A DNA stretch of 43,486 bases from IMG/VR virus record IMGVR_UViG_3300049489_000673, positions 1 through 43,486 of that record; one strand, 5' to 3'. This document shows positions 1 to 43,486 of the stretch, piece after piece (position 1 is the first letter of the stretch; each line of letters opens with the position of its first letter). This DNA comes from a virus. The translations under genes and the position numbers were made by a program. The notes under the pieces were generated by a model. That model was not told the origin of the DNA and made no database searches. It was given only the letters and a program-made list of their open reading frames with translations.

Positions 1-512
1 GGCTTGGCCGGTGGGGGGGTGGGGGCCTCCCCGGTCCCCTCCTGGTCCTGGTCCTGGTCCTGGTCCTGGTCCTGGTCCTGGTCCTGGTCCTGGTCAGGCA
101 AGAGAGTCTCTTGAGGATTACAGAGAGTCTCCAGAGACTCTCTTGATAGACATTCAATGTCAGACCTTTCGGGAGGGGGCTCAGAGGGGTCCGGCGGGCA
201 AATTGGCCTGCCAGGATGGTTGACCCGCTGGTGCCGAGCCCAGGTCCTGATCCGGTAGTACTCCTGGCCGTCCACCGTGTAGAGGACGACATAAGAGATC
301 CTCTGGAGGTCCTCTAGAGCTTTACAGAGAGTCTCCAGAGGATCTCTGGAACCGACGAAAACACGCCCTGCCAGGAGGGCCCGGTGAGCCCTTCCGCGGC
401 CGTAGTCGTCGCAGAGCAGGAGCAGGGCAACGGAGAGCACCCGAGCCTCAGCCGAGGCCATGGCTAGGCGCTCATCTTCGAGCCACTCGGGCTTGATGGT
501 TCGGATCCTCAC
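1..512 (-). CDS. Replication-initiator-like protein, N-terminal part (runs off the window)
   Basis: The frame is open from a GTG at 510-512 to the window edge, giving 170 visible residues. It begins VRIRTIKPEWLEDERL, then a leucine-rich helix pair and RISYVVLYTVDGQEYYRIRTW. That layout (an 'IRTIKPEF' opening, a winged-helix-like core, then 'Y..DG..YY.I..W..HQR') is typical of phage replication initiation or helicase-loader proteins of the DnaD-like, O-like group. The fold is inferred, not shown. After the core comes a Pro-rich linker and nine Asp-Gln dipeptides (positions 41-94). The GTG overlaps the RuvC-like stop by 4 bp (GTGA), so the gene ends the leftward arm. Iteron-like repeats lie inside it. 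If the molecule is circular, the frame continues into the right end of the window. Confidence 0.72.
   Translation of the reverse strand, partial: MRIRTIKPEWLEDERLAMASAEARVLSVALLLLCDDYGRGRAHRALLAGRVFVGSRDPLETLCKALEDLQRISYVVLYTVDGQEYYRIRTWARHQRVNHPGRPICPPDPSEPPPERSDIECLSRESLETLCNPQETLLPDQDQDQDQDQDQDQDQDQEGTGEAPTPPPAK
41..94. repeat. Hexanucleotide tandem repeat, nine copies
   Basis: Nine perfect consecutive copies of CCTGGT (plus strand). In the minus-strand replication gene they encode nine Asp-Gln dipeptides, which form a flexible acidic linker. Perfect short tandem repeats like this are prone to change in copy number by slippage. Confidence 0.95.
115..143. repeat. Iteron-like repeat, copy 1
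   Basis: A 29-bp unit shared with 319-347. The core TTACAGAGAGTCTCCAGAG (119 or 120 onward) is identical in both. This copy contains a perfect palindrome with 10-bp arms around a 2-bp centre (AGAGAGTCTC and GAGACTCTCT arms). It lies within the replication-initiator-like frame, as the lambda origin iterons lie within gene O. An origin role is inferred. Confidence 0.6.
319..347. repeat. Iteron-like repeat, copy 2
   Basis: The second copy of the 29-bp unit at 115-143, same orientation, about 200 bp away. It differs at a few positions, mainly in the outer part of the palindrome. On the coding strand both copies specify a Leu-Glu-Thr-Leu-Cys segment, so a duplicated peptide segment is the alternative explanation. 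Confidence 0.55.
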
Positions 513-1003
513 AGTCCCATCCTCCGGAGCTTTGGAGCCCCCACGCGAGCCGCTACGCAATGAGCCACCATAAGAGCATCCAACTCATGCTGAGATGCCT
601 TTGCGGCGCTTGGGTGCATTGTCCTCATGAGCCGCGACGCCCCCTGCTCAGTACGGCACCCGACGGCCCTGAGTGCGTCTCTCCGGCTGACCTCGTGAGC
701 GATGATGTCGCGAGGCAAAGCCCCCATGATGTAGCCCACGGCCCAGGACATCCGGAAGGCATTTGGGTTGGCACTTCGCGAGGCCCCCTGCCACCCGTAG
801 GACTCAACTCCAATCGCGTCGGGACCGTAGTGCCTGATCACCCAAAGGACATTGGACGCGAGCCATTCGACTCGCTCCCGGTCGCCCTTGTCGGGCTCAG
901 TGTGAAGCCGCGTTGTTTCGTACGCCGATCGCTTGCCACCCTCGGAAGTAATCACCGCAATCCCGAGGTCAGCGATCCCCGGGTCGATACCAACAATGAT
1001 CAC
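509..1003 (-). CDS. RuvC-like Holliday junction resolvase
   Basis: The 164-residue product has an RNase H-like fold signature: VGIDPG at residues 4-9 (Asp7), IGVESYGW with Glu67, and SQHELDALMVAH with His139 and Asp142 near the C terminus. These match the acidic catalytic set of RuvC-family nucleases, and the length is close to bacterial RuvC (about 170). Such phage enzymes cut branched DNA during recombination-linked replication and before packaging. The GTG start at 1003 overlaps the upstream zinc-finger gene by 4 bp, and the stop overlaps the replication gene. It probably works with the exonuclease, RecT and SSB encoded on the other arm. Specificity for Holliday junctions rather than other branches cannot be read from sequence. 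Confidence 0.85.
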   Translation of the reverse strand: MIIVGIDPGIADLGIAVITSEGGKRSAYETTRLHTEPDKGDRERVEWLASNVLWVIRHYGPDAIGVESYGWQGASRSANPNAFRMSWAVGYIMGALPRDIIAHEVSRRDALRAVGCRTEQGASRLMRTMHPSAAKASQHELDALMVAHCVAARVGAPKLRRMGL

Positions 1004-1521
1004 AGCTCACCTCCCGCCATGAGCCCCGACCTTGACCAATCCATGAGCGTCGGCATCTCCTCGGGCTCCCACGGCTCTCCGCAGGTCCGGCAGATAGCGC
1101 CGGGGCGCTCGTTGCCACGCCGCCACGGCAGGCCGGCGCAACCCGAGCACCCAAGAGGATCGGTGATAACCGATCGGACCTTCGTCAACCCCTCCGCCCT
1201 CCTTCGGTCACGGCAGACCTTGCATCGCTGTGTGTTTTTGCCCTCGCCCGCGTAGACGTGGCCGTCGCATCCGGGCTCAACGCACGGCCTAACGGGAGTA
1301 GCTCCCCGGTGATTCGACGCGCACCCGGCACACCTCAGGCACCCGTGCCGAGTCGTCCCCATCTCCACACCGCAGTCGACGCAGGGGTGAGGCTTGCGCT
1401 TAGCCGCGTCCTCCGCGATCCGGCACTCGCGACAGTGGGTGCATCCGATCTTGGTCGAGGTGAGGCTCAGCGTCTTGTGGCACACTCGACACTGAGCCCT
1501 TGGGGCTGCCTTACGCGACAT
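1000..1521 (-). CDS. Multi-zinc-finger protein, unknown function
   Basis: The 173-residue product is packed with Cys pairs: CRVCHKT, CTHCREC, CVDCG, CLRCAGC, CKVCRDR, CSGC and CRTCGEPW. It appears to bind several zinc ions as a chain of ribbons with basic stretches between them, suggesting nucleic-acid binding, though no named family was recognised. A strong Shine-Dalgarno (AAGGAGG) lies just before the ATG at 1521. The gene sits between the sigma-like gene and RuvC in the leftward arm. A role in transcription control or DNA processing is possible but not shown. Confidence 0.75.
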   Translation of the reverse strand: MSRKAAPRAQCRVCHKTLSLTSTKIGCTHCRECRIAEDAAKRKPHPCVDCGVEMGTTRHGCLRCAGCASNHRGATPVRPCVEPGCDGHVYAGEGKNTQRCKVCRDRRRAEGLTKVRSVITDPLGCSGCAGLPWRRGNERPGAICRTCGEPWEPEEMPTLMDWSRSGLMAGGEL

Positions 1522-1747
1522 GATCAGTCCCCTCCTTCGCCAGAGTCGTCAGTAGCATGTCCAGCGCCGAGTGATGGATCACTAGGTAGTCCTGAGGCGA
1601 ATAGATCGCCTTGCTGCGTTCCTCCGCTAGTTCCTCGTTTGGATACCACGCGGCGACCACCCATCGCGCTTGTTCTCGGTTCCGCACTACCACTGCCCAG
1701 GGGTAGTTCCGGGCTTGCTTTGGCCTTGAGTCTGTTGATTGAGTCAT
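1511..1747 (-). CDS. Small protein in a second frame inside the sigma-like gene
   Basis: A 78-residue frame starts at an ATG (1745-1747) with GGAGAAG about 8-10 bp upstream, and runs out of frame through the last third of the sigma-like gene before overlapping the zinc-finger start by 11 bp. It has normal protein character (YPWAVVVRNREQARWVVAAW, then a polar helix and a Leu-rich end). The competing frame is Gly/Ser/Pro-rich over the same bases. Either both are translated, or the sigma-like protein effectively ends after its HTH and its tail is by-product sequence. No family was recognised. Confidence 0.5.
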   Translation of the reverse strand: MTQSTDSRPKQARNYPWAVVVRNREQARWVVAAWYPNEELAEERSKAIYSPQDYLVIHHSALDMLLTTLAKEGTDHVA

Positions 1748-2108
1748 GTTCGATCTTCTCCGCTAGGGTTCGGCCGAGTCCCATTGCCTCGGCCACTTTG
1801 GTTTGGTCAATCCCGCCCTCGGACGCCACGTCCAGAGAGCATGTCTCGGGCAGGGCGAGGATCGCCGCCACTGTCTGATCCTCGCTCCACTCATCGATGT
1901 CGGGCCCCGATGCCTCGACCGCCGCGGGATGCAGGACAAGCCCATCGATCATGCGGTTGCCGTTCCACCTCACGTCCTGATTCAGCAAGAGGTGATGCCG
2001 GCAGGTGACATAGGGGCAAGGTAGCTCCCCGAGGCCAAGCGGGCACTCGGCCACCGTTGCCGGCAGTGAGCGAGGGATCCCGGTGGCGAATAGGGAGCGC
2101 TGGGTCAT
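1524..2108 (-). CDS. Sigma-region-4-like HTH DNA-binding protein
   Basis: The 194-residue product has an N-terminal Cys motif (ECPLGLGELPCPYVTCRHHL, residues 21-40) and a helix-turn-helix at about residues 88-130 (ETCSLDVASEGGIDQTKVAE, then MGLGRTLAEKIEHDSINRLK). The second part resembles sigma-70 region 4, where '..R.R..QIE..AL..L' contacts the -35 element. Family members with a 'CPYV.CRHHL' block and this ending are known from phages and GC-rich bacteria as sigma-like DNA-binding proteins. No region 2 is present, so it is not a full sigma factor. It may act as a transcription activator or appropriator. Residues after about 130 are low-complexity and share their bases with another frame. The ATG overlaps the methyltransferase stop (ATGA). 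Confidence 0.75.
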   Translation of the reverse strand: MTQRSLFATGIPRSLPATVAECPLGLGELPCPYVTCRHHLLLNQDVRWNGNRMIDGLVLHPAAVEASGPDIDEWSEDQTVAAILALPETCSLDVASEGGIDQTKVAEAMGLGRTLAEKIEHDSINRLKAKASPELPLGSGSAEPRTSAMGGRRVVSKRGTSGGTQQGDLFASGLPSDPSLGAGHATDDSGEGGD

Positions 2109-2980
2109 GGCGTTATCCCAGGCAGCATGTCCTGGCGCTTGACGTTGCGCAGGTTGGCCACCGCTTGCTTGTAGTAGGACTCCTTCAGCTCGACCCCCAC
2201 GAATCTGCGCCCCTCTTGGAGTGCCACATAGCCCTCGGAGCCGATGCCCATGAAGGGCGATAGAACCACGTCGCCAGGGTTGGACCAGAGCAGAGTGAGA
2301 CGCCGGATCACTTCGAGCTGAAGCGGCGCAATGTGTTTTTCATCCTCCTCCTCGCGAGCGCTGAAGCGCTGCAAAGTGTCCCCTTGGATGATGTCCATCC
2401 AAACGGGACTCGCCCACTTCTGCCACACGGGCACCGGCAGATCCTCGGAGCGGTGCCAAACGGGCTCGGGGTTGGTTCCGGGCTTGCGCAGCACTACGAT
2501 CTTGTCCGGCAGCCCCTGACGACTGATGGCTGAGTCCTTGAGTAGTTGCTTGTGCAGAAGGCCAATGTTCTTTGAGCGGTACATGGCCTGAACCGGGTCC
2601 TTCCAGATCGTCACCTCCGAGTGGTAGATGAACCCCACCTCCTGCCCCGTACGCACCATGAGCCCAGGCAGATCGATGAGCCCGATGAATCCATGAGTGG
2701 TGAGCGTAGCCGTGATGGGCATGCAGTGGATCGCGACGATGCGCCCAGGAATCATGACCCTGAACAGCTCCGCCACAAGGAACCGGTAATGGGCCGCGAA
2801 CTCTTCGACGTTGCTCACGTTGCTCATGTCCCGCACTGAGTCGCTGAAGGTGTAGAGACTGGCGAATGGCGGACTGAAAACGGAGAGGTGCACCGAAGAA
2901 TCGGGCAGCGCTCGAACCGCTTCGACGCAATCCCCGTGGATCGTGGTGTACTTCTCCTGGATGTCCTGACTGGTGATCAT
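2105..2980 (-). CDS. DNA (adenine-N6 or cytosine-N4) methyltransferase
   Basis: The 291-residue product carries the amino-methyltransferase catalytic motif IV as FSPPFASLYTFSDSVRDM (residues 35-52) and SAM-binding motif I near the C terminus (PGDVVLSPFMGIGSEGYVAL, followed by FVGVELKESYY). The order motif IV then motif I is that of the beta class. The SPPF form occurs in both N4-cytosine and N6-adenine enzymes, so the base is not decided. The start at 2980 was chosen over an upstream ATG at 3007 because it overlaps the helicase stop as ATGA and has GAGAGG just upstream. The pairing with a SNF2-like helicase recurs in phages. A role in escaping host restriction is likely but inferred. Confidence 0.88.
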   Translation of the reverse strand: MITSQDIQEKYTTIHGDCVEAVRALPDSSVHLSVFSPPFASLYTFSDSVRDMSNVSNVEEFAAHYRFLVAELFRVMIPGRIVAIHCMPITATLTTHGFIGLIDLPGLMVRTGQEVGFIYHSEVTIWKDPVQAMYRSKNIGLLHKQLLKDSAISRQGLPDKIVVLRKPGTNPEPVWHRSEDLPVPVWQKWASPVWMDIIQGDTLQRFSAREEEDEKHIAPLQLEVIRRLTLLWSNPGDVVLSPFMGIGSEGYVALQEGRRFVGVELKESYYKQAVANLRNVKRQDMLPGITP

Positions 2981-4389
2981 GATGCCTCTCTTTCGGTCTG
3001 TAGCCATGCAGGGATCTTGATTGCCCCTGCGCCATCGTACTCGGTTCTCACTCGGTTGGCTCCGCGAATCTCGACAGACGACAAGTCAACCATCTGAGCC
3101 ACCATGCCCGCAACCATCTTCTCCGCGTCCGCCTGCTTGCGCGCAAGGCTCGCGAGCACGTTGCCCTCAATGTCGGAGCTGATGACGTAGCAGTGGACTT
3201 CCCTCCGCTGCCCGAATCGCCACGTTCGCCTGATGGCCTGATACCAAGCCTCAAACGAATGAGTGACCCCGACGAAGATCACCCGTGCGCAGTGTTGCCA
3301 GTTCACGCCCCACCCGGCGATACTCGGCTTGCTTACGAGTACTTTGATCTCACCGCTCCGGAAGGCGGCCATTCGGGCTTCCTTAACCTCAGGAGGATCC
3401 GAGCCGGTGACCTCGACGGCCCCAGGGATTGCGGCCGCAAGCGCGGAGCTTTCCGCGTTCAGGTCGCACCAGAGGATCCATGACTCGTCAGGCTCTTTCG
3501 CCACTAGGATCTGAGCCTCAAGGATCCGATCCTTGAGCGACGCTCTCCGGGCCGCGCGTTGCTCGCTCAAGGTCTTGGCATCGAGAACGAATAGCGTTCC
3601 CAGCTCCTTTGCCGCCTCGGAGTGGTCAGTCACGGTGACGACGTGCCGCATCTTGAGCGCCGGCAGATCGTAGCCGGTTGCATCGTACCCGAGATCGGAC
3701 GGACTCCGAAGTGCAACGGCCCACGAAGTCAGCCAACGCCAGAAGTCACCTTGCGCATGGCCCTTGAGTCGCCACTTCGTGTCGGCTGCGCCTTCGATGT
3801 CATTGATGAAGAACGTCGAGAGCATGTCCTTCCGCATCATGACGCCAAGAAACTCGGCATGGTTGCCAAGCTCCAAGTAGTCATTCGGCGCAGGGGTCGC
3901 GGTGCAAGCGAGGCGAAACGGAGTGCGTGCGAAGCCTTCGATGATCGCGTTGCGAGTCGCCCCCGCGTAGTCCTTGAGGATCGATGACTCGTCCAGGACG
4001 ACGCCGACATAGCGCCCCAAGTCGAGCCGATGGATCCGGTCGTAGTTGCAGACCTCGATTCCGTCGCCATGCTCGGCGCGGTCGCCAATGTGGCGCACCG
4101 GGATACCGAGCTTGCGGCCCTCTTCGACAAATTGCTGAGCGACCGCCAAGGGCGTGAGAATCAGCACTGGCCCGCCCTGAGTCTCAGAGACTACGCGGGC
4201 CCACTCCAAGGCCATCCAGGACTTGCCGAGTCCACAGTCAGCCCAGATCGCGGCACGCCCGCGACGTAGCGCCCAGCGGGTGATGTCCCGTTGGAATTCG
4301 AAGAGCAGGGGCGAAAGCTCTGGCGGATCAGGGATGCCGCACGGCGGAGCCGCAATGGCCTTGCTCGCGAGGAATTCGGCGTAGCTCAC
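2977..4389 (-). CDS. SNF2-type superfamily 2 helicase/translocase
   Basis: The 470-residue product has the helicase motifs in order: a Q-like FEFQRDITRWALRRGR (about 30-45), Walker A ADCGLGKSWMAL (about 50-61), the DEAD-box equivalent VVLDESSILKDY, motif III ACTATPAPNDYLELGNHAEF, and motif VI YQAIRRTWRFGQRREVHCYV. The last motif is typical of SNF2-like ATPases that move on double-stranded DNA. A GTG at 4389 is the start, overlapping the upstream short gene as GTGA. A longer in-frame extension to 4656 is Arg/Gly-rich and covers two better genes, so it is rejected. Its stop overlaps the methyltransferase start. Replication or recombination remodelling is the likely role. Confidence 0.87.
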   Translation of the reverse strand: MSYAEFLASKAIAAPPCGIPDPPELSPLLFEFQRDITRWALRRGRAAIWADCGLGKSWMALEWARVVSETQGGPVLILTPLAVAQQFVEEGRKLGIPVRHIGDRAEHGDGIEVCNYDRIHRLDLGRYVGVVLDESSILKDYAGATRNAIIEGFARTPFRLACTATPAPNDYLELGNHAEFLGVMMRKDMLSTFFINDIEGAADTKWRLKGHAQGDFWRWLTSWAVALRSPSDLGYDATGYDLPALKMRHVVTVTDHSEAAKELGTLFVLDAKTLSEQRAARRASLKDRILEAQILVAKEPDESWILWCDLNAESSALAAAIPGAVEVTGSDPPEVKEARMAAFRSGEIKVLVSKPSIAGWGVNWQHCARVIFVGVTHSFEAWYQAIRRTWRFGQRREVHCYVISSDIEGNVLASLARKQADAEKMVAGMVAQMVDLSSVEIRGANRVRTEYDGAGAIKIPAWLQTEREAS

Positions 4390-4595
4390 AGCCCCACCGC
4401 CAATCCTGCGTCGGTCATGCGCGCCCAGAGGACTCCCGTCTTGCCCTTGCGGATCTCTAGCCAGCCGCGAGCCTCCGCGCGGAAGGCCGCGTGGTGGTCC
4501 ACCGTGGCGACGGGCTGCCACTCTAGCGTGTCCCGTGTCAGCTCCCGGACGTAGGCCAGCGCGGCCGCGTCCCTCTCCGCGATGGGTGCGATCAT
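4386..4595 (-). CDS. Small conserved-looking protein, unknown function
   Basis: A 69-residue frame starts MIAPIAERDAAALAYVREL and contains the segment EARGWLEIRKGKTGVLWARM. An ATG at 4607 would add four residues, but the start at 4595 overlaps the HTH stop as ATGA and so fits the neighbours. The residue mix (Trp, Tyr, Val and charged helix) looks like a real protein. No family was recognised. Position between the HTH regulator and the helicase places it in the same early transcript. Confidence 0.65.
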   Translation of the reverse strand: MIAPIAERDAAALAYVRELTRDTLEWQPVATVDHHAAFRAEARGWLEIRKGKTGVLWARMTDAGLAVGL

Positions 4596-4813
4596 GCTCG
4601 CCCCCATGAGTCCTGAGAGATCCCGAGTAGCTGTGAGAGCAGCAGTCGAGCGTCACCGTCGGGACGGCTCCTGCCCGCTACCCAGTGACAGACTCTCTGC
4701 CGACTGACCCCCAGCTCCCGAGCTAGCGCGCTACGTCCTCCGGGCTCCCTGCGTCGCACCTCACGCATGAGCGCCCGTGCCCCCTTGGAGGGGGCTAGCT
4801 TCGGATTTGTCAT
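4592..4813 (-). CDS. Cro/C1-like helix-turn-helix regulator
   Basis: The 73-residue product has a central HTH: SALARELGVSRQRVCHWVAG, followed by RSRPDGDARLLLSQLLGI. This is the pattern of lambda Cro/C1 or XRE-type DNA-binding domains, and the small size suits a Cro-like protein. The frame opens further upstream (to 4966), but that extension crosses the control region and is not protein-like. The ATG at 4813 is preceded by a G-rich tract. It is the first gene of the leftward arm and faces the rightward early operon across a region with inverted repeats, the usual place for a regulator that binds its own control region. Which promoter it represses is not shown. Confidence 0.78.
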   Translation of the reverse strand: MTNPKLAPSKGARALMREVRRREPGGRSALARELGVSRQRVCHWVAGRSRPDGDARLLLSQLLGISQDSWGRA

Positions 4814-4844
4814 CCCCGACCCCTGACAGATTCCGGTCGGGGGT

Positions 4845-4899
4845 GCAACAACTTTTGCAGGCAAAACTTTTTTCGGGGGGAGGGCGAAAAAGTTGTTGC
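4845..4899. repeat. Operator-like inverted repeat (12-bp perfect arms)
   Basis: The arms are GCAACAACTTTT (4845-4856) and AAAAGTTGTTGC (4888-4899). A third partial copy, GCAAAACTTTT (4861-4871), lies between them in the same orientation as the left arm. Binding by the adjacent HTH protein is an inference from position. Confidence 0.7.
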
Positions 4900-4907
4900 G
4901 GGGGCCG

Positions 4908-4927
4908 CTGGACCTGATATTGTCCAG
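4908..4927. promoter_or_regulatory. Interrupted palindrome over a candidate -10 element
   Basis: CTGGAC (4908-4913) and GTCCAG (4922-4927) flank CTGATATT. The AT-rich centre includes the candidate -10 box of the rightward promoter, so a protein bound here would block RNA polymerase. Confidence 0.5.
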
Positions 4928-4929
4928 TT

Positions 4930-4949
4930 GTCGGCAGCGAGTTGCCGAC
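4930..4949 (+). promoter_or_regulatory. Hairpin in the leader of the early operon
   Basis: GTCGGCA (4930-4936) and TGCCGAC (4943-4949) form a perfect 7-bp stem with a 6-base loop, 28 bases before the first early ATG. It could be an operator or an mRNA 5' stem-loop. There is no U-tract, so it is not a typical terminator. Confidence 0.5.
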
Positions 4950-4977
4950 CCGAACCCCCGAATCAAGGAAAGCAGCC

Positions 4978-5178
4978 ATGCCCAAGACCAACGAGATCGT
5001 CGACCTCAGCCATTACAGCCTGTACGACCGCGACAACTGCGAGATCGAGCCAGCCGCCGGGGACTACGGATCCAAGGACTACCGGCAGGCGATCCGCGAC
5101 TCCCTCGACTGTCCCCAGGCCGAGGGCTGGGTGGAGTCGCCCAGGTACGGGCGAGTCTACGCCGACCGGTGCCGGTGA
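4978..5178 (+). CDS. First early-operon gene, small protein of unknown function
   Basis: The 66-residue acidic product begins MPKTNEIVDLSHYSLYDRDN. The ATG at 4978 was chosen because AAGGA lies 8-12 bp upstream. An upstream in-frame ATG (4942) would lie within the leader, close to the hairpin. No family was recognised. As the first gene after the control region it should be among the earliest expressed, a position often held by host-takeover or anti-defence proteins in phages. That is context only. Confidence 0.65.
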   Translation: MPKTNEIVDLSHYSLYDRDNCEIEPAAGDYGSKDYRQAIRDSLDCPQAEGWVESPRYGRVYADRCR

Positions 5179-5254
5179 CCTGACCTCCGGCCCTGGGGCG
5201 ACTCCGAGAGGACCGCCCCGGGACCGGGCGCCAGTGCCCGAGAGAGAGCAGAGC

Positions 5255-5632
5255 ATGATCAAGCAACTAGTAGAGCGCTGGGAGACCAACCGCGAGGCGC
5301 TCGTGGCATGGGCCGTGAAGTCTCGCCCAGGGCCTCTGGAGACTGTCACTCGGATAATTGAGGCAACCACTGGGGAGCAGTACGTGGACGACTGGTGCCC
5401 GGACCCCGACAGGATCACGGTGATCGATCACGGGGAATACCAGGGGACCCAGCTGTTTGTCGTTGGTGCCAAGGGCTACCAGCCGAGCCGCTACTGGGCC
5501 GTCTACTACAGCTATGGGAGCTGCTCTGTGTGCGACGCCTACCAGGACGCGCAGGAACTGCCGGACGACAAGCGCAGAGTGGCGTATGAGCGGCTAATGT
5601 TGACTATTGTACAGGAAATGAAGGAGATCTGA
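5255..5632 (+). CDS. Conserved phage protein, unknown function (YGSCSVCD motif)
   Basis: The 125-residue product starts MIKQLVERWETNREALVAWA. A beta-rich middle (GTQLFVVGAKGYQPSRYWAV) leads into YYSYGSCSVCDAYQDAQE and a C-terminal helix. The 'YGSCS.CD' block is recognisable from many unrelated phages, but its role is not known. An AGAGAG tract precedes the ATG. A much longer upstream extension in the same frame is Ser/Thr/Pro/Arg-rich, overlaps the previous gene and was rejected. Confidence 0.72.
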   Translation: MIKQLVERWETNREALVAWAVKSRPGPLETVTRIIEATTGEQYVDDWCPDPDRITVIDHGEYQGTQLFVVGAKGYQPSRYWAVYYSYGSCSVCDAYQDAQELPDDKRRVAYERLMLTIVQEMKEI

Positions 5633-5634
5633 CC

Positions 5635-5847
5635 ATGATCGAGCTAAGCAGAGCGCAGACCATCCCGCCGTGGGCCCGCCTATCCGGGCGCCGGCCGGCA
5701 GGGAGCAGTGAGTACGCCTGGGCACTCCAGGCCGCACCAGGAGGGCGCCACCCGTGGGCAGTGCCCGTGACCCTCACCGACGACCCGCCCGTGCCCGAGG
5801 GGCTGCTACGGGCCGCTATCGAGACGGCGCTCGGGGGTGTGTCGTGA
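5635..5847 (+). CDS. Small hypothetical protein
   Basis: This 70-residue frame starts 2 bp after the previous stop (TGACCATG) and ends in a 4-bp overlap with the next GTG. Its sequence is Pro/Ala/Arg-rich with one ordered stretch (SSEYAWALQAAPGGRHPWAV). No family or motif was recognised. The tight coupling on both sides is the best support for translation. Confidence 0.55.
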   Translation: MIELSRAQTIPPWARLSGRRPAGSSEYAWALQAAPGGRHPWAVPVTLTDDPPVPEGLLRAAIETALGGVS

Positions 5848-6422
5848 CCGCCCGCATCACTCGCGAGTCACTCCGGGCCGCACGGGCGTGCTACTCGGAC
5901 GCGCGGATCGCTGAGCTAGTCCCAGCCAAGGGCCTGTCGCCGGCTGAGGTCGCGGCGCTGCCTATCCCGGCCGTGGACCGCCACTGGGCGCTGGTCTACG
6001 CAGCAGGTGGCACCGATCGGACGCTCCGCGAGCACGCCTGCTGGTGCGCCCGTCAGGCCTTGGCGCTAGTGACGTCGCCTGACCCGCGTAGCGTCGCGGC
6101 CGTCGAGGTGGCTGAGCGGCACGCCAGAGGCGAGGCCACCGACGCGGAGCTGGACGCCGCCAGGGCCGCCGCCTGGGCCGCCGCCAGGGACGCCGCCAGG
6201 GCCGCCGCCTGGGACGCCGCCTGGGACGCCGCCAGGGACGCCGCCAGGGACGCCGCCTGGGACGCCGCCAGGGACGCCGCCTGGGACGCCTGGGCCGCCG
6301 CCAGGGACGCCGCCAGGGCCGCCGCCAGGGCCGCCGCCAGGGACGCCGCCTGGGCTGCCAGTGACGCCGCCTGGGCCGCGCAGGTCGCTGACCTCGCTGC
6401 GAGGCTGGAGGTGGGGTCGTGA
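5844..6422 (+). CDS. Alanine-rich tetrapeptide-repeat protein
   Basis: The 192-residue product (GTG start overlapping the previous stop) has an ordered N-terminal region (residues 1-100, with ARACYSDARIAELVPAKGLS and VDRHWALVYAAGGTDRTLRE), then about 17 tetrapeptides of the form (D/A)-A-A-(R/W). The repeats should form one long, stiff alpha-helix with Asp and Arg on one stripe and Trp on another. Similar Ala/Asp/Arg/Trp repeats occur in proteins loosely labelled putative immunity proteins. The function is unknown. It precedes the exonuclease gene and overlaps it by 4 bp (GTGA). Confidence 0.68.
   Translation: MTARITRESLRAARACYSDARIAELVPAKGLSPAEVAALPIPAVDRHWALVYAAGGTDRTLREHACWCARQALALVTSPDPRSVAAVEVAERHARGEATDAELDAARAAAWAAARDAARAAAWDAAWDAARDAARDAAWDAARDAAWDAWAAARDAARAAARAAARDAAWAASDAAWAAQVADLAARLEVGS
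6153..6354. repeat. 12-bp tandem repeat array encoding (D/A)AA(R/W)
   Basis: The unit is GACGCCGCC followed by AGG or TGG, with GCC in place of GAC in some copies, repeated in phase about 17 times with one irregular unit (near 6282-6300). The near-identical DNA units suggest growth by slippage or unequal recombination. Confidence 0.9.
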
Positions 6423-7312
6423 TCCAGCTCGCCTCTGGAGAGGTCCGATCGGCGTGGCTAGAGGCCCGCACCACCGGGATCGGTGCGTCCGAGTCCGTCT
6501 GCCTGCTGGGCCTGCCCGGCGCATGGGGGAGCCCGCTCCGAGTGTGGCGAGCCAAGGTCCACCCCGAGGCTGACGACCGGGAGGAGACCGAGCGGCTGGC
6601 TATCGGCCGGGCGCTAGAGGAGACGATCCTTGGGCTGGTAGCCCAGCGCGCCGGAGTCCTCGCCCGCCCGAATCGGGCGCTCTACGCGCACGACGAGATC
6701 CGCCACCTAATCGCCACGCCCGACGGGTTCGGGGCGACTGAGGGACGACCCTTCGGCGTCGAGATCAAAAACGTGAGCGAGTGGGCGGGCCGCACTTGGG
6801 ACGACGTCCCGGCGCCCTACCTCTGCCAGTGCCAGCACGGGATGCTGGTGACCGGCTACTCCCTCTGGCTCTTCGGCGCGCTGGTCGGGGGCAACCGCGT
6901 AGTGTGGCGATGGGTGACGGAGGACCTCGCTTTCCAGATTCGGATCCGTCGTGCCTGCGCCGAGCTGTGGGCGCGAGTCAAGCGAGGAGAGCCCCCACCC
7001 GCTACCGAGGGAGACGCGCCCGGAGTGCTCGCCGGGATCGTCCGTGAGGGTGACGCCGGAGAGATCGACGGCGCGTCAGAGCTGGATCGCTGGCTCGACT
7101 TGCGCGGCCAAGAATCGCGACTGAAAGCCGAGCTGAAGTCGATCGAAGCGAAGCGCAAGGCAGTCGAAACCGACCTAGCCGCCAAGCTCGGAGAGAACTC
7201 CTCGGGCACGATCGGAAACCACCGACTAGGCTGGCGCTACACCGTGCGCAACGGATACGTTGTCCAGCCCACCGCAATCCAAGCCTTTGAGATCAAGGAG
7301 ATCAAGTCATGA
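6419..7312 (+). CDS. YqaJ-type viral exonuclease (lambda-exo-like fold)
   Basis: The 297-residue product has the family signature: TGIGASESVCLLGLP near residue 20, LIATPDGFG with the metal-binding Asp, FGVEIKNVSEW with the Glu-x-Lys pair, and APYLCQCQHGMLVTGYSLWL (the 'Y..Q.Q..M' helix). This is the nuclease core of YqaJ/lambda exonuclease, which resects one strand of double-stranded ends. A C-terminal coiled-coil (about 215-255) and a short beta region follow. It overlaps the RecT gene by 4 bp (ATGA), giving the classic exonuclease-annealase pair. The start is GTG at 6419. Confidence 0.9.
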   Translation: MIQLASGEVRSAWLEARTTGIGASESVCLLGLPGAWGSPLRVWRAKVHPEADDREETERLAIGRALEETILGLVAQRAGVLARPNRALYAHDEIRHLIATPDGFGATEGRPFGVEIKNVSEWAGRTWDDVPAPYLCQCQHGMLVTGYSLWLFGALVGGNRVVWRWVTEDLAFQIRIRRACAELWARVKRGEPPPATEGDAPGVLAGIVREGDAGEIDGASELDRWLDLRGQESRLKAELKSIEAKRKAVETDLAAKLGENSSGTIGNHRLGWRYTVRNGYVVQPTAIQAFEIKEIKS

Positions 7313-8115
7313 AAACAGACGCCACCGGACAGATCCAACCGCCAGCAACAGCCCTCGCCACCCGTGAGGCTACGCCCCAGGGCACACTCATCGAGCTTGT
7401 TCGCAGCCGCACAGCGGACATCGCCCAAGTGCTCCCGAGGCACCTCAGCCCCGACCGCATGGCGCGAATCACGATGACCGCGATCCGCCGGACACCGAAG
7501 CTCGCAGAGTGCGACCGACTCAGCTTCCTCGGCGCTCTCTTCTCCGCCGCCGCCATTGGCCTGGAACCCAACACTCCCCTGGGCCACGCCTATCTGATCC
7601 CCTACGGCAAGGAGTGCCAGTTGGTGATCGGCTACCAGGGCATGATCGAGCTTGCGCGCCGAAGTGGGCAACTCAAGTCGATCCAGGCTTTCGCGGTCTA
7701 CGCGGGCGACGAATTCAATTTCACCCTCGGCCTTGACCCGAGCCTCCACCACGTCCCGAACCTCGACCATGCGGGCTATGGTGAGCCCGAGTCGCTGGTC
7801 AAGGTCTACGCCGTCGCGACGCTGGAAAGCGGGGAACGGATCTTCGAGGTACTCACCCGCAAGCAAGTCCTCGCCCATCGCGACCGTGGCGGCTACGCCA
7901 GAGCGAAGGCCAAGGGAGCCACTACGTCTTGGGATACCGACTTCGTGGAGATGGCCCGCAAGACGGCAGTGCGCGCGATCTTCCGGTGGTTGCCCAAGTC
8001 GGCGGAGATCGCGAGGGTCGAAGAGTTGGAGCAAGCCGCAGAGCGAGGCTCGCCGGTCATTGACGCGGAGATCCTTGATGCCCTCCCTGAGCTGGAGTCG
8101 TCCAATGCGCAGTGA
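7309..8115 (+). CDS. recT: RecT single-strand annealing protein
   Basis: The 268-residue product matches the RecT family in length and in its core: RMARITMTAIRRTPKLAECD, then FLGALFSAAAIGLEPNTPLG, AYLIPYGKECQLVIGYQGMI and ELARRSGQLKSIQAFAVYAG. RecT coats resected 3' strands and anneals them to complementary DNA. The C-terminal FVEMARKTAVRAIFRWLPKS helix is also typical. The preceding exonuclease and nearby SSB supply the other parts of a phage recombination pathway. Confidence 0.95.
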   Translation: MKTDATGQIQPPATALATREATPQGTLIELVRSRTADIAQVLPRHLSPDRMARITMTAIRRTPKLAECDRLSFLGALFSAAAIGLEPNTPLGHAYLIPYGKECQLVIGYQGMIELARRSGQLKSIQAFAVYAGDEFNFTLGLDPSLHHVPNLDHAGYGEPESLVKVYAVATLESGERIFEVLTRKQVLAHRDRGGYARAKAKGATTSWDTDFVEMARKTAVRAIFRWLPKSAEIARVEELEQAAERGSPVIDAEILDALPELESSNAQ

Positions 8116-8329
8116 GCCCATGACCGCAGAGCTTGCGGCGAAGCTCCCGACGCCTGCCGGGTCGGTGCTACGCCACGATGGGCGGCGCTATTACGTCGAC
8201 TTCGTGACGCCGCTGGCCGACCCGTGGCCCCTGCTGGCGCACGCCTGCAAGATGGCCGCGAATGGCCGAGTGAGCCCCGAATTTGTCTTGGACCTGAAGC
8301 AATTGATCGACGAGGAGGTGGGAGCGTGA
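8105..8329 (+). CDS. Small hypothetical protein after RecT
   Basis: A 74-residue frame starts at an ATG at 8105 inside the RecT end. An alternative ATG at 8120 lies 4 bases after the RecT stop and would give 69 residues. A beta-hairpin-like start (SVLRHDGRRYYVDFVTPLAD) leads into a helical end (SPEFVLDLKQLIDEEVGA). No family was recognised. It ends in a GTGA overlap with the next gene. Confidence 0.6.
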   Translation: MRSEPMTAELAAKLPTPAGSVLRHDGRRYYVDFVTPLADPWPLLAHACKMAANGRVSPEFVLDLKQLIDEEVGA

Positions 8330-8748
8330 ACAAGCCAGAAATTGAAGATCTGCCAGTGAGCGACGAAGTGAAGTCGGTCCTCATTGGATACACGTTGACC
8401 GAGTATAAAACCCTCGGTGCAGTAGTCGCCGGGGCTCCTCCTGTACAAGTCGTCATGGCGCCGCCCATGATCTCAGGGACCGCCCAAAGGCTACTGGAAT
8501 CGGGGGAACTGATCGTCAAGTTCAGGGCGAAAGTAGTCACCCCCAAGTCCCATCAAGAGATCCTCGACTCATGGCCCCATGGCTACCGAGTGTCAAAGCA
8601 CCCCGGGGTCGTCCCCGAGTTCCCCTACCGGTGGACCGTGGATGTGTACAGTGGCATGGGGTCAGTTAGGTGGTCATCCACCGAGCACACAACTCGCGAG
8701 AACGCCATCCGCGAAGCAGCCAAGTGGTGCAAGGGAGCGACGCCATGA
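8326..8748 (+). CDS. Hypothetical early protein
   Basis: The 140-residue product begins at a GTG (VNKPEIEDLPVSDEVKSVLI) that overlaps the previous stop. It has a helical N terminus, a middle with APPMISGTAQRLLESGELIV, and an aromatic-rich beta C-terminal half (EFPYRWTVDVYSGMGSVRWS). It ends in an ATGA overlap with SSB. No known family was recognised. Position between RecT and SSB suggests a recombination or replication accessory role, an inference from neighbours only. Confidence 0.6.
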   Translation: MNKPEIEDLPVSDEVKSVLIGYTLTEYKTLGAVVAGAPPVQVVMAPPMISGTAQRLLESGELIVKFRAKVVTPKSHQEILDSWPHGYRVSKHPGVVPEFPYRWTVDVYSGMGSVRWSSTEHTTRENAIREAAKWCKGATP

Positions 8749-9134
8749 GCGACGGGGCAAACCTCTGCACATTCGTTGGCACACTCGGGCGAGATCCCGA
8801 GCTGCGCTACACCCGCACGAAGTCCGAAGCGATCCTCAACTTCTCGATCGCCTGCTCAGAAAGCTACCGGCAAGGGAACGAGTGGAAAGAGCGTACCGAG
8901 TGGGTGCCTGTGACTGTGTGGGGCAAGCGGGCCGAGTCACTGGCGAAGCTACTCGTAAAAGGTTCCCGCGTGGTAGTGATCGGCAAGTACCACACTAGCA
9001 AGTCCGACGGCCGTGAGGGCGAGGTGCGCTACTTCACGTCGATCCAAGCGACCAACGTAATCCTGGCCGGCGGGAAGCGGGCCGAATCGACCGAGAGTCA
9101 ACCCGAGCAAGGCGACGACCCGTTGCCGTTTTGA
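8745..9134 (+). CDS. ssb: Single-stranded DNA-binding protein
   Basis: The 129-residue product has the SSB OB-fold: CTFVGTLGRDPELRYTRT, then ILNFSIACSESYRQGNEW, TEWVPVTVWGKRAESLAKLL and KGSRVVVIGKYHTSK. It ends in the acidic tail GDDPLPF, the docking tip that recruits exonucleases and other repair proteins to SSB. It is shorter than E. coli SSB (178), as many phage forms are. The ATG at 8745 overlaps the previous gene. A longer upstream frame is discarded because it would run into the preceding gene without SSB similarity. Confidence 0.95.
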   Translation: MSDGANLCTFVGTLGRDPELRYTRTKSEAILNFSIACSESYRQGNEWKERTEWVPVTVWGKRAESLAKLLVKGSRVVVIGKYHTSKSDGREGEVRYFTSIQATNVILAGGKRAESTESQPEQGDDPLPF

Positions 9135-9140
9135 GGGACC

Positions 9141-10094
9141 ATGAAAAACGAAACCACCATCACAGTCGTCTATCCCGTCACCATCGAGGGCCTACGGGCG
9201 GAGTTGGAGCCCCTGAAGCTCGCGACCTTCGACGCACCCAAGAGCTACGCGCAGGGCGTCAAGGCTATCGCTACCTGCCGCAACCTGCGGGTCGCCATCG
9301 AGGCCCGCCGCAAGGACCTCAAGGCGGACTCACTCGCCTACGGGCGCAAGGTGGACGCTGTAGCCAAGGAGCTTACCGCCATCATCGAGGAGGTGGAGGA
9401 GCCGCTCAAGTTGGCCAAGTCCGCCGTGGACGAGGCCAAGGAGCGGGCGAAGCGGGAGGCTGAGGAGGCGGAGCGAGCCAGGGTGGAGGCTGAGCTGAGG
9501 GCCCAGCGTGAAGCCGAGGAGGCCCGTCTAGCATCCGAGCGAGCGGCGGAGGAGGCACGCATCGCCGAGGAGCGTCGGGCCGCAGAGGAGGCCGCCAGGG
9601 CCGAGCGCGAGCGCCTTGCAGCAGAGCGCGCCGAACTGGACCGTCAGCGGGCGGAGCTGGAAGCGGCCCGGAAGGCTGAGGAGGCGCGACAGGCTGAGGC
9701 GCGACGTGCCGAAGAGGAGCGCCTGGCCGCCATCCGTCGCGAGGAGGAAGCTCGCCAGGCCGAGGAGCGCGCCAAGCTTGAGGCGGAGCGCCGGGAGCTG
9801 GAGCGTCAGAGGGTCGAGGCCGAAGCGAAGGCCCGCGCCGAGCGTGAGGCGGCCGAGCGTGCACGTCTGGCAGAGGAGGCACGGGTTGCCGAGCTTGAGC
9901 GACAGGCGGCGCTACAGGCCAGGCTAGAGGCCCTGCGCCCAGACCGGGAGAAGCTTGCCGGGTTCGCCTCCGCCATCCGGGCGCTGAAGGCCCCCGAGGT
10001 GACCAGTCGCGAGGCTCAGCAGGCCCTCGACTGCGCAGTGCTCGCACTGTCCGATGCAGCGTCAGACCTGGAGACGTTTGGGGTGGAGCCATGA
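9141..10094 (+). CDS. DUF1351-like coiled-coil recombination-associated protein
   Basis: The 317-residue product starts with a folded domain (TTITVVYPVTIEGLRAELEP, then AIEARRKDLKADSLAYGRKV) like the DUF1351 group found beside phage RecT/SSB genes. Residues about 85-270 are an unbroken Glu/Arg/Ala-rich charged coiled-coil. A short C-terminal domain follows (FASAIRALKAPEVTSREAQQ). It probably forms long rods or dimers. The coil composition makes family matching unreliable, so the assignment rests on the N-terminal domain and neighbourhood. The ATG is 6 bp after the SSB stop, with GAGGGA upstream. Confidence 0.65.
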   Translation: MKNETTITVVYPVTIEGLRAELEPLKLATFDAPKSYAQGVKAIATCRNLRVAIEARRKDLKADSLAYGRKVDAVAKELTAIIEEVEEPLKLAKSAVDEAKERAKREAEEAERARVEAELRAQREAEEARLASERAAEEARIAEERRAAEEAARAERERLAAERAELDRQRAELEAARKAEEARQAEARRAEEERLAAIRREEEARQAEERAKLEAERRELERQRVEAEAKARAEREAAERARLAEEARVAELERQAALQARLEALRPDREKLAGFASAIRALKAPEVTSREAQQALDCAVLALSDAASDLETFGVEP

Positions 10095-10393
10095 AAGCCT
10101 CAATAGAGATCGACGCCCGCCTGGACGCCATCCGGGAGCGCCGCGAGGAGATGTGCCTAGACGACCGCCCGGAGGATGGGACGGAGCGGGAGGCGCCCAC
10201 CCCACCCGCCGACAGAGCCGCGCGGGAGTTTTGGGAGCGGGAGTTCGAACGGCGTGACGCGTTATCAGTGGCGCGAGTTTGCGTGGGCACGCCCGACGCA
10301 GACAGAGAGCTAGCCAGCGAGATGGCAGGTCACGGACGACGCGCAGACGCCGCCCTGGCAGAGTGGCGCAAGCGCTGGGGAGGTGCCAAGTGA
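10091..10393 (+). CDS. Charged hypothetical protein
   Basis: The 100-residue product is Glu/Arg/Asp-rich and mostly helical (MKASIEIDARLDAIRERREE and FWEREFERRDALSVARVCVG). It overlaps the coiled-coil gene by ATGA and the next gene by GTGA. No family was recognised. Confidence 0.55.
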   Translation: MKASIEIDARLDAIRERREEMCLDDRPEDGTEREAPTPPADRAAREFWEREFERRDALSVARVCVGTPDADRELASEMAGHGRRADAALAEWRKRWGGAK

Positions 10394-10740
10394 CCTGCCC
10401 GCTCAACAGGTGCGACGGGAGCGGGTGGATTGCCGAGGCGGATTGGCCGCTGGACGAGAGCGGGCCACGGGTGCGCCACGAGCCCTGCTCCTGCCACGGG
10501 TGGCGGCCAATCGAGGAGGCCACCGACTACGACCGCGACGGATGCCACGTCCTGAGTGCTGGGCGCATGAGGGAGGCGTACTGGGACAGCTACCTGGGCG
10601 AGCCAAGCGACGAGCCCCCAGGCTGGTACTCGGTCCACACATGCAGGCGCCTCGACCCCCAGCCCACCCACTACTTCCCGCGCCCGCTGGCGCCGGAGCT
10701 GACAACGACTGAGACCACTGAGAGGAGAGACGACCAATGA
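10390..10740 (+). CDS. Small zinc-binding protein with DnaJ-like Cys motifs
   Basis: The 116-residue product starts at GTG (10390), overlapping the previous stop. It opens VTCPLNRCDGSGWIAEADWP and continues to HEPCSCHGWRPIEEATDYDR. The C-x4-C-D-G-S-G-W and C-x-C pairs resemble the zinc-binding modules of DnaJ-type proteins, probably one zinc site. The C-terminal half (AYWDSYLGEPSDEPPGWYSV) is aromatic and acidic. The role is unknown. Confidence 0.6.
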   Translation: MTCPLNRCDGSGWIAEADWPLDESGPRVRHEPCSCHGWRPIEEATDYDRDGCHVLSAGRMREAYWDSYLGEPSDEPPGWYSVHTCRRLDPQPTHYFPRPLAPELTTTETTERRDDQ

Positions 10741-10910
10741 CTGACGAAACCGTCCGACTGCGCGAGTTGATCTATGCGGCGTATTTCGTGGCTGAATACC
10801 GCGAGGTTGCCGCAAGAGGAGGGAACGGCGTCGCAATCGACGACGTGCCGCGCATCCACGAAGAAGCCAGAGCAGTCGCCGAAATCTGGGAGGAGGGGAC
10901 GCAACCATGA
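10737..10910 (+). CDS. 57-residue early protein
   Basis: A short gene (MTDETVRLRELIYAAYFVAE to AVAEIWEEGTQP) has 4-bp ATGA overlaps at both ends, exactly filling the space between its neighbours. A GAGGAGAGACG tract precedes the ATG. It is acidic and predicted helical. No family was recognised. The perfect fit in the overlap chain is the main support. Confidence 0.6.
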   Translation: MTDETVRLRELIYAAYFVAEYREVAARGGNGVAIDDVPRIHEEARAVAEIWEEGTQP

Positions 10911-11710
10911 CTGACCGACACGTAATGACCGAGGACGAGGCCCGCGCGTTGCCGTGGCCGGACAAGGTGACGCCACACAAGACCGGAAACGCTTGGCGAT
11001 GGGATGGGTGGTGCGGTCCTCACGCTATTTCTGACCTCTGCTGCGCCGTCGCCAACGGCTACCTGCCCCGCGCCGTCCTCGACCACGCCATCGCGGCGAG
11101 TAGGGGGGAGGAGTGGTTGCCAGGCGCATGGCGCCAAGCGATAGAAGAGACCAGGCAGGAGCGCAGCGAGGTCCGAGCGCAAGCTGGTAGGCTCCTAAAG
11201 CGGGTCAACGAACTGGAGGCGGCCCTCCTCGCTGCCGACGACAAGCGCAAGTCCCACGGCCGGCGAATCACGGAACTAGAGCAGGAGAACGCCACCCTGC
11301 GCAACACGCTGGCCCGCTGGCGCTCACTAGACGGGCGCAAGGAGGACCTAGGCGACCGCTACGACGACCAGCGGGTGAGGGACTTCAGGGCGAAGCTCAA
11401 GGCGCAAGCGGACCACGCCTGGACGCCGGAGCGCAAGGAGGCGGCGGTGCTCCTGGCTAAGTGGGTCCGCGCCAACGGTGACACCCACCGCGCAGTGGAC
11501 ATCGTCGACCCGCCACCGCCCCTGCCGGAGATTGCGCCGTGTCCGCGTTGTGGTCTATTGTGTGAGCTTTTCGTCGGTCATCACGGGCGATACGTCGGGT
11601 GCAACACTGACGGGTGCTCATGGGTGGGCCCCTTTGCTCCGACCGACCGCGCTGCCATCGACGCCCACAACCGCGAGGCCGCCGCGCTGAAGGGGGTGGG
11701 CCGTGGCTGA
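10907..11710 (+). CDS. Coiled-coil protein with a Lar-like C-terminal zinc ribbon
   Basis: The 267-residue product has an N-terminal region with KTGNAWRWDGWCGPHAISDL, a central coiled-coil (about 75-140, ERSEVRAQAGRLLKRVNELE) and a C-terminal zinc ribbon: EIAPCPRCGLLCELFVGHH, then YVGCNTDGCSWVGPF and AAIDAHNREAA. That ribbon, ending in 'GP...A..A.N', is like restriction-alleviation (Lar-type) domains common in phages. Whether this protein counters restriction is not shown, and the ribbon occurs in many phage proteins of unknown job. Confidence 0.6.
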   Translation: MTDRHVMTEDEARALPWPDKVTPHKTGNAWRWDGWCGPHAISDLCCAVANGYLPRAVLDHAIAASRGEEWLPGAWRQAIEETRQERSEVRAQAGRLLKRVNELEAALLAADDKRKSHGRRITELEQENATLRNTLARWRSLDGRKEDLGDRYDDQRVRDFRAKLKAQADHAWTPERKEAAVLLAKWVRANGDTHRAVDIVDPPPPLPEIAPCPRCGLLCELFVGHHGRYVGCNTDGCSWVGPFAPTDRAAIDAHNREAAALKGVGRG

Positions 11711-11963
11711 GCGGCACGTATGCGTTTCCTGGGCAGACCAGTCCAAGAGGCGACTGGAGTGCGTCTATGTGCCCGAGCGAGCACTGCACAGCGCGGCGCG
11801 CGAATACGGCTACGTCCCCGCCTCGGAGCTGGACGCCATCCTAAGCGCATCGTTTGAGCTACTTGAGTGGGCCGACAACTGGATGCCAGACGAAGCCAAC
11901 GACCAAGGCGCACGAGAGGCACGCAACAACCTGCGCAGACTACTGGAGGTGACCCGTGGCTGA
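11703..11963 (+). CDS. Small hypothetical protein (YVPAS-motif pair, first copy)
   Basis: The 86-residue product (GTG start, overlapping the previous gene by 8 bp) contains REYGYVPASELDAILSASFE and ends in a helix (ARNNLRRLLEVTRG). The next gene has the same plan with RERYVPASKLDREREVATEL and a similar end, so the two look like diverged tandem copies. No function is known. Confidence 0.6.
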   Translation: MAERHVCVSWADQSKRRLECVYVPERALHSAAREYGYVPASELDAILSASFELLEWADNWMPDEANDQGAREARNNLRRLLEVTRG

Positions 11964-12261
11964 GTATGAGGTGTATCTCTTCTGGACCGGTAGACAGTAC
12001 GTTCAGGCCGGACCTCACGTCCCAGACCGCGAACGCTACGTCCCCGCCTCGAAGCTGGACCGCGAGCGCGAGGTGGCAACGGAGCTGGCGCTGCAGCTAC
12101 AGCAGGCCCGCGCCGAGGTCGAGCGGCTCAGGGAGTGGCAGAGGGAGGCGGTTGCTGTTGTCGAGTACGTCGACAAGCTACTGGCTATCTCAGCTAATCC
12201 GGACGCCGCGCACCCGACGCTTTCCGCAGTGCGCAAACTACTCGCCGAGGTGCAGCCGTGA
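11956..12261 (+). CDS. Small hypothetical protein (YVPAS-motif pair, second copy)
   Basis: The 101-residue product (GTG start) has an N-terminal beta segment (AEYEVYLFWTGRQYVQAG), the shared motif YVPASKLDRE, then a coiled-coil (QLQQARAEVERLREWQREAV) and a C-terminal helix (LSAVRKLLAEVQP). It probably arose by duplication with the preceding gene. The GTG overlaps the previous stop by 8 bp. Confidence 0.6.
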   Translation: MAEYEVYLFWTGRQYVQAGPHVPDRERYVPASKLDREREVATELALQLQQARAEVERLREWQREAVAVVEYVDKLLAISANPDAAHPTLSAVRKLLAEVQP

Positions 12262-12920
12262 CACAGCCAAAGGAACGCCCCATCATCTTCAGCGGCCCCA
12301 TGGTCCGCGCCATCCTCGACGGGAGGAAGACGCAGACGCGGAGGCCAATCAAGCCGCAGCCGAAGGGACGCGGCGACTACTGGGACCTGTACGATGGCGG
12401 ACCAGAGTGGGCACTGTGGCTCCGCGACAACCGGATGAGCGAGCCTAGGACTTGGTGCTGCCCCTACGGCGCTCCAGGTGACCGCCTGTGGGTCAGGGAG
12501 ACGCACGCTATCGTCACAGGTCACGCATCCGACGACTATCCCAAGATCCACTACAAGGCCAACATGGCCGAGCACGATCACGATGGTCTTTCAGTGTGCC
12601 CGACTCCCAACGGGGCATCGCATTACGCCGGACCATGGCGCTCATCAATCCACATGTTCCGCTGGGCCTCACGCATCACACTAGAGGTCGTCAGCGTCAG
12701 GGTGGAGCGGTTGCAGGACATCACAGAGGAGGACGCCAGGGCAGAGGGCATCACAGACGGTGGGTGCCTGTCCTGTGGGATGCCAGAGCCGTGCGGGTGT
12801 AGTGCCCCGAAGCCATGCGCGCGCGATGGTTTCGTGGGGCTGTGGCGCGAAATCCACGGACACGACGACTGGTTCCGTGACCCCTGGGTCTGGGTCATCG
12901 AGTTCCGGAGGGTGACGTGA
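12258..12920 (+). CDS. ASCH-like phage protein
   Basis: The 220-residue product opens with the recognisable phage signature IIFSGPMVRAILDGRKTQTR, then a PYGAPGDRLWVRETHAIV block and RITLEVVSVRVERLQDITEE. It ends with FVGLWREIHGHDDWFRDPWV and WVIEFRRVT. These are features of ASCH-domain (PUA-like beta-barrel) proteins, predicted to bind RNA or modified nucleotides. A Cys cluster (CLSCGMPEPCGCSAP) sits before the last segment. Phage members are abundant, but their role is not established. GTG start. Confidence 0.75.
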   Translation: MTQPKERPIIFSGPMVRAILDGRKTQTRRPIKPQPKGRGDYWDLYDGGPEWALWLRDNRMSEPRTWCCPYGAPGDRLWVRETHAIVTGHASDDYPKIHYKANMAEHDHDGLSVCPTPNGASHYAGPWRSSIHMFRWASRITLEVVSVRVERLQDITEEDARAEGITDGGCLSCGMPEPCGCSAPKPCARDGFVGLWREIHGHDDWFRDPWVWVIEFRRVT

Positions 12921-13384
12921 TCAAAAAAAACAGGACCGAGCGAGATGAACTGGAAGCGGCGAAGTATGTCGCAAAGCAGATAGTCACTGACCTGGCAGAA
13001 GGCGTGGCGTGCATGGCGCGAGCCCGGAAGCTACGCGACGGGACAGGAGTCGACTGGTCGACTGTAGACTACGAGGCGTTCCTGCTGCTGCTCCCAGTGT
13101 CAACGGTGCGCAACCTGCTGGAGTACCTGCCGACGCTGGCCGAGCCGTGGGAAGTCGTGTCGATGACAAACCGCGAGGTGACCCGCGTGGAGCGACGCGG
13201 GCATGGGGATAGGATCGCCAGCGTCCACAGGCGCGGTGGTCGATGGATCGCGTTCGTTGGCTCGGCGATCGTCGAGTGGGACGGCGACTCTGTTGGGTGG
13301 CCATCAATTGATCTCGCAAAGGCAGCGTGCGATGCACGGCTACGTGATAGCGGCGTAGTGCTAACGGATGAGGTGCAGCCATGA
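12917..13384 (+). CDS. Hypothetical early protein
   Basis: The 155-residue product (GTG start) begins with a poly-lysine tract (VIKKNRTERDELEAAKYVAK), then a helical region (LLLLPVSTVRNLLEYLPTLA) and a beta-rich half (RVERRGHGDRIASVHRRGGR, WIAFVGSAIVEWDGDSVGWP). It has no membrane segment and was not assigned to a family. The stop overlaps the next ATG by 4 bp. Confidence 0.58.
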   Translation: MIKKNRTERDELEAAKYVAKQIVTDLAEGVACMARARKLRDGTGVDWSTVDYEAFLLLLPVSTVRNLLEYLPTLAEPWEVVSMTNREVTRVERRGHGDRIASVHRRGGRWIAFVGSAIVEWDGDSVGWPSIDLAKAACDARLRDSGVVLTDEVQP

Positions 13385-13599
13385 CCGCCCGAACCATCCG
13401 CCTAGCCGTCGTCATCCAGGACCCGGGGGAGTGGTGCGACAGCGGCAGCGGTGACACGTGGTGCCGACTACTGCGCCACGAGCGCCACCGGCAAGGGGTG
13501 CCGTACTGCTGCGCCGGTCACGTCGTGGACTTCCTGGGCTACCGCACGCGCCGCCCCCGGTCCTGCCGAGACGCGGAGCTGCGGGAGGTGCAACCATGA
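13381..13599 (+). CDS. Small Cys-rich hypothetical protein
   Basis: The 72-residue product begins MTARTIRLAVVIQDPGEWCD and contains VPYCCAGHVVDFLGYRTRRP. The spread-out Cys residues could bind a metal, but no classic zinc motif is clear. Its ATGA overlaps on both sides place it in the early chain. Confidence 0.5.
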   Translation: MTARTIRLAVVIQDPGEWCDSGSGDTWCRLLRHERHRQGVPYCCAGHVVDFLGYRTRRPRSCRDAELREVQP

Positions 13600-13913
13600 C
13601 CCGCCCCAGACGCTTCAGGCTTGACTCGGCGACGGCGGGGGAGATGGCATGGATCAGGACATACATCGAAGCACGTTGCATAGCGCGCAGGTTCCAGCCG
13701 TTCGCGCCTGTTCGCGCCCACCGCCTCCTCCTCCACTGGTGGGCCGCCGGGCACGACCCAAGGCGGGCGATGCTACGGTGTGACCTGTGCAGCGGCCATG
13801 GCATCTATGACGCCACTTGCATAGACGGAGAGCCCTGCGAGTGTCCGTCCTGCAACGGCTCCGGGCGCTACGATCTACCTCACGCCGACTGGAGGTGGGA
13901 CCGTGTGCAGTAG
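13596..13913 (+). CDS. Small zinc-binding protein, DnaJ-like CxxCxGxG motifs
   Basis: The 105-residue product has an N-terminal helical part (ATAGEMAWIRTYIEARCIAR) and a C-terminal module with two Cys pairs: RCDLCSGHGIYDATC and PCECPSCNGSGRYDLP. The CxxCxGxG spacing matches one zinc site of a DnaJ-type central domain. No J-domain is present, so it is not a co-chaperone. Nucleic-acid or protein binding is possible. Confidence 0.65.
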   Translation: MTRPRRFRLDSATAGEMAWIRTYIEARCIARRFQPFAPVRAHRLLLHWWAAGHDPRRAMLRCDLCSGHGIYDATCIDGEPCECPSCNGSGRYDLPHADWRWDRVQ

Positions 13914-14139
13914 ACCAGAGCGCAAGCGCAGGCGCCGAGCGCTACTCGGGCGCCGACAGGGGCGAGTCGTGGTGGACTGGCACGATGTTGAATTCACGTT
14001 GTGCGGTGAGGTGTTCCTCGGCTCAGCCAGGACGACCTGGGGCGCCGACGGCGGCATGCTTCAAGAGGTTAGGGTGACGGCTCCCGCTTGCGCGGAATAC
14101 ATCAAGATCGATTGCTCGATAGCGGAGGACCAGTCGTGA
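13903..14139 (+). CDS. Small basic hypothetical protein
   Basis: The 78-residue product (GTG at 13903, overlapping the previous gene by 11 bp) has a strongly basic N terminus (RPERKRRRRALLGRRQGR), which could bind nucleic acid, and then a beta-rich acidic part (VVVDWHDVEFTLCGEVFLGS). No family was recognised. Confidence 0.5.
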   Translation: MCSRPERKRRRRALLGRRQGRVVVDWHDVEFTLCGEVFLGSARTTWGADGGMLQEVRVTAPACAEYIKIDCSIAEDQS

Positions 14140-14399
14140 ACTTCGAGCCATTCAAAAAGGGCCGAGGATTGCTAGCTCGCGAGAGGCGCGCCCTGGTGGA
14201 GGCCGCGACGGAGCTAGCCAAGCGAGTCGACGAGCTGGAAGCCTGGAAGAAGCGCGCGGAGTGGTGCCTCAACAAGATTCAGTGTGTGTGCCATGATGAG
14301 TACGACTGCCCCGCCTGCGACGCCCGGTACTCGCTCCTGCACGGCAACGGTCCTGCGGTCGTGACCATCAAGCCGGGGCCCGGGAGTCCAGCGCCATGA
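14136..14399 (+). CDS. Coiled-coil plus zinc-ribbon small protein
   Basis: The 87-residue product (GTG start, GTGA overlap) has a basic start (NFEPFKKGRGLLARERRAL), a helix (LAKRVDELEAWKKRAEWCLN) and a Cys cluster (KIQCVCHDEYDCPACDARY) suited to one zinc ion. No specific family was recognised. Confidence 0.55.
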   Translation: MNFEPFKKGRGLLARERRALVEAATELAKRVDELEAWKKRAEWCLNKIQCVCHDEYDCPACDARYSLLHGNGPAVVTIKPGPGSPAP

Positions 14400-14608
14400 C
14401 CTTGCACCCCGACCCATCCGACCCCTGCCCCGACTGCGGCAGCATCGTCCACCGCGTCCCGTGGTACAGACACGGCGAGCACATCGAGGACCGGCTACGC
14501 TGCCTGCGCACTGGCACCTGCGGGTGGTACTCTGACGACCCGCTCCCTCCTGAGGCGAGCCCCGACCCTAGCGACGTAGACCCTGACCCGATGAGGTTCC
14601 CGGCATGA
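14396..14608 (+). CDS. Small zinc-ribbon protein
   Basis: The 70-residue product opens with PCPDCGSIVHRVPWYRHGE and has a second Cys pair in LRCLRTGTCGWYSDD, giving a four-Cys zinc ribbon, then an Asp/Pro-rich tail. ATGA overlaps link it to both neighbours. The role is unknown. Confidence 0.6.
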   Translation: MTLHPDPSDPCPDCGSIVHRVPWYRHGEHIEDRLRCLRTGTCGWYSDDPLPPEASPDPSDVDPDPMRFPA

Positions 14609-14811
14609 CCCCGCACCACCTGATCGCGCTGGCGCAAATGCGCCTTTCCCCCGGCCCCGAGCACTCGATCCCGGAAAGGTCGATCCCATCTTCGACCGCC
14701 GAGAGCCTGGTCAACCGCCGATATGCCGTCCGCAAGGGCGACTCTCTGCACCTCACCATTCGCGGGCAAGCAATCCTCGCCCGTGCGCTCCGGAGCGATC
14801 ATCTATGCTGA
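14605..14811 (+). CDS. Small winged-helix-like protein
   Basis: The 68-residue product ends with SLVNRRYAVRKGDSLHLTIR and GQAILARALRSD, the 'L...g.v.k....L.LT..G..l' pattern of the wing and last helix of winged-helix DNA-binding domains. The N-terminal part is too short for a full MarR-type domain. The assignment is tentative. Confidence 0.5.
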   Translation: MTPHHLIALAQMRLSPGPEHSIPERSIPSSTAESLVNRRYAVRKGDSLHLTIRGQAILARALRSDHLC

Positions 14812-15191
14812 ACGTCTACATCATGGGCCCTTACACCGCGCCGACTGCCGAGGAGGTGGAGGTCAACGTCCTGAACGCGCAGATCATCGCGGCGGCGATC
14901 CTGAAGGCCGGCGGGCACCCGCGATGCCCTCACGTCATGAGCCACAGGATCGCGACGCTGTTCCCAGAGCCCGTCTGGATCCGCGAGGGGCTCTACACCA
15001 TGACCCAATGCGAGGCAGGGATCCGGCTGCCCATGTGCACCGCCGTCGAACGGTCCAAGGGCACCCGTCATGAGTGGCGCTTCGGGCACGACATCGGGCT
15101 TGCCATGTTCGAGGCATTGGCAATCTCTCCCGACCCTGAGATTGCCTTGCCCGTCGAACTCCGAAACCTACTGGCAGGGGCTGGACTGTGA
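14805..15191 (+). CDS. DUF4406 / nucleoside deoxyribosyltransferase-like protein
   Basis: The 128-residue product starts MLNVYIMGPYTAPTAEEVEV, followed by NAQIIAAAILKAGGHPRCPH and a later EGLYTMTQCEAGIRLP. The 'YI.GPY.........N......A..l...G..P..PH' layout is that of DUF4406 and the related nucleoside 2-deoxyribosyltransferase Rossmann-like fold. The usual D-rich nucleotide-contact segment is replaced by EAGIRLPMC, so enzymatic activity is uncertain. It could handle nucleotides for phage DNA synthesis. It overlaps the previous gene by 7 bp. Confidence 0.68.
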   Translation: MLNVYIMGPYTAPTAEEVEVNVLNAQIIAAAILKAGGHPRCPHVMSHRIATLFPEPVWIREGLYTMTQCEAGIRLPMCTAVERSKGTRHEWRFGHDIGLAMFEALAISPDPEIALPVELRNLLAGAGL

Positions 15192-15343
15192 AGCATCGTC
15201 CTCCCGTGCCCAACCCGGAACGCCCGAAGTGCCCCAAGTGTGGCGCAACACTCGTGCCCGTTCAGTCGCCCGCTTACCTCTGGGGGCAATGCGTGCGCCC
15301 GGCTGAGTGGGCGTGTCCGGCATGCTTTGCCACGAAAGACTAG
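15188..15343 (+). CDS. 51-residue zinc ribbon, last gene of the early operon
   Basis: The frame starts at a GTG overlapping the previous stop (GTGA) and reads KHRPPVPNPERPKCPKCGAT, then a second pair WACPACFATKD. The two CxxC pairs make a compact zinc ribbon. It ends at TAG (15341-15343), 9 bp before the end of the convergent minus-strand gene, so it closes the rightward unit. No clear terminator lies between the two stops. Confidence 0.6.
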   Translation: MKHRPPVPNPERPKCPKCGATLVPVQSPAYLWGQCVRPAEWACPACFATKD

Positions 15344-15352
15344 GGCCCGTGG

Positions 15353-15643
15353 CTACCTGACCAGTCGCAACCGCCGACGCCTCTTCCGTGGCCTGCTCTC
15401 TGGTCGCCTGTCGAGTAGGTCGGTGGTCCCAGGCGCCGCCACCACGCAGTATGGGGTACCCTCGTGTCCACATGGGCACCGCGACATGATGCCGCGGAGC
15501 GTGGCGGTAGCGATTGGCAGGTCCGGGACCACGGGCTCCCCGCACTCTGGGCACTTCAGGCCGTCAGTCAACAGGTCATGGCGGCGGACCCAGGCGACCG
15601 GGTCAACCCCATGGAGCCGTACGTAGCTGGCCAGGTTGAACAC
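15353..15643 (-). CDS. Zinc-ribbon protein at the end of the late unit
   Basis: The 96-residue product (GTG start) reads FNLASYVRLHGVDPVAWVRR, then LTDGLKCPECGEPVVPD and SRCPCGHEGTPYCVVA, giving a four-Cys ribbon. It finishes with a very basic tail (RRPESRPRKRRRRLRLVR). It is convergent with the early operon and is the last gene of the long minus-strand unit. No strong ribosome-binding site is seen. The function is unknown. Confidence 0.6.
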   Translation of the reverse strand: MFNLASYVRLHGVDPVAWVRRHDLLTDGLKCPECGEPVVPDLPIATATLRGIMSRCPCGHEGTPYCVVAAPGTTDLLDRRPESRPRKRRRRLRLVR

Positions 15644-15673
15644 TGTTCGGATCCGTCAGTGAGTTAGGATGGC

Positions 15674-16189
15674 CTAGGGCCCGCCCGCGGACTGTGGCGC
15701 CGGCTGTCCACCGGTCGGCGCCAGGGCCTCCGTGCATCGGGTAGCGGCAGTGGCCGCGGCTGCCCCCAGGACGATGCCAGCGGCCGCCAATGCGGTCTGC
15801 GCAGGCTTCGGCAGCCTGGACCTTCGACGGCTCACCGGGGCCATGCTGGGCGCCACCTGCTCGGCCTCCGCCGGGGTCATGGCCTGGTGGCTTGCAGTCT
15901 CCCCGGCAAGGGTGGCTGTCCGGGCGCTCACTAGGGCAAGCTGCGTCACCTGCCCCTGCACTGCCCCGACGGCCACCTCCAGCCCTCGCACCGTGCCAGT
16001 GAGCCCCGAGAGCGCCTCCAGGATCGCTCGCCGGTCCTCGCCCCGCTCATCCCTCAGGCGCCGGACCTCGCCTGTCAGTGCGTCGATGCGGGCCCCCTGG
16101 TGGCACTCGGGGGCGCACCCTGGGGGAATGGTCGGCGTGTCGTCGTCCTGGATCCGGCGGAGCACGTCGTCAGGCACTCGGTCGGTCAC
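15674..16189 (-). CDS. Coiled-coil protein with one C-terminal membrane segment (possible lysis protein)
   Basis: The 171-residue product starts at a GTG overlapping the endolysin stop (GTGA). It has a helical coiled-coil (about 33-100, ALTGEVRRLRDERGEDRRAI), a basic patch (RRRSRLPKPA), one hydrophobic segment at about 130-150 (AQTALAAAGIVLGAAAATAA) and a Pro-rich tail. The plan recalls XhlA-type or spanin-like accessory proteins, and position directly after the endolysin supports a lysis role. It lacks the two or three membrane segments of common holins. Confidence 0.55.
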   Translation of the reverse strand: MTDRVPDDVLRRIQDDDTPTIPPGCAPECHQGARIDALTGEVRRLRDERGEDRRAILEALSGLTGTVRGLEVAVGAVQGQVTQLALVSARTATLAGETASHQAMTPAEAEQVAPSMAPVSRRRSRLPKPAQTALAAAGIVLGAAAATAATRCTEALAPTGGQPAPQSAGGP

Positions 16190-16962
16190 GGGCACACCTC
16201 GACAGCCGGGAGCGCGGTCGCCCACGACTCGTCCCCGAAGGTCCCGTCAACCCCGATGCCCCTTTCGGCCTGCCACTTGCGCACGCCCGCCACGGTCCCG
16301 ACATCATAGACCCCCGTCTGAGGGAGCCCGAGTAGCGACTGGCACTCCCTGACAGCCGCCGGCAGGGGAGAGCCGCCGGGGCGCAACGTCGGCTTGCCCA
16401 TGAGGTTGCCTCGCACCTTGAGCAGCCGGCGCCGCAACGTGCGCCCGTACTGCCCCGGGTCGGCGGTGTAGTAGCCAGCCTTGGCAAGGGCGGCCGCGTA
16501 GGGGCCCGGCAATCCGTCAGCCAGGGTCGCCCACGCCTCTCGGTATCGGTCGGTCCGGAGCAGCTTGATATGGTCCGCGACGCCCTCCCGAAGCGAAGCG
16601 AAGGCCCGGAAGCGCGTCCACGGGTGCGGAGGCTTGAGCCAGATCGACTGGAACACCTTTCCCGATCTGCTGTAGGGCGAGCCGCGAAACTCCACGAGGG
16701 CCGGGTTGGTTTCGCGCATGCGGATCGCCTGCTCTTGCGGGACCTCTTCGCCGCAAGCGAACATGCACCAGTCCGTTGAAGTGCCATCGGTCCACTTGGC
16801 GTTGCCGATGTTCCAGCAATGGCAAGCGCGTAGTCCCGTCTCTAGGTGCGCGTGCGCCGTCAGCAGGAGCACGCCGCCGGGGGTCATGTCCGGCAGTTCC
16901 TCCCTCAGAGCTTTGGCGACTGACGGGATCGTTAGTTGGGTGATGGTGTCGGCTCTCAACAT
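16186..16962 (-). CDS. Endolysin: lysozyme/glucosaminidase-like domain plus peptidoglycan-binding domain
   Basis: The 258-residue product has an N-terminal muralytic domain with AHAHLETGLRACHCWNIGNA (residues 36-55). Glu41 sits where the catalytic acid lies in glucosaminidase (GH73-like) and lysozyme-like phage enzymes, and the 'WNIGN.KW' strand is typical. A C-terminal peptidoglycan-binding domain (about 200-250: LLGLPQTGVYDVGTVAGVRK, WQAERGIGVDGTFGDESW) anchors it to the wall. No signal peptide is seen, so export needs a holin. A GGAGGG site precedes the ATG, downstream of a large inverted repeat. Confidence 0.85.
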   Translation of the reverse strand: MLRADTITQLTIPSVAKALREELPDMTPGGVLLLTAHAHLETGLRACHCWNIGNAKWTDGTSTDWCMFACGEEVPQEQAIRMRETNPALVEFRGSPYSRSGKVFQSIWLKPPHPWTRFRAFASLREGVADHIKLLRTDRYREAWATLADGLPGPYAAALAKAGYYTADPGQYGRTLRRRLLKVRGNLMGKPTLRPGGSPLPAAVRECQSLLGLPQTGVYDVGTVAGVRKWQAERGIGVDGTFGDESWATALPAVEVCP

Positions 16963-16981
16963 GGCGCCCTCCGTGCGTCAC

Positions 16982-17055
16982 TGAAGGGAGCAACCTAGCG
17001 GCATCGGCGAGGGGAAGGGGGAGGCCCGCGGAGTCGCGCTAGGTTGCTCACTTCA
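16982..17055 (-). promoter_or_regulatory. Large inverted repeat before the endolysin gene
   Basis: In the transcript, TGAAGTGAGCAACCTAGCG is followed after 36 bases by CGCTAGGTTGCTCCCTTCA. The 19-base arms pair at 18 positions with one mismatch. The structure starts in the stop codon of the upstream 65-residue gene and ends 19 bases before the endolysin ATG, leaving the ribosome site outside the stem. There is no U-tract. It may be an RNA-processing or expression-control hairpin, or a DNA site for a binding or recombination protein. Confidence 0.8.
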
Positions 17056-17250
17056 ATGGCGCATCCTCTCCGTTGTGGCCGCTTGGCTTGCGTTCGCCGC
17101 GCTCCCTGCCGCCTGCCCAATGCGCGCTTCGATGGTCTCGCTCCGCTCAGTCGAGGGGCAGTCGAGCCCCGTCAAGTCCTCGACAATCGGGATCGCCCTC
17201 TCGACAAGCCCGAGCACTTCGCCCACGGTCCGCAGCCATCCCCAAGTCAT
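17053..17250 (-). CDS. Small protein upstream of the endolysin
   Basis: The 65-residue product starts MTWGWLRTVGEVLGLVERAI with an ATGA overlap with the previous stop, and continues PIVEDLTGLDCPSTERSETI into an Ala-rich helix. The N terminus is amphipathic, but there is no membrane span long enough for a holin. A lengthening to 17436 is Arg/Gly-rich and overlaps another gene, so it is rejected. Position suggests a lysis or late accessory role. Confidence 0.6.
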   Translation of the reverse strand: MTWGWLRTVGEVLGLVERAIPIVEDLTGLDCPSTERSETIEARIGQAAGSAANASQAATTERMRH

Positions 17251-17540
17251 GCAACCTCCCTGACGTTGACGCGCACTCCGCGCGTTGCGATCCGCCCTTC
17301 GGCAGTGGTCAGCTTGACCACCAGAAGCCCCGCGTCCCCCGACTCTCCGCCCACCGCGAAAGCAGTCGTGACCTGCCCCGCTACACTCGGCGCGATGGCC
17401 CCTGCCCCCACTTCGATCCCACCGGTAGCGGTCCACTCTACGGATGCAATCGAGTCGCCGGTCGGGAGCGTCCAGGCCACCGCCACGTCGACGGCATCGG
17501 CGGGCGCCTTGGTCACTGCTCCGAGTATCGTCGGGGTCAC
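17247..17540 (-). CDS. Ig-like beta-sandwich structural protein
   Basis: The 97-residue product (GTG start with GGTGAG upstream) is beta-rich: DAVDVAVAWTLPTGDSIASV, EWTATGGIEVGAGAIAP and VKLTTAEGRIATRGVRVNVR. The '..W.lp.GdsI.s..W....' and final 'T..Gr.....v.v.V' layout is that of short Ig-like phage structural proteins next to fibre genes. It probably decorates a fibre or the capsid. Confidence 0.6.
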   Translation of the reverse strand: MTPTILGAVTKAPADAVDVAVAWTLPTGDSIASVEWTATGGIEVGAGAIAPSVAGQVTTAFAVGGESGDAGLLVVKLTTAEGRIATRGVRVNVREVA

Positions 17541-17549
17541 AGACTCACC

Positions 17550-18701
17550 CTACAAGATGCGAGTCGGGAACGACACCCCTCCCGCGTCGGCAGTGAGCGC
17601 AAGCCCCTCGACAACGGACCGCAGATCGACCGGCGACACCTCGGCGTCAATGGCGAGGCCCTCGGCTGAGGTCCGGTAGAGTGCCACCTCAACGCGAGTC
17701 GGGAACAGCCGCGACAGGTCAATGACCCGAGTCCGCCCGACACCCGCCGGGCGAAACTCCCCCGAGCCGGAGAGCGAAGCGCCGACCGTGACAGTAGCTC
17801 CGCCGTCAGCCCACAGGGACGCGACCCCACCGAAGGCGACCCCGACACCCTGAGTCACCCCGACGCCCACAGTCAGCTCAGCCGAGCCAGCCAGCGACGC
17901 GCCCCGGGCAGCCAGCGACGCCGACGCCGGAGCAAGCTCGGCCCCTCCCGTCAGTGCGGCGCCCCGGGCAGCCACCTCGGACGAGTGCGGGTCGAGGCTC
18001 CCCGAGCCGGAGCAGGAGACGGACCGGCAGACCACCGCGGCCGAGTCCGGCGCCAGGGCCCCTGAGCCTGCCCAGGATGCGTCCCGACAGGCCAGGGCTA
18101 CCCCGGCAGGGGCAAGGCTCCCGGAGCCTGCCAGGGAGCAGTCCCGCCCCGCTATCAGGGGGGCCGAGCCGTCGGGGGACAGGGTGCCCTCCCCCGTCAG
18201 AGCGGCGCTCACCGCAACGGTAGCGGCGGACGCTGGCGCTAGAGCCCCTGAGCCCCCGCAGGATGCGCTCACCGCAACGGTGGCCCCTGAGGTCAGGGCG
18301 AGACTCCCGGAGCCGGCCAGGGCCGAGCTGCGGCAGGCGAGGGCCAGGGACGACGGGGAGAGCGCGGCCGAGCCGGCGAGCCCCACCGACCGGGCCCCGA
18401 ACCCGAGGGAGGCAGGGGAGAGGGACCCTGCTCCCGAGCATGCCGCCGACCGGGCCGCCATTGCGACGGACGCGGGGGCAAGCGAGCCTGCTCCCGAGAT
18501 CGCGCATGACCTGCCGGTAAGTCCCACCGACGCGGGAGAGAGAGCGCCGTTACCCGAGAGCGCCGAGTCCCTCGCGAGGATGGCGAGCGGCGACGGCGCA
18601 AGCGAGCCACTGCCGGAGAGCGCAACGTCCCGGGCCTCAATAGTCGGACCGCCCGACTGCTGAAAGGCGTTGGTCTGGAACGCTGTGCTCTGGAAGGCCA
18701 T
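17550..18701 (-). CDS. Fifteen-copy repeat tail-associated protein (probable beta-solenoid)
   Basis: The 383-residue product opens with MAFQSTAFQTNAFQQSGG, an AFQ-rich start found in phage tail or decoration proteins. About 15 repeats of some 20 residues follow, of the form SGSGSLAPASVALAARSAAL. The alternating small residues (Gly, Ser, Ala) and one Leu per repeat suggest a regular beta-solenoid or fibrous shaft. The C-terminal 70 residues (RVIDLSRLFPTRVEVALYRT, then FPTRIL) are different and may cap it. It lies in the fibre locus and is probably a tail-fibre or surface protein. Confidence 0.65.
   Translation of the reverse strand: MAFQSTAFQTNAFQQSGGPTIEARDVALSGSGSLAPSPLAILARDSALSGNGALSPASVGLTGRSCAISGAGSLAPASVAMAARSAACSGAGSLSPASLGFGARSVGLAGSAALSPSSLALACRSSALAGSGSLALTSGATVAVSASCGGSGALAPASAATVAVSAALTGEGTLSPDGSAPLIAGRDCSLAGSGSLAPAGVALACRDASWAGSGALAPDSAAVVCRSVSCSGSGSLDPHSSEVAARGAALTGGAELAPASASLAARGASLAGSAELTVGVGVTQGVGVAFGGVASLWADGGATVTVGASLSGSGEFRPAGVGRTRVIDLSRLFPTRVEVALYRTSAEGLAIDAEVSPVDLRSVVEGLALTADAGGVSFPTRIL
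17765..18635. repeat. About 60-bp coding repeat array
   Basis: About 15 diverged copies of a roughly 60-bp unit encode the 20-residue repeat SGSGSLAPASVALAARSAAL. One or two copies are longer or irregular (near 18150 and 17860). The protein repeat is far better conserved than the DNA. Confidence 0.75.
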
Positions 18702-18703
18702 GG

Positions 18704-19150
18704 TTAGCGCTTGGTCAAGGTGACGTGAAGCTCAGTGGTGGTGTTGACGTTGCGGGTCATGAGGGTTGAGCGCGTCTCATCGTTGCGCGCCGCAACGTAG
18801 GCGTCGCTCGGCTCGAAGGCGCCACCAATGGTGTAGTCAAAGTCCACATCGCCCCACAGTTTCTCAAGCCCCGGGGCAAACTGCTCCCGCGTTTGCTTGT
18901 GGGCGAGCACGAAGAACTCACCGGCAAGCGGCGGCCACTCCGCGCGCGGGTCGGCGTAGGCCCTACCGTGGCTCCAATGCGGCCCGACGATGCCGAGCTG
19001 CCCGCCTTGCTTGAGTTTCCGATGGGCGATAGTGATCACCATTACCCGCCCAGCCGCGTTGAGTAGGTGCAGGTTGGTCAGGTCCACTCGCTCAAGTGAG
19101 CAAGGTTCAGCCGCGCGCAGTTCCTTCGTATCCGTTGCGTCAATCTTCAT
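18704..19150 (-). CDS. Methyltransferase-like protein (class I fold, N-terminal part reduced)
   Basis: The 148-residue product reads LRAAEPCSLERVDLTNLHLL, then AHRKLKQGGQLGIVGPHWSH and GRAYADPRAEWPPLAGEFFV. The 'h..LK.GG.l.i..P...h..a..DP...wPp' strand-loop matches the C-terminal half of class I SAM-dependent methyltransferases in LPS or cell-wall gene clusters. The end (NVNTTTELHVTLTKR) fits. The usual GxGxG SAM loop is absent, and the short N-terminal part (about 50 residues before the LKQGG segment) has no room for it, so it may be inactive or remodelled. Confidence 0.6.
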   Translation of the reverse strand: MKIDATDTKELRAAEPCSLERVDLTNLHLLNAAGRVMVITIAHRKLKQGGQLGIVGPHWSHGRAYADPRAEWPPLAGEFFVLAHKQTREQFAPGLEKLWGDVDFDYTIGGAFEPSDAYVAARNDETRSTLMTRNVNTTTELHVTLTKR

Positions 19151-19162
19151 TGTCGTTCCCCT

Positions 19163-19900
19163 TCACCACATGTAATCAGGCGCACCGAAGCGCCCTTCGA
19201 GGTCATAGTGCCCGACTCGCACGGAGCAATCCACCGCGCATCGGTGGCCGTGCTTGCGGGCATCAGCCCAGAAGTAGAGATCCTGGGTGCCACTCCCCTC
19301 TGCCCCGGCAACAGTCTTGAACCACGGGCGGCGCAAGCGTTCATCGGCGAACATGCTCAGCCGGTGAAGCGTGAAGCCCATGCCGAGCCCGCAGGACTCG
19401 ACTAGTCCGCCGTCGGGGTCGGGGCGCTGGGGGCGGAAGTTGAGATCGGGCGCCTTTGCATCGCCCCAAATTTGCGGCTGCCCGCCGGGGCCCTTCGTCC
19501 AGTAGAGCCCGCCCACTGCTGATAGCTCCGGGTGGGCCTCGAGGGTCGAGAGCAGCCGAACGAACCCGTCGACGGGCGGTGCGTTGTCGTGCTCGACCGT
19601 CAGCAGATAGCGGAACTTCGACAGCTCCGGATGGGCCATGACGTTGGCCACGGTCTGGCTGAACGCTTCGCCAACTTCGAGCCCGAGCGCCCACAGCCGA
19701 GCAACCTTGGCATTGGGCGGGCTCACCATGCTCAGCCATGAGGCCACGCACTTGGTCGGCATCGAACCAAAGCCGGGCGTGATGATGACGGTGGACAGGT
19801 CCTTGTACCCGCCCTCGTAGTTCAGGCGACACAAGGAGGCGTTCAGGTCGGCGTTGTGCGAGCCGCCTACGTCGAGCGAAACGATCTGCGGTGCGAGCAT
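19163..19900 (-). CDS. Glycosyltransferase-like protein (GT-A-type)
   Basis: The 245-residue product starts MLAPQIVSLDVGGSHNADLN, continues with SMPTKCVASWLSMVSPPNAK, and has FRYLLTVEHDNAPPVDGFVR. Here EHD occupies the position of the DxD metal/nucleotide-sugar motif. GLYWTKGPGGQPQIWGDAKA and later HGHRCAVDCSVRVGHYDLEG complete a pattern shared with family-2-like glycosyltransferases. The upstream in-frame extension to 20080 is Arg/Pro-rich and overlaps a fibre gene. It may add sugars to phage fibres or host surface glycans. No signal peptide or membrane segment is seen. Confidence 0.65.
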   Translation of the reverse strand: MLAPQIVSLDVGGSHNADLNASLCRLNYEGGYKDLSTVIITPGFGSMPTKCVASWLSMVSPPNAKVARLWALGLEVGEAFSQTVANVMAHPELSKFRYLLTVEHDNAPPVDGFVRLLSTLEAHPELSAVGGLYWTKGPGGQPQIWGDAKAPDLNFRPQRPDPDGGLVESCGLGMGFTLHRLSMFADERLRRPWFKTVAGAEGSGTQDLYFWADARKHGHRCAVDCSVRVGHYDLEGRFGAPDYMW

Positions 19901-19919
19901 GATTCCCCTTCCGAGAGAG

Positions 19920-20990
19920 TCACCTAAAGTAACCGATTGGAACGTTGTTGAAACCCCCGAGCGTGCCGGGGGCGTTGGTACTGAGCGAGGTTCCGAAGCT
20001 CGACCATGGCCGGCTGACGGTGGACGCGCCGAACGGGTTGGGCTGCGCCGCCGTATTGGTCGATCCGATGGGCCACCCAAGGGCAGCTGAGCCCGCGTCA
20101 GAGATTGCCCCGAGTCGCAGGGACAGGCCGACCAGCGTCCCTTGGCAGGCCGCCGCGTAGAGGTACGTCCCGGCTGATAGCGTGGTCGCGAATGGGACTG
20201 TCATCCGAAGGTCGCGAATGAAGTTGGCGCTCACGGTAGAAGCTGTGTACGTCCCGCCGTTCCCCACCAGAGAGTACGACTGCGACGACGACGACACCTG
20301 ACGTGACAGGTCAAGTGAGGTGCTCCACACGCTGACATAGGTGGACGCGTTCTTGGAGTAGAGCCCCAGGGCAATGCTCCCGCGATGGGTTGCGGCCGCC
20401 GTCGAAGATGCCCCCGACCATCCAACGATGGCGCACGCGGCACTCACGGCCATGGTGGTGCCCAACGTCTGCGGCATGAGCGTCCACGTCGCCATGGTGG
20501 AGGTGTTGGCACTGATGAAGTTCTGCGCCGTGTAGACCCCGGGCGGGCCGAACCCCGTCATGTGAAGGATGGGCGGCGATGGCACAGAGCAAGGACAGGA
20601 CGCGGTGATCTTCGAGTTGGTATCACTCCCGAAGGTCACCCCACCGTCGGCCGCAAACACGTCAGGATTGAGGGACCAGACACGGATCCCGACCCCGGAC
20701 GCGGCCGCCACAACGGACGCACCGAGGCTGCTCCTGTTGTTGAACAACACGCCGAGCCCAGCACCGTTGACCTGCGCACTAGCGACGATGCTCCCGGCGG
20801 ACGTGCCAAACCAGACCTTCGCCTGCGACTCGTTCGTTGGCGCAACCGAGTCGAACAGGGATGACAGTTCGGTGGCCGCCGGGGTGAACGTGACAACGTG
20901 TGAGCTGTTCCAGTCCGACGGGCGAACGACAGTCGTATCCCCGCCGTCCGCGACGGTTACCGACTTCGCGTGGCCGACAGTGATCGGCAC
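19920..20990 (-). CDS. Tail fibre / receptor-binding-type protein
   Basis: The 356-residue product starts MPITVGHAKSVTVADGGDTT and has VVRPSDWNSSHVVTF, a fibre N-terminal motif ('SDWN..H') seen in many phage adhesins. The rest is Ser/Thr/Ala/Gly-rich beta structure with a jelly-roll-like look (DLRMTVPFATTLSAGTYLYA). The end (GGFNNVPIGYFR) is tip-like. It is probably the main receptor-binding or fibre protein. Confidence 0.68.
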   Translation of the reverse strand: MPITVGHAKSVTVADGGDTTVVRPSDWNSSHVVTFTPAATELSSLFDSVAPTNESQAKVWFGTSAGSIVASAQVNGAGLGVLFNNRSSLGASVVAAASGVGIRVWSLNPDVFAADGGVTFGSDTNSKITASCPCSVPSPPILHMTGFGPPGVYTAQNFISANTSTMATWTLMPQTLGTTMAVSAACAIVGWSGASSTAAATHRGSIALGLYSKNASTYVSVWSTSLDLSRQVSSSSQSYSLVGNGGTYTASTVSANFIRDLRMTVPFATTLSAGTYLYAAACQGTLVGLSLRLGAISDAGSAALGWPIGSTNTAAQPNPFGASTVSRPWSSFGTSLSTNAPGTLGGFNNVPIGYFR

Positions 20991-20991
20991 G

Positions 20992-21426
20992 TCAGTCCAG
21001 CGTGAAGGTGGTGGTGGTGGCCTTCAGGCGAGGAGCTGTCCCTACCGCCATCGTGATTGACGACGACAGCGCGCCCGATGCGATGATGTTCCCTGCGCCG
21101 CTGGCAGAGTCGACGATTGCTGCGTGGGTGATGGCTGCGCCGGGGCTCGCGGTACACTCGGCAAAGTCCACGTTGCTGGTCAACGTTGCGCCCGCTCCGC
21201 CGGGAATCGTGAAGCCGTCCGTGTCGCGGTCGAAGGGCCTTCGAGCGTAGCCGGTATAGGCCGTCTCGGAAGTCGTGGCCGTGCCAGCCTCGCCGGGATC
21301 CGCTATGTAGAGGGCGAACCAGAGGGTAGCCAGTGGGGAGGAGTGGTTTTGTGCGATGCCCGTCCAGGCCGTGCCGTGCAGCACGAGCCTTAGGATCGCA
21401 TCTTCGGTCGCGTTGCTCAGGGTCAT
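20992..21426 (-). CDS. Conserved tail-fibre-associated structural protein
   Basis: The 144-residue product contains the well-known phage pattern: ILRLVLHGTAWTGIAQNHSS, LWFALYIADPGEAGTATTSE and TAYTGYARRPFDRDTDGFTI. The family lies next to fibre genes in many phages. The exact structural place is not established. Confidence 0.72.
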   Translation of the reverse strand: MTLSNATEDAILRLVLHGTAWTGIAQNHSSPLATLWFALYIADPGEAGTATTSETAYTGYARRPFDRDTDGFTIPGGAGATLTSNVDFAECTASPGAAITHAAIVDSASGAGNIIASGALSSSITMAVGTAPRLKATTTTFTLD

Positions 21427-21438
21427 GGCCAGATCCTA

Positions 21439-21621
21439 TCAGGGCAGGGGACGCCCGACACCTTGCGCCTTCGCCCTGATGTCGAGGAGGTCAGCGCCGA
21501 AGCGGGCCGCAATCTGCGCCGACCTCCACTCTGGCGGGACAGCCGCCGCATAGGCCGACGCAAGCGCGCCAACGAGTCCGATGATCGCGAAACCCACGGT
21601 GATGTAGTCTTGAATGGTCAT
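21439..21621 (-). CDS. Small single-pass membrane protein (holin candidate)
   Basis: The 60-residue product begins MTIQDYITVGFAIIGLVGAL, giving one hydrophobic N-terminal segment (about 8-30), then a soluble charged helix (EWRSAQIAARFGADLLDIRA). The ATG at 21621 has AGAGGA upstream. The in-frame TTG at 21636 is less likely. Placement inside the fibre cluster is unusual for a holin, but it is the best small membrane protein of the late region. Confidence 0.6.
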   Translation of the reverse strand: MTIQDYITVGFAIIGLVGALASAYAAAVPPEWRSAQIAARFGADLLDIRAKAQGVGRPLP

Positions 21622-21632
21622 GTCAGTTCCTC

Positions 21633-22520
21633 TCAACTAGGGCAGGGGGCCTCGCAGTAAATGAAGCATCCAGCGAGGCCAGCAGCCGTCCCGCCGCTGC
21701 CAGCGGAGCACCAGTTTTGGGCGCCTAGGAAGGTCCCAGTGTCGGGCATCTCAGTGGATATTGAACCCGCCACGGTCTGCTGTGTGTCGTTGCGAACCGC
21801 AGTGTACCCGAGTACGGATGACCCTGGCTCGCAAGTGATCGTGAACGTGTAGAGACCTGCGTTCGTTGGGAAGTTGGCTCCTAGGTCCACCTTGGTAGCC
21901 GAGCCCGTGCCGTCGTTGTGGACGAATGACCAGTTGGAGTCCCCCTCATCGAACCCGAACCCGCAGCAGTTGGTAAGCGCCGAAAGCGTGGCAGTGCCGG
22001 GGATGCTGCCAGGAGTGTACAGCCCGACGAACGCGCGCATGGTTGCGGTGTAGGTCTCAGCAAACGCCCGGCTCGCCCAAGTGAACCCGCCCCTTCCTGC
22101 GCTTGCTCCGCGATACCCGACGCGGTCGGTTCGAATCAGCGCAGCCGCGTTGGCACTGGCTGCCGTGGTGAGCAGCCAGCGCTTTTGCTCAGTCGCGAGT
22201 GACGTATCGGTCTGCGCCGGAGTCGTGAGCGTGCCCGAAGCCGACACGCTGGTCCCCCACTGGTGAGTGGTGCCCGCCGTGTAGGGGTAGATCACCGCGA
22301 TGTAGCAACACATCTCGGACGACGCGAGCAGGCGCGGGACCGCTCCGGCGTCGCCGCCAATCTGCGCCAACCGCTCCTGCCCGCCGATGCTCCGCGCATA
22401 CAGCCGCGCCTCGCCGTCGCCGCCGATGGCAGGGGTTGCGATCTTCGCCGCGAGGTGGTCGGTCGCGGTGAGGGATTGGACTGTGCCGTTCTGCGGTTGC
22501 CCGCCAGTGATTACGTTCAT
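21633..22520 (-). CDS. Structural protein of the fibre cluster
   Basis: The 295-residue product (ATGA overlap with the previous gene) is Ala/Thr/Ser/Gly-rich with beta segments (YTAGTTHQWGTSVSASGTLT, TYTATMRAFVGLYTPGSI, YTFTITCEPGSSVLGYTAVR) and a Cys-rich end (FIYCEAPCPS). It resembles jelly-roll phage fibre or adhesin components, but no named family was recognised. Confidence 0.55.
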   Translation of the reverse strand: MNVITGGQPQNGTVQSLTATDHLAAKIATPAIGGDGEARLYARSIGGQERLAQIGGDAGAVPRLLASSEMCCYIAVIYPYTAGTTHQWGTSVSASGTLTTPAQTDTSLATEQKRWLLTTAASANAAALIRTDRVGYRGASAGRGGFTWASRAFAETYTATMRAFVGLYTPGSIPGTATLSALTNCCGFGFDEGDSNWSFVHNDGTGSATKVDLGANFPTNAGLYTFTITCEPGSSVLGYTAVRNDTQQTVAGSISTEMPDTGTFLGAQNWCSAGSGGTAAGLAGCFIYCEAPCPS

Positions 22521-23098
22521 GCCGTCTCCGTATCCGTTCCGAGCCTGTTGATCTGCCGGTGAACTCCGCCGCCCAAGAGCCAGACGTTTGCCTGCACGGG
22601 GCTCACCGAATCGTTGTCCTGGTAGGTGTCGAGCGCATCGGACGACCCGAGCCTAGTGACCGAGTAGGCAAGGAAGGTCGACGCCGACGGGGCAGCGGGA
22701 GGGGACACGGGGGCAAGTGTTGCATTGATCTTCTTTCGGTAGTCCGCTGCCCCGAGCACCACCGAAACCGTAGCGCTTTGCTCCGGACCAATCGCCCCGC
22801 CGTCGATCCACGCGTACTGCACCAGGAACCGCACCGTGGGCGTGCCGGTGACAGGAGCCAGCGGCATGAAGTGGCAATGAATCACCACCGATCCGAAGTC
22901 CCACTGGTGGCCCATCTCCTGGATGAAGTCGAGCCGGTCGTCCTGGTCGTATCGCAGGCACAGGCCACGCAGTGACGTGAGCCCGGCCACTACCTTGACC
23001 GAGACCGCCGACGCTCCGATGCCGGTGGTCGTCCCCGTCAGGGAGTCGTCCCACTTGCCCAGGATCGCCCGGCGCAGCTCTGAGAGCGCGACCTGCAT
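22517..23098 (-). CDS. Structural protein of the fibre cluster
   Basis: The 193-residue product starts MQVALSELRRAILGKWDDSL and continues with beta segments (SVKVVAGLTSLRGLCLRYDQ, VVIHCHFMPLAPVTGTPTVR, FLVQYAWIDGGAIGPEQSAT). Start 23098 is chosen because TAATG joins it to the previous stop. The longer upstream frame is Arg-rich and overlaps the previous gene. A structural role is inferred from location and composition. Confidence 0.55.
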   Translation of the reverse strand: MQVALSELRRAILGKWDDSLTGTTTGIGASAVSVKVVAGLTSLRGLCLRYDQDDRLDFIQEMGHQWDFGSVVIHCHFMPLAPVTGTPTVRFLVQYAWIDGGAIGPEQSATVSVVLGAADYRKKINATLAPVSPPAAPSASTFLAYSVTRLGSSDALDTYQDNDSVSPVQANVWLLGGGVHRQINRLGTDTETA

Positions 23099-23388
23099 TA
23101 CTCCTGCGGGCCCCGCTTCTCGGCGACGACCTGCAAGGTGGGAGTGCCGCTCAGAGCCTTGGCCTTGAAGCTCGGGAGCATCACGCTTGGGATGACGGCG
23201 GTGACGGTGCCAGGCACGAGCCAAAAGGCAATGTCGTCGTTGTCGCCCGCCTCACTGATCGCAATGATCTCCGCGGCCACTCCACTCTCATTGATGAGCG
23301 TCAGAGTGTGCGGGGTAGCAGTCGTGTAGGCGGCGCTCCAATCCGTTGTCAGCGCGCCCCGTCGCCCCGGGTAGAAGTTGGTTCCCAT
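23098..23388 (-). CDS. Small beta-rich structural protein
   Basis: The 96-residue product begins MGTNFYPGRRGALTTDWSAA and has HTLTLINESGVAAEIIAISE, AFWLVPGTVTAVIPSVMLPS and GTPTLQVVAEKRGPQE. This is a compact beta fold typical of small phage structural components near fibres. The stop overlaps the next ATG (TAATG). Confidence 0.55.
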   Translation of the reverse strand: MGTNFYPGRRGALTTDWSAAYTTATPHTLTLINESGVAAEIIAISEAGDNDDIAFWLVPGTVTAVIPSVMLPSFKAKALSGTPTLQVVAEKRGPQE

Positions 23389-23426
23389 GGGCCCGATTGT
23401 CTCAGACCCATGGGGGAGTGATACCC

Positions 23427-24458
23427 TCAGGTGCCGCTGTTAGGGCCGGATCCCTTGGTCCCGAGCACTTCGAGGCGGAGAGCAAGCGTCACGTTGTCAA
23501 CCGAGGGAGGCGTGAACGTCAGGCGCAGCACACCAGCGGATGGCGCCGACCATGCGAAGGTGGTTGATGGCGTTCCGGTGTACGCCCCTGCCGCCACTGT
23601 CGTCGTCGCGGAAGCTCCGCGCCCCGCTGCCGGATTGTCGTAGTGGGTGCCTTTGGTCTCGAAGTGCGCAACCTCCCCAACGCCTCCGCCGTCCGCGTAG
23701 AACGAGGCGATAGCCATCATGCGGAAGGCGTTGACCGCCACCTGTGGCTGATACCCAGAGTCAGCCGTCAGGTACGTCAGGTCGAAGTCGATAGTCTGCA
23801 CTGACGGGGTGACGACCCCTGACCCGTCGTAACAGTGGACGAAGACGCGGTATCCAGTCTGGACCCTGGCGTCCGTCCCTCCGTAGCTGACCACCGGGGA
23901 GATGCTGGACTGCAGGCGCTCCGGCCCATACGACTCCAGGGCGTTGCCCGCGCACCGGATGATGGTCGTCGTCGGGATCGTAATCTCCCGGCTGGCGTTG
24001 GAGAACTTGACCTTATCCACCTGAGGTGTGCTTGAAAATGTGCCCGCGTCATCGCCGTCGCCGATGAACACGGTCCCAACCGCTCCGCCTAGCGTCGGCT
24101 TCCCCGTGACATCCCCCCATGCAATGGTGGCAGTCGAGGACCCTGCGATGACCCACTCGGTTCCGGTCCACAGTAGCTCGTAGACCTCCGAGTAGGCATC
24201 AACCTCCACCGAGATCGTGGCCAGCGTGTCGACGATCGTGGCCTCCTTGCCGCTGCCAAGGTTCACGTCGTCGCCGAGGATGAGGATCCGAGCGCCGGCA
24301 ATGAGCGTGGTCGCGTTCGGGATCGTGACGGTCTGCGTCCCGTTGCGCCCAACCTTGAGCACGATCCGATTGTTGACCTGAGTCACGCTCACGGATTCGG
24401 TGGGCCCGGTGAGCTTCACCACCGCGCCCCAGCCGGGGAGATCGTCGAGTAGGGTCAT
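23427..24458 (-). CDS. Tail-fibre-type structural protein
   Basis: The 343-residue product starts MTLLDDLPGWGAVVKLTGPT and includes IVLKVGRNGTQTVTIPNATT, LIAGARILILGDDVNLGSGK and YELLWTGTEWVIAGSSTATI. This kind of 'timing' beta domain is often found in fibre N-terminal halves before collagen-like or tip regions. The C-terminal half is Thr/Ser/Gly-rich (ASATTTVAAGAYTGTPSTTF, PPSVDNVTLALRLEVLG). It is probably a fibre shaft or adhesin. Confidence 0.6.
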   Translation of the reverse strand: MTLLDDLPGWGAVVKLTGPTESVSVTQVNNRIVLKVGRNGTQTVTIPNATTLIAGARILILGDDVNLGSGKEATIVDTLATISVEVDAYSEVYELLWTGTEWVIAGSSTATIAWGDVTGKPTLGGAVGTVFIGDGDDAGTFSSTPQVDKVKFSNASREITIPTTTIIRCAGNALESYGPERLQSSISPVVSYGGTDARVQTGYRVFVHCYDGSGVVTPSVQTIDFDLTYLTADSGYQPQVAVNAFRMMAIASFYADGGGVGEVAHFETKGTHYDNPAAGRGASATTTVAAGAYTGTPSTTFAWSAPSAGVLRLTFTPPSVDNVTLALRLEVLGTKGSGPNSGT

Positions 24459-25132
24459 GGTGCCACCATCGCGATGTAGGCCCCTCGGGCGAGGAGATAC
24501 CGAAGTGCCCCGGTCCCGCCGGTCGGAGCCGTTAGCCTCAGGTAGTACTGGCAGGCCGAAGAGATGGTGTGTGCCACTAGGTTGGTAGTGATCTGCCGAG
24601 GGCCGTTCATCTCCCCAACGGTTGCGGCCGCGTCAGTGAAGCTGATGATCGATGCCGTTGATCCGGTGATGACGTTGCGCTGCATGAGGTCGACGTAGGC
24701 GTTGACGCTGGGCATGGTCGCCCAGGATGCGCCATCGACCCACCAGGAGATCTGGACGATCTTAGCACCGGCCGGCGCCGTTGGGGTGAGCGCGATCCAT
24801 ATCTCCTCAGAGTTGGGCTCCGACACCTTGGCAATCTGGTAGGGGTCGCCCAGGCCCTTCGCCTCGTACTCGATGATTGCAGAGCTATTAGTCAACGAGG
24901 TGACCGACTCGCGCCCGTAGGTGCGGATGGTGTTCCCGCCGTAGCCCGGGACCAGCGTGCCTAGTCGCGTGTTGGCTGAGTCGAAGGCGTCAGCCTTGCT
25001 CTTGAGGTACGCCTCACGGTCGGCGGAGTCCTGAAGACCAGCGGCGAAGCTCGCCGCCGTGGGCGGGTCGGAGTCGTCGACCACAGTGATCGTGGAGTGA
25101 TAGGTCGCGGTGCCTGCGTACTCGATTGCCAT
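24455..25132 (-). CDS. Fibre-cluster structural protein
   Basis: The 225-residue product starts MAIEYAGTATYHSTITVVDD and contains IRTYGRESVTSLTNSSAIIE and EEIWIALTPTAPAGAKIVQI. The start is ATG 25132, 7 bp after the gp48-like stop, with GAGGACGAC upstream. An in-frame extension to 25270 looks like a lipoprotein signal (LAGLALATATGC) but overlaps the gp48-like gene in another frame and is judged accidental. It probably links the baseplate to the fibres. Confidence 0.6.
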   Translation of the reverse strand: MAIEYAGTATYHSTITVVDDSDPPTAASFAAGLQDSADREAYLKSKADAFDSANTRLGTLVPGYGGNTIRTYGRESVTSLTNSSAIIEYEAKGLGDPYQIAKVSEPNSEEIWIALTPTAPAGAKIVQISWWVDGASWATMPSVNAYVDLMQRNVITGSTASIISFTDAAATVGEMNGPRQITTNLVAHTISSACQYYLRLTAPTGGTGALRYLLARGAYIAMVAP

Positions 25133-25139
25133 GTCGTCC

Positions 25140-25865
25140 TCAGCCTCCGAAGAAGTTAAACAGCCCGTCGCGGTCGCCAAGGCGAGCCCAGCCAGAAGGG
25201 GCCAGAGTCGGCGAGTCGCTGAACTTGAGAATGATCGAAACATTGAGAACGTGAGCCGCTGTCCAGTCATTGACGATTCCCCTTATCCCTGCCGCCACAG
25301 GCGTCGGCATGTTGCTTCCCACTGAGTACAGCTCAGGGTCCAGTCCAATGTGCCACGTCGCGACGGATCGGTTGTACCTCACCCCGCAATCGATGATGAC
25401 CCACGCGCGGGCCCACAGCGCGCTTTCGCCGTCCCAGTCCGTGCCGTTCCACCCGCCGCCGATGAGGTAGTACTCGGTCCCGTTCTCCCGGATGTTGAAC
25501 TGCCATCCAGTGTTGGTGACCAGCGTCACCCAAAGCGAGGTTCCCGAGCTATCCTTCAGGTAGCCGTGGAGCTGACGCAGCAGTTCAAAGGCCGTCCCCT
25601 TCCGAGCTACCGCCTGACGCCATTGGGTGAGCCTGAGAGCGTACTGGGCATCGGTCTCGGCAGGGCCGCGGGGGATGCGCCGCTCCGCCCCGGTGAGCGC
25701 GTCCGCCTCGGGATCGTTGCCCGGTGTCCGTGCCCCAATGCCGCGCATGAGTGACTCCCACAAGCCGTCAAACGGGATGGCCAGTGAGTAGAGCAGGCGG
25801 GAGCCAAACCATCCCCTCAGCCATGGCGAGGCGATGCGTTGGGCCGTCTCGCGAAAGGTGGTCAC
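25140..25865 (-). CDS. Baseplate wedge protein, gpI / Mu gp48-like
   Basis: The 241-residue product (GTG start) opens MTTFRETAQRIASPWLRGWF and has ARTPGNDPEADALTGAERRI and AFELLRQLHGYLKDSSGTSL. It directly follows the gpJ-like protein, as gp48/gpI-type proteins do in Mu and P2, and the N-terminal helical part plus 'E..R...' pattern fits. The C-terminal half is more variable. It is expected to connect the wedge to the fibres. The call rests mainly on synteny and size. Confidence 0.62.
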   Translation of the reverse strand: MTTFRETAQRIASPWLRGWFGSRLLYSLAIPFDGLWESLMRGIGARTPGNDPEADALTGAERRIPRGPAETDAQYALRLTQWRQAVARKGTAFELLRQLHGYLKDSSGTSLWVTLVTNTGWQFNIRENGTEYYLIGGGWNGTDWDGESALWARAWVIIDCGVRYNRSVATWHIGLDPELYSVGSNMPTPVAAGIRGIVNDWTAAHVLNVSIILKFSDSPTLAPSGWARLGDRDGLFNFFGG

Positions 25866-27001
25866 TGCTGGCGCTCCACTTGGACCGAGGGTGTCACCGC
25901 GCCGGACACCGCAACCTCGTTCGGGTCAAGCGCAACGTCAGCCGCCAGGGACGAGATCGCGACCTTGAAGCACCCCGTGATGGCACCCTGAACCGCGCCC
26001 GCGAGCCCTGCGACGGGGAGCACTCCCGACGCTGACCCAATGCGGTAGCCACCGATGGGGACCGAAGCAATGTACTTCTGGAGAGCCGTAGTCGCGGCCG
26101 CCTTGGCTGCCGTCGTGTTGACGGCTGCGTCCGACGTGTAGGCCACGAATGACACCGGGACGACGATGGGCGAAGCGGCCACGACTGACACGGTGGCGCA
26201 CTCCGTAAGGACTTCGTTGATCAGTCTTTCTTGCAAGTAGGACAGGTCCGCAGAGAGCGGCGAGCCTGAGCCAGTGGCGGCCACCACAGTGATCCCGCCG
26301 GTCCCGCCGTCGCTCACCGTGCGCGTTCGGGTGATCCCGGTGGGGGTGCCGTCGGAGCGCGGCCAAGTCCTCACTGCGTAGCTGTAGGCGTCGGAGGGGC
26401 CAGCCGGCGAATTCATCGCGGGGGCAGCCATGCACCTCTCGCGGTAGAGTGCGTCTGACTCTTCGTCGGTGCCCACAAGCGCGTCTGGGTTGGAGCACGT
26501 CACGCCGGTTAGGGGGGTGACCAACTCCGTGACCGTGCCAGCGGCGGAGCTTGTCCATGCCCCGGCCTCGGTCGCTACGATCTCGATGTCCACCACGCCG
26601 AGGGGTGAGAGGGTGAACGCGGCGACGTTGCGGTACTGCGCCCCCGTGGTGGGGTTGCCCACGATCAGTTCGTCTGCCCCGACACTGAACGAGCCGCCGG
26701 CAGTGTTGGTCAGTCGCAGCACTCCCCCCGCAGCCGACGCCGCGATCCGTGACGTGCCGAAGTCGCCCTCGCCCTTGTTCGTCAGCCATTGCCCGGTGGC
26801 CGTCGAGAGCCAGCCCTGCGCAATGGCGAGCGCCACAAGCTCGGAGAAGGTGGACACCAGGACAGCAACGATTGCGATGATGGTTCGGACGACGCCGCCG
26901 GGTTTCCAATTGGCGGTCCGAACGCCCATGCGCTCAAGCTGGGCATAGATCGACGCCTTGGCGTCTTCGACGGTCACGGGAGTAAACAGGTCCGAGATCA
27001 T
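25862..27001 (-). CDS. Baseplate wedge protein J (Mu gp47-like)
   Basis: The 379-residue product has the family order: an N-terminal helical part (VTVEDAKASIYAQLERMGVR), a membrane-like but structural helix (RTIIAIVAVLVSTFSELVAL), beta repeats (GGSFSVGADELIVGNPTTGA), then TDEESDALYRERCMAAPAMN, which is a core J motif, and a C-terminal YIASVPIGGYRIGS region. Baseplate_J proteins form the wedge that opens at infection. It overlaps gp46-like (ATGA) and gp48-like (GTGA) genes, giving the W-J-I order of P2/Mu. Confidence 0.88.
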   Translation of the reverse strand: MISDLFTPVTVEDAKASIYAQLERMGVRTANWKPGGVVRTIIAIVAVLVSTFSELVALAIAQGWLSTATGQWLTNKGEGDFGTSRIAASAAGGVLRLTNTAGGSFSVGADELIVGNPTTGAQYRNVAAFTLSPLGVVDIEIVATEAGAWTSSAAGTVTELVTPLTGVTCSNPDALVGTDEESDALYRERCMAAPAMNSPAGPSDAYSYAVRTWPRSDGTPTGITRTRTVSDGGTGGITVVAATGSGSPLSADLSYLQERLINEVLTECATVSVVAASPIVVPVSFVAYTSDAAVNTTAAKAAATTALQKYIASVPIGGYRIGSASGVLPVAGLAGAVQGAITGCFKVAISSLAADVALDPNEVAVSGAVTPSVQVERQQ

Positions 27002-27471
27002 GAGAGCATCTCCCGCAGTAGGAGGTCGGAATCGGTCAGGCCCATGATGAGGGTGAAGGTCTGCGCCGAGTCGGAGAGCACGCCTCCCACTGTGATCTCA
27101 AGCTCGGAGCCATCGTCACTCGGAACGATCTGGACGTTGACGGAATCGATCCGATCATCGTCCTCGGCCTGCGCTGCAATCTGGTCCCGAAGCAGGGCGA
27201 GCCCCTGTTGGGTGAGGCCCTTGCTCAGCGAACTTCGGAGGTCAATGCCACTCGCAGGAGCGTCGACTAGCGTTCCTCGAGGGGTGCGCAGCATCCGGTA
27301 AAAGTGCTCGGCCACCAGTAGCGGGTCGGCGCCGTCGCGTTCGGTCATGTCCTCCGTAAGATCATCCGTGCATTGCAGGTCGGATCCGTACAGCGGGACA
27401 TCCGGAGCCGTTGCCGCTACGGGCTCGGCTTCTGCGAGTGTGGCGAAGGTTGACGCGAAGTCCCAGATCAT
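26998..27471 (-). CDS. Baseplate protein W / Mu gp46-like
   Basis: The 157-residue product contains ADPLLVAEHFYRMLRTPRGT and IDLRSSLSKGLTQQGLALLR, then DRIDSVNVQIVPSDDGSELE and ITVGGVLSDSAQTFTLIMGL. The 'L...i...L.T..G......GidLr......' layout is that of gp46 (DUF2634)/gpW (gp25-like) lysozyme-fold wedge proteins. It lies immediately before the J protein. Location and motif agree well. Confidence 0.78.
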   Translation of the reverse strand: MIWDFASTFATLAEAEPVAATAPDVPLYGSDLQCTDDLTEDMTERDGADPLLVAEHFYRMLRTPRGTLVDAPASGIDLRSSLSKGLTQQGLALLRDQIAAQAEDDDRIDSVNVQIVPSDDGSELEITVGGVLSDSAQTFTLIMGLTDSDLLLREMLS

Positions 27472-27980
27472 GCCGTCCTGAATACGGATTGGATCGCCGC
27501 AACGGCGCCCGCATCCGTACCCAAGAGTATGACCCCAGCAACGTCAGCAGACACCCCAGGGATGCCGCCGGGGATGATGTCCTCGGGGCGACCTTCGACG
27601 GCGTAGAGCCACACGCCAGGGGTCCCGAGCTGCAAGCCAATCCCGGCCGCTAGCGCGAGGTCCGCTTGAAGCTTGCCAATCGACGCCTCAAGCTCGGCGA
27701 TGATCTGGACCATGGCTGACACGTCAAGCGCGACACCCGGCAGCCCAAGGGCGATGCTCGCCTGCAGTCCGGCAACGACGGCCAGGGCTGCGTCAAGCTG
27801 GGCCGCAAGCGTCGGGGGTGAGACGGTGACGGACGCCTGCACCGCAACGGCGCCGGCTAGCTGCGCTTCAAGGCTCGGGAGCTGTAGGCCAATGTTCGCA
27901 GTGAGCGCGCCTTCAAGGGCGACGGCAGAGGGCACGCATGCGCCGAGAGTGAGCGAGCCAACGGGCGTCCAGGTGGTCAC
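27468..27980 (-). CDS. Hypothetical baseplate-region structural protein with internal repeats
   Basis: The 170-residue product (GTG start) is Ala/Leu/Val-rich and has imprecise 20-21-residue repeats: ALEGALTANIGLQLPSLEAQ, LAGAVAVQASVTVSPPTLAA, then LDAALAVVAGLQASIALGLP. The C-terminal end (TPGVWLYAVEGRPEDIIPGG) is different. It lies between the hub-spike and W-like genes. A structural role is inferred from neighbours. No family was recognised. Confidence 0.55.
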   Translation of the reverse strand: MTTWTPVGSLTLGACVPSAVALEGALTANIGLQLPSLEAQLAGAVAVQASVTVSPPTLAAQLDAALAVVAGLQASIALGLPGVALDVSAMVQIIAELEASIGKLQADLALAAGIGLQLGTPGVWLYAVEGRPEDIIPGGIPGVSADVAGVILLGTDAGAVAAIQSVFRTA

Positions 27981-29122
27981 GCCTTCACCCTCGGGTTGCC
28001 CGTGCCAATGACGCCCATGAGGGGGGCGCTTGCCGTGATGGTTCCGGTTGCCGGAGAGCCGCCCACAGTTCCGGTGAACAGTAGCGGGCCGGCGACGAAG
28101 ACAGTGACCGTATCTCCCACCCGAGCCACTGGGTTCTGGCCGTCACACAATGAGATCGAGTTGGGCACGAAGCCGCCCGAGCCCTTGGGGGCGAAGGCTG
28201 TGACGATTGGCTCCGACGGGTCACCATCGATGAATTCCACGAGGACTTCGGAGCCCATGGTCAGGTCGCCCCATGCGCCGGGGAGCCCTGTCCACATGGT
28301 GACCGGGACGATGTCCGGGAGCCCCGACGACTTGCGCACGGCCTGCGCTTCGACTCGGTCAACGCTCATCCGAAAGACGCGGTAGCGGTACTTGCCCCAA
28401 AGCCTCACCGGGGTTGCCTGTGCAACGATGGCGGCCAGGGCGGTAGCGGCTCGGCCCGGGCCCTGCTCTGGGGGGCACCACGCCATGACCCGGACGGCGG
28501 AGCCGCCGAGTTCCACCCGGATCTCCCGAGCCGTCAGTGGGCCGGGTAGCCTCTCGTCCGAGATCGTCCGCCCGGGCTCGACCCCCACCAGGGAGTCACC
28601 GGGGGCGAGGATGGCCAGGGCCTGCGCCGGGTCCCACTCCAGGAGTTGCCCCGCCATGGCCCCTGATGGCCTCTGGGAGCAGTAGGTCAGCCCGTCCGCC
28701 CCGACATACCAGGGGCCGCCACGGAGAGCAGCAGAGAGGGAGCGGGACGCCTCCCCGGTGGACCTCGACCAGTCAGTGCCCAGGATGCCGGTGGGGGGCG
28801 ACGCCAGGGCCTCGCCAGTCTCCCGGGCAAGGTCTGCCACCACGGCGGAGGTCCGCACCCCGGCGTCGGAGTGGTAGCCCCTCGGGGGCAGGGTGGCCCC
28901 CCAGGACGCGGCGCCGCCGACGACTCTGGCGGAGCCCTTGCCGGCGTACTCCCCACGGCGGACGCACGTCCCGGAGTAGGCCACGCCGAGCACCGTCAGC
29001 AGGCACCGGGCACCCTCGGCGGGGGGCGGTCCGTCCGTCGCGCACTCGGCCACCCAAACGCCCTCAGAGGGCACTGTCAGGGTCAGAGTCAGGGCGTTGG
29101 AGCGGTCGAGGGTGGCGCTCAT
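27977..29122 (-). CDS. Baseplate hub/spike protein, possible gp44-gp45 fusion
   Basis: The 381-residue product begins MSATLDRSNALTLTLTVPSE. The N-terminal 260 residues have hub-like strands and helices (RTSAVVADLARETGEALASP, LSAALRGGPWYVGADGLTYC). The C-terminal part has an OB-like spike domain (MSVDRVEAQAVRKSSGLPDI, WTGLPGAWGDLTMGSEVLVE, DGDPSEPIVTAFAPKGSGG) and ends PVARVGDTVTVFVAG with a short tip. Mu encodes hub (gp44) and spike (gp45) separately, so one gene here may hold both. Start 29122 overlaps the previous stop (ATGA). An upstream start was rejected. Confidence 0.6.
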   Translation of the reverse strand: MSATLDRSNALTLTLTVPSEGVWVAECATDGPPPAEGARCLLTVLGVAYSGTCVRRGEYAGKGSARVVGGAASWGATLPPRGYHSDAGVRTSAVVADLARETGEALASPPTGILGTDWSRSTGEASRSLSAALRGGPWYVGADGLTYCSQRPSGAMAGQLLEWDPAQALAILAPGDSLVGVEPGRTISDERLPGPLTAREIRVELGGSAVRVMAWCPPEQGPGRAATALAAIVAQATPVRLWGKYRYRVFRMSVDRVEAQAVRKSSGLPDIVPVTMWTGLPGAWGDLTMGSEVLVEFIDGDPSEPIVTAFAPKGSGGFVPNSISLCDGQNPVARVGDTVTVFVAGPLLFTGTVGGSPATGTITASAPLMGVIGTGNPRVKA

Positions 29123-29685
29123 GGATTGAACTTCCACGCATTGGCATTGTCGGCGTGCGCGGCCTTGAATCCTTCGTTGGCCTCGCGAACTAGCTTATCG
29201 CCAGGGTCCTCGGGAGTGGCGGCGGGGGATGTGATCTTCGCGGTCTGAATCTTGGGGAATGGGACGAACTCGATACAACTCAGCGAGTACTTGTTGATGT
29301 TTCCGTGCTCCAAGGACTCGGGGCCCTTGATCTCTTCGATGGTAAATTGCTTTACGCCAGCAGCCGCCAGTGCGGGGTGGCTGATGTCGTAGGCGATCTC
29401 TTTCGATCTGTCCTTGTCCCGGATCATGCCCTTCGGGAACTTGAAGAGTGACATCCACTCGGTTTCCCAAGTCTCATAGTCCTGAGGGATGAATCCGAGC
29501 GTCACCTCAATTTGCCATCGGGAGAGCTGGCGCCCGTTGTAGACAAGAAACGACCCCGCTATGCCTCTCCCCATCAGCTCATCGATCTTCGCCTTGCGGG
29601 TCAGCCCGACGATTCGGCAGATCCCGGGGAGCGGGCGGCCGCGCACGAAGACCGAATCCGCAGAGCCGTTGACGGGATCAAACAC
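29119..29685 (-). CDS. Baseplate/tail protein after the tape measure
   Basis: The 188-residue product starts at a GTG (29685) that overlaps the tape-measure stop: VFDPVNGSADSVFVRGRPLP. It has GICRIVGLTRKAKIDELMGR and YNGRQLSRWQIEVTLGFIPQ, and FKFPKGMIRDKDRSKEIAYD. Position between tape measure and hub matches Mu gp43-like or LysM-type linker proteins, but no LysM or gp43 motif was seen. The family is left open. Confidence 0.6.
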   Translation of the reverse strand: MFDPVNGSADSVFVRGRPLPGICRIVGLTRKAKIDELMGRGIAGSFLVYNGRQLSRWQIEVTLGFIPQDYETWETEWMSLFKFPKGMIRDKDRSKEIAYDISHPALAAAGVKQFTIEEIKGPESLEHGNINKYSLSCIEFVPFPKIQTAKITSPAATPEDPGDKLVREANEGFKAAHADNANAWKFNP

Positions 29686-31501
29686 GGGCGCCTCCCATCT
29701 CAAGTGCCACACCTTCGAGCGCTCGATACAGCTCATCCCTCACGGATGCCCCGATGCCTTGGGCCCCGGCGGTGACGTTGAGGTTGTGGATCGTGACCGA
29801 CCGCGAAGAGTTGTTCGTCGTGGCGGAGAACGCGCCTTGCGGCGGGTGAACCATGTCCTCGACTGCGCGTTGGGCCCGGGGAGATTCGTCGCCGACGCCT
29901 TGAGCGGTGCCCTTGCCAATGTTGCGCCCGAAGTCGGCGAAGACTTGAGAGGGCGAATGGATCCCCATCACGTCCTTGAACTTGTCGCGCATCGAAGCGG
30001 CGAGCCCGCCGATAGCGTCGACCGCTCCCGAGGCTGCCGACTTGATGCCCTCGACTAGGCCGTTGACCATCATCGTTCCGAGGTTGCCCCAGCCGAAGCG
30101 ACTGAGGGAGTCCCACGCTTCCGTGAGGGTATTCGCTAAGTTCTTCGCGGCGGTCCAAGCGGCGACAAGCGCCCCTCCCATGATGATCAGTGGAGCGGCG
30201 GTCATAGCAAAGCCGGTAGCCACAACCGCAAGCGCGCCGCCTACTCCGTACAGAACGTACTCAGTGACCTTGAGCGCGTCGTTCCAGTCGACCCAATCGC
30301 GCTTCACCCAATCGGGCATCATGCGACCGATGGCCGCGGATGCCTTGAGCCCGGCTGTCCCCATGTTGAGGATCGCAATCGTTGCGCCCTGGATCACTCG
30401 CTTGATTGCAAGTCCGCCTTGTTCGCCGTCCTCGAAGATGGGGCCGAAGATGGCCTGAAGGATCGAGCGCCAAGCGTCGCCCACGGCGGAGCCCTCGCGG
30501 AACATTGACAGGACGGTGTTCAGTCCGCGCAAGACGGGCTCAATGTTGAACGCCTTCCCGATGCCCATGATGTTCTCTTTGAACTTCATCCACTGGACAT
30601 CGAGTGAAAGCATCTGCTTTTGGACAATGCCCCCGAGCTGCCCGCGCACTCGGTCGGCGAGGCCCTTGACGGAGTGGCCCGCGAGGGCTGCGCCAGTGGC
30701 CCAGCCGGCGAAAGCCTGCGCCGCCTCCTCGCCCTGCGCCGACGCCTTGATTGCCATGGCGTCCAGGGTCTGCACAAGGTTGTCCCCGCGCAAGCCGGCC
30801 TTGTAGAGCTGCGTCGTGTAGCTCGCGACCTGATCGCGACTGATGGCACTGGACGCGCTCACGCGGTCAATGGCGGCCTGTAGCTCGCCCGCGTTGCCGG
30901 CGGCCACTCCCCACCATGATCGCATCTTCGTCATGCCTTCAAGTCGGAGTAGCTCTGAGCGGCGGGCGTCGGCTGACTTGACGATGAAGGCGCCGAGGGC
31001 GGCCACTGCCACGCCAATCGACGCAGCGAAGGCGTAGGCCGCGGCGGCTTCGGCGAGCAAGGCGGCACGTGATTCCTTGGTGAGCTTCATCGATGCCGCG
31101 CGCCCCTTGCCGATTGCCTCCTGCTCCTTACGCAGGTCGGCCTGATAGCGCTGCATAGCGGCCCCGCGTTCCTTGGCCTCCGCCATGGCCGCGTCCTTCG
31201 CCTTCTTCTGCGACTCCGCCTGTTCCTTGCGACGGTTGCGTACCTCGCGAAGCGTGACGCCCTCTTTCGCCATGGCGAGGTTGTGCGACTGGATCGACGC
31301 CTTCAGGGATTCGATCTGCCGCCTCTGCGCTGCTAGACCTTCCTTGCCCGACTTGCCGGCGGCCTGCCAAGCCTTCGCCAGATCGCGAGCCTTGGCCATC
31401 TCGGCGTTGAGCGCTTCAAGCTTGTCCGCCGCCTGCTCGGCAGACATGCCGGCGGAACTGGCGTCCAGGTCGATAACGAATGAAGCGCCGCCGTCAGCCA
31501 T
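29678..31501 (-). CDS. Tail tape measure protein
   Basis: The 607-residue product has an N-terminal coiled-coil (KLEALNAEMAKARDLAKAWQ to MAEAKERGAAMQRYQADLRK), two hydrophobic stretches (about 145-175 AEAAAAYAFAASIGVAVAAL, and about 410-445 VGGALAVVATGFAMTAAPLI) and the C-terminal DVMGIHSPSQVFADFGRNIG, a strong tape-measure signature ('GI.SPS.vf...G.....G...G'). At the usual 0.15 nm per residue it predicts a tail near 90 nm. It lies downstream of the chaperone frameshift site, separated by the gpG-like gene. Confidence 0.92.
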   Translation of the reverse strand: MADGGASFVIDLDASSAGMSAEQAADKLEALNAEMAKARDLAKAWQAAGKSGKEGLAAQRRQIESLKASIQSHNLAMAKEGVTLREVRNRRKEQAESQKKAKDAAMAEAKERGAAMQRYQADLRKEQEAIGKGRAASMKLTKESRAALLAEAAAAYAFAASIGVAVAALGAFIVKSADARRSELLRLEGMTKMRSWWGVAAGNAGELQAAIDRVSASSAISRDQVASYTTQLYKAGLRGDNLVQTLDAMAIKASAQGEEAAQAFAGWATGAALAGHSVKGLADRVRGQLGGIVQKQMLSLDVQWMKFKENIMGIGKAFNIEPVLRGLNTVLSMFREGSAVGDAWRSILQAIFGPIFEDGEQGGLAIKRVIQGATIAILNMGTAGLKASAAIGRMMPDWVKRDWVDWNDALKVTEYVLYGVGGALAVVATGFAMTAAPLIIMGGALVAAWTAAKNLANTLTEAWDSLSRFGWGNLGTMMVNGLVEGIKSAASGAVDAIGGLAASMRDKFKDVMGIHSPSQVFADFGRNIGKGTAQGVGDESPRAQRAVEDMVHPPQGAFSATTNNSSRSVTIHNLNVTAGAQGIGASVRDELYRALEGVALEMGGARV

Positions 31502-31505
31502 TGAT

Positions 31506-31970
31506 TTACTCTAGCCCGAGCACCTTCGCCAAGACACCACGCATGGCCTGGATCCACTTCTCTGGGATGCCCTTCTTCCCGTCGGGGATGATAGGGCGGC
31601 GCATCTTCGTTCCGCCCGCGTAGCCCTTCGCCCATCCAATGTGGTGGGCTACGTGATGCCCGGAAAGCTCGATCCGGATCTGGCTTCCGGTGGCGCTCAC
31701 TTCGGTGGCTCCGGGGGCATTGGCGAGTGGGCGCTTGCCTTCCTTGGTCAGCTCCCACGGGCGACCGTAGGCGTCTTGCCGCGACACTTCGGTCAGCACG
31801 AGTTGGTTCCCAACGGCTTCGGCGCAGTCGCTTGCAGCCGCTTCTGCGTCGCCCTCGAAGGACCGAAGGCGGGCGACCAGATCGCCCACCGCGGCCTCCG
31901 CAGCCGCCGACCCAAAGGCGGTTCCGTACACCATGGGCCGGCGGTCATTGCTCTTACGACGGGTTGCCAT
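31506..31970 (-). CDS. Tail completion/assembly protein (gpG/gp10-like)
   Basis: The 154-residue product has DAYGRPWELTKEGKRPLANA ('G.pW..L...g....') and a beta end (IRIELSGHHVAHHIGWAKGY, RRPIIPDGKKGIPEKWIQAM). This is the pattern of phage tail completion (virion morphogenesis, gpG-like) proteins. The ATG shares its A with the TGA of the chaperone frameshift product (TGATG). It lies between the chaperone and the tape measure, an uncommon but known spot. Confidence 0.65.
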   Translation of the reverse strand: MATRRKSNDRRPMVYGTAFGSAAAEAAVGDLVARLRSFEGDAEAAASDCAEAVGNQLVLTEVSRQDAYGRPWELTKEGKRPLANAPGATEVSATGSQIRIELSGHHVAHHIGWAKGYAGGTKMRRPIIPDGKKGIPEKWIQAMRGVLAKVLGLE

Positions 31971-32589
31971 CAGTCCGACTTCGTGAGGGCCATCCGGAGG
32001 ATCCGAAGATCCCTGAGGGCTTCAGTCAGTAGGATCGCCCCGGCGACTCGGGAGTGATACTCCGGGTCCTCATTGAGCCAGCCGGGGACGAGTAGATCCA
32101 TCAGGCACGTTGCGGCTTCCCGCTTCGACTCGTGGGCCCTGTCGAGGGCCCGGGTTATTTTCCCTCGTCGTCCTCCCGTGCCCGACCAGAGAGCTTCACC
32201 ACCAGATCGCCGGCTCCGGCAATGAGGGCCGGGTACAGCTCAAGGGCTCGGGTGAATTCCGCCGTCGACTCGGCACCCTTCGGGTAGAGGCAGACTGAGA
32301 CCAGTGAGAGCATGTCCTCACTAGTCTTGCTGTTCTTCGAGTCGAGAAACCGCATGTAGGAAGCTCGGGGCGGAGCCACCAGGACGAACCCAAACGGCCC
32401 GACCTTGATTGCTCCCGCTCGGCCCACGCCATGCTCGGCAATGGCCCTCGCTAGCTTCTCTTCGACCTCGGCGTCCCGGAGGATGTTCGCTACCTCTCGA
32501 TCCTCCGCGCCTGCTTGCTCGGCTTGCTCACGCTTCGCTTTGGCGGCCGCCAATTTCGCTAGCGCGGCCGCCTTCTTGTCCTCTGCCAT
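31970..32589 (-). CDS. Tail assembly chaperone, -1 frameshift fusion product (G-T)
   Basis: A -1 shift at GGGAAAA (32158-32164) avoids the TAA of the 144-residue chaperone and adds 62 residues: ITRALDRAHESKREAATCLM, then DLLVPGWLNEDPEYHSRVAG and a helical end ALRDLRILRMALTKSD, giving 206 residues. The extension is rich in helix-like charged sequence and uses the bases that would otherwise be a 185-bp gap. Phage tail chaperones usually come as a short form and a frameshifted long form made at a fixed ratio, binding the tape measure. The stop meets the next ATG as TGATG. Confidence 0.82.
32134..32164 (-). promoter_or_regulatory. Programmed -1 frameshift signal
   Basis: In the transcript: GGGAAAA slippery heptamer (read as G GGA AAA in the zero frame, followed by the TAA stop), a 6-base spacer TAACCC, then a perfect 7-bp hairpin GGGCCCTCGACAGGGCCC (loop CGAC). 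All parts of a classic slippery-site stimulator are present, with correct spacing, within the tail chaperone gene. Confidence 0.88.
32155..32589 (-). CDS. Tail assembly chaperone, short form (G)
   Basis: The 144-residue product starts with a charged coiled-coil (MAEDKKAAALAKLAAAKAKR) and has KVGPFGFVLVAPPRASYMRF and LYPKGAESTAEFTRALELYP. Phage G-type chaperones share this 'lysine-rich helix, then folded domain' plan and lie before the tape measure. It ends ...EDDEGK at a TAA immediately after the slippery site. A ribosome-binding site AAGGAAGG lies before the ATG. Confidence 0.82.
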   Translation of the reverse strand: MAEDKKAAALAKLAAAKAKREQAEQAGAEDREVANILRDAEVEEKLARAIAEHGVGRAGAIKVGPFGFVLVAPPRASYMRFLDSKNSKTSEDMLSLVSVCLYPKGAESTAEFTRALELYPALIAGAGDLVVKLSGRAREDDEGK

Positions 32590-32610
32590 GTTCCCTTCCT
32601 TTCACCCTGC

Positions 32611-33090
32611 TCAAGGCAGGTACGTTGACGAATCGAACAGCGTAGTCCCGTCTCGATAGATGTAAAGCGGCTTGAGCTTCAGCTCATCCTCAAGCGGGTC
32701 GGCGCCCTCGGAACGGCTCGCACTGTCAGCCGTGACGACGCAACTCAGCAGATTGACCGAGTGGGAGTCCAGGTCACTCTCCCCATAGAAGATGTCCACC
32801 TGGAACTCCACGCTCCCGTAGCTCCGGCCGTCAGCCGCAAGCGCGGCGAGTCGGTTGCGGAGGTGGGCCACCGCGTGAGTCTTGCCCTTGAGGTTGCTCT
32901 CATCGGTGGAGTACTTGCCAGCGCTCCGCCCGAGTGGGCCGTGATGGGAGCCGAGCCCGTAGCCTTCGACGCGCTCCCGCTTGTCCCCGTAGGTGATCTC
33001 GGTGAAGCCCGTGATGACCTCGCCGTCCACCGTGACGAGGATCGAGCCCCAGGAAAACAGGTTGCCGTTGACGCGAATCGGATCAGACAT
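32611..33090 (-). CDS. Tail tube protein
   Basis: The 159-residue product starts MSDPIRVNGNLFSWGSILVT and has VTVDGEVITGFTEITYGDKR, ERVEGYGLGSHHGPLGRSAG and SYGSVEFQVDIFYGESDLDS. The order of the 'iSwgsi.....G....g.tei.ygd...' segment and size fit myophage tube proteins (gpM/FII/XkdM-like). It is directly after the sheath gene, as expected. The beta-sandwich fold is inferred. Confidence 0.8.
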   Translation of the reverse strand: MSDPIRVNGNLFSWGSILVTVDGEVITGFTEITYGDKRERVEGYGLGSHHGPLGRSAGKYSTDESNLKGKTHAVAHLRNRLAALAADGRSYGSVEFQVDIFYGESDLDSHSVNLLSCVVTADSASRSEGADPLEDELKLKPLYIYRDGTTLFDSSTYLP

Positions 33091-33098
33091 GGATCACC

Positions 33099-34538
33099 TC
33101 AGACGGCCTGAAGAGCCGGGTTGACGAAGCCGACGGACGCATTGATCGCCTTGGGGTATGCCAGTGGCACAACGAAGACTTGGACGGTCAGGGGATCGCC
33201 TCCCAAGAGATCGTCGTCCCCGCTCACGATGCAGTAGGCGTCGCTGGCCTTGCCCTTGCCCGTGAGTCGACTGCGGAGCTTGCCGTTCAGGCCATCCTGG
33301 ATCCGCAGGCGGTCGGACTCCAGGATCCTGCCCGTAGTCTTGTTGACTCGGGTGGCCTTCGAGAGCCTGCGCAGGAGGAACAGCCGCGACTCCGTGAGGG
33401 CAATGTTCATCACGCGACGGTGCTGCAAGAATTGGAAGTCGGAGCCCGCCGGGGAGAGCAACCGGAAGTTGCCGACGTAGGTCCCGGGGAACCCGTCCCA
33501 GGTGCGCAGGGTGATGGCGCGCAGATCGTCCGCCCCGGGCTGCTCAGCCTCATCGTGAAAGAGGATGTTCCCATTCGCGTCCCGGATCTGAGTGCCGGGG
33601 AGGGGCCCGAGGTCAAGCTCGGCAGGGTCAATCTCCTCGGACTGCGACTGACCGAAGGGGGCGACGGAGTAGATTGCCGGGCGCTTGTAGACCCGCCCGG
33701 ACACGTCCGAAGTGAACCAGTGGTCGCCGAAGGAAACCCCTCCGTAGATCGACGACTTGGCGTTGAACTCGGAGCCGAAGGCGGTCTGATAGGTCGCATC
33801 CGACTCGCCGGAGTTGGCCATCCGGAAGTGGCCGCACCACCAGTGGTACTTGCCGGCCGTCGCCATGCTGGCGAGCTTTCCATCAACCACGTCGGACAAT
33901 GCCCCGGTGAGGTTGCCGAGAACCAGCACTCCGTCCCATGCGGTAGCGGTGGCCGCCAGTGCGTCGAGGGCAGCCCCCAGTGAGGTGGCATCGAAGGCGG
34001 GGGCAACCGTCGGGCAGGCCCAGGTGTCGCCTGCTACCAGCGTGCCAGCGCCGAGCGTGAAGCTCACGCCCGAGCTGGGGACAGTGAGAGTCGTTCCGGT
34101 GCCCTGAGTCTGAGGCGCCGAGGTGGTCCGCCCGCCGTCAAGCGAGTAGGTCCAGGTGATTCCGGCGACGCCGACAGTGCCGCCAGTGACCACCGTGATG
34201 ACCACCTCGTAGGCATCGAGAGGGGCAGCCCCGCCCGCCGCCGTCGGGACACACGTCCCGGTGATAGTCTTGGTCAGCGTGCCCACGGTGCCAGCCGTGG
34301 CCTGCGCAGCCTTGACGCAAACCACCGTCAGCCCGTAGCGATTGATCGCGCGGGCAGCGCCTTCGGTGAGCGGTCCCTGCCCGAAGGTGGACAGGACGGA
34401 TGACGCCCGCGTGAAGGCTTGAGGGGTGGCCGCAGTGCCGCTCTCGGAGCACGCAACGATCGCGAGGTTCCGAGTAGCGGGAGCCGTTGCCCCGAGTGCG
34501 TTGTCGACCTGAGTAATAGTGAGCCGGGGTAGAGTCAT
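33099..34538 (-). CDS. Contractile tail sheath protein
   Basis: The 479-residue product has NALGATAPATRNLAIVACSE at the N terminus and RAINRYGLTVVCVKA, a middle with IYGGVSFGDHWFTSDVSGRV, YSVAPFGQSQSEEIDPAEL, and a C-terminal QHRRVMNIALTESRLFLLRR, then FVVPLAYPKAINASVGFVNP. These match myophage sheath subunits (gpL/FI/DUF2586-like). The sheath contracts to drive the tube through the envelope. It precedes tube and chaperones in the usual order. Confidence 0.85.
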   Translation of the reverse strand: MTLPRLTITQVDNALGATAPATRNLAIVACSESGTAATPQAFTRASSVLSTFGQGPLTEGAARAINRYGLTVVCVKAAQATAGTVGTLTKTITGTCVPTAAGGAAPLDAYEVVITVVTGGTVGVAGITWTYSLDGGRTTSAPQTQGTGTTLTVPSSGVSFTLGAGTLVAGDTWACPTVAPAFDATSLGAALDALAATATAWDGVLVLGNLTGALSDVVDGKLASMATAGKYHWWCGHFRMANSGESDATYQTAFGSEFNAKSSIYGGVSFGDHWFTSDVSGRVYKRPAIYSVAPFGQSQSEEIDPAELDLGPLPGTQIRDANGNILFHDEAEQPGADDLRAITLRTWDGFPGTYVGNFRLLSPAGSDFQFLQHRRVMNIALTESRLFLLRRLSKATRVNKTTGRILESDRLRIQDGLNGKLRSRLTGKGKASDAYCIVSGDDDLLGGDPLTVQVFVVPLAYPKAINASVGFVNPALQAV

Positions 34539-35098
34539 GCCGGAACCTCTGTGACTTCAATGGTAGTCGTTACGTCCAACTCTGACACCTCGGCGGAGAA
34601 GCCCACCGGCACGTCAGTAGTGGGGCCAACCTCGCCCGAGGCGACGTCGGGCACCGTGCCCTCAATCGTCATGAGAACTTCGATGGTTGCCCCGAGCCGG
34701 CGCACCTTCTTATCGGTCAACCAAGTGACACGGCGCAGGGCGAATCGACCATGGGCCTTGAGGTAGACCGCGCGGTAAAAGTCATCGAACAGAAGGCGCG
34801 CGGCCGCGTACTGCTTGCGCTCATTCTCGGGCTCGGTCGCGTCCCTGGCGTCCAGGTAGATCGTGACAAGCTCATCCACTGTCGCGAGGTTGCGCGGGTT
34901 GCCGCCGGGGAACTTCGGGGGGAGGATCTGCCCGATGCCGCCGGACGTATCGCCGGGGACGAACACGATCACTCGCTGCTCTGAAAATTGCTTGTCCGCT
35001 TCACGCCAGCCGAAGCGGAAGAGGCCCATGGTGCCGTCGGCCTCAAACTGAGCCTTGACCCCATCGAAGAGGGCAGTGAGCGCGAAGGGGTCAGACAC
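34535..35098 (-). CDS. Tail terminator/neck-type protein
   Basis: The 187-residue product (GTG start, overlapping the previous gene by 8 bp) has SEQRVIVFVPGDTSGGIGQI, NLATVDELVTIYLDARDATE, RLLFDDFYRAVYLKAHGRFA and a beta end. The 'i...vPg........d..v.iw..' pattern with a helix and a strand pair suits a tail terminator or head-tail joining protein. Position between connector and sheath supports this. Confidence 0.65.
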   Translation of the reverse strand: MSDPFALTALFDGVKAQFEADGTMGLFRFGWREADKQFSEQRVIVFVPGDTSGGIGQILPPKFPGGNPRNLATVDELVTIYLDARDATEPENERKQYAAARLLFDDFYRAVYLKAHGRFALRRVTWLTDKKVRRLGATIEVLMTIEGTVPDVASGEVGPTTDVPVGFSAEVSELDVTTTIEVTEVPA

Positions 35099-35549
35099 CC
35101 GTCAGCCTCCCCGCTTGCACGTCAAGCCAGTCGTATGCCGTGGGCTCCGAGTAGGCGAGGGGGGCACCTTGTGAGATCCCGGTGCTCTGAGTGTCCTGGC
35201 GCACCGGCAGATCAAAGAGCCCGTCTTTCGAGTCGGCGGCTTCCTTGATCTCGTCCAGTGCCATCTTGCGGTCAGCCGCGATGGTTTCGAATTGCGGGTC
35301 CCTCGGGTCGACGCCCATTCGCTGGAACGCCTTGACCGTGACCACCGCGACGACCCAAGCGCGGAAAGTCTCGGGCACTGGATCGGCAAAGGGGGTTGCG
35401 TAGCGCTTGCGTAGGCGGCTGTAGATCCACGCCTCGGTCATCGTGATCTGATTCTCGATCCACCCGGGCGCAAGGGACGACAACTCGTCCACCATGCTGG
35501 CGGGCATCACGGTTCGATCGCGAAACTCTGCGAGGGTCAGTTGGGTCAT
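35091..35549 (-). CDS. Head-tail connector protein (DUF1320, Mu gp36-like)
   Basis: The 152-residue product has LTLAEFRDRTVMPASMVDEL, ENQITMTEAWIYSRLRKRYA and FADPVPETFRAWVVAVVTVK. The N-terminal helical 'F..rt.m......l' and 'a...i.s.LrkRY..Pf....p' match DUF1320 (gp36) connector proteins. Mu places gp36 just after the coat gene, as here. Confidence 0.78.
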   Translation of the reverse strand: MTQLTLAEFRDRTVMPASMVDELSSLAPGWIENQITMTEAWIYSRLRKRYATPFADPVPETFRAWVVAVVTVKAFQRMGVDPRDPQFETIAADRKMALDEIKEAADSKDGLFDLPVRQDTQSTGISQGAPLAYSEPTAYDWLDVQAGRLTGV

Positions 35550-35557
35550 GGGATGAA

Positions 35558-35581
35558 GGGCCCCGAGTTTCCCCGGGGCCC
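35558..35581 (-). terminator. Hairpin after the coat gene
   Basis: GGGCCCCG and CGGGGCCC arms (8 bp perfect) around an 8-base loop lie 8 bases after the coat-protein stop and before the connector gene. There is no T-tract on the minus strand, so it is probably a partial terminator or an mRNA-stabilising hairpin giving extra coat mRNA. Confidence 0.55.
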
Positions 35582-35588
35582 ACTTTCA

Positions 35589-36641
35589 TCAGGCGGGACG
35601 GACCTTGAAGATCAGGAAGGGGTGGCCCGCTCCGACCGTGTTACGGCCGCTGCAATGCCACTCCAGCTCTTCCTTGCGGCTCAGCTCCGCGTCGGCGCCA
35701 GTGCCCCCACCCATGCCGGTGAAGTAGCGCGTGGTGAAGGGCTGACGGTCGACATAGACCAGGGCGCCGAGTTGCGACTGACTCGCTTGCTCGCACACCA
35801 CGTAGACCGATGCGTCGTCGTCGCTCGAAGTGCTGAACTCGTCGGCCTCGATCAGCTCACCGTAGCCAGCGCGCGCCAGGACGGTGGACACGTCGGAGGA
35901 ACCTCCGCCGGTCGCCGCTCCGCCAACACCGCGAGCGATGAACTTCGCTTGCGTGACCTCCTGCAAGGTCGGAGAAAGCTCGGGGCCGGAGAGCAGTGCG
36001 CTTACCCGCAGGAACCGAGGATCGACGCCGTTGGGCATCTTGATCTTGCGGATGTGCGCGCTGATCAACTTGAGGGCCTCCAGATTCTGATCGGGAGTCT
36101 TCGCCTTCGTGATCGTGTACGAGGCATCGGTGATCAGATTGGAGTAGGTGCCCTTGCTTGCGTCACTCGGGTTCACCGGGTGGTCGGTGGCGAAGAGTGC
36201 CTTGCCGTCATAGCCGATGTTCGTCTCGCCGGCCTTGATGAAGTCCGCCACCTTCTTCTGCGGCCAGTAGGCGGCGTACATGCCAGTCTGAGCCGACCAC
36301 TCGGCGCCCGCCTGGATCCCTTCGCCGCCAATGACGCCGTTGGCGATGTCCTCGAACTTGGCCCGAGGGAGGCGAAGAGCCGTACCGGCAAAGCGGTTGG
36401 TGTACTCCGTGTAAAGCTCGACCAGATCGTCGAACTTGAAGTTGCCGCCGGACTCGCCCTGGTCCTTGATCGTGACGTTGCTCAGGAGCCACGAAACGAT
36501 CTCGGTGCGGCTGGCGGACTGCCGGATTTTGGCAACCCGGTTGTACCAAGTGCGCGTCGCAAAGCGCGCGTACTCAGTCTCTTGGATCCTCTGCCAGTGC
36601 TTCTCAGCGCTGGTCAAAACTTCGACAAGTGAAACGCTCAT
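35589..36641 (-). CDS. Major coat protein (Mu gpT-like)
   Basis: The 350-residue product has EYARFATRTWYNRVAKIRQS near the N terminus, then FKFDDLVELYTEYTNRFAGT, TNIGYDGKALFATDHPVNPS ('YDGKALFATDHP' is a gpT hallmark) and LKLISAHIRKIKMPNGVDPR. HK97-fold coat subunits of Mu-like phages have this. The ATG has GAGGAG upstream. A terminator-like hairpin follows. Confidence 0.9.
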   Translation of the reverse strand: MSVSLVEVLTSAEKHWQRIQETEYARFATRTWYNRVAKIRQSASRTEIVSWLLSNVTIKDQGESGGNFKFDDLVELYTEYTNRFAGTALRLPRAKFEDIANGVIGGEGIQAGAEWSAQTGMYAAYWPQKKVADFIKAGETNIGYDGKALFATDHPVNPSDASKGTYSNLITDASYTITKAKTPDQNLEALKLISAHIRKIKMPNGVDPRFLRVSALLSGPELSPTLQEVTQAKFIARGVGGAATGGGSSDVSTVLARAGYGELIEADEFSTSSDDDASVYVVCEQASQSQLGALVYVDRQPFTTRYFTGMGGGTGADAELSRKEELEWHCSGRNTVGAGHPFLIFKVRPA

Positions 36642-36652
36642 GGTTCAACTCC

Positions 36653-37387
36653 TCATGGGGCGACGGTGGATGTTGCGCCCCAGCCCGATCCGAGCTTCGT
36701 CACCTGGACGCGATGGATCTTCGAGGCGGTGAGTGCGGCGGTGATGTTCGTGGTGCCGAACCGGTACTGCACGGTGTGCCCGTTCTTCGTGCCGTCGGCC
36801 ACGAAGGTCAGAGTCGTTCCGTCGGGAACGCCAGTGACGGGCAGGGTGATGGTCGACGCCGCGGCCGTGGTGGGCACGTCGAAGACGTTTCCATCCTGCG
36901 CCTGAGCTGCCGTCAGGACACAGTCATTCGTGACGTAGCCCAGCGTGATGCCGGCGGAGCGGTTCGGGGTGAGAACGTCCAGGGGCTCCACTAGGACGCC
37001 CTCCGACGCGCTCACGGCCCAAACGCGACCCGCGATGCCCTTGCCGGTGACGGCCATGGTGACCGTCTGATCGTCGAGGACATAGCAGATCTTACCAATG
37101 TCCGTCGCTGCAACGGCGGTGCCGGAGTCGTTGATGAACAGGTAGCCGAAGTGCTCGCGGGCGAACCGGACCTCACAGTTGGGAGTGGAGGCGGACTGTA
37201 CGACCTTGCGCCCAGCCTTGCCGATCACTAGCTCATTGCTCGCTCCGGTTGCGGCCTGGACCTTGCCGGTGCCGAGCACCAGGGCGACTAGTGAGCCCTC
37301 CTGGATGGTGGCCGACGTGGTGACGGCCATGTCCAGAGAGCCAAAGGAAACGAGCCTCATGGGGCCCTTTGCGGCGAGTGCGGTCAT
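36653..37387 (-). CDS. Head decoration/cement-type protein
   Basis: The 244-residue product begins GPMRLVSFGSLDMAVTTSAT and has EGSLVALVLGTGKVQAATGA, ASNELVIGKAGRKVVQSAST, GIAGRVWAVSASEGVLVEPL and a Thr-rich end. The N-terminal beta region resembles DUF2190-like capsid stabiliser proteins beside phage coat genes. The C-terminal strands (STITLPVTGVPDGTTLTFVA) look like an added domain. Its place, between protease/scaffold and coat, agrees. Confidence 0.65.
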   Translation of the reverse strand: MTALAAKGPMRLVSFGSLDMAVTTSATIQEGSLVALVLGTGKVQAATGASNELVIGKAGRKVVQSASTPNCEVRFAREHFGYLFINDSGTAVAATDIGKICYVLDDQTVTMAVTGKGIAGRVWAVSASEGVLVEPLDVLTPNRSAGITLGYVTNDCVLTAAQAQDGNVFDVPTTAAASTITLPVTGVPDGTTLTFVADGTKNGHTVQYRFGTTNITAALTASKIHRVQVTKLGSGWGATSTVAP

Positions 37388-37923
37388 CGGCTGTTCTCCA
37401 GGGTGGCGAGGTGCTTGCGAGCTTCCTCAGGGGTGCAAGCCCTCATGGTCATGACGTTCGCCTCTCGGGTGACGAGTGGCTCGGTTGCGATGCCGAGTGC
37501 CTTCATGGTGGCAATGTCGGCCTCGTGGTTGTGATCTCCGCCCTCGGGAGCACGCGCGGCGGGCTGCACACCCAGGGCAGCGCGGGCGCCTTCGACGGGG
37601 GAGGCAATGCGGGGGATGGCAGAGAGCACGCCGGGGAGCGCCGCTAGCGGCACACCCGCGAGCCCCTTGCGCTGGTCGGCGGAGAGATCCGGGCGCGCAG
37701 CGATGAGCTGCTCCCGACGGATGTCCTCGACCATGGCCAGGGCCTTGGCGGCCTTGTCCTCTTCCTTGTCCTCGGCTTCGGGCTCCTTCTTCTCTTCTGC
37801 GGGAGCCTCTTCCTCTTCGTCCTCAGCGAGCGCCGCAAGCGCCGCCTTGGCCTTCTTCGCCTTGTCCTGGTCCTCGCCCTCTGCAAGCGCGGCCAGGGCC
37901 TTCTTCATCTCTTCGAGATCCAT
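37384..37923 (-). CDS. Nested in-frame scaffolding protein
   Basis: An in-frame ATG (37921-37923) inside the protease gene has AGGAG about 10 bp upstream. It would yield 179 residues beginning MDLEEMKKALAALAEGEDQD: a charged, helix-rich start, a Glu/Lys-rich middle and a C-terminal part from VEDIRREQLIAARPDLSADQ. Lambda Nu3 is likewise nested in the C gene. The separate ribosome site supports independent synthesis of scaffold in excess over protease. Confidence 0.7.
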   Translation of the reverse strand: MDLEEMKKALAALAEGEDQDKAKKAKAALAALAEDEEEEAPAEEKKEPEAEDKEEDKAAKALAMVEDIRREQLIAARPDLSADQRKGLAGVPLAALPGVLSAIPRIASPVEGARAALGVQPAARAPEGGDHNHEADIATMKALGIATEPLVTREANVMTMRACTPEEARKHLATLENSR

Positions 37924-38742
37924 GCTCGTATTCTCCTGCCCTTTGGGGGCCTCTGACACTGCGCTTGGCTCACCATTGAGCCGTGCGAGTAGTTGATCCT
38001 CCGTGGCGATCGAGTCCGCCAACCCAGCGGCGACCGCTTCGGCGCCCACGAAGATTCGTCCCTCCCAGCTTGCGACGGCTTCGGGGTCGAGCTTCCGACG
38101 ACGGGCCACAAGCTCAAAAAACACCGCGGCCTGCGCATCGATGATTCGTTGAAGCTCGGCAATGCCGGCGTCACTCAAGGGCTCGTCTGGGTTACCGTCG
38201 GCCTTGCGCGCGCCTGACTTCAGGACGGTGACTCCGATCCCCTGTGCCTTGTCGGCTGCGCTGTACTCTCGGATCGCGTGGATGACTCCGACGGATCCGG
38301 CGAGCCCAGCCGGAGGGATGACAACTTCATCGGCTGAGCATGCAAGCGCGTAGGCGGCCGAGGTTGAGCAGCCGTCGACGTAGGCCACCAGGGCCTTGCC
38401 CGACGCGTCCGCGATCCACCGCAGCTCATCGGCGCAGTCGAAGCAACCGGACACCATGCCGCCGGGGGAATCGATGCTCAGAAGCACGGCGTCAACGTCG
38501 GCCGTCATGGCCTCTAGGACTCGATGCTTCAGGCCGTCGTACGAGTCGCCCCACCCTTCGTCGTGGTGCGACAGTGGGCCGCGCACGTCGACCACTGCCA
38601 CGCGCCCCTTCACCTCGAAGGCGGGGCGAGGCTCAGGCGCAAGCGGGAGCAGGAAGCCGAAGGCGCCCGTTTCCGCGTTGCGCTGTAGCGCGGCGGGGGA
38701 CACCGCAAGCGGCTCGCCAGTGGTTGCGAATCTCTCAGCCAT
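37384..38742 (-). CDS. Capsid maturation protease fused to scaffold (S49-like)
   Basis: The 452-residue product has an S49/SppA-type protease domain: RVAVVDVRGPLSHHDEGWGD (about 47-66), LLSIDSPGGMVSGCFDCADE (about 87-106), YVDGCSTSAAYALACSADEV (121-140, catalytic Ser128) and VLKSGARKADGNPDEPLSDA with likely Lys180. Lambda C and similar head proteases use this Ser-Lys pair. From about residue 274 a charged coiled-coil forms the scaffold. ATG 38742 overlaps the portal stop by 8 bp. A 30-residue Arg-rich upstream extension is rejected. Confidence 0.87.
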   Translation of the reverse strand: MAERFATTGEPLAVSPAALQRNAETGAFGFLLPLAPEPRPAFEVKGRVAVVDVRGPLSHHDEGWGDSYDGLKHRVLEAMTADVDAVLLSIDSPGGMVSGCFDCADELRWIADASGKALVAYVDGCSTSAAYALACSADEVVIPPAGLAGSVGVIHAIREYSAADKAQGIGVTVLKSGARKADGNPDEPLSDAGIAELQRIIDAQAAVFFELVARRRKLDPEAVASWEGRIFVGAEAVAAGLADSIATEDQLLARLNGEPSAVSEAPKGQENTSMDLEEMKKALAALAEGEDQDKAKKAKAALAALAEDEEEEAPAEEKKEPEAEDKEEDKAAKALAMVEDIRREQLIAARPDLSADQRKGLAGVPLAALPGVLSAIPRIASPVEGARAALGVQPAARAPEGGDHNHEADIATMKALGIATEPLVTREANVMTMRACTPEEARKHLATLENSR

Positions 38743-40336
38743 TGGCGCTATTCTCCCCCACTGTCGCGGGCGGTGACACCTCGGGCGCGGTCTGCCCAAC
38801 TTCGGCGAGCCACTGATCGCCTTCCTCGCCACCGACCGCGGGCAGGCCCTGCGAGGCTCGCACCTCGTCTAGCTTCACGGCCTTGGCAACGTCCGTGGGG
38901 GCAAGGTCGAGCTTGATGCGTGCGGGGAGGTCCGACGGCACCGGCTCCGACTCGATACCGAGGGCGGCCAGAATCATCGCAGCAGCCGAGGACGTTGGGC
39001 GGATCCCTGCGTCCTTCGCAATGCTGATCGCGCTCGACACCTCAGCCATAGGCACCACTCCGGCACGAGTCGTCGGGCGGATCGGGATGTTCGACGATGC
39101 CATGAATTCCGCGATATCCAACTCGTAGCCGTAGCGAGCAAGCGAGTCCGTCAGACCCTTGATTGCTTCGCCCTTGGCCTTCTGCGCTTCGGCGTCGGCC
39201 TTGCGATCCTGGGGCGGGGTAACGTCCCACTCAACGCATGGGGAATTCTGGAGAGCCTCCTCGCCCCAGTGGCGGACGACGAACTGAGGGATCCCTTGAG
39301 TGTTGATTGTGTACGCCAGATCGTCGGCCGTCTGCTTGATGAGGTCAGCACGGATCGACTTGTGAATGTCCGCGTTGGCAAAGCCGGTGCCGCCGTCCGT
39401 GGTGACAGTCTGCCCCGCAAGCGCGATGACGATCTCTCGCTCGGCTCTCTCGACGGCGCGGTTGAAGGCTTCCGAGCCCACTCCGTTGCTTTCCAGGAGC
39501 TTCACTTCCCAACCTGGATTCAAGCTGAAAACAGTATTGACGCCCCATGCCATGACCTTCTGGTGCCAGCCAACGCGGGCGTCTTCGGTGCTGCCCTGAG
39601 GGGCCATCGCGACGCGCGCCGGATTGGCGAGCTTGCCCATCCAGTTTTGATCGTAAAGGAGGGCGGCTTCCTTGTTGATGAAGGCTCGGCCTACCGCGCG
39701 CCAGCAACCTGAGTGCCACGGAGAGACCCGCCCGCCGGGCATGTGCAAGATCCATCGGCCGTCGCCGGGGATGACCGGGATCGGGCCCGCGATGCTTCGG
39801 TAGTACCAGCACCCATCGTCGCGCCGGTAATAGAGCCACTCAGGATCGAGCCTCACCATGACCGGGTAAGAGCGCCCCGGGACTGGCACAAGCTCCGCCA
39901 CTCCGACGCCGAGCATGACGCCGTCGGCCGCGAGTGCCGAAAGCTCCTGGGGCGGGAACTGTTCGTCGAAGATCGACCGGACGGAATCGTGCCCGAACTC
40001 CAGTTGTTCGATGATCTCCGGATCGCCACGGAAGCGCTTGGGAAGGCGCACGAGTCCGCCCGTGCGCGTCGAGAGGACACCCATCACCACGCCGTCCGTC
40101 TTGGACGACCGGGCGAGCTGGGCAGCGCGCGTGAGGTCGCCAGTGTCGGCGAGCCATTGGGCGTCCTCTAGGTCTTTGAGGATCCAGCGCGTCTTAGTCT
40201 GAGGAAGCGGAGCAAGCGCTCCGCCGAGAGACGAGCGCGCAAGCTCCTCCGAATCCTGGTCAGGGGCCGGGGAGCGCGGGCGCGGCTGGTACGTCGAGAT
40301 CCCCAGAAGCGCCCGAGTGAATTCCTGCAATCCCAC
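38735..40336 (-). CDS. Portal protein (DUF935, Mu gp29-like)
   Basis: The 533-residue product (GTG start) has the family blocks: ALAPLPQTKTRWILKDLEDA, LARSSKTDGVVMGVLSTRTG, MVRLDPEWLYYRRDDGCWYY, RWILHMPGGRVSPWHSGCWR, AFINKEAALLYDQNWMGKLA, and IALAGQTVTTDGGTGFANAD. These are typical of DUF935 portals, which form the dodecameric DNA gate. It sits between terminase and protease, as in Mu. There is no fused gp30 (head-morphogenesis) domain. Confidence 0.92.
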   Translation of the reverse strand: MGLQEFTRALLGISTYQPRPRSPAPDQDSEELARSSLGGALAPLPQTKTRWILKDLEDAQWLADTGDLTRAAQLARSSKTDGVVMGVLSTRTGGLVRLPKRFRGDPEIIEQLEFGHDSVRSIFDEQFPPQELSALAADGVMLGVGVAELVPVPGRSYPVMVRLDPEWLYYRRDDGCWYYRSIAGPIPVIPGDGRWILHMPGGRVSPWHSGCWRAVGRAFINKEAALLYDQNWMGKLANPARVAMAPQGSTEDARVGWHQKVMAWGVNTVFSLNPGWEVKLLESNGVGSEAFNRAVERAEREIVIALAGQTVTTDGGTGFANADIHKSIRADLIKQTADDLAYTINTQGIPQFVVRHWGEEALQNSPCVEWDVTPPQDRKADAEAQKAKGEAIKGLTDSLARYGYELDIAEFMASSNIPIRPTTRAGVVPMAEVSSAISIAKDAGIRPTSSAAAMILAALGIESEPVPSDLPARIKLDLAPTDVAKAVKLDEVRASQGLPAVGGEEGDQWLAEVGQTAPEVSPPATVGENSANG

Positions 40337-40374
40337 GGGGGCAACGGTAGCCCGTCACCCGCAGCACTGACACC

Positions 40375-42006
40375 TCACCCCCAGGGGCTGATGGCTCCCC
40401 CGTAAGGATCGATTGCGCCCACCGCGACACCCAAGTCTGTATCCTCTTCGTCGAAGACATCCTCGGACATGGGGACCTCCCACACTGCGAGGGCCACGGC
40501 GTCGGCACGGTCAGGGGAGCGCCCAAGGGCCTTGCGCAGCTCTTCCTTCGGCGTCGCCTTCATGCGGCCCCTGATGTCCGTCGACCACTCGGGGGCGTGA
40601 AGCTCGCGAGCTAGGCGGGGGTCCTCGGGGATGGTGCCGCCCTCCTTGATCCATTGGGCAAGAGAGGCCCACAGCTCATCACGCACGCGACCGTACACCG
40701 AAGCCTGACGGACCGCGCCATCGGATGCGCGCACGCCCACGAGTTGCGCTAGCGACGCAAGCTCACGGCTTGACTTCATGTAGCCGTAGAGGGCCGAACC
40801 AATCGAGCCCTCGCGATCAATGACAACCACCGCGCGCTCCCGATAGTCGAGGTTCTCCCGAAGCAGATCGATGCACTTTGCAAGGTGGGTTTCGTCCGTC
40901 ATGCCGCGCATGGCGTGAAGGCTGAGGATCTTCATGCCGCGACGGAGAGCGAAGACGGACTCGTCGCCCTGGCCGCCGGGACCCGCGGGGTCAAGTGACA
41001 GGTAGAGAGTGCCTTCGGCTACCGTGTCGGCCCATCGTTGCTCGGCTTCGATGATGCTGGCAATACTGAGGATCTTCCCGTCCTCGGCTTCGACAAATTC
41101 CCCCCTCACCCGGATCTTGTAGATCGGAGAATCCTCGCCCCACTCCGTGCGCTTCTCTTCGATCCACTCCCGAGTAGCAAGCCCCGGAATCAGCTTGCGT
41201 CCCGCCTTGACGTTGGGAGTTTCCTCCGATGACATGCGGATCGTCTTGTGGAGATGCGCCTTCGAATTGAAGGCGTCATAGAAGGCGCCCTCAGTCTTCG
41301 TTGGGTTGGAGATCATGAACAGCTTGGCGCCGCCCGCTCGGTTGCCTTCGATCGCCTGGAAGATGATGTCAGGCACACCCGAAGCCTCGTCCACGATGTA
41401 AAGCAGACTGGATCCGGAGATGCCCGCGACGGCTTCGGCTTCACGCGCGGTGAAGCCGACGATCTCTCGGAAGTCATGCGACTTGAGGCCAGTCCTCGCG
41501 AGCATACCGATCTCGCCATCGATGAGCGCGGAGTGAGGGCACGGTGCCTTGATTCGCTTGGCGTCGGGGTCCTCTTTCTTGCACGCGAGGCACCGGCCAC
41601 CGCGCGCACGAATCATCGAAAGCTCACGCCAAAGGATCTGGTCGACCTGCCGTGACGTGGTGGACGACATGACCACCCGGGCGTCGGGAAACGAGCAGTA
41701 GAACCAGAGTGCCACCATCGCGGCCGCGGCAGACTTGCCGCACTTGTGCCCCGAGGTGCAAGCAACGCGATCCCAATCCCGGACGGCTTCCAGGATCTCG
41801 ATCTGCTTTTCCCATGGCTGGACCCCGAGGATCTCTCGGGAGAACGCCGCCGGATCGTCTCGGTAACGATCCGACGGCCAACGGATTGTATTGCCCTCTT
41901 GGTCCGATGCCTCAAGGGCCTCGGCCAGGTCGAGGGCGAAGCGACGATAGACCTTCTCCCGTGGCTTGCGCTTCGCCACCTCTGCCGCTCGGGAGCTAGT
42001 CGCCAT
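40375..42006 (-). CDS. Terminase large subunit with a Cys-rich insertion
   Basis: The 543-residue product has Walker A at 85-92 (SGHKCGKS), an ATPase coupling region, Walker B LLYIVDE at 201-207, MISNPTKTEGAFYDAF at about 231-246, and an RNase H-like nuclease: SLDPAGPGGQGDES (Asp339), VVVIDREGSIGSALYG (Asp397) and a late SPDRADAVALAVW. Residues 139-158 hold a C-x2-C-x13-C-x-H zinc-like insertion between the Walker motifs. The ATG at 42006 is chosen because upstream codons overlap the small membrane protein. Packaging motor and headful or specific cutter. Confidence 0.9.
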   Translation of the reverse strand: MATSSRAAEVAKRKPREKVYRRFALDLAEALEASDQEGNTIRWPSDRYRDDPAAFSREILGVQPWEKQIEILEAVRDWDRVACTSGHKCGKSAAAAMVALWFYCSFPDARVVMSSTTSRQVDQILWRELSMIRARGGRCLACKKEDPDAKRIKAPCPHSALIDGEIGMLARTGLKSHDFREIVGFTAREAEAVAGISGSSLLYIVDEASGVPDIIFQAIEGNRAGGAKLFMISNPTKTEGAFYDAFNSKAHLHKTIRMSSEETPNVKAGRKLIPGLATREWIEEKRTEWGEDSPIYKIRVRGEFVEAEDGKILSIASIIEAEQRWADTVAEGTLYLSLDPAGPGGQGDESVFALRRGMKILSLHAMRGMTDETHLAKCIDLLRENLDYRERAVVVIDREGSIGSALYGYMKSSRELASLAQLVGVRASDGAVRQASVYGRVRDELWASLAQWIKEGGTIPEDPRLARELHAPEWSTDIRGRMKATPKEELRKALGRSPDRADAVALAVWEVPMSEDVFDEEDTDLGVAVGAIDPYGGAISPWG

Positions 42007-42118
42007 GGCGCTCCAAGAGTCGCTCGGGGAGCCACACAAGGGCGGTGATGAGTACGGCACACGTCAGGATGACGACAAACCGAACCGCGAAGCAGTAGGC
42101 GATTAGGAGCCTGCGCAT
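41996..42118 (-). CDS. 40-residue single-pass membrane protein
   Basis: Short product MRRLLIAYCFAVRFVVILTC, then AVLITALVWLPERLLERHGD, with one hydrophobic helix and positive ends. GGAGGTCC lies just before the ATG, a strong ribosome-binding site, and it overlaps both its neighbours (terminase start by 11 bp). A small lysis or membrane-interaction protein is possible. Nothing more is known. Confidence 0.6.
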   Translation of the reverse strand: MRRLLIAYCFAVRFVVILTCAVLITALVWLPERLLERHGD

Positions 42119-42282
42119 AGGACCTCCAGTTGCTTCGCCGCGTCTTCGGCGGAGGTGGCCACGAGTCGGTGGACCTCGCGGCCCATCTGGCACGCCATGG
42201 CAACGTAGGTCTGGCCGTGGCGGGCAATGAGGATTGTTCGACAGTCGGCGGCGGAGAGCCAAGCGAGTAGGGCGGGGGTCAT
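42103..42282 (-). CDS. 59-residue hypothetical protein
   Basis: The frame starts at an ATG overlapping the previous stop (ATGA) and reads MTPALLAWLSAADCRTILIA, then RHGQTYVAMACQMGREVHRL and VATSAEDAAKQLEVLCAGS. It is amphipathic, with three Cys and possible metal or zinc binding. It overlaps the next small gene by 16 bp. No family was recognised. Confidence 0.55.
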   Translation of the reverse strand: MTPALLAWLSAADCRTILIARHGQTYVAMACQMGREVHRLVATSAEDAAKQLEVLCAGS

Positions 42283-42632
42283 GACTGAGGATCCTTGCTG
42301 AGAGCAAGCACGGCCGCTGAGACTTGACGATTGATCTCGCTTTGCATGGTGGCGCGGAGTCCTCTCACCTTCTCTATCTGATAAGCGAGGTTGGTTTCTG
42401 CGTTGGAGATCCGATTCCTGAGCCCATGGATCTCCTTTGCCGATGCGGCAGCATCCTGCCGCCTTGCTTCCTCCAGTCGCTTGTTGCGCTCTTCAAGGCG
42501 CTTGATCTGCTCAACTTGCGCGCGGTCCCGAGCGACTAGCGATTGGATGAGATCCTCGCTCGGTAGCGCCGCAAGGGCCACCACTAGGGCCGTATAGTCG
42601 TACTCCACTCCGTTGACTTTGATCTTGCTCAT
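42279..42632 (-). CDS. Small coiled-coil protein
   Basis: The 117-residue product starts MSKIKVNGVEYDYTALVVAL, with an N-terminal beta hairpin and then a long coiled-coil (about 45-105, VARDRAQVEQIKRLEERNKR). Start 42632 overlaps the previous stop as ATGA, so the upstream extension was rejected. Neighbouring packaging genes suggest a terminase- or head-related accessory role. Confidence 0.58.
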   Translation of the reverse strand: MSKIKVNGVEYDYTALVVALAALPSEDLIQSLVARDRAQVEQIKRLEERNKRLEEARRQDAAASAKEIHGLRNRISNAETNLAYQIEKVRGLRATMQSEINRQVSAAVLALSKDPQS

Positions 42633-43189
42633 GTCTCTGCCCTTCCCATAGCGTCGTACTGACGCAGTGCTGTGATTACGTCTTTCCTGGCCGCCGGGTG
42701 CGGCCTGAGTGCTTCGATGATGCAAGCCCGAACGGCTGCCCATCGTGGCGTCTGAGTGAGTCTCGTTTCGTCTGCTGGCGATAGGTCGCCCCGCAGCTTC
42801 GCAACCGTGTCGAGGGCTCGCCGTTCAAGCTCTGCCCACTTGAGCACGAGGCTCGGATCGTCGCCTCCCTCGGCTTCGACGCGTTGCGCTTTGCACCTAG
42901 CGAGCATCGCGATCGCCTCGTCGAGCGAGGTACCAATCGGCGCCTCTGAGTCGTCGGCTGACTTGCGCGGAGTAGGCGGTGTGCCGCCCGGTGGCACGTC
43001 CCAAGCGCTCACTGGGATCCCGTAGATCGACGCGAGCTTGCGCCGTGAGTCGAGCCCGGGGCGAGCCTCAGTCGTGGGCCAAGTGGATACAGTCTGGTGG
43101 GCCACTCGGATCCGCTTGGCGACCTCCCGCAGAGAGGGACCGGCGGCGAGCAGGAGCCGGCCGCCCTCGGACGTAGGCGGACGGGTCAC
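42629..43189 (-). CDS. Probable small terminase subunit (HTH protein)
   Basis: The 186-residue product (GTG start overlapping the previous stop as GTGA) has an HTH region near the N terminus: EVAKRIRVAHQTVSTWPTTE, then RKLASIYGIPVSAWD. A helical middle and C-terminal region follow (DEAIAMLARCKAQRVEAEGG, LKWAELERRALDTVAKLRGD). An N-terminal HTH plus oligomerising helices upstream of the large terminase is the plan of small terminases, which find the packaging site. No family motif was decisive. Confidence 0.6.
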   Translation of the reverse strand: MTRPPTSEGGRLLLAAGPSLREVAKRIRVAHQTVSTWPTTEARPGLDSRRKLASIYGIPVSAWDVPPGGTPPTPRKSADDSEAPIGTSLDEAIAMLARCKAQRVEAEGGDDPSLVLKWAELERRALDTVAKLRGDLSPADETRLTQTPRWAAVRACIIEALRPHPAARKDVITALRQYDAMGRAET

Positions 43190-43395
43190 TCCTGCCACGG
43201 GAGCACCCCCGGGTGAGGCTCGACTGGGAGAGCCGAGCACGACTCAGGCACGGGGACCGCTGGCCTCTGAGGGACCGTCCGGGCGCTCCGGAGCAGCCAC
43301 CACGTCTGGCAGTGGTCGGGCACTCGGAGCACCCTTGCGCGGACTCCGGCAAGAGTCGTGCCAAGAGGCGTTGACTTGTTCGGACGTTCAGCCAT
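43186..43395 (-). CDS. Small protein at the right edge, or the C-terminal part of the replication gene
   Basis: A 69-residue frame starts MAERPNKSTPLGTTLAGVRA, with GGAGAAGG 4-12 bp before the ATG, and ends GTGA-coupled to the terminase-like gene. The rest (RVLRVPDHCQTWWLLRSART, then Pro/Val-rich) is not a known fold. The same frame is open upstream to the window edge. If the molecule is circular it joins in phase with the replication-initiator frame at 512-1, forming a 270-residue protein. Both readings are possible. Confidence 0.5.
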   Translation of the reverse strand: MAERPNKSTPLGTTLAGVRARVLRVPDHCQTWWLLRSARTVPQRPAVPVPESCSALPVEPHPGVLPWQE

Positions 43396-43486
43396 TTTCC
43401 CTTCTCCTTTGGACGCAGGTATCAGCAAAAAATCCCAAGAGTCCGGCAGGTTACCACCCTGGCAGTGATCTCCCGGAGTTTTCGGA

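Follow-up and report, generated by a model that had tools for sequence, protein, structure and literature searches.

How does a phage translate an open frame of 62 codons that begins one base back from the stop of its predicted tail chaperone gene? The question is raised by IMG/VR virus record IMGVR_UViG_3300049489_000673, a metagenome-derived contig of 43.5 kb (43,486 nt) that was analyzed over its whole length and is referred to here as the window. A preliminary description of this DNA had proposed a -1 programmed frameshift in the tail chaperone. This is the best explanation that we find, and it is supported by conserved extensions in 36 of 36 records (the window and 35 relatives). We predict, with a probability of roughly 0.93, that a contractile-tail assembly chaperone is made in two forms from one mRNA by -1 programmed frameshifting.

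The window encodes a terminase, a portal, a head maturation protease, a major head protein, a DUF2586 sheath, a tape measure protein and a baseplate wedge. It is assigned to a contractile-tail phage based on this gene set, which includes the sheath, the tape measure and the baseplate wedge. The nearest cultured relatives by sheath (~30% identity) are Thermus phage Riverbug, Meiothermus phages MMP7 and MMP17, and Myxococcus phage Mx4. A search of genome contigs for a relative that could point to the host found none.

Genes are arranged in the order sheath, tube, chaperone, one extra gene and tape measure (Table 1), and the extra gene is found at this place only in the window. It encodes 154 aa (31506-31970, minus strand), lies between the chaperone extension and the tape measure, and has no Pfam or PHROG match. 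Homologues in ~30 related loci are located upstream of the tube gene, near the 5′ side of the sheath, and the gene appears to have moved in the window lineage. The sole PHROG match of the tube protein is to a "major head protein" family (phrog_9206, E=1.5e-7, 59 residues), a match that probably reflects a misleading name of the family or an N-terminal segment in common.

Table 1. Features of the predicted frameshift locus and its neighbors, in window coordinates
Feature	Coordinates	Strand	Remarks
Short-form chaperone ORF, 144 aa, "G-like"	32155..32589	-	zero frame; syntenic and homologous in 35 related records
Slippery heptamer G_GGA_AAA (GGGAAAA)	32158..32164	-	X_XXY_YYZ phase of zero frame
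Zero-frame stop TAA, touching heptamer	32155..32157	-	stop adjacent in 33/36 records
-1 frame extension, 62 aa, "T-like" domain	31970..32158	-	ATA to TGA; homologous in all relatives
Hairpin GGGCCCT-CGAC-AGGGCCC, 6-nt spacer	32134..32151	-	evaluated with coding-preserving null; no family conservation
Purine-rich GGGAGG, possible anti-SD contact 5′ of slip site	32172..32177	-	duplex -10.3 kcal/mol, z=-0.84
Tail tube protein (context)	32611..33090	-	after sheath; 38-57% identity in relatives
Tail sheath, DUF2586 family (context)	33099..34538	-	Pfam PF10758 E=1.5e-22; PHROG tail sheath
Tape measure protein, downstream (context)	29678..31501	-	PHROG tape measure E=2e-15

The last codons of the 144-aa ORF are GAC GAG GGA AAA TAA, and the window translation thus bears out the earlier remark that a TAA directly follows GGGAAAA. 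One base back, the extension frame reads ATA ACC CGG from 32158 and closes with a TGA at 31972-31970, in overlap with the start ATG of the following gene (31970; TGATG). The 62 additional residues therefore fill the space up to the next gene, as had been described. The predicted long product has 206 aa, with the junction ...DDEGK-ITRALD....

Relatives were gathered from IMG/VR by alignment of the tube protein, which gave 38 loci. Three with identical sites (L013, L025 and L044) were dropped, and the remaining 35 records and the window make up the set of 36; statistics on the slip site use 32 non-redundant sites. Single-sequence scans of IMG/VR with the chaperone and with the sheath gave no matches. 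Fusion partners of related chaperones had been suggested as the place to look for homologues of the extension, and a homologous -1 extension does follow the chaperone in all 35 relatives. It is 59-74 aa long across the 36 records, none of which lacks it or has an internal stop in it. The chaperone ORF in all 36 closes with a Lys codon next to the stop (33 records) or one codon earlier (L027, L028 and L042), and in all records except the window the next long ORF is the tape measure, within ~10 nt of the end of the extension. Extensions of relatives are 21-37% identical to that of the window, with K1, I2, A17, G41, A42 and R56 conserved. The extension has no Pfam or PHROG family (isolated weak single-member matches only); its predicted model is all-helical (pLDDT 86) and had no fold match.

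The -1 frame of the extension has a dN/dS of 0.04-0.16 in six informative close pairs of relatives; two near-identical pairs contained too few changes for a judgement. All of these pairs are from relatives, because the window forms the longest branch in the family tree, without a close relative to pair it with. The extension is under purifying selection where close pairs exist. As the record is a metagenome-derived contig, the broken frame might be put down to faulty sequencing or assembly, or to a dead gene, but all 36 records, which come from many samples, have this break at one and the same position and dN/dS of the extension in close pairs is low, and we give this explanation a negligible chance. 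The conservation of the -1 extension with low dN/dS in close pairs excludes both a sequencing error and a chance open frame.

The extension could also be a separate small protein, produced by termination-reinitiation at the stop (through the ATAA overlap) or from an internal start. The -1 frame ATA does overlap the stop, the junction of L019 has GTGA, and an SD-like purine-rich tract lies upstream, where it is not significant in the window (z=-0.84) and weak across the family (mean z -0.38, p=0.03). However, ATA is a very poor start, and ATGA, the usual coupling signal, is present in no record though it is one base change away. In the window, none of the 27 open -1 codons that precede the slip site is a start codon, and the first ATG of the extension is codon 20 (index 19), inside the conserved second helix. 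For this reason the extension would be invisible to a gene caller, as had been claimed for standard gene calling. Several extensions are without a usable start, and L028 has none at all, upstream or inside. Reinitiation also offers no reason for the enrichment of GGGAAA and A7 described below (18 vs 2.0), and we regard a separately initiated protein as quite improbable. Homologous extensions, purifying selection and the excess of heptamers (18/32 vs 2.0 expected) make both sequencing error and independent initiation unlikely.

Canonical slippery heptamers occur at 18 of the 32 non-redundant sites, compared with 2.0 expected by synonymous recoding with each locus's own codon use. The forms seen are GGGAAAA, GGGAAAG, AAAAAAA and AAAAAAG. 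The preliminary description had expected related phages to keep the heptamer and an extension frame free of stops; the second part holds throughout, whereas the exact GGGAAAA or GGGAAAG is found in some relatives only, and others have A7 or A_AAA. The slippery Lys codon is AAA at 30/32 sites (22% background). Within the window GGGAAAA itself is not rare (3 found, 2.1 expected), and at the window site alone a canonical heptamer has p=0.22 when the last residues are recoded synonymously, so the evidence from the heptamer comes from its conservation in relatives and not from the window copy. In a tree of tube and chaperone, which is poorly resolved at depth, the class of slip site requires at least five changes and stop adjacency at least three, with the Lys codon retained.

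At the remaining 14/32 sites AAA comes after GCA, TCA or GAA; just the Lys tetramer A_AAA is slippery there, and lysyl-tRNA alone would be predicted to re-pair well in the -1 frame. These relatives are L011, L014, L015, L016, L017, L020, L021, L024, L031, L033, L035, L036, L038 and L040. They have A_AAA and then TAA or TAG, yet the -1 extension is conserved. A_AAA alone, without stimulators, shifts little in E. coli (PMC4066793), and by itself would hardly account for efficient shifting in the tetramer-only relatives.

The long form might instead arise from polymerase slippage (transcriptional realignment), a possibility where relatives carry 7-9 A in a row and in Mx4, which has A8. The window and most relatives have just 4 or 5 consecutive A and then T, which makes slippage by the polymerase rather than the ribosome a very remote prospect.

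The slippery Lys codon touches the zero-frame stop in 33/36 records. This feature had been mentioned only in passing and is the most conserved part of the signal, whereas the upstream half of the heptamer varies. Of the 30 sites at which the -1 codon after the slip encodes Ile, 27 use ATA, versus 3.3% in surrounding genes (134/4100 Ile codons; Fisher p about 4e-36, with the true p larger owing to relatedness of the records). Since the records are far enough apart for a neutral ATA to drift, we take its retention to be non-neutral. The zero-frame stop is TAA or TAG at 30/32 sites versus 26% background (74% of other genes use TGA). The over-use of ATA and of TAA/TAG at the site therefore indicates that the zero distance from slip to stop is kept by selection. 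The preference for these RF1-read stops may be a by-product, because AAAA followed by TGA would put ATG in place of the conserved Ile codon. Adjacency of the stop does not differ significantly between tetramer and heptamer sites (14/14 vs 15/18).

Mean slip-to-stop distance is ~26 nt in annotated actinophages (PMC10885494), and the same source gives 36 nt for the set of Xu et al. According to PMC4373837 (citing Horsfield 1995), over-expressed release factor in bacteria competes with the shift at an engineered HIV-1 site bearing a stop there. An adjacent stop could promote the slip, as the ribosome waits, or cap it, as release factor competes, and the sequence is compatible with either. A tentative proposal, to which we give slightly under even odds, is that the zero-frame stop is itself part of the frameshift signal in this clade: an RF1-read stop in the A-site would let the P-site lysyl-tRNA slip on A_AAA, competition with release factor would set the short:long ratio, and the 5′ half of the heptamer would, like the hairpin, be an optional booster. 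If true, this would explain the 14/32 relatives with only A_AAA and then TAA/TAG.

The preliminary description had treated a stem beyond the heptamer as a core part of the signal. The stem is present in the window as described, with 7 bp (six G-C, one T-A) and a 4-nt loop after the 6-nt spacer TAACCC. Folding of the RNA near 32134-32164 gives a local 41-nt z of -2.8 (dinucleotide shuffle) and p=0.03-0.06 under a stricter coding-preserving null, which keeps the -1 peptide and local codon use; the stem is among the best of the family. Across the family, folding energy 3′ of the site is ordinary under the coding-preserving null (mean z -0.14, n=32, p=0.49). Strong uninterrupted stems at 2-11 nt spacing are mildly enriched, with 10 loci observed and 4.5 expected (mean z, p=0.03). 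We reject the hairpin as a conserved stimulator of the family, as its energy is no better than coding constraint gives. It is at most a local stimulator that may boost the shift in the window.

The identity of the chaperone is predicted from several lines of evidence. Its profile matches PDB 3fgx (E=0.0014), and the first PDB match of an AlphaFold model of the short form is the HK97 tail assembly chaperone (weak, E=0.32). Fold matches include several viral tail assembly chaperones, also weak, and the window protein matched none of the Pfam or PHROG families that carry the name tail assembly chaperone. A tail assembly chaperone is consistent with the gene order, with these weak matches of profile and fold, and with the division into two parts.

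We infer that the majority of ribosomes stay in the zero frame and end at TAA to give the 144-aa form, and that a minority slip one base back on G_GGA_AAA. In the slip, the Gly tRNA would re-pair with GGG and the Lys tRNA with AAA, so that the stop is skipped and ATA is read next. The product would be the 206-aa fusion with a helical 62-aa domain. In nearly all relatives the codon that enters the A-site next is the stop, and the slip therefore probably competes with termination by release factor. If the locus works as lambda gpG/gpGT does, the part common to both forms may coat the tape measure protein, the extension may recruit tube subunits, and the short:long ratio would matter for tail assembly.

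The locus would add a divergent contractile-tail phage group to the users of tail-chaperone frameshifting, one with two protein families that sequence databases hardly recognize and a long product that annotation tools would miss. Within the clade, sites with a GGG heptamer, with A7 or with the tetramer only form a natural series in which the abutting stop is nearly fixed, suited to direct tests of how the A-site stop and competition by release factor act on -1 frameshifting in bacteria.

Frameshifting in tail chaperones is a known mechanism in phages, and the window would be a very divergent new member. What is added here is that the clade varies the 5′ half of its heptamer and keeps the stop pressed to the slip site. 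Mx4, Riverbug and MMP7, which have related sheaths (~30% identity), show a comparable layout of chaperone and extension. In Mx4 (L006:9207-9433) the chaperone p57 ends just past an A8 run and p58 is the -1 extension; p58 is annotated as a separate hypothetical gene and the p57-p58 fusion is not annotated. Mx4 differs in that it would slip on A8. In Riverbug (L007:8114-8340) and MMP7 (L008:8091-8330) the extension occupies the +1 frame relative to the chaperone, and both phages have TTT_C shortly ahead of the zero-frame stop, which suggests a +1 (or -2) shift and not -1. The extension profile matches MMP7 (hhalign E=7e-5) better than Riverbug (E=0.001 over 15 columns).

Lambda gpG/gpGT and its counterparts in dsDNA tailed phages likewise have a two-ORF chaperone between the major tail protein and the tape measure, with a -1 shift and the extension in the -1 frame. 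The lambda slippery site is GGGAAAG. The window differs from the lambda type in a chaperone without detectable sequence similarity, a contractile tail and a stop that abuts the heptamer. In the lambda model there are many G and few GT, the T part binds the tail subunit, and the ribosomal shift in the tail chaperones of some phages does not depend on strong stimulators (PMC5009743). P2 E/E′ belongs to a contractile-tail phage, with the same gene position and a -1 shift. It differs in its slippery site, which is a T-run, and no sequence similarity to it was found. The P2-type frameshift has been noted with higher efficiency (PMC5009743). Rous sarcoma virus and barley yellow dwarf virus are eukaryotic viruses with unrelated genes. 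Their sites have strong downstream structures. They resemble this clade in having a stop just 3′ of the slippery heptamer (PMC4373837).
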